Assembly: GCF_003172895.1 (NCBI RefSeq)
Contig: NZ_QGKL01000041.1
Coordinates: 124,001 to 188,000, forward strand
Reading direction: 5' to 3'
DNA from: Leucothrix arctica
GTDB taxonomy: Bacteria > Pseudomonadota > Gammaproteobacteria > Thiotrichales > Thiotrichaceae
DNA length: 64,000 nucleotides
Shown here piece after piece: positions 1 to 64,000 of the stretch. How positions within the stretch are numbered: the stretch's first letter is position 1; each line of letters begins with the position of its first letter. Below the pieces are notes generated by a model. That model saw nothing but the letters and a program-made list of their open reading frames with translations, did not search any database and was not told the DNA's origin. Made by a program: the position numbers and the translations under genes.

Positions 1-23
1 AACGACTTCTTTTTTGCGATCAT
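1..23 (-). CDS. Possible 5' end of a divergent gene running off the left edge
   Basis: On the minus strand an ATG at 23-21 is followed by codons for MIAKKKS and leaves the window. A GGAG Shine-Dalgarno-like run lies about 6 bases upstream of that ATG, which is the only reason for calling a gene. Seven codons are too few to assign any function. It would be transcribed divergently from the flavoprotein gene at 229, sharing the region 24-228. Confidence 0.35.
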
Positions 24-228
24 GACTAGCTCCATGAATCTTTTTTTATTGTTGTTCCATTATCACCGACACAACCGAAACAAGAGATTAACAACACCAT
101 CAAATACCTATATTTATTATGACGCCAAGAAAAAGTTGACCCAACAATAAATACTATGCGGTATGGATACAAGTTGTTAGTTATCCGCTCAAATTACTAG
201 TAAGAAACTACCCCTGAAGAGAACTTTA

Positions 229-1407
229 GTGAATAAATACGACACAATAATTATTGGTGCTGGCGCTGCTGGCTTGATGTGCGCGATAGAAGCAGGTCAG
301 CGCGGTCGATCTGTTCTAGTAATAGAAAAATCCAACAAACCAGGGAAGAAAATACTGATCTCTGGGGGTGGCCGATGCAACTTCACCAACCTCTATACCG
401 AACCTTCATCATATCTATCTAATAATTCTCACTTTTGTAAGTCAGCACTTTCTCGCTACACTCAGTGGGACTTTATTAGCCTGGTCGATAAACATGCACT
501 TGGCTGGACTGAAAAAACACTTGGACAATTGTTCTGCGACCAAAAATCAGGCGCTATCGTTGAGATGCTATTGACTGAATGTCAACTGGCCAACGTTGAG
601 ATCAAACTGAACTGTGATGTAGAGGCGATCACACATGATGAGCAATACTCTGTTCGAACCAATTTAGCAGATTACTCTAGTAACAATGTTGTTATCGCAA
701 CAGGTGGCCCATCTATTCCTAAAATGGGTGCCACTGACTTCGCTGTGCGCATTGCTAAACAGTTTGGCCTAAAGACACATAACTTTGTTGCGGCGCTCGT
801 TCCTTTTACGTTTCCCGAGGATCAACTTGAAAACCTGTTTAGGGAGTTATCGGGAACTGCTGTCGATGTCGTTTTATCTGTCGGCAACACTAGCTTTAAA
901 GAAGCAATCCTATTCACACACCGTGGATTGAGTGGCCCTGCTGCACTACAGATATCATCCTATTGGACACTCGGTGACGAAATATCCGTAAACTTACTGC
1001 CTAATGACAATGCTCTGGACTGGCTAAACGCGCAACGCGATGAAAGCCCTAACGCTGAACTTAAGACCTTACTATCTCGCGTCATTGCAAAGCGCCTTGC
1101 GTCTAAGCTTTGCGAACTGTTTATTATCAATAAACCAATGAAGCAATACACACCAGGTGAACTTGAAGCGGTCGCTGAAGTGCTTAGTAACTGGAAACTT
1201 AAACCCCATGGTACCGAAGGCATGCGTACCGCTGAGGTTGCCTTGGGTGGCCTTGACTGTGATGAGCTGTCTTCAAAGACAATGGAGTGCAAGTCGGTAA
1301 AGGGACTTTATTTTATTGGTGAGAGTATTGATGTGACTGGACACTTGGGAGGGTTTAACTTTCAATGGGCATGGGCGTCTGGATGGTGTGCAGGACAGTT
1401 TGTATAG
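229..1407 (+). CDS. BaiN/HI0933 (YhiN) family FAD/NAD(P)-dependent flavoprotein
   Basis: A 392-residue flavoprotein of the HI0933/BaiN family. The N-terminus has the dinucleotide-binding motif GAGAAG (residues 10-15) and the following KPGKKILISGGGRCNFTN stretch typical of the family. The C-terminus (about 363-385) carries the conserved GESIDVTGHLGGFNFQWAWA block that completes the FAD site. Length matches the family. The start is GTG, preceded by a GAAGAGA purine run at a suitable distance. Physiological substrates of most members are unknown; some gut members reduce bile-acid intermediates, which should not be transferred to this organism. It is a single gene, facing a convergent SerC-like gene across a hairpin. 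Confidence 0.9.
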   Translation: MNKYDTIIIGAGAAGLMCAIEAGQRGRSVLVIEKSNKPGKKILISGGGRCNFTNLYTEPSSYLSNNSHFCKSALSRYTQWDFISLVDKHALGWTEKTLGQLFCDQKSGAIVEMLLTECQLANVEIKLNCDVEAITHDEQYSVRTNLADYSSNNVVIATGGPSIPKMGATDFAVRIAKQFGLKTHNFVAALVPFTFPEDQLENLFRELSGTAVDVVLSVGNTSFKEAILFTHRGLSGPAALQISSYWTLGDEISVNLLPNDNALDWLNAQRDESPNAELKTLLSRVIAKRLASKLCELFIINKPMKQYTPGELEAVAEVLSNWKLKPHGTEGMRTAEVALGGLDCDELSSKTMECKSVKGLYFIGESIDVTGHLGGFNFQWAWASGWCAGQFV

Positions 1408-1416
1408 CTACATACC

Positions 1417-1442
1417 ACTGCCGCAGTCATTGCTGCGGCAGT
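1417..1442. terminator. Perfect hairpin between convergent genes
   Basis: ACTGCCGCAG and CTGCGGCAGT form a perfect 10-bp stem around a 6-base loop, between the stop codons of two convergent genes. There is no good T tract on either side, so intrinsic termination may be weak. The placement still suggests a bidirectional transcript end. Confidence 0.6.
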
Positions 1443-1450
1443 ATATTCAC

Positions 1451-2626
1451 TTACCAATGTTTCTTTGCAAACTCTCGCATGAAGTCGGCAAGTCGATTAG
1501 TCTCATCAACAGTAACACCGTTATAAAGACTTGCTCTTAGGTAGTCTCCCACACCAAATGGCGTCGGTGTTCGTAAGCCCACCATACCCTGCTCAAAGCT
1601 CTCAATTAAAAACTGATTAGTCAGTGCTTCGTCGCCAGAATTGACATTAAAAGGGACATTCATACGGCTTCTGACCGACACATCTGATACTGGCGTCTTG
1701 TAGAACCCATTAGACTCATCAATCACTTCATACAACGCTTTCGCTTTACTGATCGAACGTTGCTCACAGGACTCGATGCCACCTTCAGCCTCCAACCAGT
1801 CCATGACAAAGCCGATAACCTCGATATTAAATGTCGCAGGTGTATTCCAAAGGTTTCCAGCTTCGCTATTGGTTGTGTAATTAAACACACCCGGACATAG
1901 TGGCGACGCGTTATTCAGTAAGTCTTTACGAACAACGGTGATCGTAACACCTGGGTGTCCAATATTTTTAGACGCACAAGCAAACAGCACACCCACTCCA
2001 GCGCCATGCCAATCAACTGGTTTTGTAGAAAAGTCCGAACTTGCATCAACGATCAAAGGTATATGCTTACGAGACTCAGGCAAGACAGGCAGACGATGCA
2101 GCTCAATACCATTCACCGTCTCATTAGAACAAACATAAACATACTTTGACTCAGCATCTACGTTTTCTTCAGTCAGTTCAGGAAAGCTCGTGTAACGGCC
2201 CGTCTCAGGGTCTTTCGCATCGATAGTTTTTACCTGACAATAACGTTTCGCTTCGTCACTACCTCGCTCAGACCATGTTCCATTAACTACATAAGTTGCT
2301 AAGTCTGAAGAAGATGGGCAAAGGTTTAACGGCAATGCTGCAAACTGGCCATGGCCACCTGCGTGGGTAAATAGCACCTCGTAGTCATCGGGTATTTCCA
2401 TCACTCGTTTTACAGTGCTTGTTGCATGCTCCAAAATCTTAAGGAACTCTGGCGTACGATGCGACAGGGCCAGTGAAGTAAAGCCTGATTGTTGAAAGCT
2501 TTGAGCAATACGCACCTCAACTGCTTTTGGCAGTGAGGTAGGCCCAGGGCTAAAATTGATAATATCAGCAGTCGGGGCTGTTGAACTCAGTGAACCAATT
2601 AGAGCGGGGTGTAGGTCATTCTCCAT
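1451..2626 (-). CDS. Phosphoserine aminotransferase (SerC)-like, PLP-dependent
   Basis: Class V aminotransferase of the SerC type. SerC makes 3-phosphoserine in serine synthesis, and in many proteobacteria also acts in the pyridoxal phosphate pathway. Visible motifs are FSPGPTSLP (25-33), SHRTPEF (55-61), GGHGQFAALPLNL (90-102), the PLP-contacting DASSD (194-198) and the Schiff-base lysine K220 in ASKNIG. At 391 residues it is longer than the usual ~360, with an N-terminal extension, and the usual QKN is SKN. It is therefore divergent and may be a paralogue with another substrate. AGGAG lies about 11 bases before the ATG. It follows a MocR regulator gene in the same direction, 111 bp downstream. 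Confidence 0.8.
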   Translation of the reverse strand: MENDLHPALIGSLSSTAPTADIINFSPGPTSLPKAVEVRIAQSFQQSGFTSLALSHRTPEFLKILEHATSTVKRVMEIPDDYEVLFTHAGGHGQFAALPLNLCPSSSDLATYVVNGTWSERGSDEAKRYCQVKTIDAKDPETGRYTSFPELTEENVDAESKYVYVCSNETVNGIELHRLPVLPESRKHIPLIVDASSDFSTKPVDWHGAGVGVLFACASKNIGHPGVTITVVRKDLLNNASPLCPGVFNYTTNSEAGNLWNTPATFNIEVIGFVMDWLEAEGGIESCEQRSISKAKALYEVIDESNGFYKTPVSDVSVRSRMNVPFNVNSGDEALTNQFLIESFEQGMVGLRTPTPFGVGDYLRASLYNGVTVDETNRLADFMREFAKKHW

Positions 2627-2737
2627 TAGGGCGGATACTCCTGTTAACGCTGTATGATTGAAAACATAAGCCTAAGTATGAGCCTCCATTACTTTTTGCC
2701 GCTAGCGCCAACGATAGGTTTTATTAGAGCCAGTAAA

Positions 2738-4270
2738 CTATCCACTCGCTAATCTTGCGTCACAAAGCTCATTTAAATAGGGCTGAGAGGTGCTATCAAA
2801 ACTATCAATTAAGCCGCCTAAGACCTTCAAACCACCTAATATTTTTTCGGTATTAATCGCGGAAAAACCCAACCGGATATAGTTCTTCGGCGCATCATCC
2901 TCCATAAACAAGGTATCACCCGACTCAACTAAAACCCCATGTTTTGCGGCCACTTCACGCAGTGAGCAACTGGTCATTCCTTTTGGCAAACCAATCCAAA
3001 AACAAAAACTACCGGGCGTTGAATGTATTTCGCAACTAGATAAGTACTGCTCAACCCCCTGCTGCATCCGTAACCATTTTGTTTCATAGGTGCGACGCAT
3101 ACGCCGAACATGACTATCGTAATAACCCTGACTAATAAACATAGCGGTAATACGTTGATTGTTCGATGGCGGGTGACGGTACTGTAGCTCACGCAGCCGA
3201 CGTAACTCTGTAATTAGTGTGCGATCTGCCACTAGGTAGCCAATACGAATACCGGGCGTCAACGATTTCGATAAACTACCTACATAGATTACTCGTCCAT
3301 CTTGGTCGAAACTTTTTAATGCAGGCAGCGGCTCTTCTATGAAATTAACTTCACTTTCATAGTCGTCCTCAATCACCACAAAGTCATCTTGACGTGCTTG
3401 TGCCAATAAAGCTTTGCGACGTTCAACCGGCATAGTTACCGTCATTGGGTGCTGATGACTCGGTGTCACACATACATAGTCACAGCCTTTTAATTGCTGA
3501 CCTATTTCCATACCTTCTTGATCAAGCGCCAACGGCTTCATCGGACTACCGCACAATTCAATCGCGTGACGTAAGTTGGGGTAACCAGGGTTTTCCACAC
3601 CAAACACGACCGAGGGGTCGGCTAACAAACTGGCGAGTAAGAACAAAGAACTTTGCGTGCCGAGAGTGATCAACACCTCTTCAGCTTGTGCACTAATGCC
3701 CCGCTTGGATAGCACCTGCTGACGTATTTGAGAGACAAGCTGAGGATCATCAATACCGATATACCCTTCTACCCACTCATGCACCTTGCCTTTGCTTTCA
3801 GCTATACGGGAGCACTCTCGCCACTGATACAAGGGAAAGTCATTGACATCAATGTGTCCGTAAATAAAGGGGTACTGATACTTCAACCAATTTTCATCTT
3901 TGTTAAGTGATGAAAATTGGCTGGGGTGTTTTTGTATACGAGTTGACCAATCTGGTTGACGAATATCTTGTGATGCACCAATTTGACCCAAATGCACTAG
4001 ATTGGACTTTGCATTGTTTATTGATAAGTCAGGATTTACAAAGAAGCCACTGCGCTTTCGAGCAACAAGATAGCCCTCATCAACCAAGCTTTCGTAGACC
4101 AATACAACGGTGTTTCGGGAGACACCAAGCATCTCCGCCATTTTACGGCCAGAAGGCAAGGCCTTCTCACCAAAGGCATCTTGCTCAATCAACTCAACTA
4201 GCTTTTCGCGAATCTGTTGCTGATATGTGCTGCTCTGATGCAGCTCCATATTGATTAAAAACTCAGTCAT
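2738..4270 (-). CDS. MocR/PdxR-type GntR regulator with aminotransferase-like domain
   Basis: A 510-residue fusion of an N-terminal GntR winged helix (about 17-80; ALPSGRKMAEMLGVSRNTV) to a class I aminotransferase-like domain (about 130-490). The PLP-site features are retained: EDDY (301-304) and the lysine K335 in SLSKSLTPG. MocR proteins use PLP or a PLP adduct as effector, and many regulate vitamin B6, GABA, taurine or amino-acid genes. Here the next gene in the same direction is SerC-like, whose family links serine and PLP synthesis. That makes this gene a plausible target, but this is inference. Confidence 0.9.
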   Translation of the reverse strand: MTEFLINMELHQSSTYQQQIREKLVELIEQDAFGEKALPSGRKMAEMLGVSRNTVVLVYESLVDEGYLVARKRSGFFVNPDLSINNAKSNLVHLGQIGASQDIRQPDWSTRIQKHPSQFSSLNKDENWLKYQYPFIYGHIDVNDFPLYQWRECSRIAESKGKVHEWVEGYIGIDDPQLVSQIRQQVLSKRGISAQAEEVLITLGTQSSLFLLASLLADPSVVFGVENPGYPNLRHAIELCGSPMKPLALDQEGMEIGQQLKGCDYVCVTPSHQHPMTVTMPVERRKALLAQARQDDFVVIEDDYESEVNFIEEPLPALKSFDQDGRVIYVGSLSKSLTPGIRIGYLVADRTLITELRRLRELQYRHPPSNNQRITAMFISQGYYDSHVRRMRRTYETKWLRMQQGVEQYLSSCEIHSTPGSFCFWIGLPKGMTSCSLREVAAKHGVLVESGDTLFMEDDAPKNYIRLGFSAINTEKILGGLKVLGGLIDSFDSTSQPYLNELCDARLASG

Positions 4271-4315
4271 ATACTACCTACCAGAACATGGGCACTAATT
4301 TTGTGGGGGATTTGT

Positions 4316-4463
4316 TGGCATAATTTTAGATTTTATTGTTTAAATTAAAGCAATAATCACGCCATAAAATACCATGTCTAGTCATATGAACTATGAACCT
4401 AAAAAATCAGGCAAGCTTTATTTAACTCCTGCCGTAAGCATCACATTTACGGCAGGCTTTTTT
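4316..4463 (+). ncRNA. Candidate small transcript ending in an orphan intrinsic terminator
   Basis: A strong intrinsic terminator (4428-4463) points along the plus strand, but no plus-strand gene lies upstream of it back to 1407. A short RNA starting somewhere after about 4330, divergent from the MocR gene, would explain it. The upstream TTGGCATAATTTTAGAT resembles a sigma-54 -24 box but lacks the GC at -12, and 4365-4370 TAAAAT is a weak -10. Start and identity are guesses. Confidence 0.3.
4428..4463 (+). terminator. Intrinsic terminator (plus strand)
   Basis: CCTGCCGTAA (4428-4437) pairs perfectly with TTACGGCAGG (4447-4456) around a 9-base loop. It is followed directly by C and a T run. 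The T tract exists only in the plus direction. Confidence 0.8.
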
Positions 4464-4509
4464 AATTTTTGTAGCTCACTTTCTTCTCTCAGCCTATTGG
4501 TGTCGTAAC

Positions 4510-5253
4510 TCAAGCAACCACACTCATCGCCGAATTACCAATACCCAACAAAGCCACCGTTACCATCACCGGCAATGCAAAGCTTTTAAGTGACTGAGGC
4601 GGCTTACGATTAAACAAATATTGACCATACTGAACGGCAATTAATGTCGGCAGTGTCAAAATCAATAATGCATTAGATAATGTGCTGTCGACTAATCCGG
4701 AGCCAATTAAGGTCGCGACTGCTAGCGCCTCACTAGCGACAAAGAATAAAATCATTGTTGCGCGCTGATTAACGGTACTCAAGTTACTTGATGACATGTA
4801 GTACACAATCATAGGGCCACCGATAGAAGCACTGACAGTACCTGCACCTGATGCAACCCCAAACCCAAGCTTAGTCTGTGTTTTATCCGCATTAAACGGT
4901 CGACTCTTGGAAAACAACAATCCTGCCAGAATTAGAATAGCTATACAGATCAGTAGTTTTAGTATGCTTGGCGGAATCAATAACAAGAAGCAGTAACCAA
5001 CAGGAATCCCAAGGACTGAACCAATAATTAGCGTTTTTAAGGTAGGATAATGCGCCTGCTCAAACGCTTGCTTCATTAAATTCAAACTGCAAATAACATC
5101 CAACGACAACACGATAACTACACTTTGCTGCGGCTCAAAAAAGAAATTTAAACCAACCACTGCGATCACGGTAAAACCGAAGCCGCTATAGCCTCGCACA
5201 ATGCCCGCAAAAATCACGACGGGTAATACATACCAAATATGTTCCACTAACAT
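4510..5253 (-). CDS. TauE/SafE (TSUP) family membrane transporter
   Basis: A 247-residue polytopic membrane protein of the sulfite exporter TauE/SafE family. It shows the family pattern of about eight hydrophobic helices in two halves, the N-terminal GIVRGYSGFGF signature (about 18-28) and GAGTVSASIGGPMIVYYM in the second half. Members export sulfite, sulfoacetate or other small organosulfur anions, but the substrate cannot be read from sequence. AAGG lies 5 bases before the ATG. It is a lone gene; no taurine or sulfonate catabolism genes adjoin it. Confidence 0.85.
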   Translation of the reverse strand: MLVEHIWYVLPVVIFAGIVRGYSGFGFTVIAVVGLNFFFEPQQSVVIVLSLDVICSLNLMKQAFEQAHYPTLKTLIIGSVLGIPVGYCFLLLIPPSILKLLICIAILILAGLLFSKSRPFNADKTQTKLGFGVASGAGTVSASIGGPMIVYYMSSSNLSTVNQRATMILFFVASEALAVATLIGSGLVDSTLSNALLILTLPTLIAVQYGQYLFNRKPPQSLKSFALPVMVTVALLGIGNSAMSVVA

Positions 5254-5398
5254 TCCTTATAGGGATTAATAATTAGCCCCACTATATGAAACATATATCA
5301 AACTAGGTAAGAGCCAATCACTAGCAACGATAGCGCCACTCTCTCCTTAAAGCCTAAAGTGATATATTCCAGCTACTAACAAATCAACGTTCAGTTAA

Positions 5399-6298
5399 TC
5401 AGTAGTTGCTCAACTTATCCAGATCACGCACTGGATCAAACCAAAGCTCAACATCATCGATTGGCGTTTCTGGTGGCAACACAGGATTAATGACTTTAAA
5501 TAAACGCCGACTTTCAATATTGCCTCGCTTGATCGTATCACCATGATATTCGTAGAAGATTTTATCAAACTCACCTGACTGGATCATTTTTCTTAGGCCT
5601 GCTTCAACACGCTCCGCAATTTCAGGGTGTTTTTTTGAAACAAAGAAGTAATATGGCCACGTGTAAAATAACATCAACTCTTTCTCGACGGCCAAATCTG
5701 GCAAGCTTTCGACACGTTGACTATATTCAACCGGTGCTTCGTTTATCCCCCGTGGAAAATAATCAAAACGTCCCTTAACCACCATTTTAAACAAGCTCTC
5801 ATATTTGCTAGCTGTTTCAATACTAAATTTGTTAGGCCGATATACTTTTAAATCACCCCAGTCATGCCCCTGCCCTAGTGTCAGTTGCTTCAATTGCTCT
5901 AGACTAGTTACCTTAGAAAATACTGGCTGCTTATCTTTGTGAATAAGAAATAATCGATACCCCAACAGTCCCTTTCTTAGCGGAATACGAATCGGTATCA
6001 GTAACTGTTCCTGCTCGACAGATGTCCCCGAATAAACAAGATTGACACTATCCCCAGCTTGGACTTCTTGCAAATAACGCCCTTCGCTCATTGGCTCATT
6101 ACTGGGTCTTAAAATATAGTCTCCATGAGTATCACGTGTCGCTTCTAGGGACGCTTCCAACAACGTCAGTAAGTCATTGAAGCGCGCATCGCCCTCAGAT
6201 TGAGTTTTTGGGTACACAACCTCCATCGTTTGAGAAAATGCTAAGTTTGGAACCAACAAGATCATTAAAGCCAATAGCTTCAGTAGTTTATTCTGCAT
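5399..6298 (-). CDS. Periplasmic substrate-binding-like protein (SBP_bac_3-like fold)
   Basis: A 299-residue secreted protein with a signal peptide (1-22, ending LAFSQ). The mature part resembles family 3 solute-binding proteins, with the late segment AERVEAGLRKMIQSGEFDKIFYEYHGD typical of their last helices. No ABC permease or ATPase is nearby. Instead it lies 26 bp downstream of a HAMP membrane protein in the same direction, so a role in sensing rather than transport is plausible. A strong GGGAGGGGG Shine-Dalgarno run precedes the ATG. Ligand unknown. Confidence 0.75.
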   Translation of the reverse strand: MQNKLLKLLALMILLVPNLAFSQTMEVVYPKTQSEGDARFNDLLTLLEASLEATRDTHGDYILRPSNEPMSEGRYLQEVQAGDSVNLVYSGTSVEQEQLLIPIRIPLRKGLLGYRLFLIHKDKQPVFSKVTSLEQLKQLTLGQGHDWGDLKVYRPNKFSIETASKYESLFKMVVKGRFDYFPRGINEAPVEYSQRVESLPDLAVEKELMLFYTWPYYFFVSKKHPEIAERVEAGLRKMIQSGEFDKIFYEYHGDTIKRGNIESRRLFKVINPVLPPETPIDDVELWFDPVRDLDKLSNY

Positions 6299-6324
6299 AT
6301 TACAACCCCCTCCCTCTTATTAAC

Positions 6325-7059
6325 TTAAATAGGTGAAACACGCTTCATAGCGATAACATAGCTCTTTTTAAGAAGGTTAATGGACCTTGATAGCTCACCT
6401 ACTTCATCCTTGGCATTCATTTCAAGTGGCACATCAAAATCACCACGACTGACACTATGAGCCACGTCGGTAAGGTGTGTTAATGGCGTAACCACTAAAC
6501 GACGCAATACTAAAAACGTTACGATGGTAATCATAACGATAAGCAAAAAGGCGGAAAACAACTGCGATTTATAAACACTTTTGATCTGCTCAGTATTAAA
6601 CTTGTCAGATGAGAAGACTTCTATAAAGCCAATATTCTTTCCCTTATGCTGAACTTCTTTCAGCGATGAAACTAAACCACCAGAATAAGCAGTCTCAGAA
6701 ACTGTCGGATCACTAAGCTCATTTATTTGCCACGTTGAATTACGATCAACCCCTAAATAAAAGTCCTTATTTTCATCTAACACAACAATGCCATAGATAT
6801 CATCATTGAGCATCTCAGACTTAACAGACGCTAAAATCAGCTCCTCATCTAGTTGCCACAGAGGTAACTCAACATGATTACTCAGGCGAATACCTGTGTT
6901 TTTATTTTCGATAACTAACTCAGCACCTAAGGTTTTTTGAGTCTGAAAGACTTGGTATACCCCTAGACCAGATAAGATTAACGTTAAGAAAATCGCGAGA
7001 AAGAAACTCACTTTAGTTTGAATACGATGCTGCCACGGAATCTGAACCGAGTTCTGCAT
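6325..7059 (-). CDS. Membrane sensor with HAMP domain and no output domain
   Basis: I start this gene at the ATG at 7059 because AGGAGGT sits just upstream. A longer reading frame to 7146 exists but has no such site. The 244-residue product has a transmembrane helix near the N-terminus, a periplasmic sensor region of about 130 residues, a second helix (LLIVMITIVTFLVL) and a HAMP domain (VTPLTHLTDVAHSVSRGDFD through VGELSRSINLL). It then stops. No histidine kinase, methyl-accepting or GGDEF domain follows, although these normally sit there. It precedes the periplasmic binding protein gene by 26 bp, probably as an operon. Confidence 0.8.
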   Translation of the reverse strand: MQNSVQIPWQHRIQTKVSFFLAIFLTLILSGLGVYQVFQTQKTLGAELVIENKNTGIRLSNHVELPLWQLDEELILASVKSEMLNDDIYGIVVLDENKDFYLGVDRNSTWQINELSDPTVSETAYSGGLVSSLKEVQHKGKNIGFIEVFSSDKFNTEQIKSVYKSQLFSAFLLIVMITIVTFLVLRRLVVTPLTHLTDVAHSVSRGDFDVPLEMNAKDEVGELSRSINLLKKSYVIAMKRVSPI

Positions 7060-7230
7060 AATTACCTCCTTGTATAGTTTACTATTGCCACAGCTCTGGT
7101 GGGTTTTCACTAGCCTCACGATAATCAAACAAACACTCATGAGCAAATAAGAGAGAGAAATAAAGGCTATAGCCTTTATTAATTAACTATTTCATCCTCA
7201 CCAACTTAACTTAAACAATTGAGTGTCCAT

Positions 7231-8022
7231 ATGATTACCATCTCAAAACTAATCACATACCCATTTAAGTCAGCCAAAGGTATAGAACTCCCCCACACAG
7301 GCTTTGACGCTGAAGGACTAACTAACGATCGACGCTTAATGGCAGTAGATGAGGAAGGTACCTTTATGACCGCTCGTAATAGCCCTGAGTTACTACAAAT
7401 ATCATGCGAGCCAACGCTTACTGGGTGGCTACTGGCCCACCCAAAAGCCCAAAGTACTTTAACCATAAGTAACCATTCCACAATAGAACTAAGCGGTGAT
7501 GTTTGGAGTGACCCAATCCATGCAAATAACGCAGGTGATGAGGCATCAGAGTGGATTAGTAATGTATTGAATACAAAGTCGCACATCGCTATTTGGAAAC
7601 CTCAAGCTCGCACTTCAAGAAAGTACAGTTTAGAAACCACTTTTGCCGATGCCGCTCCGATTCTAATTACTAGTGAAGCGAGTATGAAACAAGCTTGTGA
7701 CTGGGGTGGTGTCGATAATGATTACCGTCGCTTTCGACCAAACATCATCGTCAGCGGAGTAGAAGCATTTGAAGAAGAAAATTGGACTCGCTTTACTATA
7801 GGGGATGCGACATACGAAATGCTCGATACCTGCTCTCGATGCGTACTCGTCACTCGTGACCCAGACACTGGTGAAAGACACCCAAAACTAGAACCAATGT
7901 TGTCACTAATAAAAAAGCACAGCAACGCTAAAAAAGAGCCCATCATGGGCATTAACGTAAAACTCATATCTTCGCCAGAAAGCGTTACTATTACCGTTAA
8001 TGATAGGATTTCTTTGATTTAA
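7231..8022 (+). CDS. MOSC domain protein (YcbX/mARC-like)
   Basis: The protein has an N-terminal MOSC beta-barrel (ISKLITYPFKSAKGIEL, then GLTNDRRLMAVDEEG) followed by a MOSC domain. The conserved cysteine lies in LDTCSRCVLVTRDPDTG, where the molybdenum cofactor sulfur ligand would be. MOSC proteins of this layout reduce N-hydroxylated compounds or transfer sulfur to Mo cofactor. Unlike E. coli YcbX there is no C-terminal ferredoxin domain, so a separate electron donor is needed. ATG at 7231 is preferred over the in-frame TTG at 7219; neither has a strong Shine-Dalgarno. The gene ends 10 bases before the first NtrC-like box of the next gene. Confidence 0.85.
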   Translation: MITISKLITYPFKSAKGIELPHTGFDAEGLTNDRRLMAVDEEGTFMTARNSPELLQISCEPTLTGWLLAHPKAQSTLTISNHSTIELSGDVWSDPIHANNAGDEASEWISNVLNTKSHIAIWKPQARTSRKYSLETTFADAAPILITSEASMKQACDWGGVDNDYRRFRPNIIVSGVEAFEEENWTRFTIGDATYEMLDTCSRCVLVTRDPDTGERHPKLEPMLSLIKKHSNAKKEPIMGINVKLISSPESVTITVNDRISLI

Positions 8023-8032
8023 ACCCTACATA

Positions 8033-8104
8033 AGCACCAAAATAGTGCGAAAATCGCGATTAGCGGTATCCTTTTTAAACAACTATCAGCACCTTCTCGG
8101 TGCA
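8033..8104 (+). promoter_or_regulatory. Two NtrC-binding-site-like enhancer elements
   Basis: Box 1 (8033-8049), AGCACCAAAATAGTGCG, matches the NtrC consensus TGCACCAAAATGGTGCA at 14 of 17 positions. Box 2 (8088-8104), AGCACCTTCTCGGTGCA, keeps GCACC-N5-GGTGC perfectly. Their centres are 55 bp apart, about five helical turns, so dimers would bind on one face of the DNA. They lie about 87 and 142 bp upstream of the predicted start of the sigma-54 promoter, much as at E. coli glnA. Confidence 0.85.
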
Positions 8105-8155
8105 TAGTTCTATAAAAATCAATTGGATACATTTACCCAATATTAATATTACCGT

Positions 8156-8173
8156 TTGGCATGATGTTTGCTT
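8156..8173 (+). promoter_or_regulatory. Sigma-54 (RpoN) promoter of the glutamine synthetase gene
   Basis: TTGGCATGATGTTTGCTT has GG (8158-8159) and GC (8170-8171) at the required spacing and matches the TGGCAC-N5-TTGC consensus closely. Transcription should start near 8183, about 38 bases before the ATG. With the NtrC-like boxes upstream this predicts induction under nitrogen limitation. Confidence 0.88.
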
Positions 8174-8221
8174 AACATTAATATCAGTTACATGATTTAA
8201 ATTTATATTAAGGAATTTTGT

Positions 8222-10396
8222 ATGAGTGGAAACGAGAGTCGTAATCAAGCTATCTACCAAATCACTAACCGTGAACCTACGCTAGTCGATAAGCCTAAGT
8301 CATTAAGTAAGATCTGGGCACAAGACGTTTTCAACCTAGCTAAAATGGAAGAAGCACTTTCTAAGAGCGCTTACAAAGCAATCAAGAAAACTGTACAGAC
8401 AGGTGCTCCACTAGATGCTGCGACTGCTGATGTAGTTGCTGCTGCAATGAAAGAGTGGGCAACTAAGAAAGGCGTTAAGTTCTTCTCACACATTTTCTAC
8501 CCAATGACAAACGCGACTGCTGAGAAGCATGACGGTTTCGTTATCACTAGCCCAGATGGCAGCTGCATTACAGAATTCACTGGTAGCCTATTAATTAAGG
8601 GAGAGCCAGACGGTTCATCATTCCCTAATGGTAGCCTACGTATGACTAACGCTGCGCGTGGTTATACTGCTTGGGATCCAACCAGCCCTGCATACATCAT
8701 GCACACGGCTAATGGCGCTACACTAATGATTCCTAGTGTATTTATGTCATGGACTGGTGAAGCACTAGATAAAAAGATCCCATTACTACGCTCTAACGCG
8801 GCAATGAATACTGCTGCACAGAAAGTACTAAGCTTGATGGGCGAGACAGAAATCGCTCCTCTAAACTCAAGCTGTGGTGCAGAGCAAGAATATTTCCTAG
8901 TTGATGAAAACTTCGCTAATAGCCGTCCTGACTTACTACTAGCAGGTCGTACACTATTTGGTGCTCCATCACCTAAAGGTCAAGAGTTTGATGATCACTA
9001 CTTCGGTGCTATCCCACCGCGCGTTCAAGTGTTCATGCAAGACTTCGAAGACAGACTTTACAAGCTAGGTATCCCAGCTAAAACTCACCACAACGAAGTT
9101 GCTCCTGGTCAGTTTGAAATTGCGCCTTACTATGAAGCAGCTAACGTTGCAGCCGATCACCAGCAGTTATTGATGACTGTTATGAAGATCACTGCGAAAG
9201 AGCACGGTTTCCTATGTCTTCTTCATGAGAAGCCATTCGCAGGAATCAATGGTTCTGGTAAGCACGTTAACTGGTCAGTTGGTAACCCAACACAAGGTAA
9301 CTTACTAGATCCTGGTAAGACGCCAAACGAAAACCTGAACTTCCTGCTCTTTTGTGGTGCAGTAATTCGTGGAGTGCACCTTCATGGACCACTACTACGT
9401 GCAGTAATCGCTTCTGCTGGTAATGACCATCGTCTAGGTGCTAACGAAGCGCCTCCTGCGATCCTTTCTGTATACCTTGGTGATCAGCTAGAGCAAGTTT
9501 ATAGCGACATTAAAGAAGGTAAGCTAGAAGCTGTTGCAGACGGCGGTGAAATGGATTCAGGTCTATCACAGATCTTGAACTTCACTCGCGATCCAGGCGA
9601 TCGTAACCGTACTTCTCCATTCGCATTCACTGGTAACCGTTTTGAGTTCCGTGCGGTAGGTTCTGCTCAGTCAGTATCTGGCCCATTGGTAGCAATGAAC
9701 ACAATGCTTGCTGACTCTCTAAACTGGATTGCTGAGAAGCTTGAAGCAGCACTAAGCGGCGGCGCTGATAAGAACGCTGCGGTTATTGTTGTGCTTAAAG
9801 AGCTTATGGAACTACACGGCAACGCTGTATTCGGCGGTGACGGTTATTCTGCTGAGTGGCATAAAGCGGCTGTTGAAGAGCGTGGTCTTAAGAATATTCC
9901 AACGACTGCTGACGCACTTCCTGCATTCCAGTCTGACGAAGTTAAGGCACTGTTTGAATCAACAGGCGTACTAAGCGCAGTTGAGCTTGAGAGTCGTTAT
10001 GAAGTTTACTCTGAGCAGTATGTTCTTTCGATTGAAGTTGAAGCTAAGCTAGTGATTGAGATGGCTAAGACAACTATCTACCCAGCTGCTTCTACTTACA
10101 TGATGGATCTAGCAACGACTTATTCTGGCATGGCTCAGATGGGTCTTGAAGTAGACAAGACTTCTGCTGAGGTTGTTGCCGTTGAAACTAACGCGATGAT
10201 GGCGGCAGTTGCTAAGCTAAGCACAGCAATCGAGAAAGAAGACTTTGCAAATATCGAAGAGCACATGCAGTTCTTGGCTAACGATGTTTGTTCTCTAATG
10301 GCTGAAGTTCGTTTACACGCTGACACACTTGAAGGCGAAGTAGCTGACGACATGTGGCCACTAGCTAAGTACCGTGAGATGCTTTTCATTAAGTAA
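8222..10396 (+). CDS. glnN: Glutamine synthetase type III (GlnN)
   Basis: A 724-residue type III glutamine synthetase, the large class first seen in Bacteroides and cyanobacteria, which joins ammonia to glutamate using ATP. The length and the motifs NSSCGAEQEYFLVDE, NGSGKHVNWSVGN and AGNDHRLGANEAPPAILS identify it; type I enzymes are about 470 residues. It lacks the adenylylation-tyrosine region of type I, so control is probably mainly transcriptional, matching the NtrC/sigma-54 region upstream. AAGGA precedes the ATG. Monocistronic, ending in a strong terminator. Whether the genome also has a type I glnA cannot be seen here. Confidence 0.95.
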   Translation: MSGNESRNQAIYQITNREPTLVDKPKSLSKIWAQDVFNLAKMEEALSKSAYKAIKKTVQTGAPLDAATADVVAAAMKEWATKKGVKFFSHIFYPMTNATAEKHDGFVITSPDGSCITEFTGSLLIKGEPDGSSFPNGSLRMTNAARGYTAWDPTSPAYIMHTANGATLMIPSVFMSWTGEALDKKIPLLRSNAAMNTAAQKVLSLMGETEIAPLNSSCGAEQEYFLVDENFANSRPDLLLAGRTLFGAPSPKGQEFDDHYFGAIPPRVQVFMQDFEDRLYKLGIPAKTHHNEVAPGQFEIAPYYEAANVAADHQQLLMTVMKITAKEHGFLCLLHEKPFAGINGSGKHVNWSVGNPTQGNLLDPGKTPNENLNFLLFCGAVIRGVHLHGPLLRAVIASAGNDHRLGANEAPPAILSVYLGDQLEQVYSDIKEGKLEAVADGGEMDSGLSQILNFTRDPGDRNRTSPFAFTGNRFEFRAVGSAQSVSGPLVAMNTMLADSLNWIAEKLEAALSGGADKNAAVIVVLKELMELHGNAVFGGDGYSAEWHKAAVEERGLKNIPTTADALPAFQSDEVKALFESTGVLSAVELESRYEVYSEQYVLSIEVEAKLVIEMAKTTIYPAASTYMMDLATTYSGMAQMGLEVDKTSAEVVAVETNAMMAAVAKLSTAIEKEDFANIEEHMQFLANDVCSLMAEVRLHADTLEGEVADDMWPLAKYREMLFIK

Positions 10397-10420
10397 TCTA
10401 ACGACTTAACTGTGTGATAA

Positions 10421-10450
10421 AAAGGCCGCTAACAATAGCGGCCTTTTTTT
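10421..10450 (+). terminator. Intrinsic terminator of glnN
   Basis: GGCCGCTA (10424-10431) and TAGCGGCC (10436-10443) form a perfect 8-bp stem with an ACAA loop, extended by flanking A/T pairs and followed by seven T. Confidence 0.92.
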
Positions 10451-10512
10451 ATTCCTGTGATTCCCTATTCTCGGTATGATCAATTCTTTTTAGAGTTGAT
10501 TGGCTTCGTACT

Positions 10513-12432
10513 ATGCACGAAACATTACCGCTCATTCTTGCTGGCCCTATCCTTAGAAAGTGCCACAAGCAACAAGTAACTATCTGGCTTGCACTCAGCA
10601 GCCAACCGTCAAGTATTTGCCTAACTTTGCGCTTAAGAGAAACAGGTAAAATACTGTTCGATGGTGCGTTAAGTGAGCAGCAACTCAAGTCTATTTGTGT
10701 CGGTAAACACGCGCATATTACGCTCATTGATTTAGCGCTCGATGACGCGCTACCAATCAATGAAACCATTGAATATCAACTAGCCTTCAATGATGAAAAT
10801 AAGACTCAAACACTCACTGAACTTGCACCGTCGCTTTGCTACCCCGAACATAACCTTCCCAACTTTGTTATTAAAGAAACCTTGGATAACATTATTCATG
10901 GGTCCTGCAGAAAGCCTCACGCACATTGTGATGATGCGCTACCTCAAATTGATAACACTATTGGAAATAGCTTAAAGGGTGATGGTAACCGCCCAGATAT
11001 TATTATGATGTCGGGGGACCAGATTTATGCAGACGATGTTGCAGGCCCCATGCTACAGGGCATTCATCAAGTCATTAAACTACTTGGGCTAACACCAGAA
11101 ACGCTAGATGGATCAAACGCTTCAGACTCAGAAGCGCTATTTAATCATGAGTTTTGCTACTACCAACGTGAGAAGTTACTGCCTAAGTGTAAGGACAGTG
11201 AGAAGTTACTGCCTAAGTGTAAGGACAGTGAGAACTTACTTAACCTGTTTTTCGGCGGCAGCAGCAAACCAATATTCACTACCGTTTCTGCTCATAACCA
11301 CCTGATTACATTGGCTGAAGTGATAGCCATGTATTTACTCGTATGGTCGGACAGACTCTGGAAGTACATTACGTTTGATAAATCACTTGTCGCTGACGAG
11401 TTCATTGAAGTCTTCGAAAAAGAACAACACCTCATAGAACAGTTTCAATCAGGAATGACGGCAGTACAACGTGCATTGGCACATACGCCTACTTATATGA
11501 TCTTTGATGATCATGACATTACTGATGACTGGAATTTGTCTATCGGCTGGGAGCAAGCGGCTTATGGCCACCCTTTTTCCAAACGTATCATTGGTAATAC
11601 ACTGCTTGGCTACTTACTTTGCCAAGGCTGGGGAAACAATCCTGAGGTCTTTGATGACATCTATGAAGACAACAAAGCTAAATTTGAAAACACGGAGCAG
11701 CTAGACCAAGATGAGTTAATCGACACCCTACTCACCTTTCGTGAGTGGGATTATACGATCGGTACCTCACCTGCCATTATTGTCATCGATACTCGGACTA
11801 ACCGATGGCGCTCCGAAAACAATCTATCCGCACCTTCTGGTTTAATGGACTGGGAAGCACTCAGTGATTTGCAGCAAAAGCTAATCCATCATGATACGGT
11901 GATTTTAGTGTCACCCGCACCGGTGTTTGGTGTGAAATTCATTGAGACGGTACAGCGTATCTTCTCATTTTTTGGGCAGGCGCTCATGGTCGACGCTGAA
12001 AACTGGATGGCACATAACGGCTCTGCCAATGTCATTCTCAATATTTTCAGACACCCGAAGACGCCTAAACACTTCATTATTTTATCCGGGGATGTGCACT
12101 ACTCGTTTAACTACGATATCACGCTACGCTTTAGAGACGGTGGCCCTGATATCACTCAAGTTACGGCTAGTGGCTTTAAAAATGAATTCCCAGATCGTCT
12201 GTTAAACATCTTTGATAGAGTCGACCGGTTTCTTTACTCTCGACGATCCCCTCTCAACTTGTTCACCAAGCGTAGACGTATGAGCGTTCAATCACAAAAG
12301 CCTGAAGGACTCAGCCCTAGACGACTGGTTAATAGTAGTTGTTTCGGCGTGCTTACTCTCGAAGACAAACACTTTGGCTCATCAAAAGTTGTAAAAGCTA
12401 ATGGTGAAGAGGTTAAGTTCAAACATGATTAA
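10513..12432 (+). CDS. PhoD-like metallophosphatase
   Basis: A 639-residue protein of the alkaline phosphatase D-like metallophosphatase family, with no signal peptide. An N-terminal beta-sandwich region (about 1-110) precedes the catalytic domain. Metal-site motifs are GSCRKPH (about 132-138), MMSGDQIYADD, IFDDHDITDDWN and LSGDVHYSFNYD. Such proteins hydrolyse phosphoesters or phosphodiesters; without an export signal an intracellular substrate is likely. A 10-residue segment, EKLLPKCKDS, is exactly duplicated in tandem, encoded by a 30-bp direct repeat at 11170-11229. Monocistronic and convergent with pilR. Confidence 0.82.
   Translation: MHETLPLILAGPILRKCHKQQVTIWLALSSQPSSICLTLRLRETGKILFDGALSEQQLKSICVGKHAHITLIDLALDDALPINETIEYQLAFNDENKTQTLTELAPSLCYPEHNLPNFVIKETLDNIIHGSCRKPHAHCDDALPQIDNTIGNSLKGDGNRPDIIMMSGDQIYADDVAGPMLQGIHQVIKLLGLTPETLDGSNASDSEALFNHEFCYYQREKLLPKCKDSEKLLPKCKDSENLLNLFFGGSSKPIFTTVSAHNHLITLAEVIAMYLLVWSDRLWKYITFDKSLVADEFIEVFEKEQHLIEQFQSGMTAVQRALAHTPTYMIFDDHDITDDWNLSIGWEQAAYGHPFSKRIIGNTLLGYLLCQGWGNNPEVFDDIYEDNKAKFENTEQLDQDELIDTLLTFREWDYTIGTSPAIIVIDTRTNRWRSENNLSAPSGLMDWEALSDLQQKLIHHDTVILVSPAPVFGVKFIETVQRIFSFFGQALMVDAENWMAHNGSANVILNIFRHPKTPKHFIILSGDVHYSFNYDITLRFRDGGPDITQVTASGFKNEFPDRLLNIFDRVDRFLYSRRSPLNLFTKRRRMSVQSQKPEGLSPRRLVNSSCFGVLTLEDKHFGSSKVVKANGEEVKFKHD
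11170..11229 (+). repeat. 30-bp in-frame tandem duplication inside the phosphatase gene
   Basis: Two identical 30-bp units (11170-11199 and 11200-11229) beginning GAGAAGTTACTGCC lie head to tail, followed by GAGAACTTACT, the start of a diverged third copy. No base difference between the units implies recent slippage. The frame is kept. Confidence 0.95.
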
Positions 12433-12469
12433 CCTCTAATCGTCTCTAGCTGCATTGGTATGCTTTATA

Positions 12470-13855
12470 CTAACCTGCATCATCCAAGTCATACTTCTTA
12501 ATACGGTAGCGTAACTGTCGGAATGTCATACCCAACTGTTTTGCCGCAGCAGTACGGTTCCAACGAGTTTGCTCAAGTGCATCCAATATTTGATTCTTTT
12601 CATCGTCAACTGACGGTTGTGCTTGCCAATCAGGGTGAGCACTAATCTTTGCCTGCATCGCTTCTGTCGTCTTCACAACAGGGCTAACATTAGGTAGCTG
12701 CAAGTCAAACGGCTGAATCATATTATCCTCACAAAGCGTTGAAGCACGCTCCAGAATATTTTCCAACTCACGTACATTACCTGGGAACGGATAAGCATTG
12801 AGTGCTTCCATCGCTTCCGCTGACAAGAAAATCTCTGGTAACTCCCAACGCTTCGCAATCAACTTAAGGAAGAAGTTTGCAAGCAGCTGAATATCCCCAC
12901 CACGCGCATGTAACGGCGGTACATCTAGCTTGATCACGTTTAAGCGATAGTATAAATCTTGACGGAACCCTCCGTCCTCAACCGCTTTTTCTAAATCTTT
13001 ATGTGTCGCACTCAAAATACGAATATCGACCGGCAACTCTTCTGTGCCACCAACGGGCTTAATCGCTTTTTCCTGAATCGCACGCAGTAACTTCACCTGC
13101 ATACCTAGCGGCAAATCGGCAACCTCATCCAAGAATAAAGTACCTCGATGAGCTGCTTGGAATAATCCTTTCTTATCTTCAACTGCGCCCGTAAAACTTC
13201 CCTTCTTATGACCGAAGAATTCACTCTCCATCAAGTTCTCAGGAATCGCACCACAGTTAACGGGTACGAACGCGCCAGTAGCACGCGGACTCAGCTTGTG
13301 AATTTCATTGGCAACCAGCTCTTTACCACTGCCCGACTCACCATGAATAAATACTGGTGCTTGGCTTCGTGCAAGCTTGGCAATCGTTGCATTCAAACGC
13401 TTAATAGCATCCGATTGACCAATAATAGAATTACCTTCAGAACTACTCCCACCGGATGCAGACTGACCTGTGGGCGAGCTCACTTGACCCGATAAAGTGA
13501 GCGCTGTCTGTACAAGGTCACGTAACTTACTTAGATCAACAGGCTTAGAGACGAAGTCGTAAGCACCTGCTTTAAGCGCTTCAACGGCTGACTCCATGCT
13601 TCCGAAGGCAGTAATTACCGCCACTGGAACATGAGCGTATTCACGCTGAATATAACGCACGATATCGAGACCCGTACCGTCTGGAAGTTTCATATCCGTC
13701 AGACACAAGTCAGGCTTGAACGACTGAATAGCCAGCAGTCCTTCTTTTACTGAACCAGCCGTTGCCGTATCCAATCCCATGCGTAACAGGGTGATTTCCA
13801 GCAACTCACGAATATCTGGCTCGTCATCAATGACTAATACTTTTTGTTGTGCCAT
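12470..13855 (-). CDS. pilR: Sigma-54-dependent response regulator PilR
   Basis: NtrC-family activator, 461 residues. The receiver domain has the phospho-acceptor D54 (CLTDMKLPDG). The AAA+ domain has Walker A GESGSGK (172-178) and the sigma-54-contacting loop GSFTGA (219-224). A Fis-type helix-turn-helix lies at the C-terminus (RWNRTAAAKQLGMTFRQLRYRIKKY). In pseudomonads PilR with PilS activates the type IV pilin gene pilA from a sigma-54 promoter. Its position directly after a PilS-like kinase supports the assignment. No pilin gene is in this window. Confidence 0.92.
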   Translation of the reverse strand: MAQQKVLVIDDEPDIRELLEITLLRMGLDTATAGSVKEGLLAIQSFKPDLCLTDMKLPDGTGLDIVRYIQREYAHVPVAVITAFGSMESAVEALKAGAYDFVSKPVDLSKLRDLVQTALTLSGQVSSPTGQSASGGSSSEGNSIIGQSDAIKRLNATIAKLARSQAPVFIHGESGSGKELVANEIHKLSPRATGAFVPVNCGAIPENLMESEFFGHKKGSFTGAVEDKKGLFQAAHRGTLFLDEVADLPLGMQVKLLRAIQEKAIKPVGGTEELPVDIRILSATHKDLEKAVEDGGFRQDLYYRLNVIKLDVPPLHARGGDIQLLANFFLKLIAKRWELPEIFLSAEAMEALNAYPFPGNVRELENILERASTLCEDNMIQPFDLQLPNVSPVVKTTEAMQAKISAHPDWQAQPSVDDEKNQILDALEQTRWNRTAAAKQLGMTFRQLRYRIKKYDLDDAG

Positions 13856-13875
13856 AAGCCTTCTCTATTATTTTT

Positions 13876-15525
13876 CTAATTACTTTTACGATGAGCGAAT
13901 ACGATTCTAAAGCAACTACCCCTTCCATTAAGCTGAACGTACTCTAAGTTCGCGCCATTGCTTAAACATAATTCTCGCGCCATGAAGAGACCTAAGCCTG
14001 TGCCTTTAGTGCTTGTTGTGTAGAAAGGCTCAAACAAACGTTCTTGCCCAGTCTCGCTAATACCAACACCGTTATCCATCACGCTCAAAATCATATCTCT
14101 GGTATGAGCGGGCTGCATGCACTGGATTTCTAGCTGTAACTGACTCGCGTCTTCATGCGCATACTTTTCTGCATTTCGACACAAGTTCCACATGATCTGG
14201 TCAAAGTGATTTGGATCAAACTGAATCTCTGCATCAGTAGGTTCTAGGAATACATTGATCTGATTAATTTGCAGCGTCGACTGACGAGCAAAGTCTTCTC
14301 TGAACTTCTGAATCCATGATTCCAATACAATGTTTTCACGTGTTGCTTCACGCTTACGAGACAAGTTCAGCACGCTTTCAATCGTCGTATTCATGCGCTT
14401 GGAGTTTTCTTGAATGATTTGAATCATTCGCTGGTCAGGTTTACTTAGCTCTGGTGACTCAGATAATAACTGGGCCGCGTGACTAATCGCACCTAATGGA
14501 TTACGAATCTCATGAGCAATGTTGGCTGTTAACTGACCCAAGGATGCCATCTTAACGCCCTGCTGCTTCTCACGTTGGGCACTGGTATCTTCTAGGTAAA
14601 TCAATGCTGCGCCGTTTGAGCTCGTGCCTAATTGCGATAAGCGAAAACTGAGCTCCGTTGTGCGCCAGTGCTTGATGTCATAGCTCACAACCTTAGGGCA
14701 CACATTCGCAACCCAGTGCTTAAAGTGCGCATTTAGCTCTGGAGCAAAGTCTCGTAGCGGCTTACTGCGCCAATCATCTGGGCGACCCAACATATCCCAA
14801 GCGGTTGGGTTCATATGACGAATCACACCTGAGCGCTCCACGACCAAAATACCGGTTTGAAGTTGATCAAGAATAGACTGGTTAAGCTGTGAAAGATTAG
14901 CAAGGTCAACACCACGACGCTTTGCTAGCGCGGCTGTTATTGATGCTTTTTCAAACCATTTACCTAACATCCAAGAAGCGGCAAAAACAAACATTGCCAA
15001 AATACCTGCATAGGATAAATCAGATGCGGTACGGGCAGCTTCTTGCTGCATGTAAACTTCAACACCGAGCAAGCCCATTATGGCCATAGCAGTTAACATC
15101 AACGCAAACTGACCGGGTCGCAGTATATTTTGTAGGATAATAGGCAAGCTAAGTAATAAGCCCATGCCTGAATGCAAACCACCGCTAGCAAAAATAAGCA
15201 CCAACAGACAAAGAATATCAACGACTGGATGCAAGTAGACTTGAGCTAAATAAAATGGCCAGCGAAAGTGCGCACTAAAAACAGCAAGGACGGCAATAAC
15301 AGTAAAGACATTAAGCCCAAGAGAAAATAACTTATCGTCATAACTCCCAAGCTGCATGGGTATTTGAGTTGAAGTTGTTACTAACTGCAAGACACCCACT
15401 AAAATGAGTCGGTAGATGCTATAAAGTTGGAGTGGATTCCACGGATTTTGGTGAAGGACAAAAGCCGGGTAGGCCTGATTTCCCCCGCTGCTCACTTGGG
15501 AGGCTTGGCGTGCTCTAGACTGCAA
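13876..15525 (-). CDS. pilS: Sensor histidine kinase PilS
   Basis: A 549-residue membrane kinase with about six N-terminal transmembrane helices (38-190), a PAS-like domain (about 215-320), the HisKA motif with phospho-acceptor H338 in NIAHEIRNPLGA, and an ATPase domain (NLCRNAEKYAHE, DNGVGIS, GTGLGLFMARE). The start is uncertain. TTG at 15525 has AGGGG about 12 bases upstream, while GTG at 15495 overlaps the upstream gene's stop as GTGA, which would couple translation. PilS signals to the adjacent PilR. Confidence 0.92.
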   Translation of the reverse strand: MQSRARQASQVSSGGNQAYPAFVLHQNPWNPLQLYSIYRLILVGVLQLVTTSTQIPMQLGSYDDKLFSLGLNVFTVIAVLAVFSAHFRWPFYLAQVYLHPVVDILCLLVLIFASGGLHSGMGLLLSLPIILQNILRPGQFALMLTAMAIMGLLGVEVYMQQEAARTASDLSYAGILAMFVFAASWMLGKWFEKASITAALAKRRGVDLANLSQLNQSILDQLQTGILVVERSGVIRHMNPTAWDMLGRPDDWRSKPLRDFAPELNAHFKHWVANVCPKVVSYDIKHWRTTELSFRLSQLGTSSNGAALIYLEDTSAQREKQQGVKMASLGQLTANIAHEIRNPLGAISHAAQLLSESPELSKPDQRMIQIIQENSKRMNTTIESVLNLSRKREATRENIVLESWIQKFREDFARQSTLQINQINVFLEPTDAEIQFDPNHFDQIMWNLCRNAEKYAHEDASQLQLEIQCMQPAHTRDMILSVMDNGVGISETGQERLFEPFYTTSTKGTGLGLFMARELCLSNGANLEYVQLNGRGSCFRIVFAHRKSN

Positions 15526-15719
15526 AAATTGTTATCCCCTATTTTTATCGCTTCTTGTTCGGGGACATGTAAACCACATTCATCACAGGGAACCATTTTT
15601 TGGCTTTGTGTTGACTTTGTCAGCGGCTTTTTAGTTTTTTCTAATCGTCCCCGTTGCCACAACTTTACGGCATACAAGCTGACTGCAAGCAGAACAAACA
15701 ATAAAATCAAACGAAACAT
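15492..15719 (-). CDS. PP0621-family small membrane-anchored zinc-finger-like protein
   Basis: A 75-residue protein with an N-terminal transmembrane helix (about 3-19) and a C-terminal motif MVPCDECGLHVPEQEA followed by FCSLEH, a likely metal-binding CxxC...C...H arrangement. Small proteins of this type (PP0621 family) are found beside pilS in related bacteria; function unknown. Its stop overlaps the possible GTG start of pilS, so the three genes look like one operon. Confidence 0.75.
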   Translation of the reverse strand: MFRLILLFVLLAVSLYAVKLWQRGRLEKTKKPLTKSTQSQKMVPCDECGLHVPEQEAIKIGDNNFCSLEHAKPPK

Positions 15720-15791
15720 ATAACACTACCTTAGGGGAAGATGGATAACGATTCGTTAGAGGATACGGGAAAATCTGAATCTCAGGAAAGT

Positions 15792-16388
15792 TTATTCAGC
15801 GCCGCCGCCAAGAAACATTTTAGTCACTTGACCTTCTTTAAACGTGAACACTAATCCACCATAAATAGATCCAGCAACAAAGCTCTCACCCAGCTCAGAA
15901 ATCGTTGGATCAACTTGATCTTCATAGGCTTCAAAGACAGCTTCTTCTGTACTGCCTATACCTATACCGCGTGCTGTTTTGAACTCACTCGGCGCAATAA
16001 CAGTGATTGACGATACAGATTGGTCAACTTTTGCGTCGATCGTACTGAGTTGGATTTTCACACCACACTCATCATATCGCCACTCTTGGATAATTTCGCC
16101 AATACCGGTCCATAACACCGGCTCACTTTTTTCAACGCTACACGGTAGTAGAGGGATGAAATCAGCAATAGCCATGTCGACTTTGATATCACCAATGGAC
16201 TCACTGCGAATAAGTGAGAACTCGTCAAGCTCATCATCGGTTAATATCACAGACTCACCCATAGAGGCGGTCATAAACTCAGCGCGTTCTTCTGTATTGT
16301 CACTCGATAGATTGGATGTCGAATTTTCAGAGCAACCAACCATAATAGTTAGTAGTGCTATCAACCCTATTTGTTTAAACATCAACAC
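15792..16388 (-). CDS. Hypothetical lipoprotein
   Basis: A 198-residue protein with a lipoprotein signal peptide ending in the lipobox-like TIMVGC, with the lipidated cysteine at about residue 19. The mature part is acidic and contains two cysteines (about residues 78 and 108) that could form a disulfide. I do not recognise the family. Start may be either of two close methionines (MLMFKQ). It lies upstream of the pilS group in the same direction but separated by 72 bp. Confidence 0.7.
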   Translation of the reverse strand: MLMFKQIGLIALLTIMVGCSENSTSNLSSDNTEERAEFMTASMGESVILTDDELDEFSLIRSESIGDIKVDMAIADFIPLLPCSVEKSEPVLWTGIGEIIQEWRYDECGVKIQLSTIDAKVDQSVSSITVIAPSEFKTARGIGIGSTEEAVFEAYEDQVDPTISELGESFVAGSIYGGLVFTFKEGQVTKMFLGGGAE

Positions 16389-16521
16389 TCCCGATGATAG
16401 TCTCTGTTTTAGGCTAGAGTATCATTTTATGTTTATCATCAATAATATGAGAGTGTAAAACGGGGGATTAGTTCCACTCTCTAGTATTCGTGACGAACGG
16501 TGCATTCAAAGCTGTCAGGTG

Positions 16522-16527
16522 TATAAT
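16522..16527 (+). promoter_or_regulatory. Likely -10 element of tmcA (leaderless start?)
   Basis: A consensus TATAAT ends 8 bases before the tmcA ATG. Transcription would start at or within 2 bases of the start codon, giving a leaderless message. No Shine-Dalgarno is seen before that ATG, which agrees. The -35 region is poor. Confidence 0.5.
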
Positions 16528-16535
16528 ACGAAATA

Positions 16536-18530
16536 ATGAATATTGAACACCGACAAATACTGGTAATTAACGGCAATCGTCAACAATCTGTCGCACAGTG
16601 TCAAATAATTCTGAACGGACGGCAGTCTTTCTGGCTCAGCGACCAGCAAATCGACTCGATTGATACAACCCCCTTTAAAAAAGCACGCACGCAACTTGGA
16701 CAAGAAAATACTGCCATAGTATTTGATGCGATTGATCACTTTGACGCCAATGCTCTAGGTGCCGTTGCTGGGACATTAATCGGTGGCGGCTTACTCATTC
16801 TGCTATTGCCAGCTAATACCAATAATCACCAACAGCCCCGTTTTATAAAGCGACTTAATACACTGCTGACCAGCCACAATATAAAAAACTATGCCGCCGA
16901 GAGTGTGACTACCAATGTTCCCCTTTATGACCTGCCAGTTCTTAAACCAGTCAAAACGTTTGAACTAACCGCAGAACAACAAACCATAGCCTCAGCGATT
17001 ATTAATGTTGCGAAAGGCCGTCGTAAACGTCCACTAGTCATCACTGCCGACAGAGGTCGAGGGAAAACAAGCGTACTTGGCGCTGCTGCACTGGCTTTGA
17101 CTGAGAAAGGCATTGAAAACATCATTGTCTGTGCCCCAGCAAAAGCGATGGTGCAACCGCTATTTCAGCATGCGGCAGGTGCAGACAACCTGACCTTTTA
17201 CGCGCCAGATGAGTTAGACCAAAAGCGCCCAACAGCAGACCTTGTTATTATTGATGAGGCGGGTGCTATACCCGTGCCACTATTAACTCGATTGCTACAA
17301 CATTATTCACGCATCGTGTTTTCAACAACGGTGCTGGGCTATGAAGGTAACGGTCGTGGTTTTGCTATTCGCTTTCAAGATCAGTTAGACCAATACACAC
17401 CTAGCTGGCGCTCCGCAACGCTAGAAGCGCCAATTCGTTGGGCTGTCAATGACCCACTTGAGTCACTATTGAATGACCTGTTATTACTAGGCACTGCAGC
17501 GACAGAACTAACGATGCCAGTAGCGCAGGATAAAATCACTTACCAACAAGTGTCATCTGACCAACTTATTGAAGATGAGTATTTACTACGCCAAATCTTC
17601 GGCTTGTTAGTCATCGCTCATTACCAAACACGCCCTTCTGACTTACTTCAGTTGCTCGATAGTGACGACTTAAGCATCTACACTTTAATGTTAGACGACA
17701 AGGTAGTGGCCGTTGCAGTAGTGAGCCATGAAGGTGGTTTAGACGCCGAGCTGACACAGAGCATCTTTGAAGGTAAGCGTCGCCCTCAAGGCCATTTAGT
17801 CCCACAAGTACTCACCTTTCAATCAGGGATACCCAATGCCGCTTGCTTGCGTACCGATCGTATTATGCGAATTGCAGTACACCCTGAGTGTCAAAATCAA
17901 ACACTAGGCACCGAATTACTAGCTCATATTCGCCAGCACTCAACAGCAGACTACCTTTCGACTAGTTTTGGACTGTCATCCAGCTTATTAAACTTTTGGA
18001 GCAAATCAGGTTATCGCCCTATTCATTTAGGACTAAAGCGAGAAGCCAGTAGCGGTTACCATTCGGCTGTCTTTATATTACCAATGTCTGCAGAAGGTGA
18101 GACTTTACTCGTCGACGCTAGCAGCCATTTTTCACGTAATTTTGTCGCGTTACTGGCCGACGCTTTAAAAACATTTAAACCAAATTTAGTATTAGTACTA
18201 CTCAAGCAATACCAATTATCAGCGAATCTGTCTTTATCTATTGCAGAACAGAGAGATATAATAAGATTTTCTCAAGGTCAGTGTGGTTATGATCTTGTGA
18301 TGGCTAGTTTAAAACAATGGCTTCCCCCAGCCCTAGCAATGCATGGCGAACAACTGACTGCTGAAGATGCTCAGTTACTCGTTATGAGAGTTTTACAACA
18401 TCATGACTGGGCGAGCTGTTGCAGCACGTTATCCATTACGGGCAAACAATTTGCACTCGTAAAAATGCAACAAGCGGTTGCTACTCTCGCTGGTCTGTTA
18501 GCTAGTACAGACTGTCCTAGGAACAAATAA
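16536..18530 (+). CDS. tmcA: tRNA(Met) cytidine acetyltransferase TmcA
   Basis: A 664-residue enzyme that makes N4-acetylcytidine at the wobble position of elongator tRNA-Met using ATP and acetyl-CoA. An N-terminal domain precedes a helicase-like ATPase with Walker A DRGRGKT (172-178) and Walker B DLVIIDEAGAIP. A GNAT acetyltransferase domain follows, with MRIAVHPECQNQTLGTELL near 443-463 for acetyl-CoA binding, then the C-terminal tRNA-binding tail. Length fits the family. No Shine-Dalgarno precedes the ATG, while a TATAAT lies 8 bases upstream. Confidence 0.93.
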   Translation: MNIEHRQILVINGNRQQSVAQCQIILNGRQSFWLSDQQIDSIDTTPFKKARTQLGQENTAIVFDAIDHFDANALGAVAGTLIGGGLLILLLPANTNNHQQPRFIKRLNTLLTSHNIKNYAAESVTTNVPLYDLPVLKPVKTFELTAEQQTIASAIINVAKGRRKRPLVITADRGRGKTSVLGAAALALTEKGIENIIVCAPAKAMVQPLFQHAAGADNLTFYAPDELDQKRPTADLVIIDEAGAIPVPLLTRLLQHYSRIVFSTTVLGYEGNGRGFAIRFQDQLDQYTPSWRSATLEAPIRWAVNDPLESLLNDLLLLGTAATELTMPVAQDKITYQQVSSDQLIEDEYLLRQIFGLLVIAHYQTRPSDLLQLLDSDDLSIYTLMLDDKVVAVAVVSHEGGLDAELTQSIFEGKRRPQGHLVPQVLTFQSGIPNAACLRTDRIMRIAVHPECQNQTLGTELLAHIRQHSTADYLSTSFGLSSSLLNFWSKSGYRPIHLGLKREASSGYHSAVFILPMSAEGETLLVDASSHFSRNFVALLADALKTFKPNLVLVLLKQYQLSANLSLSIAEQRDIIRFSQGQCGYDLVMASLKQWLPPALAMHGEQLTAEDAQLLVMRVLQHHDWASCCSTLSITGKQFALVKMQQAVATLAGLLASTDCPRNK

Positions 18531-18562
18531 TTCGCTGATCAAGAGCACTAGAATATCTAACG

Positions 18563-19123
18563 ATGAGAGACCTAAAAACATCAATTTTTCGTGGGCTAAC
18601 AATCCTACTACTTCTTATCGCAGCAGTGCTATTTTTGCTGTCGATGGCTGACACGGTATTTGTGACAACAGAGCATCCTATTAAAGGTTACTGGGTGTTA
18701 CTGACTGGCTGGATGGGCTTTGTAATATTCCAATTCGCATGGTTCGCTAACCCACTCACCCTACTTTCTTTAATGTTATTTAGACGTAGAACAGGCTGGG
18801 CTCTGGTCTCCAGTACACTTGCGCTCATCTGCTTATCACAAGCCTTCATGTTTAGTGAAATCCCTGTCGATACGAGTGGCGAGTCAGTTAAAATTATTGC
18901 TCGTGGCGGTGGTTTTTATTATTGGGTCGGCATGGTCGGCTGTGTGTTCTACGCATGCATTATGATGATGGTCTACCGTGCACTTAAAAAAGACCTTATC
19001 AAATCACCACCGGAAGTCCCAAGCTCTATTTTAGTGGCTGATCAAAACCTTCATAGCTCTATGCCGCAAGTCACTTCACTCAGCTTTCCTGATGGTGCAA
19101 TTAGTACGCGCAGTAACCCATAA
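18563..19123 (+). CDS. Hypothetical four-helix membrane protein
   Basis: A 186-residue protein with four clear hydrophobic helices (about 9-30, 45-72, 80-98 and 116-138) and a hydrophilic C-terminal tail of about 45 residues. Family not recognised. It starts 32 bp after tmcA in the same direction and may be cotranscribed with it. No enzymatic motif is visible. Confidence 0.65.
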   Translation: MRDLKTSIFRGLTILLLLIAAVLFLLSMADTVFVTTEHPIKGYWVLLTGWMGFVIFQFAWFANPLTLLSLMLFRRRTGWALVSSTLALICLSQAFMFSEIPVDTSGESVKIIARGGGFYYWVGMVGCVFYACIMMMVYRALKKDLIKSPPEVPSSILVADQNLHSSMPQVTSLSFPDGAISTRSNP

Positions 19124-19211
19124 TGTACGCTACTTACTCATAACTATTGACATAAGTTCTTAGTTAAAGAATGCTAACCAACAATAATTTCAATTATGTT
19201 GCTGGTAAAAA

Positions 19212-20258
19212 ATGATAACAATTCAGGCAAAAATATGGGCCACTCTATTAGTTCTAAGCAGCATGTTTTCTGTTATCGCCGCTGGCCCTGAGCCAACTGA
19301 TACAAGTAAACCCTCTTTTCTTCGAGTCACAACTCAAGCCTTATCTGAGTTGTTATTTACCACCAACTACAGCGCACCTGCAACGGTAGTCAGTTTAAAT
19401 GACAGTAATATTAGCGCCGAAATTCAAGCGCGTGCGATCAAAATAAACGCATTCGTTGGCGAGCAAATCAAAAAAGGAAAACTATTAGTTGAGCTGGATT
19501 GTCGTAATTTTATAAATACCAAAAAACAAGCTGAAGCAACATTCAACTTAAGCAAGGTAGGACTAGACCTAGCAAGAAAACAACTCACTCGAAATACTCG
19601 CTTATTCCAACGTGGCGCGTTACCACGAGAGAGCCTAGATCTCGCAGAGTCAGAAGTACGGTCTAGTAGTGCAGATATCGCGTTAAAACAAACCTCTATC
19701 GACTCCGCTACAATTGCAATTTCAAAGTGTAAAATCTATGCGCCATTTAATGGCCAAGTAACAGAAAAACAGGTGCAGCAAGGGCAGATAGTTAGTCCAG
19801 GAACACCTTTGATGAGACTACTAGAAACCGATACTTTAGAAGTAGAGGCTGAACTGTCACCTCTCGAACTCACTAAAGCTAAAACAAGCAGGCAACTCCG
19901 CTTTACAACTAAAGAACAGTCTCGTGATGTAACGCTAAGAACCGTTATAAAACAACTCAGCAGTACCAGTAACACCCAACGTATACGCTTAAAGATAGAC
20001 ATGGATGACGGTGTGATAGCAGGACTTAACGGTCGCTTAGAGTGGCAAGATACTGCTCGTAAAATCCCACCAGAATATTTGGTTCGTCGCGGCACAGCAC
20101 TCGGCATTATGCTAGTTGAAAACGGTATTGCTAAGTTCCACGCGATTAAAAATGCTAAAGAAGGTCAGCCCGCTACGGTGAGTTTATTAAGCAACACGCA
20201 AGTGATTATTGTTAATCGCTACTCTGCTGAAGATGGTCAAGCGGTTGCAATAGACTAA
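19212..20258 (+). CDS. RND efflux periplasmic adaptor (HlyD/AcrA family)
   Basis: A 348-residue membrane fusion protein with a signal peptide (1-24, no lipobox). It has the split biotinyl-lipoyl motif (KINAFVGEQIKKGKLLVELDC and the later IYAPFNGQVTEKQVQQGQIV) flanking a helical hairpin (QLTRNTRLFQRGALPRESLDLAESEV). It would bridge an inner-membrane RND pump to an outer-membrane channel. Its stop overlaps the start of the pump gene (TAATG), so the two are translationally coupled. No TolC-type gene lies nearby. Confidence 0.88.
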   Translation: MITIQAKIWATLLVLSSMFSVIAAGPEPTDTSKPSFLRVTTQALSELLFTTNYSAPATVVSLNDSNISAEIQARAIKINAFVGEQIKKGKLLVELDCRNFINTKKQAEATFNLSKVGLDLARKQLTRNTRLFQRGALPRESLDLAESEVRSSSADIALKQTSIDSATIAISKCKIYAPFNGQVTEKQVQQGQIVSPGTPLMRLLETDTLEVEAELSPLELTKAKTSRQLRFTTKEQSRDVTLRTVIKQLSSTSNTQRIRLKIDMDDGVIAGLNGRLEWQDTARKIPPEYLVRRGTALGIMLVENGIAKFHAIKNAKEGQPATVSLLSNTQVIIVNRYSAEDGQAVAID

Positions 20259-23200
20259 TGTATCGACGCCTCTTACAAAACCACGTACTCGCAAACCTAA
20301 CCTTCATTCTGATCTTGGTCATCGGTTACCTTTCTTACCAAGGTATGCCGCGCCAACAAGACCCAACCATCAACTTCAACTGGATCACCATTGTTACGTC
20401 GCTGCCCGGTGCATCGGCAAGCGATGTTGAGTCACGCATCACCGACCCTATTGAAGATGCTATCAACGGCATCCCTGACATTAATTTCGTCTCAAGCAAT
20501 AGTCGTGAAAATATCTCTAGTGTCCTCGTACGCTTTGAAGACTTAGAACCTGCCGTATACGAAAAGTACCTATCGGACTTACGCCGTCAATTACAAAGCG
20601 TACAGGCTCAATTACCTTCTGAAACAATTGAGTCTCAAATCATTGAAATCACGAGTGGAAATGCGTTCCCTGCTGCTCTGATTGCAGTCACTACGCTCGC
20701 AGATGACGAACTGCTTCGACGCTCCGCACGTAATGCTGCCCAAAGCATTGACCAAATCTCAGGTGTTGACCGTGTTGATACCATTGCACTAGATGACCCA
20801 GAGCTACAAATCAACTTTGACCCTGACGCACTAGAGGCTTACGGCTTACTTCCGGGGCAACTCTCTGATGCATTACAGTTATGGTTTCAAGACACCGCTG
20901 CAGGAAATATTGATATCGGTAAACAAAGCTGGTTAGTGCGTTTAGTCGGTAAAACGTCAGACCCAAGAAAGGTCAGTGAGCTACCGATTCCAGCACTGGA
21001 TGGTGAAATAGATTTAGCGCGTGTCGCCACGGTACAACGAACCCGTAAAAAAGCGTCCCAAGACGCTAGAGTTGACGGAAAGCCAGCTGTCATTTTGTCT
21101 GTAATGAAGCAAGACAACACCAATATATTAGTCCTTATCGAAAAGCTAAATGAGTGGGTAAGCGACCAAAATGATCTGAATAAAACCACTGGTGTTCAAT
21201 ACCAACTGATTGATGATCAAACGCTACCGACGCAAAAAGCCATCGACATTATGCAGAGCAATGCATTGATTGGTTTACTGCTTGTACTATTGGTCGCTTG
21301 GATATTTCTAGGGACTAAAATTGCGATATTAACGTCTATAGGTATTCCTTTTGTCCTAGCCCTTACTTTCTGGGTGCTCTCCGCCACAGGCGAGACGCTA
21401 AATGTAACAGTGCTACTAGGGGTGGTTATTGTCCTAGGAATGTTGGTAGATGATGCCGTTGTGGTGGTTGAAGCTATCTACTACCGTTTACAGCGCGGAG
21501 CAACGGCACTGGATGCTGCTGTTGATTCGATGAAGGAGGTCGCACTCCCTGTCACAACCGCTGTTTGTACAACTATCGCTGCCTTTTTGCCGCTTATGTT
21601 ACTGCCTGGTATTTTAGGTAAATTCATGAAGGTCATCCCAATGGTCGTTACCATTGCACTAGCGATCAGCTTGATTGAAGCCTTTTGGATGCTACCCGCA
21701 CATATCACTGCTGCGAATATTGATTTAACCAAAAAATCCCGCGTACAACGCTGGCGTGAGTCAATGATTCGTTGGATACAGCTCAAGTACACGAAGCTAC
21801 TCATAAAAGCCTTGCGCTGGCCTAAGATGACACTCCTCAGTATCATTTTTGCCTTTCTGACATCCATTGCGGTACTGTCATTAGGCATGATCAAGGTAGA
21901 CTTTTTTGCAGGCGACACCATACGTCTGTTCTACGTTAATGTAGAAATGACCGCCTCGACGCCCCTCTCTGAAACATTAAAGAAGGTCTTGGAAGTTGAG
22001 CAGCAAGTTAAGAAAAACCTAACACCTAAAGATGTACGCTCCGTTGCCGCTTATGCTGGCAGAATGCTAACTCAGACAGAACCTAAAGATGGCGACCAAT
22101 ATGGTCAAATCGTCGTTAGCTTATTACCACAAAGCGAAGACGCACGGGATGTATACACGATCATTGAGGAGATGCGTAAGGATGTAACCTCGGTCGTCGG
22201 TGCTGAGAACATTTCATTCTTATCACTCGCGTCTGGACCACCCTCTAGCAAACCGATCAGCCTTAAAGTACGTGGCGATGACTACCAAGAAATCCAAAAA
22301 GCCAGTGCTGTGCTCACCGACATACTGGGTAATATTAAAGGCATAAAAGACATCAGTAATGATGCTAGTCGTGGACGCATGGAGCTCACCTTGGAAATGG
22401 ATCATGATGCGATTCGTCGAGCAGGTTTAAACCCAAGCAACATTACTCGTACTATTCGTTTATTAGTTGATGGCGAAGTTGTTTCTGAGATGCAGGACAA
22501 CGGTGAAAAACTCCAGGTTCGAGTGAAATCCGCTCGTACACAAATTGACGATATGGACAAGCTGCTTAGCTTCCGAATCCCCCTTCCTGCTGGCGGCTCC
22601 GTCCCGCTGAATAGTTTAGTAAACGACACGCGTAAAATATCGCTCGGTAATATCCGTCACTACAACTTCAAAAAAGCAATTACGCTCGAAGCGGATCTCG
22701 TCAAGCTGACGGAAAAAGAAGACTTCTGGCTGTGCCGTCTAGGCCCGGCTTTGGGGAAAGTTGAGCGCGATTATAACCAGTGCCAACTGGATACCGTCAC
22801 TGCAAATGATCTATTAAAAGAAGGTTGGAAGGATCACCAAGCTAAGTTCCCAACGATTGACTTAGATTTCTCAGGACAGTTAGATGATATCAACGAAAGC
22901 CTAGATTCAATTGGTGTGTTGTTTCTCATTGGTATCGGCATCATGTATTTGATTTTAGGAACGCAGTTCAAAAGCTACTACCAACCACTGATGATTCTAG
23001 CAACAGTGCCGTTAGCCTTTACCGGGGTTGTTCTCGGCTTGCTAGTGACACAAAACCCACTCAGTTTGTACACGCTTTATGGGGTTGTAGCACTGGCAGG
23101 TATTGCAGTAAATGCAGCAATCGTACTAATTTCAGCGGCTAATGATCGCTTTGACGCAGGTATGAGCGTGGTTAAGTCAGCGGTTTACGCAGCACGTCGC

Positions 23201-23446
23201 CGTGTTATTCCCATCTTGATCACAACGCTGACGACTATTGCAGGGTTATTTTCTCTGGCAACAGGTATTGGTGGTAAGTCATTACTGTGGGGGCCGGTAG
23301 CAACCGCTATCGTTTGGGGCGTTGGTTTCTCAGCATTTTTGACGCTGTTTACTATCCCGACACTCTATACCGCAGGAATGAATAGAAAAGTTCGCAAAAT
23401 GAAACAAAAAGCGGCTAAACTCGCAGCCCGAGATTCTAGCAATTAA
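20258..23446 (+). CDS. RND efflux transporter, inner-membrane pump (AcrB-like)
   Basis: A 1062-residue resistance-nodulation-division pump. It has twelve expected helices in two halves with large periplasmic loops, and the proton-relay motif GMLVDDAVVVVEAIYYRLQ in TM4. Other family landmarks are MPRQQDPTINFNWITIVTSLPGAS-type sequence near the N-terminus and LATVPLAFTGVVLGLL late in the protein. The divergence from classic AcrB suggests the broad AcrB/MMPL-like exporter class with unknown substrates. It forms an operon with the adaptor, and the next gene starts 11 bp downstream. Confidence 0.9.
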   Translation: MYRRLLQNHVLANLTFILILVIGYLSYQGMPRQQDPTINFNWITIVTSLPGASASDVESRITDPIEDAINGIPDINFVSSNSRENISSVLVRFEDLEPAVYEKYLSDLRRQLQSVQAQLPSETIESQIIEITSGNAFPAALIAVTTLADDELLRRSARNAAQSIDQISGVDRVDTIALDDPELQINFDPDALEAYGLLPGQLSDALQLWFQDTAAGNIDIGKQSWLVRLVGKTSDPRKVSELPIPALDGEIDLARVATVQRTRKKASQDARVDGKPAVILSVMKQDNTNILVLIEKLNEWVSDQNDLNKTTGVQYQLIDDQTLPTQKAIDIMQSNALIGLLLVLLVAWIFLGTKIAILTSIGIPFVLALTFWVLSATGETLNVTVLLGVVIVLGMLVDDAVVVVEAIYYRLQRGATALDAAVDSMKEVALPVTTAVCTTIAAFLPLMLLPGILGKFMKVIPMVVTIALAISLIEAFWMLPAHITAANIDLTKKSRVQRWRESMIRWIQLKYTKLLIKALRWPKMTLLSIIFAFLTSIAVLSLGMIKVDFFAGDTIRLFYVNVEMTASTPLSETLKKVLEVEQQVKKNLTPKDVRSVAAYAGRMLTQTEPKDGDQYGQIVVSLLPQSEDARDVYTIIEEMRKDVTSVVGAENISFLSLASGPPSSKPISLKVRGDDYQEIQKASAVLTDILGNIKGIKDISNDASRGRMELTLEMDHDAIRRAGLNPSNITRTIRLLVDGEVVSEMQDNGEKLQVRVKSARTQIDDMDKLLSFRIPLPAGGSVPLNSLVNDTRKISLGNIRHYNFKKAITLEADLVKLTEKEDFWLCRLGPALGKVERDYNQCQLDTVTANDLLKEGWKDHQAKFPTIDLDFSGQLDDINESLDSIGVLFLIGIGIMYLILGTQFKSYYQPLMILATVPLAFTGVVLGLLVTQNPLSLYTLYGVVALAGIAVNAAIVLISAANDRFDAGMSVVKSAVYAARRRVIPILITTLTTIAGLFSLATGIGGKSLLWGPVATAIVWGVGFSAFLTLFTIPTLYTAGMNRKVRKMKQKAAKLAARDSSN

Positions 23447-23457
23447 ATTGGTTATTC

Positions 23458-24180
23458 ATGGCTAACTTTAACACCCATATCGGCGTTGCCGCTGTCGCAT
23501 CTGGCTTGCTAAGCACACTGTGTTTACAAGTCGGTTTTGTTGACTCAAAAGAAGCAATGATACTGATTTTAATGGGAACCATCGGCGGCATACTGCCTGA
23601 CATTGATTTGCACTACTCCTACCCCAGCCGAATCATATTCTCGCTGCTGGGTATTATTACGTCATTTCTCTGGATATTGTCAGCCGAAAACGATTTATCC
23701 ATTACCGAGCTATGGGCTATCGGGGCGCTTATTTATCTCGGAATACGTTATGGCTTATGGAAGATATTCCATCTTTATACCAAGCATCGAGGGCCGATAC
23801 ACTCCGTGGCAGCTGGCGTACTCGCGATGGTGCTAACAACCGTACTGAGCTACGACGTATTTCAAAAGAATGAATTCATCTCATGGCTCATTGGTTTTAT
23901 GATGTTTTTTGGTTTTATTATCCACTTGCTGCTAGACGAGTTGTACAGCGTGGACTTTATGAATCGCAGAATAAAACGTTCATTTGGGACAGCACTCAAG
24001 CTAATTGATACGCGTTACGCGATTAGCAGTAGTTTTATTGTATTGCTGACGGTAGCACTATGCTTTTTTGCACCCAGCCCACGAAGCTTTGCTGATACGT
24101 TTACATCAGCAGGCACCTACAAATTGATAGGTCATCGTCTACTACCCGACAACCTACCCTTCGTACAAAAGCAGCCGTAG
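23458..24180 (+). CDS. YdjM-type membrane metal-dependent hydrolase
   Basis: A 240-residue inner-membrane protein of the YdjM/LexA-binding putative hydrolase family. Candidate metal-ligand motifs are NTHIGVAAV (3-12), GGILPDIDLHYSYPSR (about 43-58), HRGPIHSVAAG and LLLDELYSVD. These are interleaved with four or five hydrophobic helices. It follows the RND genes by 11 bp and may be read through with them. Its stop is only 4 bp from the convergent pgi stop. The biochemical activity of the family is unproven. Confidence 0.8.
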   Translation: MANFNTHIGVAAVASGLLSTLCLQVGFVDSKEAMILILMGTIGGILPDIDLHYSYPSRIIFSLLGIITSFLWILSAENDLSITELWAIGALIYLGIRYGLWKIFHLYTKHRGPIHSVAAGVLAMVLTTVLSYDVFQKNEFISWLIGFMMFFGFIIHLLLDELYSVDFMNRRIKRSFGTALKLIDTRYAISSSFIVLLTVALCFFAPSPRSFADTFTSAGTYKLIGHRLLPDNLPFVQKQP

Positions 24181-24184
24181 TTAA

Positions 24185-25858
24185 TTACTTACGGTGTTGT
24201 CTAAACCAACTAATTAGCCCTTGTGTTGAGCTATCGTGATCAAACTTATCTTCGCCGCTTTCAAGTTCCTGAAGCACGTTTTTAGCCAGTTTTTTACCTA
24301 GCTCAACGCCCCACTGGTCATAAGAGTTCACATTCCAAATAATGCCTTGGACAAAAATCTTATGCTCATACATAGCAACGATACTTCCTAGGTTATAAGG
24401 CGTTAGCTTATCCATCACGATAGAGTTTGTCGGCTGGTTACCTTCAAAGTACATATGCGGTAAACGCATTGCCGCTTCTTCTTTGCTAACACCCTGACTC
24501 TCAAGCTCTTGTGCTGTTTCTTCTAAAGAACGGCCACGCATAAGCGCTTCTGTTTGAGCAAGGAAGTTTGACGCTAGAATATCCGAATGATGCTGGTTAT
24601 CTGTTTGCGACTGAACGGATGCAATAAAGTCAGCAGGAATAATACGTGTACCTTGATGCAACAGCTGGTAAAACGCATGTTGTCCATTAATACCCTCAGC
24701 ACCCCAAACAATTGGACCTGTACCGTAACTCACGGCAGCGCCATCACGAGTCACCGACTTACCATTACTCTCCATATCCGCTTGCTCAAGATAAGCAGGC
24801 AGTAGACCTAAGTTATGGTCGTATGGCAAAACAGCCTGAGACTCAGCACCGTAAAAATTCACGTACCAAACACCCAAGACCGCTAAAATCACTGGAATGT
24901 TCGTTTCGAATGGCTGCTCAGCAAAGTGCGTATCCATATCATGCGCGCCAGATAACAACTCAATGTAGTTATCCATGCCGACATAAAGAATGATTGATAA
25001 ACCAACCGCAGACCATAGCGAGTAACGACCGCCCACCCAATCCCAGAAACTAAACATATTGTCAGTATCAATACCAAACGCTGACACCGCGTCTGAATTG
25101 GTGGATACCGCTGCAAAGTGCTTAGCCACATCTTGCTCTGTCGTTGCATCTTGGTCCAAGAACCATGCGCGACACGTCTTAGCGTTAGTCAGTGTTTCTT
25201 GTGTGGTGAATGTCTTTGACGCGACAATAAATAGCGTCGTTTCAGAACTTAGACCACTCAATATTTGAGTCACTTGCATCGCATCGACATTAGAAACGAA
25301 GTGAACATTTAAGTGTGAAGCGTAAGGCTGCAATGCCGTACAAATCATATCTGGTCCAAGATCAGAACCACCGATACCGATATTTACAATGTCAGTAATC
25401 GCCTTACCTGTATGACCTTTCCATTCACCCGAGCGTACTCGTTCACTAAAGCCACGCATCTTATCCAAGACATCATTAATGCTTGGCATAACATCTTCAC
25501 CGTCACTTAAGACCGGCTTATTCGAACGATTGCGTAACGCTGTGTGAAGTACTGAACGGTCTTCAGTCGTATTAATCTTTTCACCAGAGAATAGCTTCTC
25601 ACGCCAGTCCTCAACACCTGCTTGCTTAGCTAGGTCGAACAATAGTGCCAGCGTCTCTTTGCTCACTCTATTTTTAGAATAATCTAACAGTAGGTTGCCC
25701 TGCTGTAATGAGAAATTTTCAAACCGCTTAGGGTCAGTAGCAAATAAATCGAGTATGTGTACTGACTTATTTTCTTCGTAGTGCTTGGTTAAAGCTTGCC
25801 ACGCAGGACTGTTAATAAGCTTCTCGTCCTTTTGTATGGCTTGTCTAACTAATCTCAT
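24185..25858 (-). CDS. pgi: Glucose-6-phosphate isomerase
   Basis: A 557-residue phosphoglucose isomerase, interconverting glucose 6-phosphate and fructose 6-phosphate. Sugar-phosphate-binding and catalytic blocks are visible: [55 protein letters not shown] (catalytic Glu), [16 protein letters not shown] (catalytic His) and the late [13 protein letters not shown] with the active-site lysine. Full length. Monocistronic, convergent with the YdjM-type gene and divergent from hemP. Confidence 0.96.
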
Positions 25859-26205
25859 GCTAACTCCTTAAATCTCGTTTGGTTCATTACAGTCTATTGG
25901 TAACCAACTGTCGTAAAGAATATTTGTAGCCGCAAAAGCATAAGAGAAAACGGCTTTACTCAGGGGGTATTCTTTTCTTTAAAACACACATTATATGATA
26001 CTTTAATTCGACAACTATTAAAAAGCAGCCAATCCCCTAAGAATAACGTTAATCCTGACTCCGTATACAACAAAAGCAAACACTTAACCGATACGCGGGT
26101 ATCAGCAAATCTATCATTCAAACTTAAACAAGAATGATTTGCATTTATAAAAAGGCTTTGCTATCGTCTACATTAAATGAGAACACTTCCTATTAAGCAA
26201 TAGAG
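25859..26205. other. 347-bp divergent intergenic region, pgi / hemP
   Basis: Holds the promoters of both divergent genes. The hemP side has a Fur-like site and a candidate -35/-10, listed separately. On the pgi side I see no convincing element. No RNA gene or ORF is supported. Confidence 0.7.
26130..26167 (+). promoter_or_regulatory. Fur-box-like operator over the hemP promoter
   Basis: AAGAATGATTTGCATTTAT (26130-26148) contains the inverted AATGAT/GCATT core of Fur boxes and matches the 19-bp consensus at 11 positions. It overlaps a candidate -35 TTGCAT (26139-26144), which is 17 bp from TATCGT (26162-26167). The downstream gene is hemP, a classic Fur target, which raises the likelihood. 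Confidence 0.65.
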
Positions 26206-26211
26206 ATGATT

Positions 26212-26394
26212 ATGAGTAACCCCAACCTTCCAAGCATAAAGCTGAAAGAAATCATGGCTGATAGTAAAAAAATTATCTTAAGACATGGGGATAAACCCTA
26301 TCTTCTAAGTATCACTCGCCGAGGTAAATTAATCCTCACCGCCAGTGAAGAGCCATCCAGCCAACCGATCACTTCAACATTGGTATCCGGTTAA
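26212..26394 (+). CDS. hemP: Hemin uptake protein HemP/HmuP
   Basis: A small basic cytoplasmic protein of about 60 residues. The core LKEIMADSKKIILRHGDKPY then LLSITRRGKLILTAS follows the HemP/HmuP pattern ending in (R/K)xGKLILT. HemP proteins are linked to haem or iron uptake and in Burkholderia-type bacteria act in control of haem receptor genes. ATG at 26206 (MIM...) is an alternative start. It sits behind a Fur-like box and ahead of the imelysin iron locus, with no haem receptor in the window. Confidence 0.82.
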   Translation: MSNPNLPSIKLKEIMADSKKIILRHGDKPYLLSITRRGKLILTASEEPSSQPITSTLVSG

Positions 26395-26484
26395 ACAACG
26401 TTTAGACATGCAGCCAAGCACCTTAAATGTGTCTAGCCAGTGTGACTCATTATTTCCCCCACAAAATTCAGAACTCTTATACCT

Positions 26485-27702
26485 ATGAAAGCACTTATAT
26501 CAACGCTAGCACTAACTAGCATCTTAGTCTTTAGCACTGCAACAGCCGCTCCTATTACCCCAAAAGACACGATGAACACCTACGTTAACATCGCTCATGC
26601 ATCATTTGCTGACTCACTTAGCACGGCAAAAACGCTGAAAGTTGCCATTGATGAATTTGTTAGTAATCCTACTACTGAAACGATGCAAGATGCTAAGGAC
26701 GCATGGTTGGCTGCGCGTATTCCTTATGGCCAAACTGAAGCATTCCGCTTTGCTAACCCAAACGTTGATGACTGGGAAGGACAAGTCAATGCATGGCCAC
26801 TAGACGAAGGTTTGATCGACTACGTTGACAGCACTTACGAGCATGAGGATGGTAATAGCTTAGGCGAAGCAAACATCATCGCTGGTAAAGAAAAAATCGA
26901 TATGGCGCTGCTACGCTCTTTCCACGAAAAAGGGGGTTCAGAGGCGAATGTTGCAACAGGCTACCACGCAATTGAATTTTTACTTTGGGGGCAAGATCTA
27001 AACAAGTCTAAAACAGACGCAGGTCTTCGTACATTCACTGACTATGCAAAAGGCACTGACTGCACAAACGGCAACTGCGACCGTCGTGGTGAATACCTAA
27101 CGGCTGCAACTGACCTTTTGGTTGCTGACCTAAATGATATCGTCGCTGACTGGGCACCTGAGAAAGATAACTACCGTAAGACTTTCTTGGCGCTAGAAGC
27201 TAACGAAGCACTACGTCGCATGTTATTTGGTTTAGGTAGCTTGAGCTTAGGTGAGTTAGCGGGACAGCGTATTAATGTAGCTCTACTTGCACACTCTCAA
27301 GAAGATGAGCACTCATGCTTCAGTGATAATACACATGTTGATATTGCTGAAAATGCACGTGGTATTCAGAATATCTACACCGGTACTTACAAGCGTGTAA
27401 ATGGCGAGACATTCAAAGGTGCAAGCCTTGCAGAATTATTAGCGCTTAAAAACCCTGAGCTTAGCAAGTCATTAACTGCAAAGCTGGCAATCTCTCAAAG
27501 CAAAGCGGCTGATGTTGTAAAAGCAGCAGAATCAGGCGAATACTTTGACCAGCAAATCGCAGCAAACAACAGTACAGGTAACGCACGTGTTCAATCAGTT
27601 ATTGACGCACTTCGTTTGCAAACAGGCGATATTGAAGCTGCATCAAAAGCATTTGGCATTCCTAGCCTTAGCGCTGATAGCAGTGAATCAACAGGCGGAT
27701 AA
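26485..27702 (+). CDS. Imelysin family iron-regulated periplasmic protein (IrpA-like)
   Basis: A 405-residue secreted protein (signal peptide 1-22, ending ATAAP) of the imelysin/IrpA family, related to the EfeO iron-uptake component. The metal-site motif GxHxxE is intact as GYHAIE (159-164). Two repeated helical bundles are expected. Imelysins are iron-regulated and probably bind iron at the cell surface or in the periplasm. It is first in a tight cluster (gap of 3 bp to the next gene), so the four genes 26485-31339 look like one operon. Confidence 0.92.
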   Translation: MKALISTLALTSILVFSTATAAPITPKDTMNTYVNIAHASFADSLSTAKTLKVAIDEFVSNPTTETMQDAKDAWLAARIPYGQTEAFRFANPNVDDWEGQVNAWPLDEGLIDYVDSTYEHEDGNSLGEANIIAGKEKIDMALLRSFHEKGGSEANVATGYHAIEFLLWGQDLNKSKTDAGLRTFTDYAKGTDCTNGNCDRRGEYLTAATDLLVADLNDIVADWAPEKDNYRKTFLALEANEALRRMLFGLGSLSLGELAGQRINVALLAHSQEDEHSCFSDNTHVDIAENARGIQNIYTGTYKRVNGETFKGASLAELLALKNPELSKSLTAKLAISQSKAADVVKAAESGEYFDQQIAANNSTGNARVQSVIDALRLQTGDIEAASKAFGIPSLSADSSESTGG

Positions 27703-27705
27703 ACA

Positions 27706-29097
27706 ATGAAACAAACACTACTAGTCACAGCGTTGGCAATCATCACGCTACCCGCTCTAGCCAATAGTGAAAACGATATAAAATCAGGTGGTGCGACAAC
27801 GGTCTTTGACCAAGGTCGCAACGCCTTCTCCCTACCCGCGCACAACTTGGGGATTTTACGACGTGATAACTTCTTTATTGGTAACGCATTTTTCACACAA
27901 CCTTGGGTAAGCTCTCCAGCATCGACCAAGGCACGTGATGGATTGGGCCCGCTATTCAATACCAATAGCTGCCAAAGCTGTCACGTTAAAGATGGACGCG
28001 GCAAACCACCCATGGGCAAGAATGAAGACTTCCTATCCGCACTGATTCGCCTAAGTATTCCTGCAACGACAGATGCTCAACGCGAAATGGTACGAAAGGA
28101 TGGTGCTGTTGCAGACCCAAACTACGGTGGCCAAATCCAAAACCGAGCCATTCAAGGCATCAAGCCTGAAGCCCAACCTCGGTTAACGTATCAGGAAATC
28201 AAAGGCAGCTTCAAAGATGGAGAAGCCTACACGCTCATTAAACCAACGCTTTCGTTCAAAGACTTAGCCTATGGCGATTTGCACCCAGAGCTTATGACGT
28301 CTGTTCGTGTTACTCCTGCCATGATTGGACTTGGTTTATTAGATGCTATCTCTGATGAAGATATTATCAAAAATTCAGACCCAGACGATACTGACAAAGA
28401 TGGTATTTCAGGTCGTGTGAACAAAGTTTGGGACATTAGCAAGCAAGATACCGTGATTGGGCGATTTGGTTGGAAAGCTAACCAACCGACCATTTCACAG
28501 CAAGTGATGGGCGCATTCAATGGTGACATGGGATTGACCTCAGAACTATTTCAGAACCAAAACTGTACCTCCGTACAATCCGACTGTGCGAAAGCACCCC
28601 ATGGTGGAATACCCGAAGTACCTAAAAATATCATGGATACCGTGGTGTTCTACTCTTCTACCTTAGCGGTACCTGCACGTCGTAACACGAAGACTGAAGC
28701 GGCGATAAAAGGTAAGCAACTGTTTACCTCAGCAGGCTGCTCTAGTTGCCACACGACGAGCTTCAAGACCGGTGATCACAGCAGCATTCCTGAGCTATCA
28801 CAGCAAACGATTCACCCTTACACAGACCTTTTATTGCATGACATGGGCGAAGGTTTGGCCGATGGCCGTCCAGACTTCCTTGCCACAGGCTCTGAGTGGC
28901 GCACGCCTCCACTATGGGGCATTGGATTAGTTGAAACGGTTAACGCGCACACACGCTTTTTACATGACGGACGCGCTCGAAACTTAAGCGAGGCAATCTT
29001 GTGGCATGGTGGCGAAGGTGAGCAATCAAAACAACGCTACACTGAAATGAGCAAAGCGGATCGCGATGCCCTAATTACGTTCTTGGAAACACTATGA
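27706..29097 (+). CDS. Di-haem oxidoreductase family protein (DUF1111)
   Basis: A 463-residue periplasmic c-type cytochrome with a signal peptide (1-20). Two CxxCH haem-attachment motifs lie at 89-93 (CQSCH) and 345-349 (CSSCH). The C-terminal FLHDGRARNLSEAILWHGGEGE block is typical of the thiol oxidoreductase/di-haem family related to MauG-type peroxidases. Such proteins regularly accompany imelysins, and a role in redox handling of iron is inferred. It overlaps the next start by ATGA. Confidence 0.92.
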   Translation: MKQTLLVTALAIITLPALANSENDIKSGGATTVFDQGRNAFSLPAHNLGILRRDNFFIGNAFFTQPWVSSPASTKARDGLGPLFNTNSCQSCHVKDGRGKPPMGKNEDFLSALIRLSIPATTDAQREMVRKDGAVADPNYGGQIQNRAIQGIKPEAQPRLTYQEIKGSFKDGEAYTLIKPTLSFKDLAYGDLHPELMTSVRVTPAMIGLGLLDAISDEDIIKNSDPDDTDKDGISGRVNKVWDISKQDTVIGRFGWKANQPTISQQVMGAFNGDMGLTSELFQNQNCTSVQSDCAKAPHGGIPEVPKNIMDTVVFYSSTLAVPARRNTKTEAAIKGKQLFTSAGCSSCHTTSFKTGDHSSIPELSQQTIHPYTDLLLHDMGEGLADGRPDFLATGSEWRTPPLWGIGLVETVNAHTRFLHDGRARNLSEAILWHGGEGEQSKQRYTEMSKADRDALITFLETL

Positions 29098-30233
29098 AAA
29101 CACTCACTATTTTAAACTCAGTGATGATATCAATGGCACTGGCGAGTAACGCTAGCTTTGCTGAAACTGTTACCAAAGATGAGACTAACAATGTACTAAA
29201 AGTCTCTGAAAAAAGTGACTCACTGCAAGCGGTTGAAAACGTTAAGTCGACTGACACACTAGTTAAGCCAATCATTGAAAATGTAATTTTACCTTTATAT
29301 AAAGACGCAGCGGAAAAGAGCGAGTTACTCAATAAATCTACCTTGGCTTTCTGTGAGCAACCTACTACAGAGACTTTAAACGAACTGCGTAAGCAGTGGT
29401 CACTCGCCTTATCAGCTTGGCAAGCGACTGAGATCTCACTGTTTGGCCCTGCGCTAGAGAAGCAGCGTGACCTACATATATACTTCCGCCCGGTTAAGAA
29501 GCGCGTCATTAAAATACTCTGGGCGAGCGACAAGCCTATTACTTTAGAAGCGGTTAATTTTGCAGGTGTTGGCGCGAAAGGTTTCGCCACACTTGAGTAT
29601 TTATTGTTTGACCGTTCACTGACTGACAGCGAGATTTTGGCACGTTTTGATCAGCCTGAGTCTACCGCTCACTGTCAGCACTTGCTTGCAGTCAGTATAT
29701 TACTGAAAGATGACATCAATACGATCGCCAACGCTTGGGCGACTGGCTACCCTGCTGAGCTAATTGCATCAGGCGAAGAGATATCTCTTATCCTTGGCAA
29801 GGTTAATCAAACAGTACAGGGCGTTGAAACTAAACTTCGCCATGCACTGGCGATAGACGCTTTCCTAGCAGGCAAAGATGATAAACGTGAAAATCGCAAT
29901 GCGCATAAACTCGAAGCTTGGCGCAGTGGTCACACACTTCAAAACATTCATGCAAACCTATTGGGTGTAACACTGACATTGTGCGAAGGTGGCTTCATTA
30001 ACTGGCTTAACGATAATAATCAGAGCGAACTAGCTGACAAAATTTCGAAGCAACTCACTGCAGTCGATGCGATATCGTTCACTAGTGATGACTTATTCCA
30101 GCAAGTTGAAGACGGTAAACTTGACGCTGGCGATGCGCTATTCAAAGAATCGATGCAACTGTTTCGTTTGATCAAAGAACTTGCGCTAGCGATGGACATC
30201 CAGCTTGGTTTCAATAACAACGACGGTGACTAG
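29094..30233 (+). CDS. Second imelysin family protein, motif histidine absent
   Basis: A 379-residue secreted imelysin paralogue (signal peptide 1-23), translationally coupled to the di-haem gene through an ATGA overlap. At the position of GxHxxE it reads GFATLE (163-168), so the histidine is replaced by alanine while the glutamate and following YLLF are kept. This suggests changed or lost metal binding, perhaps a partner role to the first imelysin. Confidence 0.88.
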   Translation: MKTLTILNSVMISMALASNASFAETVTKDETNNVLKVSEKSDSLQAVENVKSTDTLVKPIIENVILPLYKDAAEKSELLNKSTLAFCEQPTTETLNELRKQWSLALSAWQATEISLFGPALEKQRDLHIYFRPVKKRVIKILWASDKPITLEAVNFAGVGAKGFATLEYLLFDRSLTDSEILARFDQPESTAHCQHLLAVSILLKDDINTIANAWATGYPAELIASGEEISLILGKVNQTVQGVETKLRHALAIDAFLAGKDDKRENRNAHKLEAWRSGHTLQNIHANLLGVTLTLCEGGFINWLNDNNQSELADKISKQLTAVDAISFTSDDLFQQVEDGKLDAGDALFKESMQLFRLIKELALAMDIQLGFNNNDGD

Positions 30234-30235
30234 CA

Positions 30236-31339
30236 GTGAATAGGCGTGATGCGTTAAAGCTAGCCTTCGCGGGAGCTGCTAGTTTTGCTATGCCTAAGTT
30301 AATGGCAAGCAGCGGGGCTGGGTTAGCGAGTACATTATTTTCAGCCAGTGAGAATAATATTGGTCAGTACCAACTCAGCCTTTTTACCTTAGCGACTAAC
30401 GAGGCAAGGCACTTCGCCTTGCCTTTTCGTGCTCACGATATACTCCCACTACCCTCAACAAACCAAGTGCTAGCCTTTGGTCGACGCCCACAAATGCAAT
30501 GTGTACTCGTCAATACGGATGGCAGCGGTACCGCAAAAGAAATGAATGCGACCGAAGGACGACACTTCTTCGGTCATGGCTGCCTTAACACGGACAATTC
30601 GGTACTGTTTACTACCGAGAGTGAATACGATGAAGCCAGAGGTGTTATTGGTCTGCGAGATGCAAATACGCTCCAGCCTATTGGTGAATATGAAAGCTAT
30701 GGCATGGGCCCACACGATATCCACTTAATGCCTGATGGTAAAACCTTGGTTGTCGCCAATGGTGGTATTGAGACTCATCCTGACTACGGTCGTCGCAAGC
30801 TCAATATAGAGACCATGCAGCCCTCTTTGGTTTACATCGATGTGGCATCAGGCAAGAAAATAGATGAATACCGCTTAGATGATCACCAACTCAGTATTCG
30901 TCATATTGCTGTTAGCCCAACGGGTGGCGTCGGTGTTGCAACTCAGTTCCAAGGTGACCTTTCGAAGCGACAGCCGAATAGCTTAGTCGCGTGGCAACAA
31001 AATGGTGGTAATTTAGTAAATTTACAGATGCCTAAGGCTCTTATCGAAAGCCTGAAAGGCTACATTGCAGATATCGCTTATAACGATATAAACCAACAAC
31101 TCGTTGTGACAGCGCCTCGTGGCAATCAAGTATTGTTGTGGGACTTACAACATCAGTCGGCAGTTAAGACATTTAATCTTAGTGAGCCAAGTGGCATTAG
31201 TGTTTACGACAATAGCTTTGTTATTTCCAATACTAAAGGCGCGCTAATGACCTTAGACCCAAAGCACCCGATTAGTGGTTTTAATGAACACTATAAAGAC
31301 AGTAATATCAACTGGGACAACCATTTAACTATTAGTTGA
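30236..31339 (+). CDS. DUF1513 beta-propeller protein, Tat-exported
   Basis: A 367-residue protein of the DUF1513 family, a likely seven-bladed propeller. The N-terminus NRRDALKLAFAGAASFAMP is a twin-arginine-like signal. Conserved blocks include GHGCLNTDNSVLFTTE, YGMGPHDIHLMPDGKTLVVANGG and RHIAVSPTGGVGVATQFQ. The start is GTG, 2 bp after the previous stop. DUF1513 genes habitually close imelysin/di-haem clusters; function unknown but tied to iron by context. Confidence 0.9.
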   Translation: MNRRDALKLAFAGAASFAMPKLMASSGAGLASTLFSASENNIGQYQLSLFTLATNEARHFALPFRAHDILPLPSTNQVLAFGRRPQMQCVLVNTDGSGTAKEMNATEGRHFFGHGCLNTDNSVLFTTESEYDEARGVIGLRDANTLQPIGEYESYGMGPHDIHLMPDGKTLVVANGGIETHPDYGRRKLNIETMQPSLVYIDVASGKKIDEYRLDDHQLSIRHIAVSPTGGVGVATQFQGDLSKRQPNSLVAWQQNGGNLVNLQMPKALIESLKGYIADIAYNDINQQLVVTAPRGNQVLLWDLQHQSAVKTFNLSEPSGISVYDNSFVISNTKGALMTLDPKHPISGFNEHYKDSNINWDNHLTIS

Positions 31340-31379
31340 AAGCCCTGCATGCACTCACTTAAAGCGATAAAAAATACTA

Positions 31380-31396
31380 AGCTCAACTTTAGTGCT
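31380..31396 (+). promoter_or_regulatory. Weak NtrC-like site upstream of the DmmA-like gene
   Basis: AGCTCAACTTTAGTGCT keeps the GC...GTGC dyad core of an NtrC site but matches the full consensus at only 9 of 17 positions. Its centre is about 97 bp before the predicted start of the sigma-54 promoter, a usual enhancer distance. Confidence 0.3.
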
Positions 31397-31457
31397 CCCC
31401 AATATTAACCTCACCTTACAGACCATTTTTTGACGAGTTAAAACGCCATTTTCTGAA

Positions 31458-31474
31458 TTGGCATGCCTATTGCA
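31458..31474 (+). promoter_or_regulatory. Sigma-54 promoter of the DmmA-like gene
   Basis: TTGGCATGCCTATTGCA has GG (31460-31461) and GC (31472-31473) at exact -24/-12 spacing and fits the consensus TGGCAC-N5-TTGCA almost fully. Transcription would begin near 31485, 40 bases before the ATG. Confidence 0.85.
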
Positions 31475-31524
31475 TAATATTTACTAAAACAAATTAATAA
31501 TCAAAATACAGCAAGGACGGAATT

Positions 31525-32106
31525 ATGCAAATGACAACAAGAGGCCATGAACGCCCTATCTACAGGGACGTTAAATTAAATCGACAATCACTCCGACACT
31601 TATTTATAACGGAAGAGGCTAGCTTAGACTTACTAAAGCCGCTATTTGAAGCCTGTAAGCGCTATTACAAACAATCATTAGTGATTACTGATTTGGACAT
31701 AAGTCCTATTAAAACCAATAGCTATCAACTCATACCGCGAGCGAAGTCGGCTCAATTTGTGGCGAGCTTAGTGAAAGGACAACTGACTAGAACGACTATC
31801 TATATCGCAGGGACTGAAGGGTTCATGTGGGATATTCAAAACTTAGTGCTGAAGTCTGGTATCGATAAAGAAAGTATTCGTATGTTTGAGCCTATCTCTG
31901 ACACACGACGTGTTATTTGCACGCACTGTTTTACGGTGATGGATAATATCAACCACCGAACTACGCAGTGTACTGGCTGCCAGCGTATGTTAGAGGTACA
32001 AAACAAGTTCTCAGAGTTACATGCTGCATATTCGGGTGTACAACTAAAGTTCGACCCTAAACAGTCACCGCTAGTACGACCAAGACCTAGTAGCAAATTA
32101 TTCTAA
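31525..32106 (+). CDS. DmmA-like protein (dimethylamine monooxygenase subunit family), orphan
   Basis: A 193-residue protein. The central part (about 48-125) resembles the nucleotide-binding half of flavodoxin/ferredoxin reductases (TIYIAGTEGFMWDIQNLVL). The C-terminus has a zinc ribbon, CTHC at 132-135 and CTGC at 149-152, followed by LEVQNKFSELHAAYSG. This layout fits DmmA of dimethylamine monooxygenase. No DmmB, DmmC or DmmD gene is nearby, so substrate and partners are unknown. AAGGA lies before the ATG. A sigma-54 promoter upstream suggests nitrogen control. Confidence 0.72.
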   Translation: MQMTTRGHERPIYRDVKLNRQSLRHLFITEEASLDLLKPLFEACKRYYKQSLVITDLDISPIKTNSYQLIPRAKSAQFVASLVKGQLTRTTIYIAGTEGFMWDIQNLVLKSGIDKESIRMFEPISDTRRVICTHCFTVMDNINHRTTQCTGCQRMLEVQNKFSELHAAYSGVQLKFDPKQSPLVRPRPSSKLF

Positions 32107-32126
32107 GCACTGAACATAAACACTAT

Positions 32127-32594
32127 TTAGCTTGTCGGTAAACCCGCTTTGCGTACAAGCGCTTCGATACCTAAGACGTAACCATCTACGCCCAATCCAA
32201 CAATGATGCCTGCTGCGGCAGGTGAAATATAGGAATGATGGCGGAATGGTTCACGGGCATGAACATTTGAAATATGTACTTCCATCACAGGTACTTCACT
32301 CCCTTTTATAGCATCATGAAGTGCTACTGAAGTGTGCGTGTATGCGCCAGCATTCAAGACGATACCCAGTACACTCCCATCTAATACGCCTTCCCTAGCA
32401 GCATGAATAGCATCAATCATTACGCCTTCATGGTTACTCTGCAAACAGTCAACCTCAATACCTAAACGCTGCCCTGCGTCGCGACACAACTGCTCAACAT
32501 CTGCCAGTGTTTGGCTACCATACTGTTCTGGCTCACGTACGCCGAGTAAGTTTAAGTTTGGTCCGTTTAGCACTAGTATTGATTTCACGTTCAC
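32127..32594 (-). CDS. aroQ: Type II 3-dehydroquinate dehydratase
   Basis: A 155-residue shikimate-pathway enzyme converting 3-dehydroquinate to 3-dehydroshikimate. Motifs: [18 protein letters not shown] (9-26, catalytic Tyr25), [16 protein letters not shown] and [17 protein letters not shown]. It lies 11 bp downstream of the DadA-like gene. The neighbours accC/accB often seen after aroQ in other gammaproteobacteria are absent, and it faces the DmmA-like gene convergently. Confidence 0.94.
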
Positions 32595-32605
32595 ACCTAT
32601 ATTTG

Positions 32606-33847
32606 TTATTTAAAGCGATCTGCGCGAAATGCTTGCAAATCAATATCTGTTGGCTCGCCAGTCATGGCTTGAGCAAGTAGCTTGCCTGTAATTGGCCCGC
32701 AATTAAAGCCTATATGACCATGACCAAACGCAAACCACAATCCTTTGTGATGAGGTGATTCGCCAATGATTGGCTTAGCGTCTGGAAAAGATGGTCTTGC
32801 ACCACACCAAACATCATCATCCGGTTGTGATTCTATCTGTATCGCTTCGTTTACCCGCGCACTAGCATCTAACAACTGAGAAGCATTGGAGGCGGCATCT
32901 GTTTGATTAAACTCTACGCCCGTCGTGACTCGCAAGCCTTGCTCTAATGGCGACATTATATAAGCGCCATCTACATCATGAACGGGTCGTGAAAGCGTAC
33001 TTTCTTGGGTCAGCTTGAAGTGCAGGTGATACCCACGCTCGCTCGCCAGAGGCAGGTTATAGCCTAATGGGCTTAACAACTTACCAGACCAAGGCCCTGC
33101 AGCAACTACCATAGTATCAAACTCCATAAACTCGTCATCAAGCTCTAGCCTATAACCTTGCTCGAGCGGCTCAATACCCAACACTTTTTGCTGTTTAAAG
33201 TGCCCACCAGCATGAATGTAGCTAGCTGCATACTCACGTAATAAAGCCGCAGGGTTATCCACCATACCAGCGTCTTTGATCCACAAGGCACTATTAAAAA
33301 TGGGGCTGAGGCTAGGCTCCAAATCGCGTAACTCTTGAATAGTAAGTACGTCGGTATCAATACCGAACTGAGATAATAACCGGCGCTCAAAACTGAGGTC
33401 TGCTTTTGGACGGTCTTCTCTATAAACTTTCAAACACCCTGCTTCACTATAGCGATGACGGTTATTTGACTGCTCCATCATCGCAATATGCGCGTCATTC
33501 GCACGGCTAACTAGTTGAAACAGGTCATGCGCATTTTGGCTGGCTTTAGACTCGCCCGCTTGACTAAAAAAGCGAATGAGCCAAGGTAACTTTCGTAGGC
33601 CATAGCCAATATTGTATCGAACGGATGGGTGAAGATTGCTTAGATAAGCGGGTAACTCAGATAGCAGGTCAGGGTTATTATTGGGGATAAACGCGCCACT
33701 GTTAATAACCCCTGCACTTCCAAAAGAAGTTTTACTGGCGGGTGGTTTTGCATCTATTAGAGTGACATCCCAACCGCGTTGTAATAAGTGACTGGCACAA
33801 GAAATACCAATTGCTCCTGAACCCAACACACAGACCTGCTTTGACAT
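32606..33847 (-). CDS. DadA-family FAD-dependent D-amino acid dehydrogenase/oxidase
   Basis: A 413-residue FAD oxidoreductase of the DadA/DAO family. The N-terminal Rossmann motif is [16 protein letters not shown], followed by [10 protein letters not shown]. The C-terminus carries [16 protein letters not shown] and [19 protein letters not shown] start at the ATG at 33847, because GGAA precedes it and it lies 1 base after the upstream stop; a longer reading frame to 33874 would overlap that gene. D-amino acid deamination is the likely activity, but other amine substrates are possible. Confidence 0.85.
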
Positions 33848-33848
33848 A

Positions 33849-34550
33849 TTAATTCCGTTGCAATTTCTCGGCAACCCAAACAGTGTGATGTACAGTACCT
33901 GCTACATTCATGGGAACATTATGCTGCTCTACCATAAACCCTGCTCGAACTAGCTTGCCTTTAAATTCTTCGTTGGCAACAGATGACCATATTGCTAAAA
34001 CACCCATTGGTTCCAACGCCTCAAAACATGCACTGAGTCCGGAAAAGGTATAAAGCCAATCGTTCTCGTTAAAGTGCAAATCTTCAGGGCCATTATCGGT
34101 ATCTAACAAGATTGCATCAAAGCGTTTGGTTTTAGAACGTAGTATTCTCGCGACGTCTAACTCATTTACCTTTACACGTTCGTCTTTCGTCGGGAAACCA
34201 AGCTTCTCTCCCAAAGCTCCTTCATGCCACTCTATGACTTCTGGCAGCCATTCCGACACTTCTACTTTAGCTTGAAGGTTAACCTGCTTGAGTAATTCAA
34301 CGAGCGTAAAACCGATCCCTAAACCACCCAGCAACACTTTTGGTTGATGACGTTTACAGATGATTTTTGCAGGAATCCTTGCAAGAGCACGTCTTGATTC
34401 TGCGCTTTTTGAGTCAACCCAAGTACTTTGGCTGGCAGGGTCTTTCGTTAAGCTCAGCGAGTCACCATTCGAAAATAAGTATAACTTTCCTTGCTGGCGG
34501 GGTAACTCGGCGGTACCGAGCAACTTTGCTTCATCCATGATAGGCATCAT
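33849..34550 (-). CDS. Spermidine-synthase-like SAM-binding protein
   Basis: A 233-residue protein with a Rossmann methyltransferase-type core. VLLGGLGIGFTLVELL is motif I, followed by KVEVSEWLPEVIEWH (acidic residue after beta 2) and DAILLDTDNGPEDLH at motif IV. The arrangement resembles polyamine synthases, but the characteristic polyamine-site residues are not obvious, so the activity is open. It is first in a three-gene minus-strand group with the DadA-like gene and aroQ. Confidence 0.72.
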   Translation of the reverse strand: MMPIMDEAKLLGTAELPRQQGKLYLFSNGDSLSLTKDPASQSTWVDSKSAESRRALARIPAKIICKRHQPKVLLGGLGIGFTLVELLKQVNLQAKVEVSEWLPEVIEWHEGALGEKLGFPTKDERVKVNELDVARILRSKTKRFDAILLDTDNGPEDLHFNENDWLYTFSGLSACFEALEPMGVLAIWSSVANEEFKGKLVRAGFMVEQHNVPMNVAGTVHHTVWVAEKLQRN

Positions 34551-34605
34551 TCCGCTAAAAAATGGCTAAGCATAGCATGATCAACGCTGTGTGTTAAAAA
34601 CGAAA

Positions 34606-34634
34606 ATGCCGGAATCCTATTCGGATACCGGCAT
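34606..34634 (-). terminator. Intrinsic terminator downstream of the DUF937 gene
   Basis: ATGCCGG (34606-34612) pairs with CCGGCAT (34628-34634) and, after one mismatch, ATCC with GGAT, around a TATTC loop. On the minus strand the stem is followed by TTTTCGTTTTT. Confidence 0.8.
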
Positions 34635-34675
34635 CAATTTTCGAACATTTAGGCCGTCTTATGCGACCTTAGTTT

Positions 34676-36526
34676 TTACTCGCCAGATAAACCAGCAAGC
34701 TTTTCTTTTAACGGTTCGATAACACCACCGAGTACTGAACCAACACCAGGGATAGCCATTACCTTATCAAGCATTGGCTGCATCTGACCCAGACCACCTT
34801 GAAGTACTGAGTTGAAAATTGGCTTAGCAGCTTCTGGCAACTTATCTGCCATAGAAGTAATGCCATCTAACTTATCACTGAAGTCAGTCAGAGCAGGAAG
34901 TGCTGATTCGGCAGACTTAGCATCTGTAATACCACCTAGACTTGTTTGTGCTGTGTCGAACAAACCTTTTAACTGACCGGCCACATCGCCACCACCAGAA
35001 ACCATTCCAGTTAATGCACCTGCTGCCTTTTCTTTCATTGCTGCTAATGGGTCTGTTGAGCCTTCCTTCGTAGCTGTAGCTGTTTCTTTAACTGATGCTA
35101 CCGCACCTGTTGTCGCTTCCATTGCAGAGGCAGCTTTTTCCTTCATTGACTCTACTGCACCAGAAGTTGCTTCAGTTGCGGTACTCATTGCGCCCGTCGT
35201 TGTTTCTTTAACAGTATCTGTCGCTTTGTCCATCGCTGCGCCAGCAAAGTACTTGTAACCAAAGAAAGCTAGAACTGCAAGAATCGCAATTGGAATCAGC
35301 TTCTTAATCCAAGAAGAACCACCCGCTGCAGCAACTCCGCCAACGGCTGCTGCGCCAGCAACTGCACCTGTCGCTAAACCTGCTACATCACTTGCTGAAC
35401 CTGTTACACCATCAACCGCTCCAGTCACTGCATCTGTAGCAGAACCTGCAAGATCACCTACTGCGCCTGTTACACCGTCAACAGCTCCAGTAACAGCATC
35501 TGTAGCAGAACCTGCGATATCAACTACCGCACCTGTGACACCATCAACCGCGCCAGTCACTGCATCGGTAGCTGAACTTGCAACATCACCTACCGCACCT
35601 GTGACACCGTCAACCGCGCCAGTTACTGCATCTGTAGCTGAACTTGCAACATCACCTACCGCACCTGTTACACCGTCAACCGCGCCAGTCACTGCACCTG
35701 TAGCTGAACTTGCAACATCACCTACCGCACCTGTGACACCGTCAACCGCGCCAGTCACTGCATCCGTAGCAGAACCTGCGATATCACCTACTGCACCTGT
35801 TACGCCGTCAACCGCGCCAGTTACTGCATCTGTAGCTGAACTTGCCACATCACCTACTGCGCCTGTTACCCCGTCAACCGCGCCAGTCACTGCACCTGTA
35901 GCAGAACCTGCGATATCACCTACCGAACCAGAAGCTGCACCGGCTAAACCAGCAACAGCACCTGCGCCGCCAACTAGACCACCCAGTAAACCTGAAGCAT
36001 TAAAGCTGTCAGACAAACCTTTAGGAAGCGCCGCTGAAATATTATCTTTTTGACTCATTAGCATGCTAGATAAGCCTGCTTGACTCATCTCACCACCACC
36101 CGCCATGAAACGCTTCATCGTACTCATCGCCATTGGAGCGATCATTCCAACGATTGAGTTAGCGCTGGACTCGTTTACAGAAGTTGTTGAAGAAATCGCA
36201 CTCACTAAACCAGTGGCAGTTTCACCACCAAGCAGTGAACCGACCATGTGCTTGCCGCTCTCAACTAATGAATCTTTGTTTGAGCTACCGATCACACCAG
36301 AAAAATTATCCAGAATGCTATCGTCTTGCTTACTTACCGCATCAAATAAAGAGGCAGCGCCTTCTTCAGAAGACGCTTTACTCATCAGGCCGCCCAATAC
36401 TGCAGGTATTGCGCTTGCGATCACAGATTTAGTTGATTCTGGAGTTTCACCAACCGCATTACTAATTTGACCTAACACTTGGCCATTTACTTGATCTTTA
36501 ATTAAATCTACTAGATTGAACGACAT
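34676..36526 (-). CDS. DUF937 protein with eight 22-residue LEA-like repeats and a central membrane helix
   Basis: A 616-residue protein. Residues 1-175 form a DUF937/YidB-like helical domain. Residues 211-386 are eight near-identical 22-residue repeats (DAVTGAVDGVT plus GAVGDVASSAT), each two 11-residue units. A hydrophobic helix follows (about 408-427, LIPIAILAVLAFFGYKYF), then a lysine/glutamate-rich stretch of 11-residue style (MKEKAASAMEATTGAV) resembling LEA or synuclein repeats. A folded-looking C-terminal region (about 495-616) completes it. Function unknown; membrane attachment with amphipathic surface-binding segments is inferred. Confidence 0.82.
   Translation of the reverse strand: MSFNLVDLIKDQVNGQVLGQISNAVGETPESTKSVIASAIPAVLGGLMSKASSEEGAASLFDAVSKQDDSILDNFSGVIGSSNKDSLVESGKHMVGSLLGGETATGLVSAISSTTSVNESSANSIVGMIAPMAMSTMKRFMAGGGEMSQAGLSSMLMSQKDNISAALPKGLSDSFNASGLLGGLVGGAGAVAGLAGAASGSVGDIAGSATGAVTGAVDGVTGAVGDVASSATDAVTGAVDGVTGAVGDIAGSATDAVTGAVDGVTGAVGDVASSATGAVTGAVDGVTGAVGDVASSATDAVTGAVDGVTGAVGDVASSATDAVTGAVDGVTGAVVDIAGSATDAVTGAVDGVTGAVGDLAGSATDAVTGAVDGVTGSASDVAGLATGAVAGAAAVGGVAAAGGSSWIKKLIPIAILAVLAFFGYKYFAGAAMDKATDTVKETTTGAMSTATEATSGAVESMKEKAASAMEATTGAVASVKETATATKEGSTDPLAAMKEKAAGALTGMVSGGGDVAGQLKGLFDTAQTSLGGITDAKSAESALPALTDFSDKLDGITSMADKLPEAAKPIFNSVLQGGLGQMQPMLDKVMAIPGVGSVLGGVIEPLKEKLAGLSGE
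35369..35896 (-). repeat. Eight tandem 66-bp repeats within the DUF937 gene
   Basis: Eight 66-bp units coding for DAVTGAVDGVTG... run without interruption. Units differ mostly by silent changes and by DVASS/DIAGS/DLAGS alternation, so the array has been partly homogenised. The copy number is likely to vary between strains. It also produces an open but meaningless frame on the plus strand. Confidence 0.95.
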
Positions 36527-36640
36527 CGTAAGCTCCTATATATAATTTATAGTGATCAATTACTTAGATCACCCCTCAAGACATAGTAAATAGGTCGCAC
36601 CAGCTACAATACGGTTCATAAGCAGAACAATAAACTCTCT

Positions 36641-37615
36641 TTATCGCTCTTTAACATATGGTATGCCACTTGCCTTTGGCGCAACAGCCCTACCAATAAA
36701 GCCTGCTAGCAAAATAACCGTCAATATATAAGGCAGAGCCTCAATCAACTGAACCGGTACTTCGCCAATCACAGGTAATACGACACCTTGCAAACGGACA
36801 GCAAGTGCATCTAAGAAACCAAACAATAGACACGCCATCATGACTGACACGGGGCGCCACTTACCAAAGATCAATGCCGCCAATGCAATGAAACCCTGAC
36901 CAGCAGTCATGTCTCGAACAAATTGTGCGTTATGAGCCGTTGAAATATACGCACCAGCAACACCACAAAGCACACCACAACAAATCACGGCTAGGTAACG
37001 CTGTCTAGACACTGAAATACCCGCGGTATCGACTGCATTTGGGTTTTCACCAACGGCACGAAGACGTAAACCAAAGCGTGTTTTGTAAATCACCCAATAA
37101 GTAACCGGTACCATCGCGAACGCAACATACACTAAGGCGTTATGCCCACTAATAAGTTCTTTATAAATCGTTCCGAGATAAGGAATACCAGAGAGCAACT
37201 CCACGCCGGGTAACTCTATTGAAAGGAAACGAGCATCATTGATCAAACTCGGTGTTTGACCACCTTGATTAAACAAATAAAGACCAATAACCATCGTCAA
37301 ACCAGACGCTAGTATATTAATAGCAACACCACTAACGACCTGATTACCACGGTGAGTAATACATGCAAAACCATGTAACAACGCTAATAGAATAGAGACA
37401 CCAATAGCCGCAACCAAACCAAGCCAAGCGGAACCAGTGAGTGAGGCGACTGCTGCTGCCATAAACGCGCCAGCCAACATCTTACCTTCAAGCCCGATAT
37501 CAACAACACCTGCGCGCTCAGAAAAGAGTCCAGCCAATGCAGCAAGTACTAAAGGTGCTGACACGCGTAAGGTCGCATCAAATGTGAGAAGAATCACTTC
37601 AAACCAATCAGTCAT
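36641..37615 (-). CDS. BMP-type ABC transporter permease 2 (nucleoside uptake)
   Basis: A 324-residue inner-membrane permease of the branched-chain-like/BMP family with about eight helices. It has GLFSERAGVVDIGLEGKMLAGAF near the N-terminus, and GQGFIALAALIFGKWRPVSV and FGFLDALAVRLQ in the second half, as in NupQ/YufQ-type permeases. Last gene of a transporter operon, overlapping the preceding permease gene by 4 bases. Confidence 0.9.
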   Translation of the reverse strand: MTDWFEVILLTFDATLRVSAPLVLAALAGLFSERAGVVDIGLEGKMLAGAFMAAAVASLTGSAWLGLVAAIGVSILLALLHGFACITHRGNQVVSGVAINILASGLTMVIGLYLFNQGGQTPSLINDARFLSIELPGVELLSGIPYLGTIYKELISGHNALVYVAFAMVPVTYWVIYKTRFGLRLRAVGENPNAVDTAGISVSRQRYLAVICCGVLCGVAGAYISTAHNAQFVRDMTAGQGFIALAALIFGKWRPVSVMMACLLFGFLDALAVRLQGVVLPVIGEVPVQLIEALPYILTVILLAGFIGRAVAPKASGIPYVKER

Positions 37616-38739
37616 GACGTTACCTCCTGAGCGTTATTTTCACCTTTGCTAGCAAGGTATAATTTCATTAACCAAGGGCGATACATAAACTCTAAAGCAC
37701 CACAAAACAAAATCACCAAACCCTGCATAACGACAACAATATCTCGTGTGATATTTGACATTTCAAAGGCTAACTCTTGACCACCTTGAGACAGCACACC
37801 AAACAGCAATGCCGCCAAAATAATACCAATAGGATGATTACGTCCCATCAATGCTACCGCGATACCCGCAAAGCCATAACCGACATGAAAATCCAACATA
37901 AGACGGTGATTTACACCCAAAATCTCATTAACTCCGACCATGCCTGCAAGTGCACCTGAGATACACATACTTAATACAATGACACGAGGTGGTTTGATAC
38001 CCGCATAAATAGCCGCTGACGCATTGCTACCCGTGGTACGTAATTGATACCCCCAGCGTGTATACCAAATAAATATCCAAACAAACACTGACGCTAGTAA
38101 CGCTAAAAAGATCGACACATTTAACGGTGATGACTCTATTTCCACACCAAACATGGCAAACAGCTCATGCATCTGTGGAAGCCAGACTGAGTCAGGGAAG
38201 GTGACACTTTCTGGTGACATTTTAGAAGGGTCATTTAGCACGTTCACCATTAAGTAAACCATTAGCGATGCCGCTAAAAAGTTAAACATAATTGTCGTGA
38301 TAACGATATGACTGCCGCGATAAGCCTGTAAGTAAGCAGGAATATACGCCCAAGCTGCACCAAACAAAGCAGCACCCAAAATAGCTATTGGGATAACCAA
38401 TAGACCCGGTAGCCACTCAGCTAAAAGCAAACAAACTAAGCCTGCGCCCAGGCCACCAAGATAGGCCTGACCTTCACCACCAATATTGAATAAGCCCGCA
38501 TGGAATGCAACGGCTACCGCCAAACCTGTGAATACAAAGTTCGTCATATAGTAAAGCGTATAACCAATACCTTCACCATAACCAAACGCGCCAAACAATA
38601 AAATCTCACCGGCTTCAACGGGATCGACACCGATCACCAAGAAAATCCCAACCATTACTACAAATGCCGTCATGATATTTAAAAATGGCAGCAGTAATGC
38701 ATCCATCCAAAACGGCATTTCACTATTTGACTGACTCAT
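37612..38739 (-). CDS. BMP-type ABC transporter permease 1 (nucleoside uptake)
   Basis: A 375-residue permease, partner of the next gene, with about ten hydrophobic helices. The FNIGGEGQAYLGGLGAGL block and late VGYGFAGIAVALMGRNHPIGI mark the YufP/NupP class. It overlaps both flanking genes by 4 bases (ATGA type), indicating coupled translation with the ATPase and second permease. Confidence 0.9.
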   Translation of the reverse strand: MSQSNSEMPFWMDALLLPFLNIMTAFVVMVGIFLVIGVDPVEAGEILLFGAFGYGEGIGYTLYYMTNFVFTGLAVAVAFHAGLFNIGGEGQAYLGGLGAGLVCLLLAEWLPGLLVIPIAILGAALFGAAWAYIPAYLQAYRGSHIVITTIMFNFLAASLMVYLMVNVLNDPSKMSPESVTFPDSVWLPQMHELFAMFGVEIESSPLNVSIFLALLASVFVWIFIWYTRWGYQLRTTGSNASAAIYAGIKPPRVIVLSMCISGALAGMVGVNEILGVNHRLMLDFHVGYGFAGIAVALMGRNHPIGIILAALLFGVLSQGGQELAFEMSNITRDIVVVMQGLVILFCGALEFMYRPWLMKLYLASKGENNAQEVTS

Positions 38740-40277
38740 GCGACCACCTCTTTCTGAGCGTCACTGCTCGTCATCAACAAACCAAGCTCACGCTCAGTTG
38801 CTTCAGCGGCAGGCACTTCACCTGTAATCACACCATCACACATTACTAATACTCGATCACTCACCGATATAATCTCTTCTAATTCAACTGATACCAACAA
38901 TATCGCTTTACCCGCATCACGCATTTCAATAATACGTCGATGAATAAACTCAATCGCACCAATATCCACGCCTCGCGTAGGCTGGCCTACCAATAGAATA
39001 TCTGGGTTACGCTCCATTTCACGCGCAAGGATAAGTTTTTGCTGATTACCACCAGAGAAGTTGGCGGACTTTAGATCAGGGTCACGCGGGCGAACGTCAA
39101 AGGCATCCATCAGCTTGCGGCAGTAGTCACGCACTTTGCTACGGCTCATAATGAAGCGGCCGTTATATTCTTTATCGTTGTGATAACCCAAAATCGAAGA
39201 CTCAGACGCACTAAAACTAGTTACCATTCCCATATGGTGACGATCTTCTGGGACATGTGCCAAACCACGAATGCGCATTCTTTCTGGACTTGCAGGCTTC
39301 TTACGACTGACTTCATGGCCATTGATGATCATGCTACCGCTATTAACTTTAGTGATACCAGATAATGCTTCGAGTAACTCACTCTGACCATTACCAGACA
39401 CACCCGCGATACCGACAACTTCACCCGCTTTCACTTCAAAGCTAACCTGCTTAACGCGTTCGACACCTTGAGCATCTTTAATCGTTAAGTTATCCACTTT
39501 AATAAGTGCTTCACCCACGTTGGCATCTATTTTATCAACTTGTAATAGAACCTTGCGCCCTACCATCAACTCAGCAATATCTTCTTTGGAGGTCTCACTC
39601 GTTTTGCGGTGAGCCACCATGGTTCCTGCGCGCATTACCGATACATTATCAGTAATCGCCATAATTTCTTGCAGCTTATGTGTAATCAATAAGATCGTTA
39701 CACCCTGCGCTTTCAATGATTCGAGTATACGAAACAGCTCGGCCGTTTCTTGTGGTGTCAGTACGCCTGTTGGCTCGTCCAATATTAGGATTTTCGCACC
39801 ACGATACAGCGCCTTCAAAATCTCAACACGTTGTTGCAAGCCCACCGATAGGCTTGACACTCGCGCATGCAAATCAACGGCTAGACCGTACTCATTTGCT
39901 AGACGTTTCAACTCTGTTTCAGCGGCTATTCTACCTTCTTTGAGTAGCTTTCCACCTTCATTCCCTAGCATGACATTTTCTAAGACGGTGAATGGCTCAA
40001 CCAACATAAAATGCTGATGTACCATCCCTACGCCTGCGGCTAACGCTTCTCGGGAGTTATTGAAATACTGAGCCTTGCCGAACACTTCAATATGACCCGT
40101 ATCGTATTGATAGAATCCATATAGAATACTCATCAGCGTGGATTTACCCGCACCGTTTTCACCGACTATGCCATGGATAGTCCCTGACTCGACACACAAG
40201 TTCACCTTGTCATTTGCGCGAACGGCACCAAACCGCTTACTCACATCCGTGAGTTCAATTGCTATGTCAGAATGCAT
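38736..40277 (-). CDS. BMP-type ABC transporter ATP-binding protein (two ATPase domains)
   Basis: A 513-residue double ATPase. Domain 1 has Walker A GENGAGKS (about 38-45), signature LSVGLQQRVEILKAL and Walker B ILILDEPTGVLTP. Domain 2 has GVSGNGQSELL, where the lysine is replaced, as is usual in the second half of sugar/nucleoside ATPases, and FSGGNQQKLILAREM. It energises the two downstream permeases. The binding-protein gene lies upstream, separated by a hairpin that may lower downstream expression. Confidence 0.93.
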   Translation of the reverse strand: MHSDIAIELTDVSKRFGAVRANDKVNLCVESGTIHGIVGENGAGKSTLMSILYGFYQYDTGHIEVFGKAQYFNNSREALAAGVGMVHQHFMLVEPFTVLENVMLGNEGGKLLKEGRIAAETELKRLANEYGLAVDLHARVSSLSVGLQQRVEILKALYRGAKILILDEPTGVLTPQETAELFRILESLKAQGVTILLITHKLQEIMAITDNVSVMRAGTMVAHRKTSETSKEDIAELMVGRKVLLQVDKIDANVGEALIKVDNLTIKDAQGVERVKQVSFEVKAGEVVGIAGVSGNGQSELLEALSGITKVNSGSMIINGHEVSRKKPASPERMRIRGLAHVPEDRHHMGMVTSFSASESSILGYHNDKEYNGRFIMSRSKVRDYCRKLMDAFDVRPRDPDLKSANFSGGNQQKLILAREMERNPDILLVGQPTRGVDIGAIEFIHRRIIEMRDAGKAILLVSVELEEIISVSDRVLVMCDGVITGEVPAAEATERELGLLMTSSDAQKEVVA

Positions 40278-40304
40278 AGAATCCCTTATCTATAAACGTA
40301 AAAA

Positions 40305-40331
40305 AAGGTAGTCAGAGGACCTGACCACCTT
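40305..40331 (-). terminator. Intrinsic terminator between binding protein and ATPase genes
   Basis: On the minus strand AAGGTGGTCAG pairs with CTGACTACCTT with one mismatch, around a 5-base loop, then a T run. Inside an operon it probably acts as a partial terminator, so the binding protein is made in excess. Confidence 0.75.
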
Positions 40332-40422
40332 CTTAGGTACACTAGCTTATTGGTAGTCGGTGACTCCAATAGGCACTAATAACAGCGATACTTCTAATAA
40401 CTGTCATGCCTTCACTATCAGC

Positions 40423-41415
40423 TTAGTATTCGCACTTCTTATCTGACATGTAGTCATGTACTTTGATATGACCAGAAATGATAAGTGCTTTTAACTCACC
40501 CATACGCTTTTCCATATCAGGAGTAACCAAGTCGCGGTTATTGTCATCTAGCGCCCAATCAACACCACCGGCTTTAAGATCCATCACTTTGATTTCTGAC
40601 TTCCAAGTGCCTTCTTTTGCTTCTGAGAAAGAAACATAAGCTGCTTCACCAACACGCTTAACCATAGACGTTAGCATTGTGCCTGGCTGAAGGTGGTTTT
40701 GGTTACTATCGACACCAATCGCATACTTACCCAAATCTTTTGCTGCTTGGTATACACCCGCGCCTGAACCACCTGCTGCTGAAAATACTACGTCAGCACC
40801 TTTTTCAAACTGGCTCTTTGCTAGCTCGCCACCTTTACTAGGGTTGTTAAATGCTGCACCTGTGGAGCCGATCATGTTAGACATCACTTCAATATCTTTA
40901 TTTTGGTACTTAGCACCCTGCTCATAACCACAAGAGAACTTACGGATTAGAGGAATATCCATACCACCAACAAAACCAACTTTAGCTGTCGTTGACTTCA
41001 TTGCTGCCAATGCGCCCACAAGGAATGACCCTTCGTGCTCAGCAAAAACGATTGATTGAACATTAGGTAGTCCAACAACCATATCGATGATTGTGAACTT
41101 AGTCTCTGGATACTCTGTTGCTGCTTTCTCTACTGCACTCGCCATTGAGAAACCAACACCAACGATTGGGCTAGACTTACGCTTCGCAAGCTTGCTTAAC
41201 CCCTGGCCAACTTGTGCTTCGTTTGTTGGCTCAACTTCGCGAACTTTAATACCGGTGTCTTTCGTAAACTTGGTAATACCGTGGTAAACAGCTTCGTTAA
41301 ACGACTTATCGTTTTTACCAGCTTTGTCATAAACTACCGCTGGCGAAATATCGGCTGCCATCGCATTACTTAACATTAAACCTGCAACTGCTACCACGGG
41401 AATAAATCGTTTCAT
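40423..41415 (-). CDS. BMP family ABC transporter substrate-binding protein
   Basis: A 330-residue periplasmic protein of the BMP/PnrA-like family, with signal peptide 1-20 (VAGLMLSNAMA). Family blocks are VYDKAGKNDKSFNEAVYHG, FAEHEGSFLVGALAAM, VGFVGGMDIPLIRKFSCGYEQGA, VVFSAAGGSGAGVYQAA and AIGVDSNQNHLQPGTMLTSM. BMP proteins usually bind purine nucleosides. It heads the transporter operon, and a palindrome lies in its upstream region. Confidence 0.92.
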   Translation of the reverse strand: MKRFIPVVAVAGLMLSNAMAADISPAVVYDKAGKNDKSFNEAVYHGITKFTKDTGIKVREVEPTNEAQVGQGLSKLAKRKSSPIVGVGFSMASAVEKAATEYPETKFTIIDMVVGLPNVQSIVFAEHEGSFLVGALAAMKSTTAKVGFVGGMDIPLIRKFSCGYEQGAKYQNKDIEVMSNMIGSTGAAFNNPSKGGELAKSQFEKGADVVFSAAGGSGAGVYQAAKDLGKYAIGVDSNQNHLQPGTMLTSMVKRVGEAAYVSFSEAKEGTWKSEIKVMDLKAGGVDWALDDNNRDLVTPDMEKRMGELKALIISGHIKVHDYMSDKKCEY

Positions 41416-41464
41416 GAAACACCTCTTTAGGGGGTCGGGTTAATAATTATTAAAACTTCCTGAC

Positions 41465-41481
41465 CATATGGATACCATATG
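41465..41481. promoter_or_regulatory. Perfect 17-bp palindrome, candidate operator
   Basis: CATATGGATACCATATG has 7-base perfect arms around a 3-base centre. It lies 50 bp upstream of the BMP binding-protein start, where a repressor site would be expected. The bound regulator is unknown. Confidence 0.5.
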
Positions 41482-41569
41482 CTGTCAATGTTGGCAATAT
41501 ATTGGGTTATACACTTACTTGTTTGGAGCAAAAATATTACCTATACGGTCATGAGATTGATATTTTTAA

Positions 41570-42523
41570 CTATTTTTCATCTTTAAAAAATTGTAACGCG
41601 CGCCACTCAGACCACATCACACTTCCTTTTGAACGTTGATAAAAGCCAACATGACCACCATGCATAGGAGCCTCAAAAGTCACTTGCTTGCAATGTTTAA
41701 CCATCTCGTAAGGATAGCACTCTAGTGATAAAAAAGGGTCGTTTACAGCATTTACCAGTAAGGTGGGCACTGCGATAGACTCAATAAAAGGCAGTGAACT
41801 ACACTGCTGATAATAGTCATCTGCATCTTTAAAACCGTGCAAGGGCCCAGTGAACACGTCGTCAAAATCGGGCAGATTCTTTAACCCCATCATTGCATCA
41901 ACATCAAAACCTTCCGACCTAAGCAGCGTTTCTTTAGCGAGTACTTTTTGCTTTAAGCTTTTCACAAAGTTTTGCGTATAGACCTTATTAAAGCCTGTGG
42001 CTAGTTGGTGACTAGAAGAACGTAAATCACAGGGCGTGGAAAAGGCACAAACACCTTTGATCAATGGACTGATCGATGTTGACTGCTCCCCAGCGTACTT
42101 CAATGTTAGGTTTCCACCTAAACTAAAACCCACCAGATAAATACTTTGATAATCCGCAGAGTCTTGGACATGACTCATGACGGTTTCAAGGTCATACGTC
42201 GCCCCTGAATGATAATACTTACTGGTACGATTGATCTCTCCCGAACAGCCACGGTAGTTCCATGCCAACACATCGTAATCGTTATTCTTAAACAGATTAG
42301 CAATGCCCTGCACGTACTTTGCATGGGAGCTAGACTCCAAACCATGAGAGATAATCAGTAATTTACTGTGGCCACCCTTTAGCCAATCCAAGTCAAGGAA
42401 GTCATCATCTGGGGTCGTGATGCGTTCTCGCTGGTATGGCTGCTTTAAAACGGGGCGAAAGAAGTATGGCAATAAGGTTTCAACGTGACCATTGATGATC
42501 TTGCTGGGTAAATCTAAAGACAT
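41570..42523 (-). CDS. YheT-type alpha/beta hydrolase
   Basis: A 317-residue hydrolase of the YheT/ABHD family. The N-terminal NGHVETLLPYFFRP, the nucleophile elbow GFSLGGNLTLKY (Ser near residue 145) and a C-terminal PMHGGHVGFYQRS with the catalytic histidine define it. Oxyanion-site sequence ISHGLESSSHAKY is also present. Members are esterases with poorly known substrates. Third gene of a minus-strand group, 1 base after the HD gene. Confidence 0.88.
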   Translation of the reverse strand: MSLDLPSKIINGHVETLLPYFFRPVLKQPYQRERITTPDDDFLDLDWLKGGHSKLLIISHGLESSSHAKYVQGIANLFKNNDYDVLAWNYRGCSGEINRTSKYYHSGATYDLETVMSHVQDSADYQSIYLVGFSLGGNLTLKYAGEQSTSISPLIKGVCAFSTPCDLRSSSHQLATGFNKVYTQNFVKSLKQKVLAKETLLRSEGFDVDAMMGLKNLPDFDDVFTGPLHGFKDADDYYQQCSSLPFIESIAVPTLLVNAVNDPFLSLECYPYEMVKHCKQVTFEAPMHGGHVGFYQRSKGSVMWSEWRALQFFKDEK

Positions 42524-42524
42524 G

Positions 42525-43133
42525 TTAACGATCCATTCGACGAGTTAAATTGCGCCTTGCTTGAGACTCGTATTGCTCAAACATCGCGTCAGTATGATAG
42601 ATACGCTCACGTGACAAAAACGATGCTAAAACTTGCTTGCGACCTGACTCATACGCTTTCGCAGGTACCCACTGATACTCTCGTCTTACGGCTTGATCAT
42701 AAGCCTCAAAAGCAGCGTCAGATGCACCTAAAATACCTAAGTCTATATCTAACATAATGGCAGAGTCATGATTAAATGGCTTATGCGTTTTGGTGGCAAT
42801 AATCATCGCATCTATGCGAGAGACGACACCTTCAGCCACACCTTTACTTGTTAAATAGGACGTTGCCCATGCCGCACTTTGCTCTTCATTATCAGATTTT
42901 TGGGAATCATAAATGGCATCATGAAACCAAATCGCGACTTTAATCTCGGCAGAATGCTCAGCTAAGTGTCGAAACTTTTCGAAATGACGTAAGCATTCAA
43001 TGACGTGTTGATCACTATGATAATGACGGGAGGGACTGCGGTATTGCTCAGCAAGTTGCTCAAAGATATCGCCACTATCAGTAACGCCTAAACTCGCTAA
43101 GACTTGCGATAAATTATCGTGACTAAACAGCAT
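42525..43133 (-). CDS. HD-superfamily predicted metal-dependent phosphohydrolase
   Basis: A 202-residue protein of the HD family. RHYHSDQHVIECL supplies early histidines and IWFHDAIYDSQKSDNEEQSA the HD-E metal site. A later MLDIDLGILGA aspartate block is also typical. This family is annotated as predicted HD phosphohydrolases and has no settled substrate. It abuts both neighbours without a gap, so it is translated within an operon. Confidence 0.85.
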   Translation of the reverse strand: MLFSHDNLSQVLASLGVTDSGDIFEQLAEQYRSPSRHYHSDQHVIECLRHFEKFRHLAEHSAEIKVAIWFHDAIYDSQKSDNEEQSAAWATSYLTSKGVAEGVVSRIDAMIIATKTHKPFNHDSAIMLDIDLGILGASDAAFEAYDQAVRREYQWVPAKAYESGRKQVLASFLSRERIYHTDAMFEQYESQARRNLTRRMDR

Positions 43134-43934
43134 CTAGTCTCTATTTTGAATCAGGTGTTCAAACTTATAACGACGAAACTTTGGGCTAATCACTTTTAGA
43201 CACTCATACGAATACAGTAACGCAATAATAGACACTATAGAGACTGCAAGCCAAGGTAATGAGTCGACACTAAAAAAGTGTATGAACTGCTGCTCTGCAC
43301 TTATCTGTTTGCCTACAAAATACGTTTGAAATTTACTATATAACCCCGTAAACAAACCCGTAGTACCAATAGCAAAGGACAACATCATTAACGCGGTGTG
43401 CTTTGTTAAGTGTCGATAGCGTTTATGAGCATCAGCCTGATCAAATAATTGGTGATGGAGCTTAACTGGATGACCGCCACGTAGAACAGAGTCACATACG
43501 GGAGGTGTTAACTGATCGTGGTGAGAGCCGGTAAGTACTTCAACCGTCATATGTTGATTGGGTTTTAAGCGCTCAAAGTAGACCACTACTTCTGGTGACT
43601 CTATTTGATAATGAGGTACTGTGCCCTCGTTGGCAAAGCCTGCTTTCTCCGAAATAACCTGCAAGTCATTAAAGTGAAACGCTAACTCGGGCTCAGGAAA
43701 AAAGTCTGAGGGGGTGATGTCGCGATTGCCACTATTGAATAATGTGATTTCATAACGGACAAAATGAGAGGTTGGTTTGCCTAAGTAAAGCATTTCCACG
43801 CATTCATTCGCTGTTGACTCAATCAACTTATTCGAATAAATAAGAGTCAACTCATTGGTCCGCTTACCTTTATAGTAAACAGATGCGCCAAATACGGCAA
43901 CTAAAACCCCAATGATAATTATAATCAATTCCAA
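43134..43934 (-). CDS. Hypothetical membrane protein
   Basis: A 266-residue protein with an N-terminal helix (2-22), a soluble region of about 150 residues predicted to be beta-rich, and two C-terminal helices (about 180-205 and 226-248). The start is TTG with AGAGG about 9 bases upstream. Family not recognised. It is first in a group with the HD and YheT-type genes, its stop directly touching the HD start codon. Confidence 0.65.
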   Translation of the reverse strand: MELIIIIIGVLVAVFGASVYYKGKRTNELTLIYSNKLIESTANECVEMLYLGKPTSHFVRYEITLFNSGNRDITPSDFFPEPELAFHFNDLQVISEKAGFANEGTVPHYQIESPEVVVYFERLKPNQHMTVEVLTGSHHDQLTPPVCDSVLRGGHPVKLHHQLFDQADAHKRYRHLTKHTALMMLSFAIGTTGLFTGLYSKFQTYFVGKQISAEQQFIHFFSVDSLPWLAVSIVSIIALLYSYECLKVISPKFRRYKFEHLIQNRD

Positions 43935-44107
43935 GCGATAAACCTCTTTTACATCTCAAATACCCCAAGGAGATGTATGATACTAAAGCAATCCTTAACA
44001 ACATATTAAAATGCTGCTGTGTGACTTACAAGACAAAGAATCCGTTTATTTTTTAATTAGATTTGTGTGTGATAGGATTCGAATTTTACACCATGTAAGG
44101 GGCAGCT

Positions 44108-44557
44108 ATGCTTAAGTGGGATGACGTGATTGCGTTTGCAGGGAAAGATAACCCAGCACCCGACACCAAAGTCACAAAAACAGATGAAGAATGGCGCGAA
44201 CAACTCAGCCCAGAAGTATATCAAGTGACTCGCCTTGCCGGTACAGAGCGTCCTTTCAGCTCTGAAATGTGCAGCCTATTTGAGCCGAGCTTATACAGCT
44301 GTGCCTGTTGTGAAACGGTATTATTTGATGCAAGAGAGAAGTTTGAGTCGGGCACTGGTTGGCCGTCATTCACTCAACCTGTCACAGAAAATGGCGTTGC
44401 GTATCATGTAGATGACAGTTTAGATCGCACACGTGTAGAAACTGTTTGTAATACTTGCGACGCTCACCTCGGTCATGTGTTCCCGGATGGACCAGAGCCA
44501 AGTGGCTTAAGATACTGCATTAACGCAGTCGCGCTAGTTAAAGCAAAAGATCAGTAA
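44108..44557 (+). CDS. msrB: Peptide methionine (R)-S-oxide reductase
   Basis: A 149-residue MsrB that reduces methionine-R-sulfoxide in proteins. Zinc ligands are two CxxC pairs (CACC and CNTC), and the catalytic cysteine is in LRYCINAVAL, with HLGHVFPDGPEPSG before it. AAGG lies about 10 bases before the ATG. Monocistronic, facing the argD-type gene across a shared hairpin. Confidence 0.93.
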   Translation: MLKWDDVIAFAGKDNPAPDTKVTKTDEEWREQLSPEVYQVTRLAGTERPFSSEMCSLFEPSLYSCACCETVLFDAREKFESGTGWPSFTQPVTENGVAYHVDDSLDRTRVETVCNTCDAHLGHVFPDGPEPSGLRYCINAVALVKAKDQ

Positions 44558-44568
44558 AACGGTATTTG

Positions 44569-44601
44569 CAAAAACACTCCCTCCTATGACTGAGGGAGTG
44601 T
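44569..44601 (-). terminator. Shared terminator hairpin, msrB / argD-type gene
   Basis: ACACTCCCTC (44574-44583) and GAGGGAGTGT (44592-44601) form a perfect 10-bp stem. On the minus strand a TTTTT follows, so it is an intrinsic terminator for the aminotransferase. On the plus strand no T tract follows. Confidence 0.85.
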
Positions 44602-44612
44602 CATGTTCGAAA

Positions 44613-45785
44613 TTACTCAGCCATCTCAGTCAGCACTTCTGACAACACAGCCATCAAATGGTCAATTTCACTATTACTCAAGTTCAGCGCAGGCATTAAA
44701 CGAATCGCGTGAGCTTGTGGCGCATTGATCAAAACCTTCTTTTCCATGCACTTTGCCGCAATCGTTGCAGCATCTAAGTCGCCTGTATCTAACGCTAACA
44801 GCAAACCTTTACCACGCACATTCCCCATACCGAACTGCTCAGACAAGTTCATTAGGTGCATAGTGATGTACTCACTACGTGCTTGAACCGTTGGTAAAAA
44901 GCTAGGCTCAGTCACAGCTTCTAATACGGCTATCGAAACAGCCGTCATTAGTGGATTACCGTTGTATGTTCCGCCCTGCTCGCCCGGTTCAAACACACAA
45001 ACTTCTTTCTTAGCCAATAGTGCAGAGATAGGAACACCGCCACCCAAACCTTTACCCAAGGTCATCATGTCTGGCTCGATACCGTAACCTTCATAGGCAA
45101 ACAACGTACCTGTACGGCCAATACCTGTCTGTACTTCGTCAACAATCAGAAGCAGATTATGCTCATCAGCCAAGGCACGTAGGCCTTTCATAAACTCAGG
45201 ATCAGCCGGAATCACGCCTGCTTCACCTTGAATGGGCTCTAGCATAATCGCAACAGTCTGCTCATCAATAGCGCGCTCTGTCGCGTCTAAGTCATTGAAT
45301 GCAACCTTAGTGAAACCGGGCGTCTTAGGCTCAAACATTGGAGCAAAGGCCGCTTTACCGCTTGCCGACATCGTCGTTAATGTACGACCGTGAAACGCGC
45401 CATCAAATGTGATGAACTTATACGCGCCATCTTTATGAACCTTGCCCCACTTACGTGCTAGCTTGATCGCGCCTTCGTTAGCTTCAGCGCCAGTATTAGC
45501 AAAAAACACCTGATCAAATACTGAGTTTTTAGTCAGTAAGTCAGCGCACTCAACCATTGGGCCGTTGTAAAAAGCAGGGCTAGCGTTAACCAGTCGAACG
45601 GCTTGTGAAGTTAGTGCTTCTGTAATCTGTGGTGCACAATGACCCAGCGTATTAACTGCCCAACCTTGAACACAATCTAGGTACTTATTCCCTTCAGAAT
45701 CAAACAACCAGCTACCTTCCCCTCGCTCAAACACTGTGTCAGGACGTGGTGTAATTTGCATAATCGAGTCGAATTGCTTACTCAT
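44613..45785 (-). CDS. argD: Acetylornithine aminotransferase (ArgD family)
   Basis: A 390-residue class III PLP aminotransferase. Motifs: NTGAEANEGAIKLARK, AFHGRTLTTMSASGK, EPIQGEAGVIPA, LIVDEVQTGIGRTG, the PLP lysine in TLGKGLGGGVPISALL, and GGTYNGNPLMTAVS. It belongs to the acetylornithine/succinyldiaminopimelate group acting in arginine (and lysine) synthesis. The arginine assignment is supported by the leader peptide with four Arg codons directly upstream. GAGAGA precedes the ATG. Monocistronic. Confidence 0.85.
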   Translation of the reverse strand: MSKQFDSIMQITPRPDTVFERGEGSWLFDSEGNKYLDCVQGWAVNTLGHCAPQITEALTSQAVRLVNASPAFYNGPMVECADLLTKNSVFDQVFFANTGAEANEGAIKLARKWGKVHKDGAYKFITFDGAFHGRTLTTMSASGKAAFAPMFEPKTPGFTKVAFNDLDATERAIDEQTVAIMLEPIQGEAGVIPADPEFMKGLRALADEHNLLLIVDEVQTGIGRTGTLFAYEGYGIEPDMMTLGKGLGGGVPISALLAKKEVCVFEPGEQGGTYNGNPLMTAVSIAVLEAVTEPSFLPTVQARSEYITMHLMNLSEQFGMGNVRGKGLLLALDTGDLDAATIAAKCMEKKVLINAPQAHAIRLMPALNLSNSEIDHLMAVLSEVLTEMAE

Positions 45786-45840
45786 GTTAAGTCTCTCGCG
45801 TAATTTATTTCTGATTTAATTTTTTTGAATGTAAGGCGTG

Positions 45841-45872
45841 AAAAAGCCACAGTGAATAGGCTGTGGCTTTTT
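45841..45872 (-). terminator. Attenuator terminator of argD
   Basis: AAAAAGCCACAG and CTGTGGCTTTTT make a perfect 12-bp stem with an 8-base loop, ending in T5 on the minus strand. Because it lies between the leader ORF and argD it would stop transcription before the gene unless the competing pairing forms. The 5' arm (45869-45860) can instead pair with GCTGTGCTT of the leader (45936-45928): 9 pairs with one bulged base. Confidence 0.8.
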
Positions 45873-45904
45873 AAATTTCGTTGCTCTTTCGAGCGTAAAC
45901 ACCG

Positions 45905-46000
45905 CTAGAAGATTCGCAATTCCATAGAAGCACAGCTAGGTATTCTACGTCGTCGTAGACCTGTGAACGTGTTCTGTGTGGGCGAATAAGGTGTGTGCAT
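45905..46000 (-). CDS. Arginine-rich leader peptide of argD
   Basis: A 31-codon ORF from ATG at 46000 to TAG. Codons 16-19 are CGA CGA CGT AGA, four arginines in a row (TGLRRRRIP), with another Arg at codon 29. The Arg codons sit in a hairpin (TCTACG/CGTAGA, loop ACGA on the coding strand). Codons 22-25 supply the antiterminator segment. No Shine-Dalgarno is visible, and the promoter would place transcription start at the ATG itself, so the peptide may be translated from a leaderless message. This is the classic layout for attenuation by charged tRNA-Arg; inference from sequence only. Confidence 0.7.
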   Translation of the reverse strand: MHTPYSPTQNTFTGLRRRRIPSCASMELRIF

Positions 46001-46006
46001 GGGCTG

Positions 46007-46036
46007 ATTATGCCGTTGTTTTGCGAGATTGGTCAA
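46007..46036 (-). promoter_or_regulatory. Sigma-70-like promoter of the argD leader
   Basis: On the minus strand TTGACC (46036-46031) and CATAAT (46012-46007), each one base from consensus, are 18 bp apart. The expected start is about 46000, at the first base of the leader ATG. Confidence 0.7.
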
Positions 46037-46122
46037 GAGTTGGTGTAGGAAGGATATGGTTCAGCCCTGCTAATTAAAAAGTTCGCGCATAAATTACAAA
46101 CGGTTTTAATATTTATCGTTCT

Positions 46123-47409
46123 TTAGCTTTCATCCTTACTTCTAATAAGATATTCATAGTAGAAAAGGCATTTAATTAAATGATGTAAGTTATGCACCTC
46201 ACGAAATAGTACTAGTATCATCCTCATAAAATCCAAAAAATATATCACTTGCCCTTCTGTTGGCTCAATACTTCCGCCTTTAGGAAAGTAGGTTATCTCT
46301 TGTGTAATATCGTTGTACTCAACATTATTGTGGGCGATTGCGTTTCTAACGCTAGCATCAACCACATCTTTTTCTAGAGGGTACCAACAGTCATCTAAAT
46401 ATTTAAACTTATCAGAAAGGGGTTTTGACGCGAATTTATCAAGAGAGCTTAACGCTTTACCACTCATTGGTAAAAAAGACTCACTATCACCTCTATGTAT
46501 TATATTATTAATACCCGCAACTAATATGAGCTGTCTGGCAAAGACCTCAGCTATATCCTTGTACAAATCTTTATACATCTGGAAGTCTTTAGTTGAAACT
46601 CGTGCAGCCATTTGTGCCTTCTCATAGTTATTAACCAAATCCAGAAACAAAGCAGGCCTCATCGGCATTTCAGCGTTATAAATTTCTGGGTATAACTTCA
46701 AACAATCTTTTTGTATCCTATTTAGAAAATTGCTCGAAATTATACTCTCCATAAATTTATTTAAGGGTTCAGGAGGCAACCTACTTGTTAAGTCCACGAT
46801 TTTTTCAATAACAACATTTACATCTGTAACCCGAAGAAAGGGACGAAATACATGGCTAACGAAAAGATACAGACTAGCATTTATATCTTGAGGCTTTAAA
46901 GATGTGCCCTGATCTAGCTCAAGAAAATCTCCAACTCGCTTTTTGAATAACTGTTTGTTTTTCGCGCTATATAGTTTAATTATCAACTTAATTTCAGAAG
47001 ACTTATCGTGAAAATAATTCAGCTGATCAAGTCTGAAATTTATAAAAATCATTTTTTCTTCAAAGCTACCCATATCTGTTTTTGAGCTAGCACCTAACTC
47101 TTTGATTGCCATCATGAATGGTGTCATCCCCATAGCATACTTTCCAAACCGTACGGGAAAATCTAAATGAAGATCAACAAATGGGTTATCACCTTTAAAA
47201 AGTCCAACAGGCTGGTTTTCGGATGGCTTACATCTCTTAAAATCAAACTTACTTCTGGGGGCAGAGGTTATATCAAGTGTTATTTCCATCAGGGAACCAC
47301 AATGGGGGCATGAAAAACTTAGGGGCTGAATTTTTCGATTTGAATAGCCAATCCTACAATCAGTATCTTGCTCACATACATCGCAGGTAAACGTTAAATT
47401 TGTATTCAT
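46123..47409 (-). CDS. Hypothetical protein: N-terminal zinc ribbon, C-terminal HEPN-like motif
   Basis: A 428-residue protein I cannot assign. Residues 9-37 hold two CxxC pairs (CDVC and CPHC), a zinc ribbon. The rest is helical. R355-NAIA-H360 matches the Rx4-6H motif of HEPN ribonucleases and abortive-infection proteins, inside a long helical C-terminal segment. The gene is more AT-rich than its neighbours, which suggests acquisition. A weak AGG precedes the ATG. It stands alone between argD and a phnA gene. Confidence 0.65.
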   Translation of the reverse strand: MNTNLTFTCDVCEQDTDCRIGYSNRKIQPLSFSCPHCGSLMEITLDITSAPRSKFDFKRCKPSENQPVGLFKGDNPFVDLHLDFPVRFGKYAMGMTPFMMAIKELGASSKTDMGSFEEKMIFINFRLDQLNYFHDKSSEIKLIIKLYSAKNKQLFKKRVGDFLELDQGTSLKPQDINASLYLFVSHVFRPFLRVTDVNVVIEKIVDLTSRLPPEPLNKFMESIISSNFLNRIQKDCLKLYPEIYNAEMPMRPALFLDLVNNYEKAQMAARVSTKDFQMYKDLYKDIAEVFARQLILVAGINNIIHRGDSESFLPMSGKALSSLDKFASKPLSDKFKYLDDCWYPLEKDVVDASVRNAIAHNNVEYNDITQEITYFPKGGSIEPTEGQVIYFLDFMRMILVLFREVHNLHHLIKCLFYYEYLIRSKDES

Positions 47410-47504
47410 ATATTTGGCCTAAAGTGATTTGAACTGTCTAATAGAGCCTTCTTAAAGACCTAATTAAAGAGATTGGAACAATATCTTTATTATACAGAGT
47501 CACC

Positions 47505-48068
47505 TCACACCTTTTTAACAGTTTTAGCTCCCAATACCACTCGCGTACCATTCAAGTTTCCCTCAATACTACGATCTGTATCCGTCAGTGAAATATTCTT
47601 AACCGTCATGCCACGCTTAGCCGTTATATTCATCCCTGTAATAAACACGTCTTTAATCATAATCGCCGTGTCACCCACCGCAAACGCAACACCGTTGCTA
47701 TCTAGCGTCGGCCCATCAACCACTCTTTCCCCAGCCATTGCCCATTTTTTTATATCGTCTTCAATATAGAGCATTTCCAATAACTCATCGGGCCACCCCT
47801 CACCTTTAAGTTGATTGAGTAGTCGCCAACTCATCACTTGAATAGCGGCTGTCTCTGACCACATTGTGTCATTCAAGCAGCGCCAATGATTTGGCTCCAT
47901 TGTTTCAGGGTTTTCGATTTGACCAAGACAGTTTGAACAGACCAACACTGACTTATCCAAACTCTTTAGGGTAATCGGAGGCACATCATAAGCCGCTAAG
48001 CCCTCATCAGACCCACAAAGCTCACACTTAGCGTTCGCACGTTTTAATAGCAGCGCATCAACAGACAT
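47505..48068 (-). CDS. PhnA/YjdM-family zinc-ribbon protein
   Basis: About 187 residues from the ATG at 48068; an upstream in-frame TTG at 48089 is less likely. The N-terminal zinc ribbon has CELCG and a later CSNC. The C-terminal domain has the conserved DSNGVAFAVGDTAIMIKD and RGMTVKNISLTD blocks. The name alkylphosphonate utilisation protein is historical; a phosphonoacetate hydrolase role is not supported for this family. Lone gene. Confidence 0.88.
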   Translation of the reverse strand: MSVDALLLKRANAKCELCGSDEGLAAYDVPPITLKSLDKSVLVCSNCLGQIENPETMEPNHWRCLNDTMWSETAAIQVMSWRLLNQLKGEGWPDELLEMLYIEDDIKKWAMAGERVVDGPTLDSNGVAFAVGDTAIMIKDVFITGMNITAKRGMTVKNISLTDTDRSIEGNLNGTRVVLGAKTVKKV

Positions 48069-48104
48069 GTTCAAACCTAAAATTTTCAAATAGTGGTGAT
48101 TTTA

Positions 48105-48145
48105 AACGAAAAATCGGCTGATAACTAAGAAGCTATCAACCGATT
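48105..48145 (-). terminator. Terminator downstream of the secreted jelly-roll-like gene
   Basis: On the minus strand AATCGGTTGATA pairs with TATCAGCCGATT with one wobble, around a 10-base loop, followed by TTTCGTTT. Placed 48 bp after the stop at 48193. Confidence 0.65.
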
Positions 48146-48192
48146 ATCAAAGTACTAAATATCTAGCACTTTCAACTTAGCGCATTAAACGC

Positions 48193-49008
48193 TTAAGGTA
48201 GCATTTCAACTTTTACATTTTTGAAATCGATACCGTTGTCTGGCGTATTCTTCTTTTTAGAAGAACCAAACGTCTTACTGTTAACGTGGAACGCTAACAT
48301 ACCGATATTTGTAATTTTCGCACCAGCATCTAGCTTACTAAACTGACTCAACACGCGGCCACCTTGGCTTAATGAACCAGACACTTGAACACCACCAGCT
48401 GCTTGCTGGATAGTCATAGTACCTGTGTAAGTCTGACCAGGAGCGAAGTTATATGGGTTACCGCCAGCTTTTAAGTCCGTGTAACCTTTTGTAGTACCTA
48501 ACAAACGACCCGTAGCAGCGTTCTTGTGCTTACGAATGTTGATGTTAGATTTTTGTGGCATTCCTACATCGAAGTCAATCATGTAACCCGGCAAGCCGTT
48601 ATAGTTAGCATTTGGCTTCTTAGAAGATGCTGATTGGTCACTATCTAGTGCTGCACGACCTGCTTTGTTATACATACCAATACGGAATGCAGAGTCACGC
48701 TTAGTTCCAATTGTTCTTGGCGTTACAAAGGTAAACGTCGCTTTAATCGACTTACCCGGAGATAGTGCTTGAGGTGCAAACGTTGTACGAAGACCACGAC
48801 CTGAACCACCAGATACTAGACCTAAAGAACCTTTACTGATTTCAAGTGCTGCACTATTCGTTGTCTGCCACCAGTTTGAATCTTGTGCGTCAGCACTGTT
48901 CGTACGGTCGCCATCTGTAAAACTGTCATTTAGAACAACAGTTCCTGCCATTGCTGTGCTACATAGAAGGCCAGCCACTGCCAATGATGTAAGTGTTAAG
49001 ATTTTCAT
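48193..49008 (-). CDS. Secreted stand-alone homologue of the alginate lyase C-terminal module
   Basis: I start at ATG 49008, which has GGAGGAG upstream and opens a clean signal peptide (LTLTSLAVAGLLCSTAMA). The mature protein of about 250 residues is closely similar, end to end, to residues 510-759 of the lyase encoded next door. Shared blocks include GLVSGGSGRG, YNGLPGYMIDFDV, NINIRKHK, GRLLGTTKGYT and GMLAFHVNSKTFGSSKKK. A beta-sandwich carbohydrate-binding or lyase-like fold is inferred. It lies 63 bp after the lyase gene and is probably cotranscribed. Confidence 0.8.
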   Translation of the reverse strand: MKILTLTSLAVAGLLCSTAMAGTVVLNDSFTDGDRTNSADAQDSNWWQTTNSAALEISKGSLGLVSGGSGRGLRTTFAPQALSPGKSIKATFTFVTPRTIGTKRDSAFRIGMYNKAGRAALDSDQSASSKKPNANYNGLPGYMIDFDVGMPQKSNINIRKHKNAATGRLLGTTKGYTDLKAGGNPYNFAPGQTYTGTMTIQQAAGGVQVSGSLSQGGRVLSQFSKLDAGAKITNIGMLAFHVNSKTFGSSKKKNTPDNGIDFKNVKVEMLP

Positions 49009-49071
49009 AAAACTCCTCCAATTTGAGCTTTTATTTTTAATGCCTAGACCCGAAGGCCTAGGCACTTATTA

Positions 49072-51351
49072 TTAAGGTAAGATTTCTACCTTAAGGTTTT
49101 TAATGTCGATACCATTGTCAGGCGTATCTTTCTTCTTAGAAGACCCGAAAGTCTTACTATTTACGTGGAATGCCAACATACCAAAGTTATTTGCATCACC
49201 TTTTTCATCTGTCTTGCTGAACTCGCTAAGTACAGTACCGTCTTGGCTTAGTGAACCAGTAACTTTAATACCTGCAGCTAACTTCTGAACAGCGATTGAA
49301 CCTGTGTAAGTCTCACCAGGAACAAACTGATATCCATTACCGCCAGCACCAAGTTCTGTGTAGCCCTTAGTCGTACCTAGCAAACGGCCAGTAGTCGCAT
49401 CTTTGTGCTTACGAATATTGATGTTTGCTTTAGTTGGATCTTTAAGATTAACGTCAAAGTCAATCATGTAACCCGGCAAGCCGTTGTAGTTTAGGTTTGG
49501 CTTCTTTGAAGAGGCAGATAGATCACCTTCTAAATCAGCACGACCTAACTTGTCATATATACCAACACGAAGCGCTGAGTCACGGTTAGTACCCATTGTC
49601 TCAGGCGTAGTAAACGTAAAGTCCGCTTTGATCGTTTGGCCTTCAGCCAAAGTCTGTGGGTCAAACGTTGCACGAATACCACGTCCAGAACCGCCAGATA
49701 CTAAACCAACATGACCTTTAGCAACTTCGATAGCGCCACTAGTTGTCGTTGCCCACCATGCAGTATCCAATGCATCTGCACCGTTATCACGGCCACCGTC
49801 AGCAAAACTATCATCAACGATTACACCCGCTACTGCAGCTTTTGCAGGAACAGCCGCTGCTTTAGCAGACTTCTCTGCTACTGCTTTCATATCAGCAGTC
49901 GCTTCTGGCGCTGGAGAGTGAGTTGCTTCTAATTTAAAGAAAGTAACCTTATCAAAGTCAGTCTCTGGCGTTGGGCTTGAGTTGTTTCCAGAGTAAGCAC
50001 CTGCTTTAAAAAACATGAACTCATCTTCAACATTGAAACCACTGTCACGCATGTCGAAAGGATCAGCGACTACTTCAGTACCATCGTCACGAATAATCTT
50101 TAGGTGCAACATTGGGATGATGACATCACCTTCCTGCTTACCTTTAACTTCGATCTCATAGCTGAATACTTCATCCAGTGCGATACCATCGGCAGGGTTT
50201 GCTATTTTATTCGCGCGCTTACCAATCACATCTACCCAAGTCTCTTTACCTACTTCTGGGTCATGAGCGAAGTAAATCGAACCAAACTTGTTTGTTGGTA
50301 GCTTGCGGTAGTAAAGACGAATCGGCTCGTCATTTTTCGCATGGATCTGACCAATAACAACACGACCTACTTGGTAAGCTTTACCTAGACGTGTTACTTG
50401 GTTAACAGACATTGTTGCTGTCATCTTTCCATCAACACCTGCAGAAGCTGCTTGTGCAGACTTAGGTGCAGAAGAGAATACCCAGTTGTTCTTGTTTGGG
50501 TAACCGCCTTCAATACGCGTTTCGATGTTGTAGTCACCACGACGTAACATGCCGCGTAACTCTGAACGAGTGTAGCTAGTATTTTTTGACGTTTTAGCAC
50601 CTGCCGCTGAAACATGGAATACCATTCCACCTGTTGCAGGGTCTGTATAGAAATACTTAGGATGAGTCCAACCTGCGGCTAGCTCATTTTCAAACACGTT
50701 GTCAGATTTGCCATCACCATCTTCATCAGTAGGTACTGAGAGGTACCAACTTTGCAAATCAAAGTTTTCCCCTGGTGGCTTATCTAGGTGGAGACCAAAC
50801 ATACCTGCGCCTTTACGCTCAGCGACAGCAATTTCTTTTGGCTTTTCAACAGCAACACCACAACCTGTAGCAACGACCTCAGTCATGCTGTTCCAGTTAT
50901 TACTTTCGTTACCGTTACCAATAAACTTGATGTACTGTGCTTTCACAGCGTCAAATTCATAAGTCTCTAACTCTAGCGTTGTACCACTAGATGTACGGTC
51001 AGCAACAATTGTTTGGAAAGTTTTACCGTCTAAGGATGCTTCGATTTTGAAGTTAGACTTACGGCTATCACCTTTGTACCAAGCTGCACTAAAAGATTTT
51101 AGTGTTTGTTGAGCACCTAGGTCGAATAGGATCTCTTTTGGTGAACCTTGTGATTCATTTGACCAACGAGAGTCTGGATCAGTACTACCGTCAAGCAGGC
51201 TAGCTGGGCTATGAGATACATCGTCAAACATACCATCGTCCGTTGCGGAAATGATAGTAAGTGGCCCACTACCATCGCAGGCAGTGTTTGCAGAAACGGA
51301 TCCTGCACATAAAAGTAATGCAGAAATAGCCGTAGCGCTAAAATGATTCAT
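49072..51351 (-). CDS. Secreted PL7 alginate lyase with CBM32-like and novel C-terminal modules
   Basis: A 759-residue extracellular enzyme. Signal peptide (1-21); F5/8-type (CBM32-like) module at about 25-164; PL7 catalytic domain at about 195-476; Ala-rich linker (about 478-508); C-terminal module 510-759. PL7 motifs are present: RSEL (262-265), QIH (335-337) and FFKAGAY (447-453). QIH is typical of enzymes active on guluronate-containing blocks. The enzyme should cut alginate by beta-elimination outside the cell. The C-terminal module has a stand-alone copy downstream. No uptake or uronate catabolism genes are in the window. Confidence 0.9.
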   Translation of the reverse strand: MNHFSATAISALLLCAGSVSANTACDGSGPLTIISATDDGMFDDVSHSPASLLDGSTDPDSRWSNESQGSPKEILFDLGAQQTLKSFSAAWYKGDSRKSNFKIEASLDGKTFQTIVADRTSSGTTLELETYEFDAVKAQYIKFIGNGNESNNWNSMTEVVATGCGVAVEKPKEIAVAERKGAGMFGLHLDKPPGENFDLQSWYLSVPTDEDGDGKSDNVFENELAAGWTHPKYFYTDPATGGMVFHVSAAGAKTSKNTSYTRSELRGMLRRGDYNIETRIEGGYPNKNNWVFSSAPKSAQAASAGVDGKMTATMSVNQVTRLGKAYQVGRVVIGQIHAKNDEPIRLYYRKLPTNKFGSIYFAHDPEVGKETWVDVIGKRANKIANPADGIALDEVFSYEIEVKGKQEGDVIIPMLHLKIIRDDGTEVVADPFDMRDSGFNVEDEFMFFKAGAYSGNNSSPTPETDFDKVTFFKLEATHSPAPEATADMKAVAEKSAKAAAVPAKAAVAGVIVDDSFADGGRDNGADALDTAWWATTTSGAIEVAKGHVGLVSGGSGRGIRATFDPQTLAEGQTIKADFTFTTPETMGTNRDSALRVGIYDKLGRADLEGDLSASSKKPNLNYNGLPGYMIDFDVNLKDPTKANINIRKHKDATTGRLLGTTKGYTELGAGGNGYQFVPGETYTGSIAVQKLAAGIKVTGSLSQDGTVLSEFSKTDEKGDANNFGMLAFHVNSKTFGSSKKKDTPDNGIDIKNLKVEILP

Positions 51352-51591
51352 TTATTCTCCTCCAAGAAATCTTTAAATGATCGCTTTTTCAAGCGAACTA
51401 TAAATCTAACATACTAGATATAATTTAGATATATGCTAGTTAACACAGGAAAACAGTAGAATAAGCCTAAAGGGGTACAAGGGCCTTAAAGCCCTTATAT
51501 ATATGACTGGCCTAAATAAATAAGGAGATTGAAGACTCCACCTCCAAAAACCTTATTTTTTATACGGTATAGTAAAGTACGGTTTAGAAAT

Positions 51592-52935
51592 TCATGAGTC
51601 CATGTCTCTGAGCAAACCTTTTGCCATGAACAATAACATCAATACCGCTGCAGCTAACAAACCCCATAATAGGTATTTATAATCTGACCCATCGCCTTGC
51701 TTAGTCACTTTGGACAACTGAGCAATGTCATTAATCATGACTTTTTCCGGTTTCACCTGCGCTAGTAATCCATCTAAACTAAACTCAGAACTCGCCGCTG
51801 CCGTATGACTGGCGTAACGTATTTCAAAGGGACCTTTGCCTTGCGCAACAAATACCAACTCCATTGGCTTCCACGCTAATACTAACGTTGGTACATTGTC
51901 CTTATCCACTGACTGTTCAAAGTCAAAACGCCAAGCGTCTGTACGACCGAAATTACTAGCATGTGCTGGCGTTGACTCGATCAACCCTGCTTCTGTTTGT
52001 AATGCGTACTGTAAAAAATTCTGACGTGTACGCCACTGCTCTGGTTTCGCAGGCAAGTGCTGCTCATAGCGTGTAGACAGCTTACCTTTATACAAACTGC
52101 CCGATGTTAAGTCACCAAAACGCCATTGTTGAATCGGTAAGGACGGTGGCAGGTCATATTGAAATTGATTGACTACCCCCGTTGGTTTCAGCGCGACGTT
52201 ATTCCATTTCAAGTCGTTTACAACACTGACACGTCGATATTGTGCAGACACACTTTGTAGTGATTTCAATAGTGGATCAAAGTCCTCAGCACCAGATAAA
52301 CGAATGAAACGTTGGCTAATCGATTTCTTAAAACGTAGCTCATTATTTTCCAGTGCCACACCACCTTCTGACAGACGATAAGGCAATGCCTTTAATCCAA
52401 CAGATTGCCACTGAGCAAGATTATCACTCACCTCTACTTTCATACTCTTTGGCAACCAGTGCCCCAAATCTTTCCAGCCCAATGTAAGAGACTGCATTGG
52501 CAATTGGTCTTCACGATCAGTACTTTTAGGGTTATCAATAATCAGGTAGCGCGACCCTGTTTGAACGAGCTTTATCGTTTTATAACGACCATTACCGCCT
52601 TCTTTTTCGAGTATCGTTCCTAACTTTTCTATATCTCCCATTGGGAAAAAGTTTAGCTTACGCGTCTGCTGTTCTGACTGCTTACTCCCTGCCACAAACC
52701 GAACGGCAAATGGCACCGCTTTTTGCTCGGCATTATAAACCTGCAAATCTCGCTGGCTCTTCTGCAGTAAGTTAGACACGATGGACCAAGGCAACTCAAC
52801 ACTGCGAAGTGACTCTGAACCTTCTGTTAGGGTCGCTTTAAAGTGAAAGTCAGTCGCTTTGGTTTCAGCGGAAACAATACTGCTACCGCAAGCTAAAAAC
52901 GCACAAGTCACTAATGATATAACGGGCTTAAACAT
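51592..52935 (-). CDS. DUF3999 family envelope protein
   Basis: A 447-residue protein with a signal peptide (1-23, SSIVSAETK) and a single C-terminal helix (about 420-440), so most of it lies in the periplasm. It overlaps the DUF2339 gene by 8 bases; these two families are regular partners. Function unknown. The beta-rich mature region includes discoidin-like SRYLIIDNPKS and RFIRLSG segments. Confidence 0.85.
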   Translation of the reverse strand: MFKPVISLVTCAFLACGSSIVSAETKATDFHFKATLTEGSESLRSVELPWSIVSNLLQKSQRDLQVYNAEQKAVPFAVRFVAGSKQSEQQTRKLNFFPMGDIEKLGTILEKEGGNGRYKTIKLVQTGSRYLIIDNPKSTDREDQLPMQSLTLGWKDLGHWLPKSMKVEVSDNLAQWQSVGLKALPYRLSEGGVALENNELRFKKSISQRFIRLSGAEDFDPLLKSLQSVSAQYRRVSVVNDLKWNNVALKPTGVVNQFQYDLPPSLPIQQWRFGDLTSGSLYKGKLSTRYEQHLPAKPEQWRTRQNFLQYALQTEAGLIESTPAHASNFGRTDAWRFDFEQSVDKDNVPTLVLAWKPMELVFVAQGKGPFEIRYASHTAAASSEFSLDGLLAQVKPEKVMINDIAQLSKVTKQGDGSDYKYLLWGLLAAAVLMLLFMAKGLLRDMDS

Positions 52936-55699
52936 CTGCTTCTTCCTTTTTTAACTGCTCGTCTTCTGCTAACGGAGGATTACTTGGCATCGGAGCTAAG
53001 TAACCAATAAACAACAGTAAGCCACCCACACTAATAAAGGAGATTACGCGAGCCAATGTACCTGATGATGCAAAGTCCACTAAGAACAACTTAAGTACGA
53101 CTAGCCCTAACAGGGCGGCCCCTGCAAACCAAAGTTTACGGTTTAAAACTCGGTTACCACGCCATGCTAGTGTCATTCCAAATAAGGTCCAAACAATAGC
53201 CAAGGTCGTTTGTGTTACTGGCTGTTGCAATAAGCTCGGGAACTGCCATGCATATGCATAATAGTGATGTAGCACACGCAGTACCGTGACATTAAGAGCC
53301 ATAAACGCGATGAGTAAAGCACCGTAACGCATCCACTCTGCACCCACTTTAATGCTCGTTTTTGCAAGTTGACGATATAGTTTGAATAACGTCAACCCTG
53401 TCAACGCCACCACGACATCTAATGGGTTAAGTACTGGAACCCAAGGTAACGGCTCAGCACCGCCAGATGAGGCTAGAGATAACAGCACCCATACAGCCGA
53501 AAGCCCTGCAAATGGTAACGCAACTGTTTGAATAAGCGTGTCACTGAAGTCTTTAATAGGCCAAACCTTGCGACCCATAATTAACCAGATAATTGACAAC
53601 CCTACTAGCGGTAAACTCGCAATGTACCAGGCATTGTTTGAGCCGAACGCTGCACTGACCCAGTGATGTACTTCATGGGTCAACAGTATAGCGACTAGCC
53701 AAATTAACGTTGTGTGCATCCCTTTTAGCGCAGAGCCAAAACGTTCCTGCTTCTGAATGTTATATAAAGCAATACTTAGCGCTATCAAGACTAGTGACCA
53801 TAAAAAGACACCGTAATCATTGATCATTGACGCATCACTTTCCAGCACTCTTAATCCTGCGATGGACATCAATACCAACGGTAAGGCCATTACATACTTA
53901 ATCAGATTCCATTCTTTGAAACGAGTAGAGAGCCATAACAATGCGCTGGCAACAACGGCGTAACCCAAGTGTAAATTGACGACCTCATCAAACAAACCAA
54001 AGCGGATAATCTCCCACTCAAAGGCTAACCACTGCAAGCCAATCGCCAAGAAGAAAAAGGCTTTAGATATTCCTGACTCATAAGACTTTTTACCTTCAAA
54101 GTCTCTAGATAGCATACGACTACAAATAAGCATTGAAACGGTAATAAGTAGTAGCGCGACGAAATCACCATTGGCAAAGGCGCTCGTACTCACACTGCTA
54201 AACAAGTTAAAAGCGGCTTGGAAAAATAGTGCAACCAATGCGGCAAAGTGTAGGAAGATTGCGAAAGCTCGTCGCACCCACTGCTGCTGACGAATACTCA
54301 CCCATAAAATACCGACACCTTCAATAGCCCAAGTTGCTGAGGTTAATGCGCCATCGACGGCAAATGGAATGGAAAGGGTTGCAAAGATGACACCCAAGGA
54401 GAGAAAGGTTTCGACTAATAGACGTTGAGATTGGCCGTATCGTTTCCATAAGACTTTACTGAGTAGTAAGTAGAATAAACCCAACACTAGCGCACTGATC
54501 GCGACGCCGTATTCGAAGTCTTGAACAAGCGCGACCTGCATACCAAAACCAATGATAGGGACACCAAACACTAAGGTACTGTCTACGCTGTCTTTATAAT
54601 TAACAGGTGTACGTGTGGCAAATAGGACTGCCACTACAACATAAATTAAGAAGAATAAAATTAGGAAGGGCTCAGTCGTTGCAAAGAATTCTGAGCGATA
54701 AGCGCCTAGCCCCCACAAGCTGGCAATCACAAAGGTAAAAACGAAACCAAGCAGGTTGAGCAAACGCCATGACTTAAACCATGCAATGCTAACGATGCCG
54801 ATATTAAGGAGCGCATAAAAGCTGAATAAACCGATGTAGTTGTTACTGCCTGTGGATGTTAGTAATGGTGCTAAAAAGCCACCCCCAGTGGCAAACATCG
54901 CCAATGCTAGGCTATTTTGTAACACGGCTAACATGACACCCGCGGCCACAATAATCACTAACAAACCGAATGCAACGGATGCGGGTATAACGCCATATAA
55001 ACTAAGAGCACCAAATACCGTTAGGTAGAGTAATCCGATACCACCTGCTTGCAATATCAATCCGTAAGCCCCTGCTCTGTCACGTAAGCGCCAACCGAAG
55101 AATAATAAAGTAAGTGCTGCACCTGCGGCTCCGGCGAGACGTAGCTCAACAGGAATTAACCCTTTCTCGAGTGAGTAACGTAATAGGAAAACGACACCGA
55201 TAAATAGTAAAACGATACCCGCACGTACAAATGGGTTTCCACCGATAAACCAGTCTTTTGCGTAACCGAAAGCCTTTGAAAGTAATGAAGGCGTTTCTTT
55301 TTTGGCTGCCTGTTTTGTTTGGGTTGAGTCATGTGCTGACTGCGCCCAAGCATCGTCTCTGGCTTTGCTCGCACTTTCTGAGTTAGAAGAGATAGGTTGT
55401 TCAACAGTTAACGCTTGGAGTGTCGGTTCTGCTAGCTGCTCTTCAGTTGATACCCAGTCTGTTTGTTTGCTGTCTCGAAAGTTATTAACCGCTTCCTGAC
55501 TTGAATTAGCCGGAGCTTCGTACTCAGCATCCCTTCTTAGGATTTCATCTCGCTCAACCTCCTTTGTTAATAGTTGAAGTTTATTTGAGAGCTGGTGCAC
55601 CCAAGCACCTAAGAAACCTATGAGGCCACCGGTTATGGGACTACCATCCATGGAACCTAAAAAAATCCCTAGTAGTATGAGTACGATAAACAAAATCAT
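52928..55699 (-). CDS. DUF2339 large polytopic membrane protein
   Basis: A 923-residue inner-membrane protein with one N-terminal helix, a hydrophilic acidic segment (about 40-150) and then more than twenty hydrophobic helices to the C-terminus. This matches DUF2339. Such proteins are coupled to a DUF3999 partner, as here. Role unknown; envelope-related transport or polymer handling is only a guess. Confidence 0.88.
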   Translation of the reverse strand: MILFIVLILLGIFLGSMDGSPITGGLIGFLGAWVHQLSNKLQLLTKEVERDEILRRDAEYEAPANSSQEAVNNFRDSKQTDWVSTEEQLAEPTLQALTVEQPISSNSESASKARDDAWAQSAHDSTQTKQAAKKETPSLLSKAFGYAKDWFIGGNPFVRAGIVLLFIGVVFLLRYSLEKGLIPVELRLAGAAGAALTLLFFGWRLRDRAGAYGLILQAGGIGLLYLTVFGALSLYGVIPASVAFGLLVIIVAAGVMLAVLQNSLALAMFATGGGFLAPLLTSTGSNNYIGLFSFYALLNIGIVSIAWFKSWRLLNLLGFVFTFVIASLWGLGAYRSEFFATTEPFLILFFLIYVVVAVLFATRTPVNYKDSVDSTLVFGVPIIGFGMQVALVQDFEYGVAISALVLGLFYLLLSKVLWKRYGQSQRLLVETFLSLGVIFATLSIPFAVDGALTSATWAIEGVGILWVSIRQQQWVRRAFAIFLHFAALVALFFQAAFNLFSSVSTSAFANGDFVALLLITVSMLICSRMLSRDFEGKKSYESGISKAFFFLAIGLQWLAFEWEIIRFGLFDEVVNLHLGYAVVASALLWLSTRFKEWNLIKYVMALPLVLMSIAGLRVLESDASMINDYGVFLWSLVLIALSIALYNIQKQERFGSALKGMHTTLIWLVAILLTHEVHHWVSAAFGSNNAWYIASLPLVGLSIIWLIMGRKVWPIKDFSDTLIQTVALPFAGLSAVWVLLSLASSGGAEPLPWVPVLNPLDVVVALTGLTLFKLYRQLAKTSIKVGAEWMRYGALLIAFMALNVTVLRVLHHYYAYAWQFPSLLQQPVTQTTLAIVWTLFGMTLAWRGNRVLNRKLWFAGAALLGLVVLKLFLVDFASSGTLARVISFISVGGLLLFIGYLAPMPSNPPLAEDEQLKKEEADV

Positions 55700-55896
55700 G
55701 AGCTGTCCATTTTTTGGTATATGCAGGCAGTATAGATAGGTTTTAAGTATGAGCTGTGAAAGGAATGATAGGTGGCATTATTTAAGTCTAAAGGTATCGG
55801 GTGGTGATACTTTGTTTGCGGGGAGTCAGTTAATTTGATGAAAGCGAGTAATGGTTTTTAATCTTTCTAGAGGCTAGCTTGAAAATTAATGATTTT

Positions 55897-55948
55897 TCTG
55901 ACACCTAATCTGACACTTGTAATAAGCATCAACAGAACACGTTATAAT
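55897..55948 (+). promoter_or_regulatory. Direct repeats and -10 element upstream of an XRE-type gene
   Basis: TCTGACAC occurs twice (55897-55904 and 55909-55916), 12 bp apart in phase. A consensus TATAAT follows at 55943-55948, placing a start near 55956. The repeats could be an operator over the -35 region. Confidence 0.4.
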
Positions 55949-55980
55949 AACGCTACTGAACCTTACTGCTCGCAAAGCCT

Positions 55981-56709
55981 ATGTCACAAACAACGCCACT
56001 TATTAGTACATTAAAGCGCCTGCTTAAAAAGCAAGGGAAAACCTATGTGGATGTTGCTAACTGTATAGATCTCTCTGAAGCTAGTGTTAAGCGCCTTTTC
56101 TCAGAGCAAAACTTATCCCTTCAGCGTCTTGACGCTATTTGCAGTCTGATGGATATTCAGATTTCTGACTTAGTGCGTGAAATGGAGTCAGAGCATAATC
56201 ACGCCATCAGCGAATTGAGTTATGAACAAGAAAAGGAAATAGCGAGAAACTTAGACCTAATGGTCATTACGGTTTATGTGCTTAATCGCTTAAGCTTAAA
56301 GGATATGCTAAACCGCTCGACTTTCACAGAAACTGAAGCTATTCAACACCTAGCTCATCTTGACCGTTTACATATCATTGAGTTGCAAGCAGGTAACCGC
56401 ATCAAACTACTCGTTGCAGCTAACTTTAAGTGGCTAGATAACGGCCCTATCATGAAGTTATTCTGCGCCAAAATAGAAGCTGAGTTTTTCCGGAGCACAT
56501 TCACTGATAAAACAGAGAAAATGGTGGTTTTGAATGGCATGTTAAGTGACTCTAGTAATACGTTGTTTCAACGAAAAATTGCACAACTTGCAACTGACTT
56601 CGATACACTTAGTAAAGACGATGCCAGCCTTCCGATTAAGCAACGTAAAGGCTACACCTTCCTACTAGGCTTACGTGGTTGGAATTACGAGCGACTCTTT
56701 AAAAAATAA
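55981..56709 (+). CDS. XRE-family transcriptional regulator
   Basis: A 242-residue protein with an N-terminal Cro/C1-type helix-turn-helix (about 6-65; KTYVDVANCIDLSEASVKRLF and QRLDAICSLMDIQISDLVRE). A helical C-terminal domain of about 170 residues is of unrecognised type. It lies 42 bp before the Nudix gene and may be in one transcript with it. Target genes unknown. Confidence 0.82.
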   Translation: MSQTTPLISTLKRLLKKQGKTYVDVANCIDLSEASVKRLFSEQNLSLQRLDAICSLMDIQISDLVREMESEHNHAISELSYEQEKEIARNLDLMVITVYVLNRLSLKDMLNRSTFTETEAIQHLAHLDRLHIIELQAGNRIKLLVAANFKWLDNGPIMKLFCAKIEAEFFRSTFTDKTEKMVVLNGMLSDSSNTLFQRKIAQLATDFDTLSKDDASLPIKQRKGYTFLLGLRGWNYERLFKK

Positions 56710-56751
56710 CCGCCTAAATAACAGCTACATACATCACTACAGCGTAAATCG

Positions 56752-57321
56752 ATGAAATTCAAAATACTAGATAAACAAACACCCTTTAAGCGTTTCTTCA
56801 AAATTGACGTTTATAAATTTCAACATGAGCTATTTGCCGGTGGCTGGTCTGAGCCATTTACTCGCGAGATATTTGAACGTGGAAATGCCGTCGCGATTTT
56901 ATTACATGACCCCATTAATGATACGGTGCTATTGGTTGAGCAATTTCGTGCAGGTGCGATCAATGATGAGCAAGGCCCATGGATGCAAGAGATTGTTGCG
57001 GGTATTGTTGAAGAAGGTGAGACAAAAGAAGATGTCGCACGTCGTGAAGCATTTGAAGAAGCGGGTTGTGAGGTTAATGAGCTAGCGTTTATTATGGACT
57101 TCTACCCAAGTGCGGGTGGATCTACTGAGTTGATCAGCCTGTATTATGGAGCCATTGACCTAAGTACATTAGATACGGGTATTCACGGTCTAGCCTCCGA
57201 AAATGAAGACATAAGAACATCGATCGTTTCTCGAAATGAGGCACTTACTCAGCTCCGCGAAGGAAAGATTAAAGCCTCTCTAGCCATTATCGCTTTGCAG
57301 TGGTTAGCCCTGAACAAATAG
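56752..57321 (+). CDS. nudF: ADP-ribose pyrophosphatase (Nudix)
   Basis: A 189-residue Nudix hydrolase with the complete box from G84 (GIVEEGETKEDVARREAFEE, then AG) to residue 106. The early FKRFFKIDVYKFQHELFAGG and VLLVEQFRAGA match NudF, which splits ADP-ribose into AMP and ribose 5-phosphate. NudF is slightly longer in E. coli. No clear Shine-Dalgarno stands before the ATG. Confidence 0.9.
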   Translation: MKFKILDKQTPFKRFFKIDVYKFQHELFAGGWSEPFTREIFERGNAVAILLHDPINDTVLLVEQFRAGAINDEQGPWMQEIVAGIVEEGETKEDVARREAFEEAGCEVNELAFIMDFYPSAGGSTELISLYYGAIDLSTLDTGIHGLASENEDIRTSIVSRNEALTQLREGKIKASLAIIALQWLALNK

Positions 57322-57372
57322 TAAGCAACGCCGCTAAAGCATTGATAGCACTTCTATAACTAATCCTGTAAG

Positions 57373-57408
57373 CTTCATGCCCGCCGTATCAGACGGCAAC
57401 CAATGAAG
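57373..57408 (+). promoter_or_regulatory. Nested hairpin in the 5' leader of rhlE
   Basis: CTTCAT (57373-57378) pairs with ATGAAG (57403-57408), enclosing a second stem GCCGT/ACGGC (57383-57387 with 57393-57397). It sits about 20 bases before the rhlE start and may influence translation, for example with temperature. Confidence 0.45.
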
Positions 57409-57426
57409 TTGTAAAAGAGAAAAAAT

Positions 57427-58758
57427 ATGAGCTTTGACTCACTGGGCTTATCTGCCCCTATACTTGACGCCGTCAAGAAGCAAGGCTACGACAAGCCTTC
57501 ACCGATTCAAGAAAAAGCAATTCCTCTTGTCCTAACGGGCAAGGACGTAATGGCTGCAGCCCAAACGGGAACAGGTAAGACAGCTGGATTTACACTACCA
57601 CTACTAGAAATCTTGTCAAAAGGACCACGTCCTGGACCTAATAAGATTCGTGCACTTGTGCTAACACCAACACGCGAACTAGCAGCTCAAGTTGCTGAAA
57701 GCGTTGACCTTTATGGTAAAAATCTTTCACTAACGTCTACTGTTGTATACGGTGGTGTAAAAATTAACCCACAGATGATGCGTTTGCGTCGTGGTGTTGA
57801 TATTTTGGTTGCGACGCCAGGTCGTTTGATGGACCTATACAACCAAAATGCCGTACGTTTTGACCAAGTTGAAGTACTTATCTTGGATGAAGCTGACCGC
57901 ATGCTGGATATGGGTTTCATTCATGACATCCGTAAGATCATTTCGAACATGCCGAAAGAACGTCAGAACCTTATGTTCTCAGCAACATTTTCTGACCCAA
58001 TTCGCAACTTAGCAAAGACAATTGTTAATGATCCTGTTGAGATTTCTGTTAGCCCACGTAACACGACAGCGCAAAGTGTTGAGCAGTATATCTGCCCAGT
58101 AGACAAAAAGCGTAAGTCTGCTTTACTAACTGAGCTGATTAAAGAAAAGCAGTGGAATCAAGTTCTAGTATTTTCTCGTACTAAGCATGGCGCAAACCGT
58201 TTGGCGACTAACTTAGATGCAAGTGGCATTCCAGCTACTGCTATTCACGGCAATAAAAGCCAAGGCGCTCGTACTAAAGCCCTGAAAAACTTCAAGGCCG
58301 GTGCTGTTCAAGTATTAGTTGCTACTGATATTGCAGCGCGCGGTATCGATATTGACTCGTTGCCGTTTGTCGTTAACTTTGACCTACCAAACGTACCTGA
58401 GGATTATGTTCATCGTATCGGTCGTACTGGTCGAGCAGGCGCTTCAGGTTTAGCAGTATCTCTTGTTTCAGCAGATGAGATTGAGCTACTACAAGACATT
58501 GAGAAGCTAATCGGTCGTGAACTAGAGCGTCAGGTAATGGATGGCTTTGAACCTAGTCATGATGTACCTCCATCAAACTTTGGTATGAAGCGTGTAAGAC
58601 AAGCTAAGCCAAAGAAACCAGGTGGCGGAGGCGGTAACAACCGTGGTGGTCGCTCAGATAATCGTGGTGGCGGCGGAAAGCCTTCTGGCAATGGTGCTAA
58701 TACACAACAGCGTCGTAGAAAACCTAAGCCGAAGAGCTCAGGTTCTGCTAATAGCTAA
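57427..58758 (+). CDS. rhlE: DEAD-box ATP-dependent RNA helicase RhlE
   Basis: A 443-residue RNA helicase with AQTGTGKT (45-52), PTRELA (81-86), DEAD (154-157), SAT, and the C-terminal motifs ARGIDI and HRIGRTGR. The tail (about 390-443) is Gly/Arg/Lys-rich ([19 protein letters not shown]) and should bind RNA. RhlE acts in ribosome assembly and RNA turnover, often at low temperature. Monocistronic, with its own terminator. Confidence 0.92.
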
Positions 58759-58805
58759 GCACCAATAGATATTTTTGTTAAGTTATCCAACTTAATCAAA
58801 AACAT

Positions 58806-58843
58806 AAAAAAGCCCTAGCGTGTTTGCTCTAGGGCTTTTTTTT
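58806..58843 (+). terminator. Intrinsic terminator of rhlE
   Basis: AAAGCCCTAG (58809-58818) and CTAGGGCTTT (58829-58838) form a perfect 10-bp stem extended by A/T pairs, followed by T8. Symmetric enough to serve both strands. Confidence 0.9.
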
Positions 58844-58913
58844 GGAAATTTTCACGTCCTGTAATAAGCTTACACCTACGAGACTTATTTCAAGATAAAC
58901 AAAGCGCTTTCAA

Positions 58914-59729
58914 TCAAAAGCGAGCACGGAAGTGCCACTCATTTTCTTTCATCCCATTACTCACCGAGTTTAGAATCGTTTGATCAATCTCCGGAGAGTC
59001 CAATTCATACAAGCCACATAGTGCTAGGGCCTTACGAATATTAACCCGCATACCAATATGTTCGTACAACACACGCGCACAACAAGGCATTCTCTCTCCA
59101 GTACCTGAAACCCCTAACTTCAACCCCGTGAGACGAGACACTCTATTTTTAAACGAAGGGAATAGAATGGTTTGGGTTATCTCATGGTCGGTGAGTGTTT
59201 CGTAATCTGATAAGAAAATACGATCAGATAAAAAGTGAGCAACCCCTTTATAAATACCGTGATAAGCCTTCTCCGATTCAAACTCAGCTAAACGCTCAGT
59301 ACGTTGAAAGTAGACTTGGCCGCCACGCTTTTCTAGACACACCAATGTTCTCAGTAACTTACCGGGACATGCCATAGAAATATAGTATTCAAAGTAGTAA
59401 CCTAAATAACGATCTAAATGATCACCACTAAGCTCTTTAAGATGAGCAAGATGCTCTACTTCTAATACCTCACCTACGTCGTCTGCCTTTTTACTTGGGC
59501 GAACTTGGACCATCAGTTTAAACTGACTATGTGGTAGTAGCATTTCATGCTCCTCCACACCAAAGAACTCACAAAAACGCCTCATCGTATTAGCCGACGG
59601 CTTGTAACGACCACTCAGGTAGCGATTAAATTGAGGCCGATTAATATTTAGGCGTCGGCAGACTTCTGCTACCGATTTATAATAACTACACAATAAGCGT
59701 AGATTGCGCCCCAAATCTTCGTTATTCAC
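58914..59729 (-). CDS. Helix-turn-helix regulator, unassigned
   Basis: A 271-residue protein with an N-terminal Cro/C1-like helix-turn-helix (about 5-62; SVAEVCRRLNINRPQFNRYL and RRFCEFFGVEEHEML). A C-terminal domain of about 190 residues is not recognised. It is divergent from the asparaginase gene. A perfect inverted repeat lies 54 bp upstream of its start and could be its own operator. Confidence 0.78.
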   Translation of the reverse strand: MNNEDLGRNLRLLCSYYKSVAEVCRRLNINRPQFNRYLSGRYKPSANTMRRFCEFFGVEEHEMLLPHSQFKLMVQVRPSKKADDVGEVLEVEHLAHLKELSGDHLDRYLGYYFEYYISMACPGKLLRTLVCLEKRGGQVYFQRTERLAEFESEKAYHGIYKGVAHFLSDRIFLSDYETLTDHEITQTILFPSFKNRVSRLTGLKLGVSGTGERMPCCARVLYEHIGMRVNIRKALALCGLYELDSPEIDQTILNSVSNGMKENEWHFRARF

Positions 59730-59782
59730 AAAACAAACCTCAATTCTCTACTTGTTGGTATTGGTGCTAATAGTAGCTATTT

Positions 59783-59798
59783 ACGCATCATTATGCGT
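59783..59798. promoter_or_regulatory. Perfect inverted repeat, candidate autoregulatory operator
   Basis: ACGCATCATTATGCGT has 6-base perfect arms around 4 bases, placed 54 bp before the start of the helix-turn-helix gene. Only one copy is seen. Confidence 0.4.
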
Positions 59799-60084
59799 CA
59801 TTAACCATCCAATCGCCAATTTTCCTTTTTCTATATATTTGTTTTAATAAATCAGTGAAATTTCTTCAATTAAACAACAGAATAATAAATCACCTCAACT
59901 GTCAATTTTCTGGCCATATCAGGTTAACCAAGCCCGCTAATAAACGACTATAAACTTAGCGTACCAGTGATTTTCAACACCACCATTTACTTTGTTATAT
60001 ACTGCATAACATCTTAAATAGTGTATTTATCCGTATAAAAAAGATATATCTATTAAATAGCATTTTTTAATAAAAACTATTTAA

Positions 60085-60101
60085 TTGGCATAAATTAAGC
60101 T
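60085..60101 (+). promoter_or_regulatory. Sigma-54-like promoter before asparaginase gene (weak)
   Basis: TTGGCATAAATTAAGCT has GG and GC at the exact -24/-12 spacing, but the -12 box reads AAGC instead of TTGC. No good NtrC box is seen upstream. It is 47 bp before the ATG. Confidence 0.35.
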
Positions 60102-60147
60102 TATTACCAAACTAAAAAACCGTATTACTATCCAAGGTAGGAGACGC

Positions 60148-61158
60148 ATGACAGTACTTGTTCTTTATGCTGGTGGCACAATAGGAATGGAGTCAACATC
60201 ATCTGGCTATCAGCCGATGCAAGGATTTGAAGCGTTTCTTCAAGCTCAAATGTCAATGCGTACAGGTCATCCAATCCCCGAGTTTGATTTTATTAGTTTT
60301 GAAAACCTTATTGATAGCTCCAATCTAATGCCATCCGACTGGACTCATATTGGTCACTCTCTATTAGAAAACTGGGATAAATACGAAGGATTTATTTTAT
60401 TACATGGTACTGACACAATGGCTTATACGGCCTCTATGTTGTCATTTATGCTGCAAGGGTGTGATAAGCCCGTCATTGTAACTGGCTCTCAAATCCCTAT
60501 GACTGAAGCTCGTAATGATGCTATAGATAACCTAATCAGTTCGTTAATACTTGCAGGAACACCAAGTATTTCAGAAGTATGTATCTACTTTAATGGCCTA
60601 TTAGTTCGTGGCAGTCGTGCCACTAAAGTCAGCAGTCAAGATCTAGACGCCTTTGATTCGCCAAACTACCCTCGCATAGGCAAGGTTGGTATCAACGTCG
60701 AGCTAAAGAAACACCTACTTCTCCCGCAGGGTAAACCATTATTTACAGTACCTAATTTTGATCCGTCAGCTGTAGCGATCATTCATACCTATCCGGGGAT
60801 GCAATCAAGCGTCCTGGAAGCATTATTAAATAATCAATCGCTTAGAGGTCTTGTACTATGTACGTATGGCGCGGGTAACCCGCCTGCGGCTAACCGAGAC
60901 TTCATGTCGGCTCTTCAAGTTGCTAACGACAGAGACATTTGTATCGTTAATATAAGTCAGTGCTTGAAAGGTGGAGTCACTCAAGGTGCCTATGCTACAG
61001 GGTCGGCATTAGGCAAAGTTGGCGTTATATCAGGTAATGATATGACACTAGAAGCTGCGTTTACCAAGCTACATTTCTTACTCGCTAGTAACTTAGCAAC
61101 TGAGCACGTAAAGAAGTACATGATGACTGCATTATGTGGAGAAAGTACCGTCGTTTAA
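60148..61158 (+). CDS. ansA: Type I (cytoplasmic) L-asparaginase
   Basis: A 336-residue asparaginase without signal peptide, releasing ammonia from asparagine. Catalytic threonines are in YAGGTIGME (Thr11) and LLHGTDTMAYT (86-90 HGTDT); VTGSQIPMTEARNDA and QCLKGGVTQGAYATG are family blocks. Shine-Dalgarno GGAG is close before the ATG. Monocistronic. Possible nitrogen control through a weak sigma-54-like element. Confidence 0.92.
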   Translation: MTVLVLYAGGTIGMESTSSGYQPMQGFEAFLQAQMSMRTGHPIPEFDFISFENLIDSSNLMPSDWTHIGHSLLENWDKYEGFILLHGTDTMAYTASMLSFMLQGCDKPVIVTGSQIPMTEARNDAIDNLISSLILAGTPSISEVCIYFNGLLVRGSRATKVSSQDLDAFDSPNYPRIGKVGINVELKKHLLLPQGKPLFTVPNFDPSAVAIIHTYPGMQSSVLEALLNNQSLRGLVLCTYGAGNPPAANRDFMSALQVANDRDICIVNISQCLKGGVTQGAYATGSALGKVGVISGNDMTLEAAFTKLHFLLASNLATEHVKKYMMTALCGESTVV

Positions 61159-61171
61159 TACAATAGCTAGA

Positions 61172-63199
61172 TCATTTTTTCTTGGCTGTAAATTTCTTCT
61201 TCGTGCCTGTCTTTCTCTTTTTAAAAGAAGCCTTACCTAAACCTTGCAAGCCTTTAAACTCAACGCGACTAACTTCATCAATTAGTTGCGATAAGTCCTG
61301 AGTCATTGGCTGCATAAATTGATTATAATTCATTTTACGCTGACTAATCGCATCAAGCTGAGACTCCCAATGTGCCGTCATATCTGGATAACCCATATTG
61401 GCAGGTAGACTTGTAATCAATTGGCGCCCAATCACCGTCGCTCGAATTTCTTTCCCTTTCCGGCTCAAAAACTCTCGTTTAAATAGTAGCTCTATAATCC
61501 CAGCGCGTGTTGCTTCAGTGCCTAAACCATCAGTTTCACGCAACACTTTTTTGATGGCAGGATCATTTACATATCGAGCTATCCCAGTCATTGCTCCAAG
61601 TAGAGTCGCATCATTAAAGTGCTTTGGGGGACTCGTTTGCTTATCAATCAACTGTGCATCAGTACACAGCAACTCATTACCCTTTTTGACATTTGGTAAC
61701 TTTGCCGATGCAAAACCATCTTGTATTTGACCCGCATCAGAAAGACTTGCTGTAGAAGCATTATTGTCATCTGTTTTTGTGGCTTTATTAGATGCGTTAT
61801 TAGGACTATTTTCTTGCCTTTGTTGAGACGCCTTATTTGTAGGAAAAAGTACTTTCCAACCTTCCTTTAAAACCTCTTTTTGCTTAGCTATAAACAAACC
61901 ACCTTCCACTTCCGTGTCGATTTGTTTTTCACCATATTCAAATGGTGGATAGAACTGAATCAGGTACTGACGAGCAACAAGTTCGTAAACGTTAGCCTCA
62001 CCACTTGATAGACGCCCTCCGTCAAAAGACTTCATCGTAGGAATGATGGCATGGTGAGCACTAACTTTGCAATCATTCCACGCTTTAGACTTAATTGATA
62101 AGTCTGCCCCACTAACAGCACTAGCCAGCTTTCCACAAGTCTTAGCAATAGCAGCTATCACTTTTCCTGAGTCAGCATAATGCTCCTTTGGTAAATAACG
62201 ACAGTCCGAGCGCGGATAAGTAATTAACTTATGACGTTCATATAATTGCTGACAGATATCGAGTACTTGCTTGGCGCTGAGCCCAAAACGCTTAGCTGCA
62301 TCTATTTGTAACGTCGATAAGTTATAAGGAAGCGGAGCTGCTTGCTTCTTTTTGCCCTGAACAACATTAACGACTTTCCCTGCTCTATTAATGACTTTTG
62401 CCGCGACGGTCTCTGCTAGCTTTCGTGATAAAACCCGCCCCTCTTCATCCATATAATCTTCACAGGCTTTACTAGGTTTCCACTTTGCTTTGAATGATTC
62501 ATTACTAGACGTTTTTAATTCAACAAAAACCTCATAAAAAGGTTTTGAAATGAAGTTTTCAATATCTAAGTCCCTATGAACAACTAAGCCTAGTAAAGGT
62601 GTTTGAACACGTCCAACAGATAACACTCCGCTGAACCCTGACTTTTGTCCTCTCAAAGTACAAAGTCGCGTCAAATTAATACCGTATAACCAGTCAGCTC
62701 GCGCACGCGCTAGGGCCGACGTAGCTAGAGGAATAAACTCTGTATTACTTCTAAGCTTAGCAAGAGACTTTTTCACTGCACTTGTATTCAAGTCACTGAT
62801 TAAACAGCGTTGTGCTGACTTTATTTTAGCCTTTGAGACCTTACAGTGATTTATAACCTCATCGATCAAAATTTGACCTTCTCGATCAGGATCTCCAACG
62901 TTAACTAGAGTGTCAGCCTCTTTGATGAGTTTTTTAAGTACAGTAAATTGCTTACGTGTATTTGACTTAACCTCTAATTTCCACTGTTCTGGAATTATAG
63001 GTAAGTGGACGGTTGACCATTTTTTAAATTCAGCATCATATGCCTCAGGCTGTGCTTGCTCTAACAAGTGCCCAATACACCAACTGACTACATCACCATT
63101 ACCCACGGTAATAAAGCCATCACCTTTCCTATGAGGCTTTGGAAGTGCATCTGCAACAGCTCTGCCTAAACTAGGCTTTTCCGCAATGTATAAAATCAT
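61172..63199 (-). CDS. topB: DNA topoisomerase III
   Basis: A 675-residue type IA topoisomerase that unlinks single-stranded or catenated DNA. Toprim glutamate E7 (IAEKPS) and DPDRE (103-107) bind the metal. The catalytic tyrosine is Y328 in LITYPRSDCRYL. A low-complexity Asn/Ser/Lys-rich insert occurs at about 455-500. The tail is strongly basic (KKRKTGTKKKFTAKKK), as in TopB, with no zinc fingers. Lone gene beside the rRNA operon. Confidence 0.94.
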   Translation of the reverse strand: MILYIAEKPSLGRAVADALPKPHRKGDGFITVGNGDVVSWCIGHLLEQAQPEAYDAEFKKWSTVHLPIIPEQWKLEVKSNTRKQFTVLKKLIKEADTLVNVGDPDREGQILIDEVINHCKVSKAKIKSAQRCLISDLNTSAVKKSLAKLRSNTEFIPLATSALARARADWLYGINLTRLCTLRGQKSGFSGVLSVGRVQTPLLGLVVHRDLDIENFISKPFYEVFVELKTSSNESFKAKWKPSKACEDYMDEEGRVLSRKLAETVAAKVINRAGKVVNVVQGKKKQAAPLPYNLSTLQIDAAKRFGLSAKQVLDICQQLYERHKLITYPRSDCRYLPKEHYADSGKVIAAIAKTCGKLASAVSGADLSIKSKAWNDCKVSAHHAIIPTMKSFDGGRLSSGEANVYELVARQYLIQFYPPFEYGEKQIDTEVEGGLFIAKQKEVLKEGWKVLFPTNKASQQRQENSPNNASNKATKTDDNNASTASLSDAGQIQDGFASAKLPNVKKGNELLCTDAQLIDKQTSPPKHFNDATLLGAMTGIARYVNDPAIKKVLRETDGLGTEATRAGIIELLFKREFLSRKGKEIRATVIGRQLITSLPANMGYPDMTAHWESQLDAISQRKMNYNQFMQPMTQDLSQLIDEVSRVEFKGLQGLGKASFKKRKTGTKKKFTAKKK

Positions 63200-63360
63200 T
63201 GGTATATTAGACTAACTTTTTTTTGTAATGATTAATTTTGAAGTTAGTAATAAGAATTAGCAAGTACTTAAAACATTCTCATACTTCATCGCTATGTTTT
63301 AGTTATACAAGAGTTAGTCTCAGTACTTAACCTAATTCCATTTCACTTTCTTTCAGGCAT

Positions 63361-63400
63361 AAAAAAAGCCCTGTCACAGTATTATCTGTAAACAGGGCTT
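63361..63400 (-). terminator. Terminator of the rRNA operon
   Basis: On the minus strand AAGCCCTGT pairs with ACAGGGCTT around a 17-base loop, then T7. It lies 10 bases after the 5S 3' end. Confidence 0.9.
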
Positions 63401-63410
63401 CCTATTAAAT

Positions 63411-63526
63411 CTTGGCAATGACCTACTTTCACATGGGGAAACCCCACACTATCATCGGCGATGACACTTTTCACTGCTGAGTTCGAGATGGGATCAGGTG
63501 GTTCAATGTCTCTATGGTTACCAAGA
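63411..63526 (-). rRNA. rrf: 5S ribosomal RNA
   Basis: About 115 bases. The minus-strand sequence begins CTTGGTAACC and ends GGTCATTGCCAAG, with closing 5'/3' stem CTTGG/CCAAG. The internal GAACCACCTGATCCCATCTC and GAACTCAGCAGTGAAA are diagnostic of 5S. Ends are set by the closing stem and may be off by 1-3 bases. Confidence 0.95.
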
Positions 63527-63665
63527 AAACCGGTGTGTGATACCTGTTGTCAATACGTTAACCTCAGTCAACGGCCCACAACAGGCTCACGAATAAGTAA
63601 TAATCTAGTAGCAGTGACCCACTATTGTCTGTTTGTCACACTTTCGCTCAACAAACCATTCAAGG

Positions 63666-64000
<335 letters not shown>

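Follow-up and report, generated by a model that had tools for sequence, protein, structure and literature searches.

A candidate leaderless, arginyl-tRNA-sensing transcription attenuator upstream of argD in Leucothrix arctica and related proteobacteria

Introduction

The argD gene of Leucothrix arctica is preceded by a leader region that we interpret as a ribosome-mediated transcription attenuator, which senses the supply of arginyl-tRNA and controls argD. We put the probability of this reading at roughly 0.9; the response to arginine is itself inferred, as there are no arginine-response data. The leader lies in a 64,000-nucleotide stretch of L. arctica DNA, referred to here as the window, whose own numbering is used throughout, and the attenuator had been suggested in a preliminary description of that DNA made without database searches. 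A full-text literature search, which did not cover subscription papers, found no description of an attenuator with arginine codons for argD or any other bacterial gene of arginine synthesis. As far as the literature was searched, arginine is thus a new specificity of the known trp/his-type attenuation, and it would extend the range of amino acids to which biosynthetic attenuators respond.

We also lean, with clearly less assurance, towards a wider proposal, namely that a leaderless arginyl-tRNA-sensing attenuator of argD, of a specificity not described for a biosynthetic attenuator in the literature searched, runs arginine synthesis in many beta- and gammaproteobacteria without ArgR, and that its terminated RNA, already seen and filed as the small RNA (sRNA) family RF02884, may act in trans like rnTrpL. 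The attenuator would explain, in a way open to testing, how bacteria in which ArgR was not found (0 of 68 genomes) can adjust arginine synthesis to arginine.

Materials and methods

Loci encoding argD of the NCBIfam NF002985 type were collected from several sets of genomes. Of 63 genomes searched in the window's family, 11 carried this argD type at E 1e-120, giving 12 loci; a class sample of 383 genomes gave 14 loci at E 1e-125, the window being also in the family set. In the order of genome G518 the argD type was found in 46 of 299 genomes at E 1e-150, and 47 of 48 places were read, the unread one being a second, partial argD match of G747. We infer that this order is Burkholderiales, because its loci match a Burkholderia RNA family. 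No further argD was found at the thresholds used in the orders of G273 and G093 (1/16 and 1/1 genomes, respectively).

Upstream regions were divided by eye into those with and those without a leader, on the basis of ORF, promoter and terminator. Arg pairs, promoter and terminator served jointly to recognise a leader, so the counts given below hold partly by construction, and related leaders are not independent of one another. One locus (L210) was excluded from the count, its RRR ORF being accompanied by neither a clear -10 nor a clear terminator, and one without an adjacent Arg pair (L224) was counted as a leader because it resembles L222 and L225.

For the pairing test, the part of each ORF behind the Arg core was set against terminator 5' arms, and own partners were compared with permuted partners. 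For folding, each leader RNA was taken from its ATG as far as the terminator loop and given a ribosome footprint of 15 nt on each side of the P-site; this footprint model is simple and ignores kinetics. Rfam near-misses at L186 and L168 were left out, as they fall outside the leaders of those loci. The papers cited by PMC number were available in part, and what is said of them is limited accordingly.

Results

Leader anatomy

The features of the locus, all on the minus strand, are given in Table 1. The preliminary description had named the promoter, the 31-codon ORF with its four Arg codons, the terminator, the pairing segments and the Arg-codon hairpin, and its coordinates and letters were found to be correct. 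The promoter is called as sigma-70-type, and its -10 hexamer ends 6 nt upstream of the leader ATG. In a mechanical ORF list the frame begins with TTG 46036, within the -35 box (43 aa); unlike that TTG, the ATG at 46000 agrees with the promoter as a start. Promoter and leader ORF intervene between the end of the upstream gene, at 46123, and the terminator, and we therefore rejected the terminator as that gene's own. Hairpins resembling the small one in the gap between leader ORF and terminator were seen by eye at L009, L039 and L040.

Table 1. Positions of the argD leader elements and of argD in the window
Feature	Position	Strand	Remarks
Predicted promoter, TTGACC / 18-nt spacer / CATAAT	46007..46036	(-)	-35 at 46036-46031, -10 at 46012-46007; like geometry in most of 33 homologous leaders
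Leader ORF, 31 codons, MHTPYSPTQNTFTGLRRRRIPSCASMELRIF	45905..46000	(-)	ATG 46000, at predicted +1; stop ends 45905; homologous ORFs found
Putative arginine sensor codons CGA CGA CGT AGA, codons 16-19	45944..45955	(-)	
Arg-codon hairpin, protector core (segment 1:2)	45945..45958	(-)	CTACG-ACGA-CGTAG (45958-45945); minimum-energy fold without ribosome
Putative antiterminator segment (segment 2), GCTGTGCTT	45928..45936	(-)	Pairing tests and fold
Small hairpin GCTC-GAAA-GAGC, gap between leader ORF and terminator	45883..45894	(-)	Covariation not counted
Intrinsic terminator, perfect 12-bp stem, 8-nt loop, T5	45841..45872	(-)	5' arm (segment 3) 45872-45861
argD, acetylornithine transaminase, NCBIfam NF002985 (PRK03715) type	44613..45785	(-)	603 bits, cut-off 568

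Taken singly, promoter-like and terminator-like sites are neither rarer nor commoner than chance in the window. A scan for the combination of a -10-like hexamer, an ATG, a run of at least three of any one amino acid and a terminator matched once in the window, at the argD leader ORF, and had no match in 40 dinucleotide shuffles of the window, by which a chance origin of the whole combination was ruled out. The window's leader has no Rfam match, Trp_leader and Leu_leader included, and a known Rfam riboswitch or leader in this stretch was rejected on that ground; at 16 related loci there was a single weak Leu_leader match (L204, 26.4 bits against a gathering score of 50, E 0.5). Elsewhere in the window, a 5S rRNA gene and the 3'-terminal part of a 23S rRNA gene lie at 63410-64000 on the minus strand, and 48193-51351 contains two adjoining genes with C-terminal parts that look similar, the larger of which may be alginate-lyase-like.

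The mechanism that we propose for this layout is as follows. Transcription would start at or next to the leader ATG, and the peptide would be translated from a leaderless RNA. With ample charged tRNA-Arg the ribosome would pass the Arg codons and cover segment 2, which would leave the terminator 5' arm free to join its 3' arm, and RNA polymerase would halt before argD. When arginine is scarce the ribosome would stall on the Arg run, and the exposed segment 2 would pair with the terminator 5' arm and let the polymerase continue into argD; GCTGTGCTT (45936-45928) and AAGCCACAGC (45869-45860) can form 9 pairs around a single bulged C. Without translation, the 1:2 structure (Arg codons and segment 2) and the terminator would both form, so that argD would be off by default. 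The stalling, and its dependence on arginine, are inferences.

Recurrence upstream of argD

We observed the attenuator layout in 33 of the 70 argD upstream regions read, double counts removed, and these leaders span 13 families in the tool's numbering (f1, f32, f78, f108, f128, f168, f173, f179, f181, f185, f189, f194 and f197). It is present at 6 of the 12 loci of the window's family (the window, L009, L034, L039, L040 and L041) and absent from the others (L010, L035-L038 and L042); L010 belongs to the same genus as the window and its argD is 76% identical, yet it has no leader. The class sample has the leader at 6 of 14 loci (the window, L044, L049, L168, L176 and L179) and the order of G518 at 23 of the 47 read, L168 being also in the class sample. 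Genome G054 carries two argD copies of the NF002985 type, one with the attenuator (L034) and one without (L042), the latter behind a gene labelled by eye as permease-like. Downstream of argD the genes differ among the 15 loci examined, and argD itself is therefore the likely target.

ORF and terminator occur together. In the division made by eye, a terminator was found at 31 of 33 loci with the leader and at 1 of 37 without it. Orthologues that keep the terminator and have no Arg-rich ORF had been put forward beforehand as what would refute an attenuator; such loci were sought, and the only terminator-like stem among the 37 is one of 7 bp at L198. Under a mechanical rule (an RRR ORF with a -10-like hexamer) the terminator is present at 23 of 24 loci, and at 9 of 46 otherwise; for an RRR ORF with the promoter rule dropped, this becomes 24 of 28 against 8 of 42. 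When the promoter rule was kept and a run of any amino acid was allowed, the scan matched at 26 of 70 loci and always in the argD leader. The run was one of Arg 22 times; in the other 4 matches it was of Ala alone, the leader around it being rich in Arg. The RRR ORFs of L048 and L206 are without a terminator and were taken as chance.

The terminator pattern is matched by at least 118 stretches in the genome contigs. Two of the 118 matches listed have an RRR leader, one in Leucothrix pacifica (L057) and one in a Thiotrichaceae MAG (L113), and the other matches listed were rejected as attenuators, being other uses of a common terminator. Among the matches listed, the CTGTGGC terminator pattern also stands upstream of transporter genes, presumably EamA-like (L054, L096, L125 and L093); L054 and L096 have in common a short ORF with a VRRW motif, where a conserved leader is possible.

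The Arg run

In an alignment of 16 leader peptides, nothing but the Arg run is conserved. This run is RRRR in the window, RRR or longer in 25 of 33 leaders and RR or longer in 31, that is, in all but L224 and L044, the latter with R-x-R repeats instead of an adjacent pair. Leaders L222, L224 and L225, which belong to one family, have RARAWAGRGAS-type sequences in which Arg and Ala alternate and the Arg run is weaker.

The Arg codons could be read differently, as part of an arrest peptide by which a small molecule, either arginine or ornithine, would be sensed on the ribosome, instead of as codons that sense charged tRNA. ORF34, or SpeFL, is an ornithine-sensing arrest peptide. Its tandem Arg codons matter for Salmonella speF (PMC6386406), which favours such a reading of the argD leader. 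The 16 aligned leaders, however, hold no conserved motif outside the Arg run, and in folding it is the placement of a ribosome over the Arg codons that frees the antiterminator, so we give arrest by the peptide very little credence, less even than an sRNA of independent function (see below).

Antiterminator and terminator change together

Attenuation by codons requires that segment 2 compete with the terminator, and the comparison of leaders is in line with a putative antiterminator that has been kept through matched changes. Over the 33 leaders own pairs have a mean of -14.5 kcal/mol and others -12.0 kcal/mol (z -6.4), and none of 100,000 permutations reached the observed sum; for 19 representatives the means are -15.1 and -12.3 kcal/mol, again with 0/100,000 permutations. 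The six members of the window's family alone give a permutation p of 0.014. Among these six the closing pair of the antiterminator has changed on both sides, being G-C in the window and L009, C-G in L034, L039 and L040, and A-U in L041; 97% of cells pair, against 25-44% in slid versions, and the covariation score was matched by 3 of 500 shuffles. Only one of the six pairs varies on both sides, a count reached in 443 of 500 shuffles, and one antiterminator pair is broken in L039. At L049 a divergent terminator arm, GGCCGCAACACC, is accompanied by a matching GGTTGCG in the ORF, and its own arm is the best of the 33. Duplexes are weak in L185 (-4.6 kcal/mol) and L183 (-7.6 kcal/mol).

An alignment of upstream regions had been recommended as a check at the outset; the Arg run is conserved in the 16 leader peptides aligned, and antiterminator and terminator arm change together between leaders. 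These joint changes and the association of ORF with terminator support the attenuator that had been suggested, its arginine effect remaining an inference.

Folding with a ribosome footprint

The folding model gives the expected geometry, in which a ribosome on the sensor codons would free the antiterminator and one further on would block it; 8 of 33 leaders lack a clear drop. On average, the terminator 5' arm was paired with upstream sequence with a probability of 0.84 when the ribosome sat on the first Arg codon, as against 0.49 for a ribosome at the stop codon and 0.43 in the absence of one, and upstream pairing was greater on Arg than at the stop in 30 of 33 leaders, the remaining three not favouring Arg over stop. 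In codon-shuffled ORFs the value on the Arg codon was 0.54, and none of 25 shuffled sets matched the real mean. For the window it was 0.86 at codon 16, about 0 from codon 18 for most of the remaining ORF and 0.43 at the stop, and without a ribosome the Arg codons fold onto the antiterminator. In the eight leaders without a clear drop, sequestration never falls below half of the Arg value along the ORF; L222 and L224 lack a clear drop behind the Arg codons.

The same calculations bear on whether the leader senses slow translation in general, independently of the arginine supply, responding for instance to slow leaderless initiation or to one scarce tRNA. In many leaders, the window's included, a ribosome upstream of the Arg run frees the antiterminator as well, and CGA is the commonest Arg codon in the leaders (62 of 186), both of which would suit such a sensor. 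CGC (61 of 186) and CGT (38 of 186) are nevertheless also used, and at 70 of 70 loci the downstream gene encodes acetylornithine transaminase, an enzyme of arginine synthesis, although this follows from how the loci were found. Of the explanations considered here this one seems to us the least probable, and we retain arginyl-tRNA as the predicted signal.

Promoter spacing and leaderless translation

The best -10-like hexamer (best of six spacings) ends 6-7 nt upstream of the ATG in 30 of 33 leaders, the distance being unusual in L176, L220 and L221, and TTGAC or TTTACA begins 35-39 nt upstream of the ATG in 28 of 33; L208 has no clear -35. From this spacing we place the transcription start at or next to the leader ATG, and hence infer a leaderless RNA and leaderless translation, for which there are no 5'-end data. 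The preliminary description had reached the same placement, and the ATG does fall at the predicted +1; it had also supposed that the leaderless form would be new, which cannot be maintained, as rnTrpL of S. meliloti begins at the trpL ATG (PMC7298713). A leaderless leader-peptide attenuator is thus not new as such and has a rhizobial precedent. The recurrence of the leaderless form across families raises the question of whether initiation on leaderless RNA is a second input.

A filed small RNA family over the same leader

RF02884 (BcKCsr7) lies over the leader at gathering score at L182, L183 and L185, and of 150 genomes in the family of G800, 91 have it at E 0.001, 63 of these over the gathering score. 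At the best 30 RF02884 loci, two of them L182 and L183, argD follows and an RRR leader is present in 30 of 30 (29 by script, the true ORF of L252 by reading; L255, missed by the argD signature, was also settled by reading). The window's leader did not match RF02884 at gathering score or at E 1 and is not a filed member; we consider that it works like the RF02884 leaders even so.

RF02884 is a family of Burkholderia. Bc_KC_sr7, which is also nc5U30 and RIT34, is placed by a 2024 review on chromosome 1 of B. cenocepacia J2315 (2,967,641-2,967,787; 147 nt, expressed), and the Bc_KC_sr RNAs were named by Ghosh et al. 2017, as cited there (PMC10987360). From the ATG to the end of the terminator stem we measured 147-148 nt in 11 of 28 RF02884 loci (range 133-150). 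The 147-nt RNA is compatible with a leaderless terminated leader RNA, the J2315 sequence not having been read. Short 5'UTRs were defined by Sass et al. 2017 as products of processing or attenuation, and argD is absent from the main text of that paper as far as available (PMC5688073). In the available part of the 2024 review we found no mention of an Arg ORF, argD or attenuation for the RF02884 RNA, and our reading would offer a function for an expressed Burkholderia RNA that is given none there (PMC10987360).

The filing could also be taken at face value, the locus then making a trans-acting sRNA, with an ORF that is there by accident or plays a secondary part. RF02884 is filed in Rfam among the sRNA families, the review describes Bc_KC_sr1 to sr7 as confirmed to be expressed (PMC10987360), and attenuator RNAs can act in trans too, as S. 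meliloti rnTrpL does (PMC7298713). Against this, the RNA stands directly before argD in the best 30 RF02884 loci, the Arg run is kept while the rest of the peptide diverges, and antiterminator and terminator change together. We therefore regard an sRNA with no attenuating function as highly improbable; a side role of the attenuator's leader RNA in trans is not excluded.

ArgR and the second argD

ArgR (TIGR01529, E 1e-10) was found in none of the 68 genomes with an NF002985-type argD, leader or not, and in 8 of 14 control genomes. According to a regulon study, many groups of gammaproteobacteria have kept ArgR, and it is missing from other classes (PMC5343134). The genome of the window has a second argD (TIGR00707, 490 bits; L002, G000:C33:240003-244160, at 1498-2673), directly before a gene named by eye as ornithine carbamoyltransferase-like, or argF-like. 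No Arg leader was found upstream of this second argD, so in this genome the attenuator serves an extra copy, and what is gained by regulating the attenuated copy is unclear.

Discussion

Earlier comparative work on proteobacterial attenuators is reportedly that of Vitreschak et al. 2004. The argD leader resembles the trp, his, leu and thr attenuators (Rfam Trp_leader RF00513, Leu_leader RF00512) in having a run of codons for the end product, competition between antiterminator and terminator, and a biosynthetic gene downstream; unlike them, it would sense arginine, and its ATG is predicted to lie at or near the transcript start. With RF02884 BcKCsr7 it shares a place as leader of the same argD type, the differences being that BcKCsr7 is filed in Rfam as an sRNA and that the window's leader goes unmatched by it at E 1.

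Among individual systems, S. meliloti trpL/rnTrpL has the leaderless leader peptide and a terminated RNA that is also an sRNA, but it concerns tryptophan in an alphaproteobacterium, and a role in trans has been reported there (PMC7298713). Salmonella orf34-speF is alike in that two tandem Arg codons of a leader ORF sense arginine, and unlike in that its effects depend on Rho termination, on decay of the mRNA and on how accessible the ribosome site of speF is, and in that speF encodes ornithine decarboxylase and is not a gene of arginine synthesis (PMC6386406). For the Pseudomonas carAB leader, attenuation with a leader peptide has likewise been proposed, at a gene common to arginine and pyrimidine synthesis; there, however, attenuation is ascribed to pyrimidines, and no Arg run is described in the available part of the account (PMC4997734). 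The cysS leaders of Rhodobacterales (uORFC-8-2) were, like the argD leader, predicted by comparison to be ribosome-mediated attenuators with tandem codons and a terminator, and differ from it in that Cys codons stand before an aminoacyl-tRNA synthetase gene (PMC8632094).
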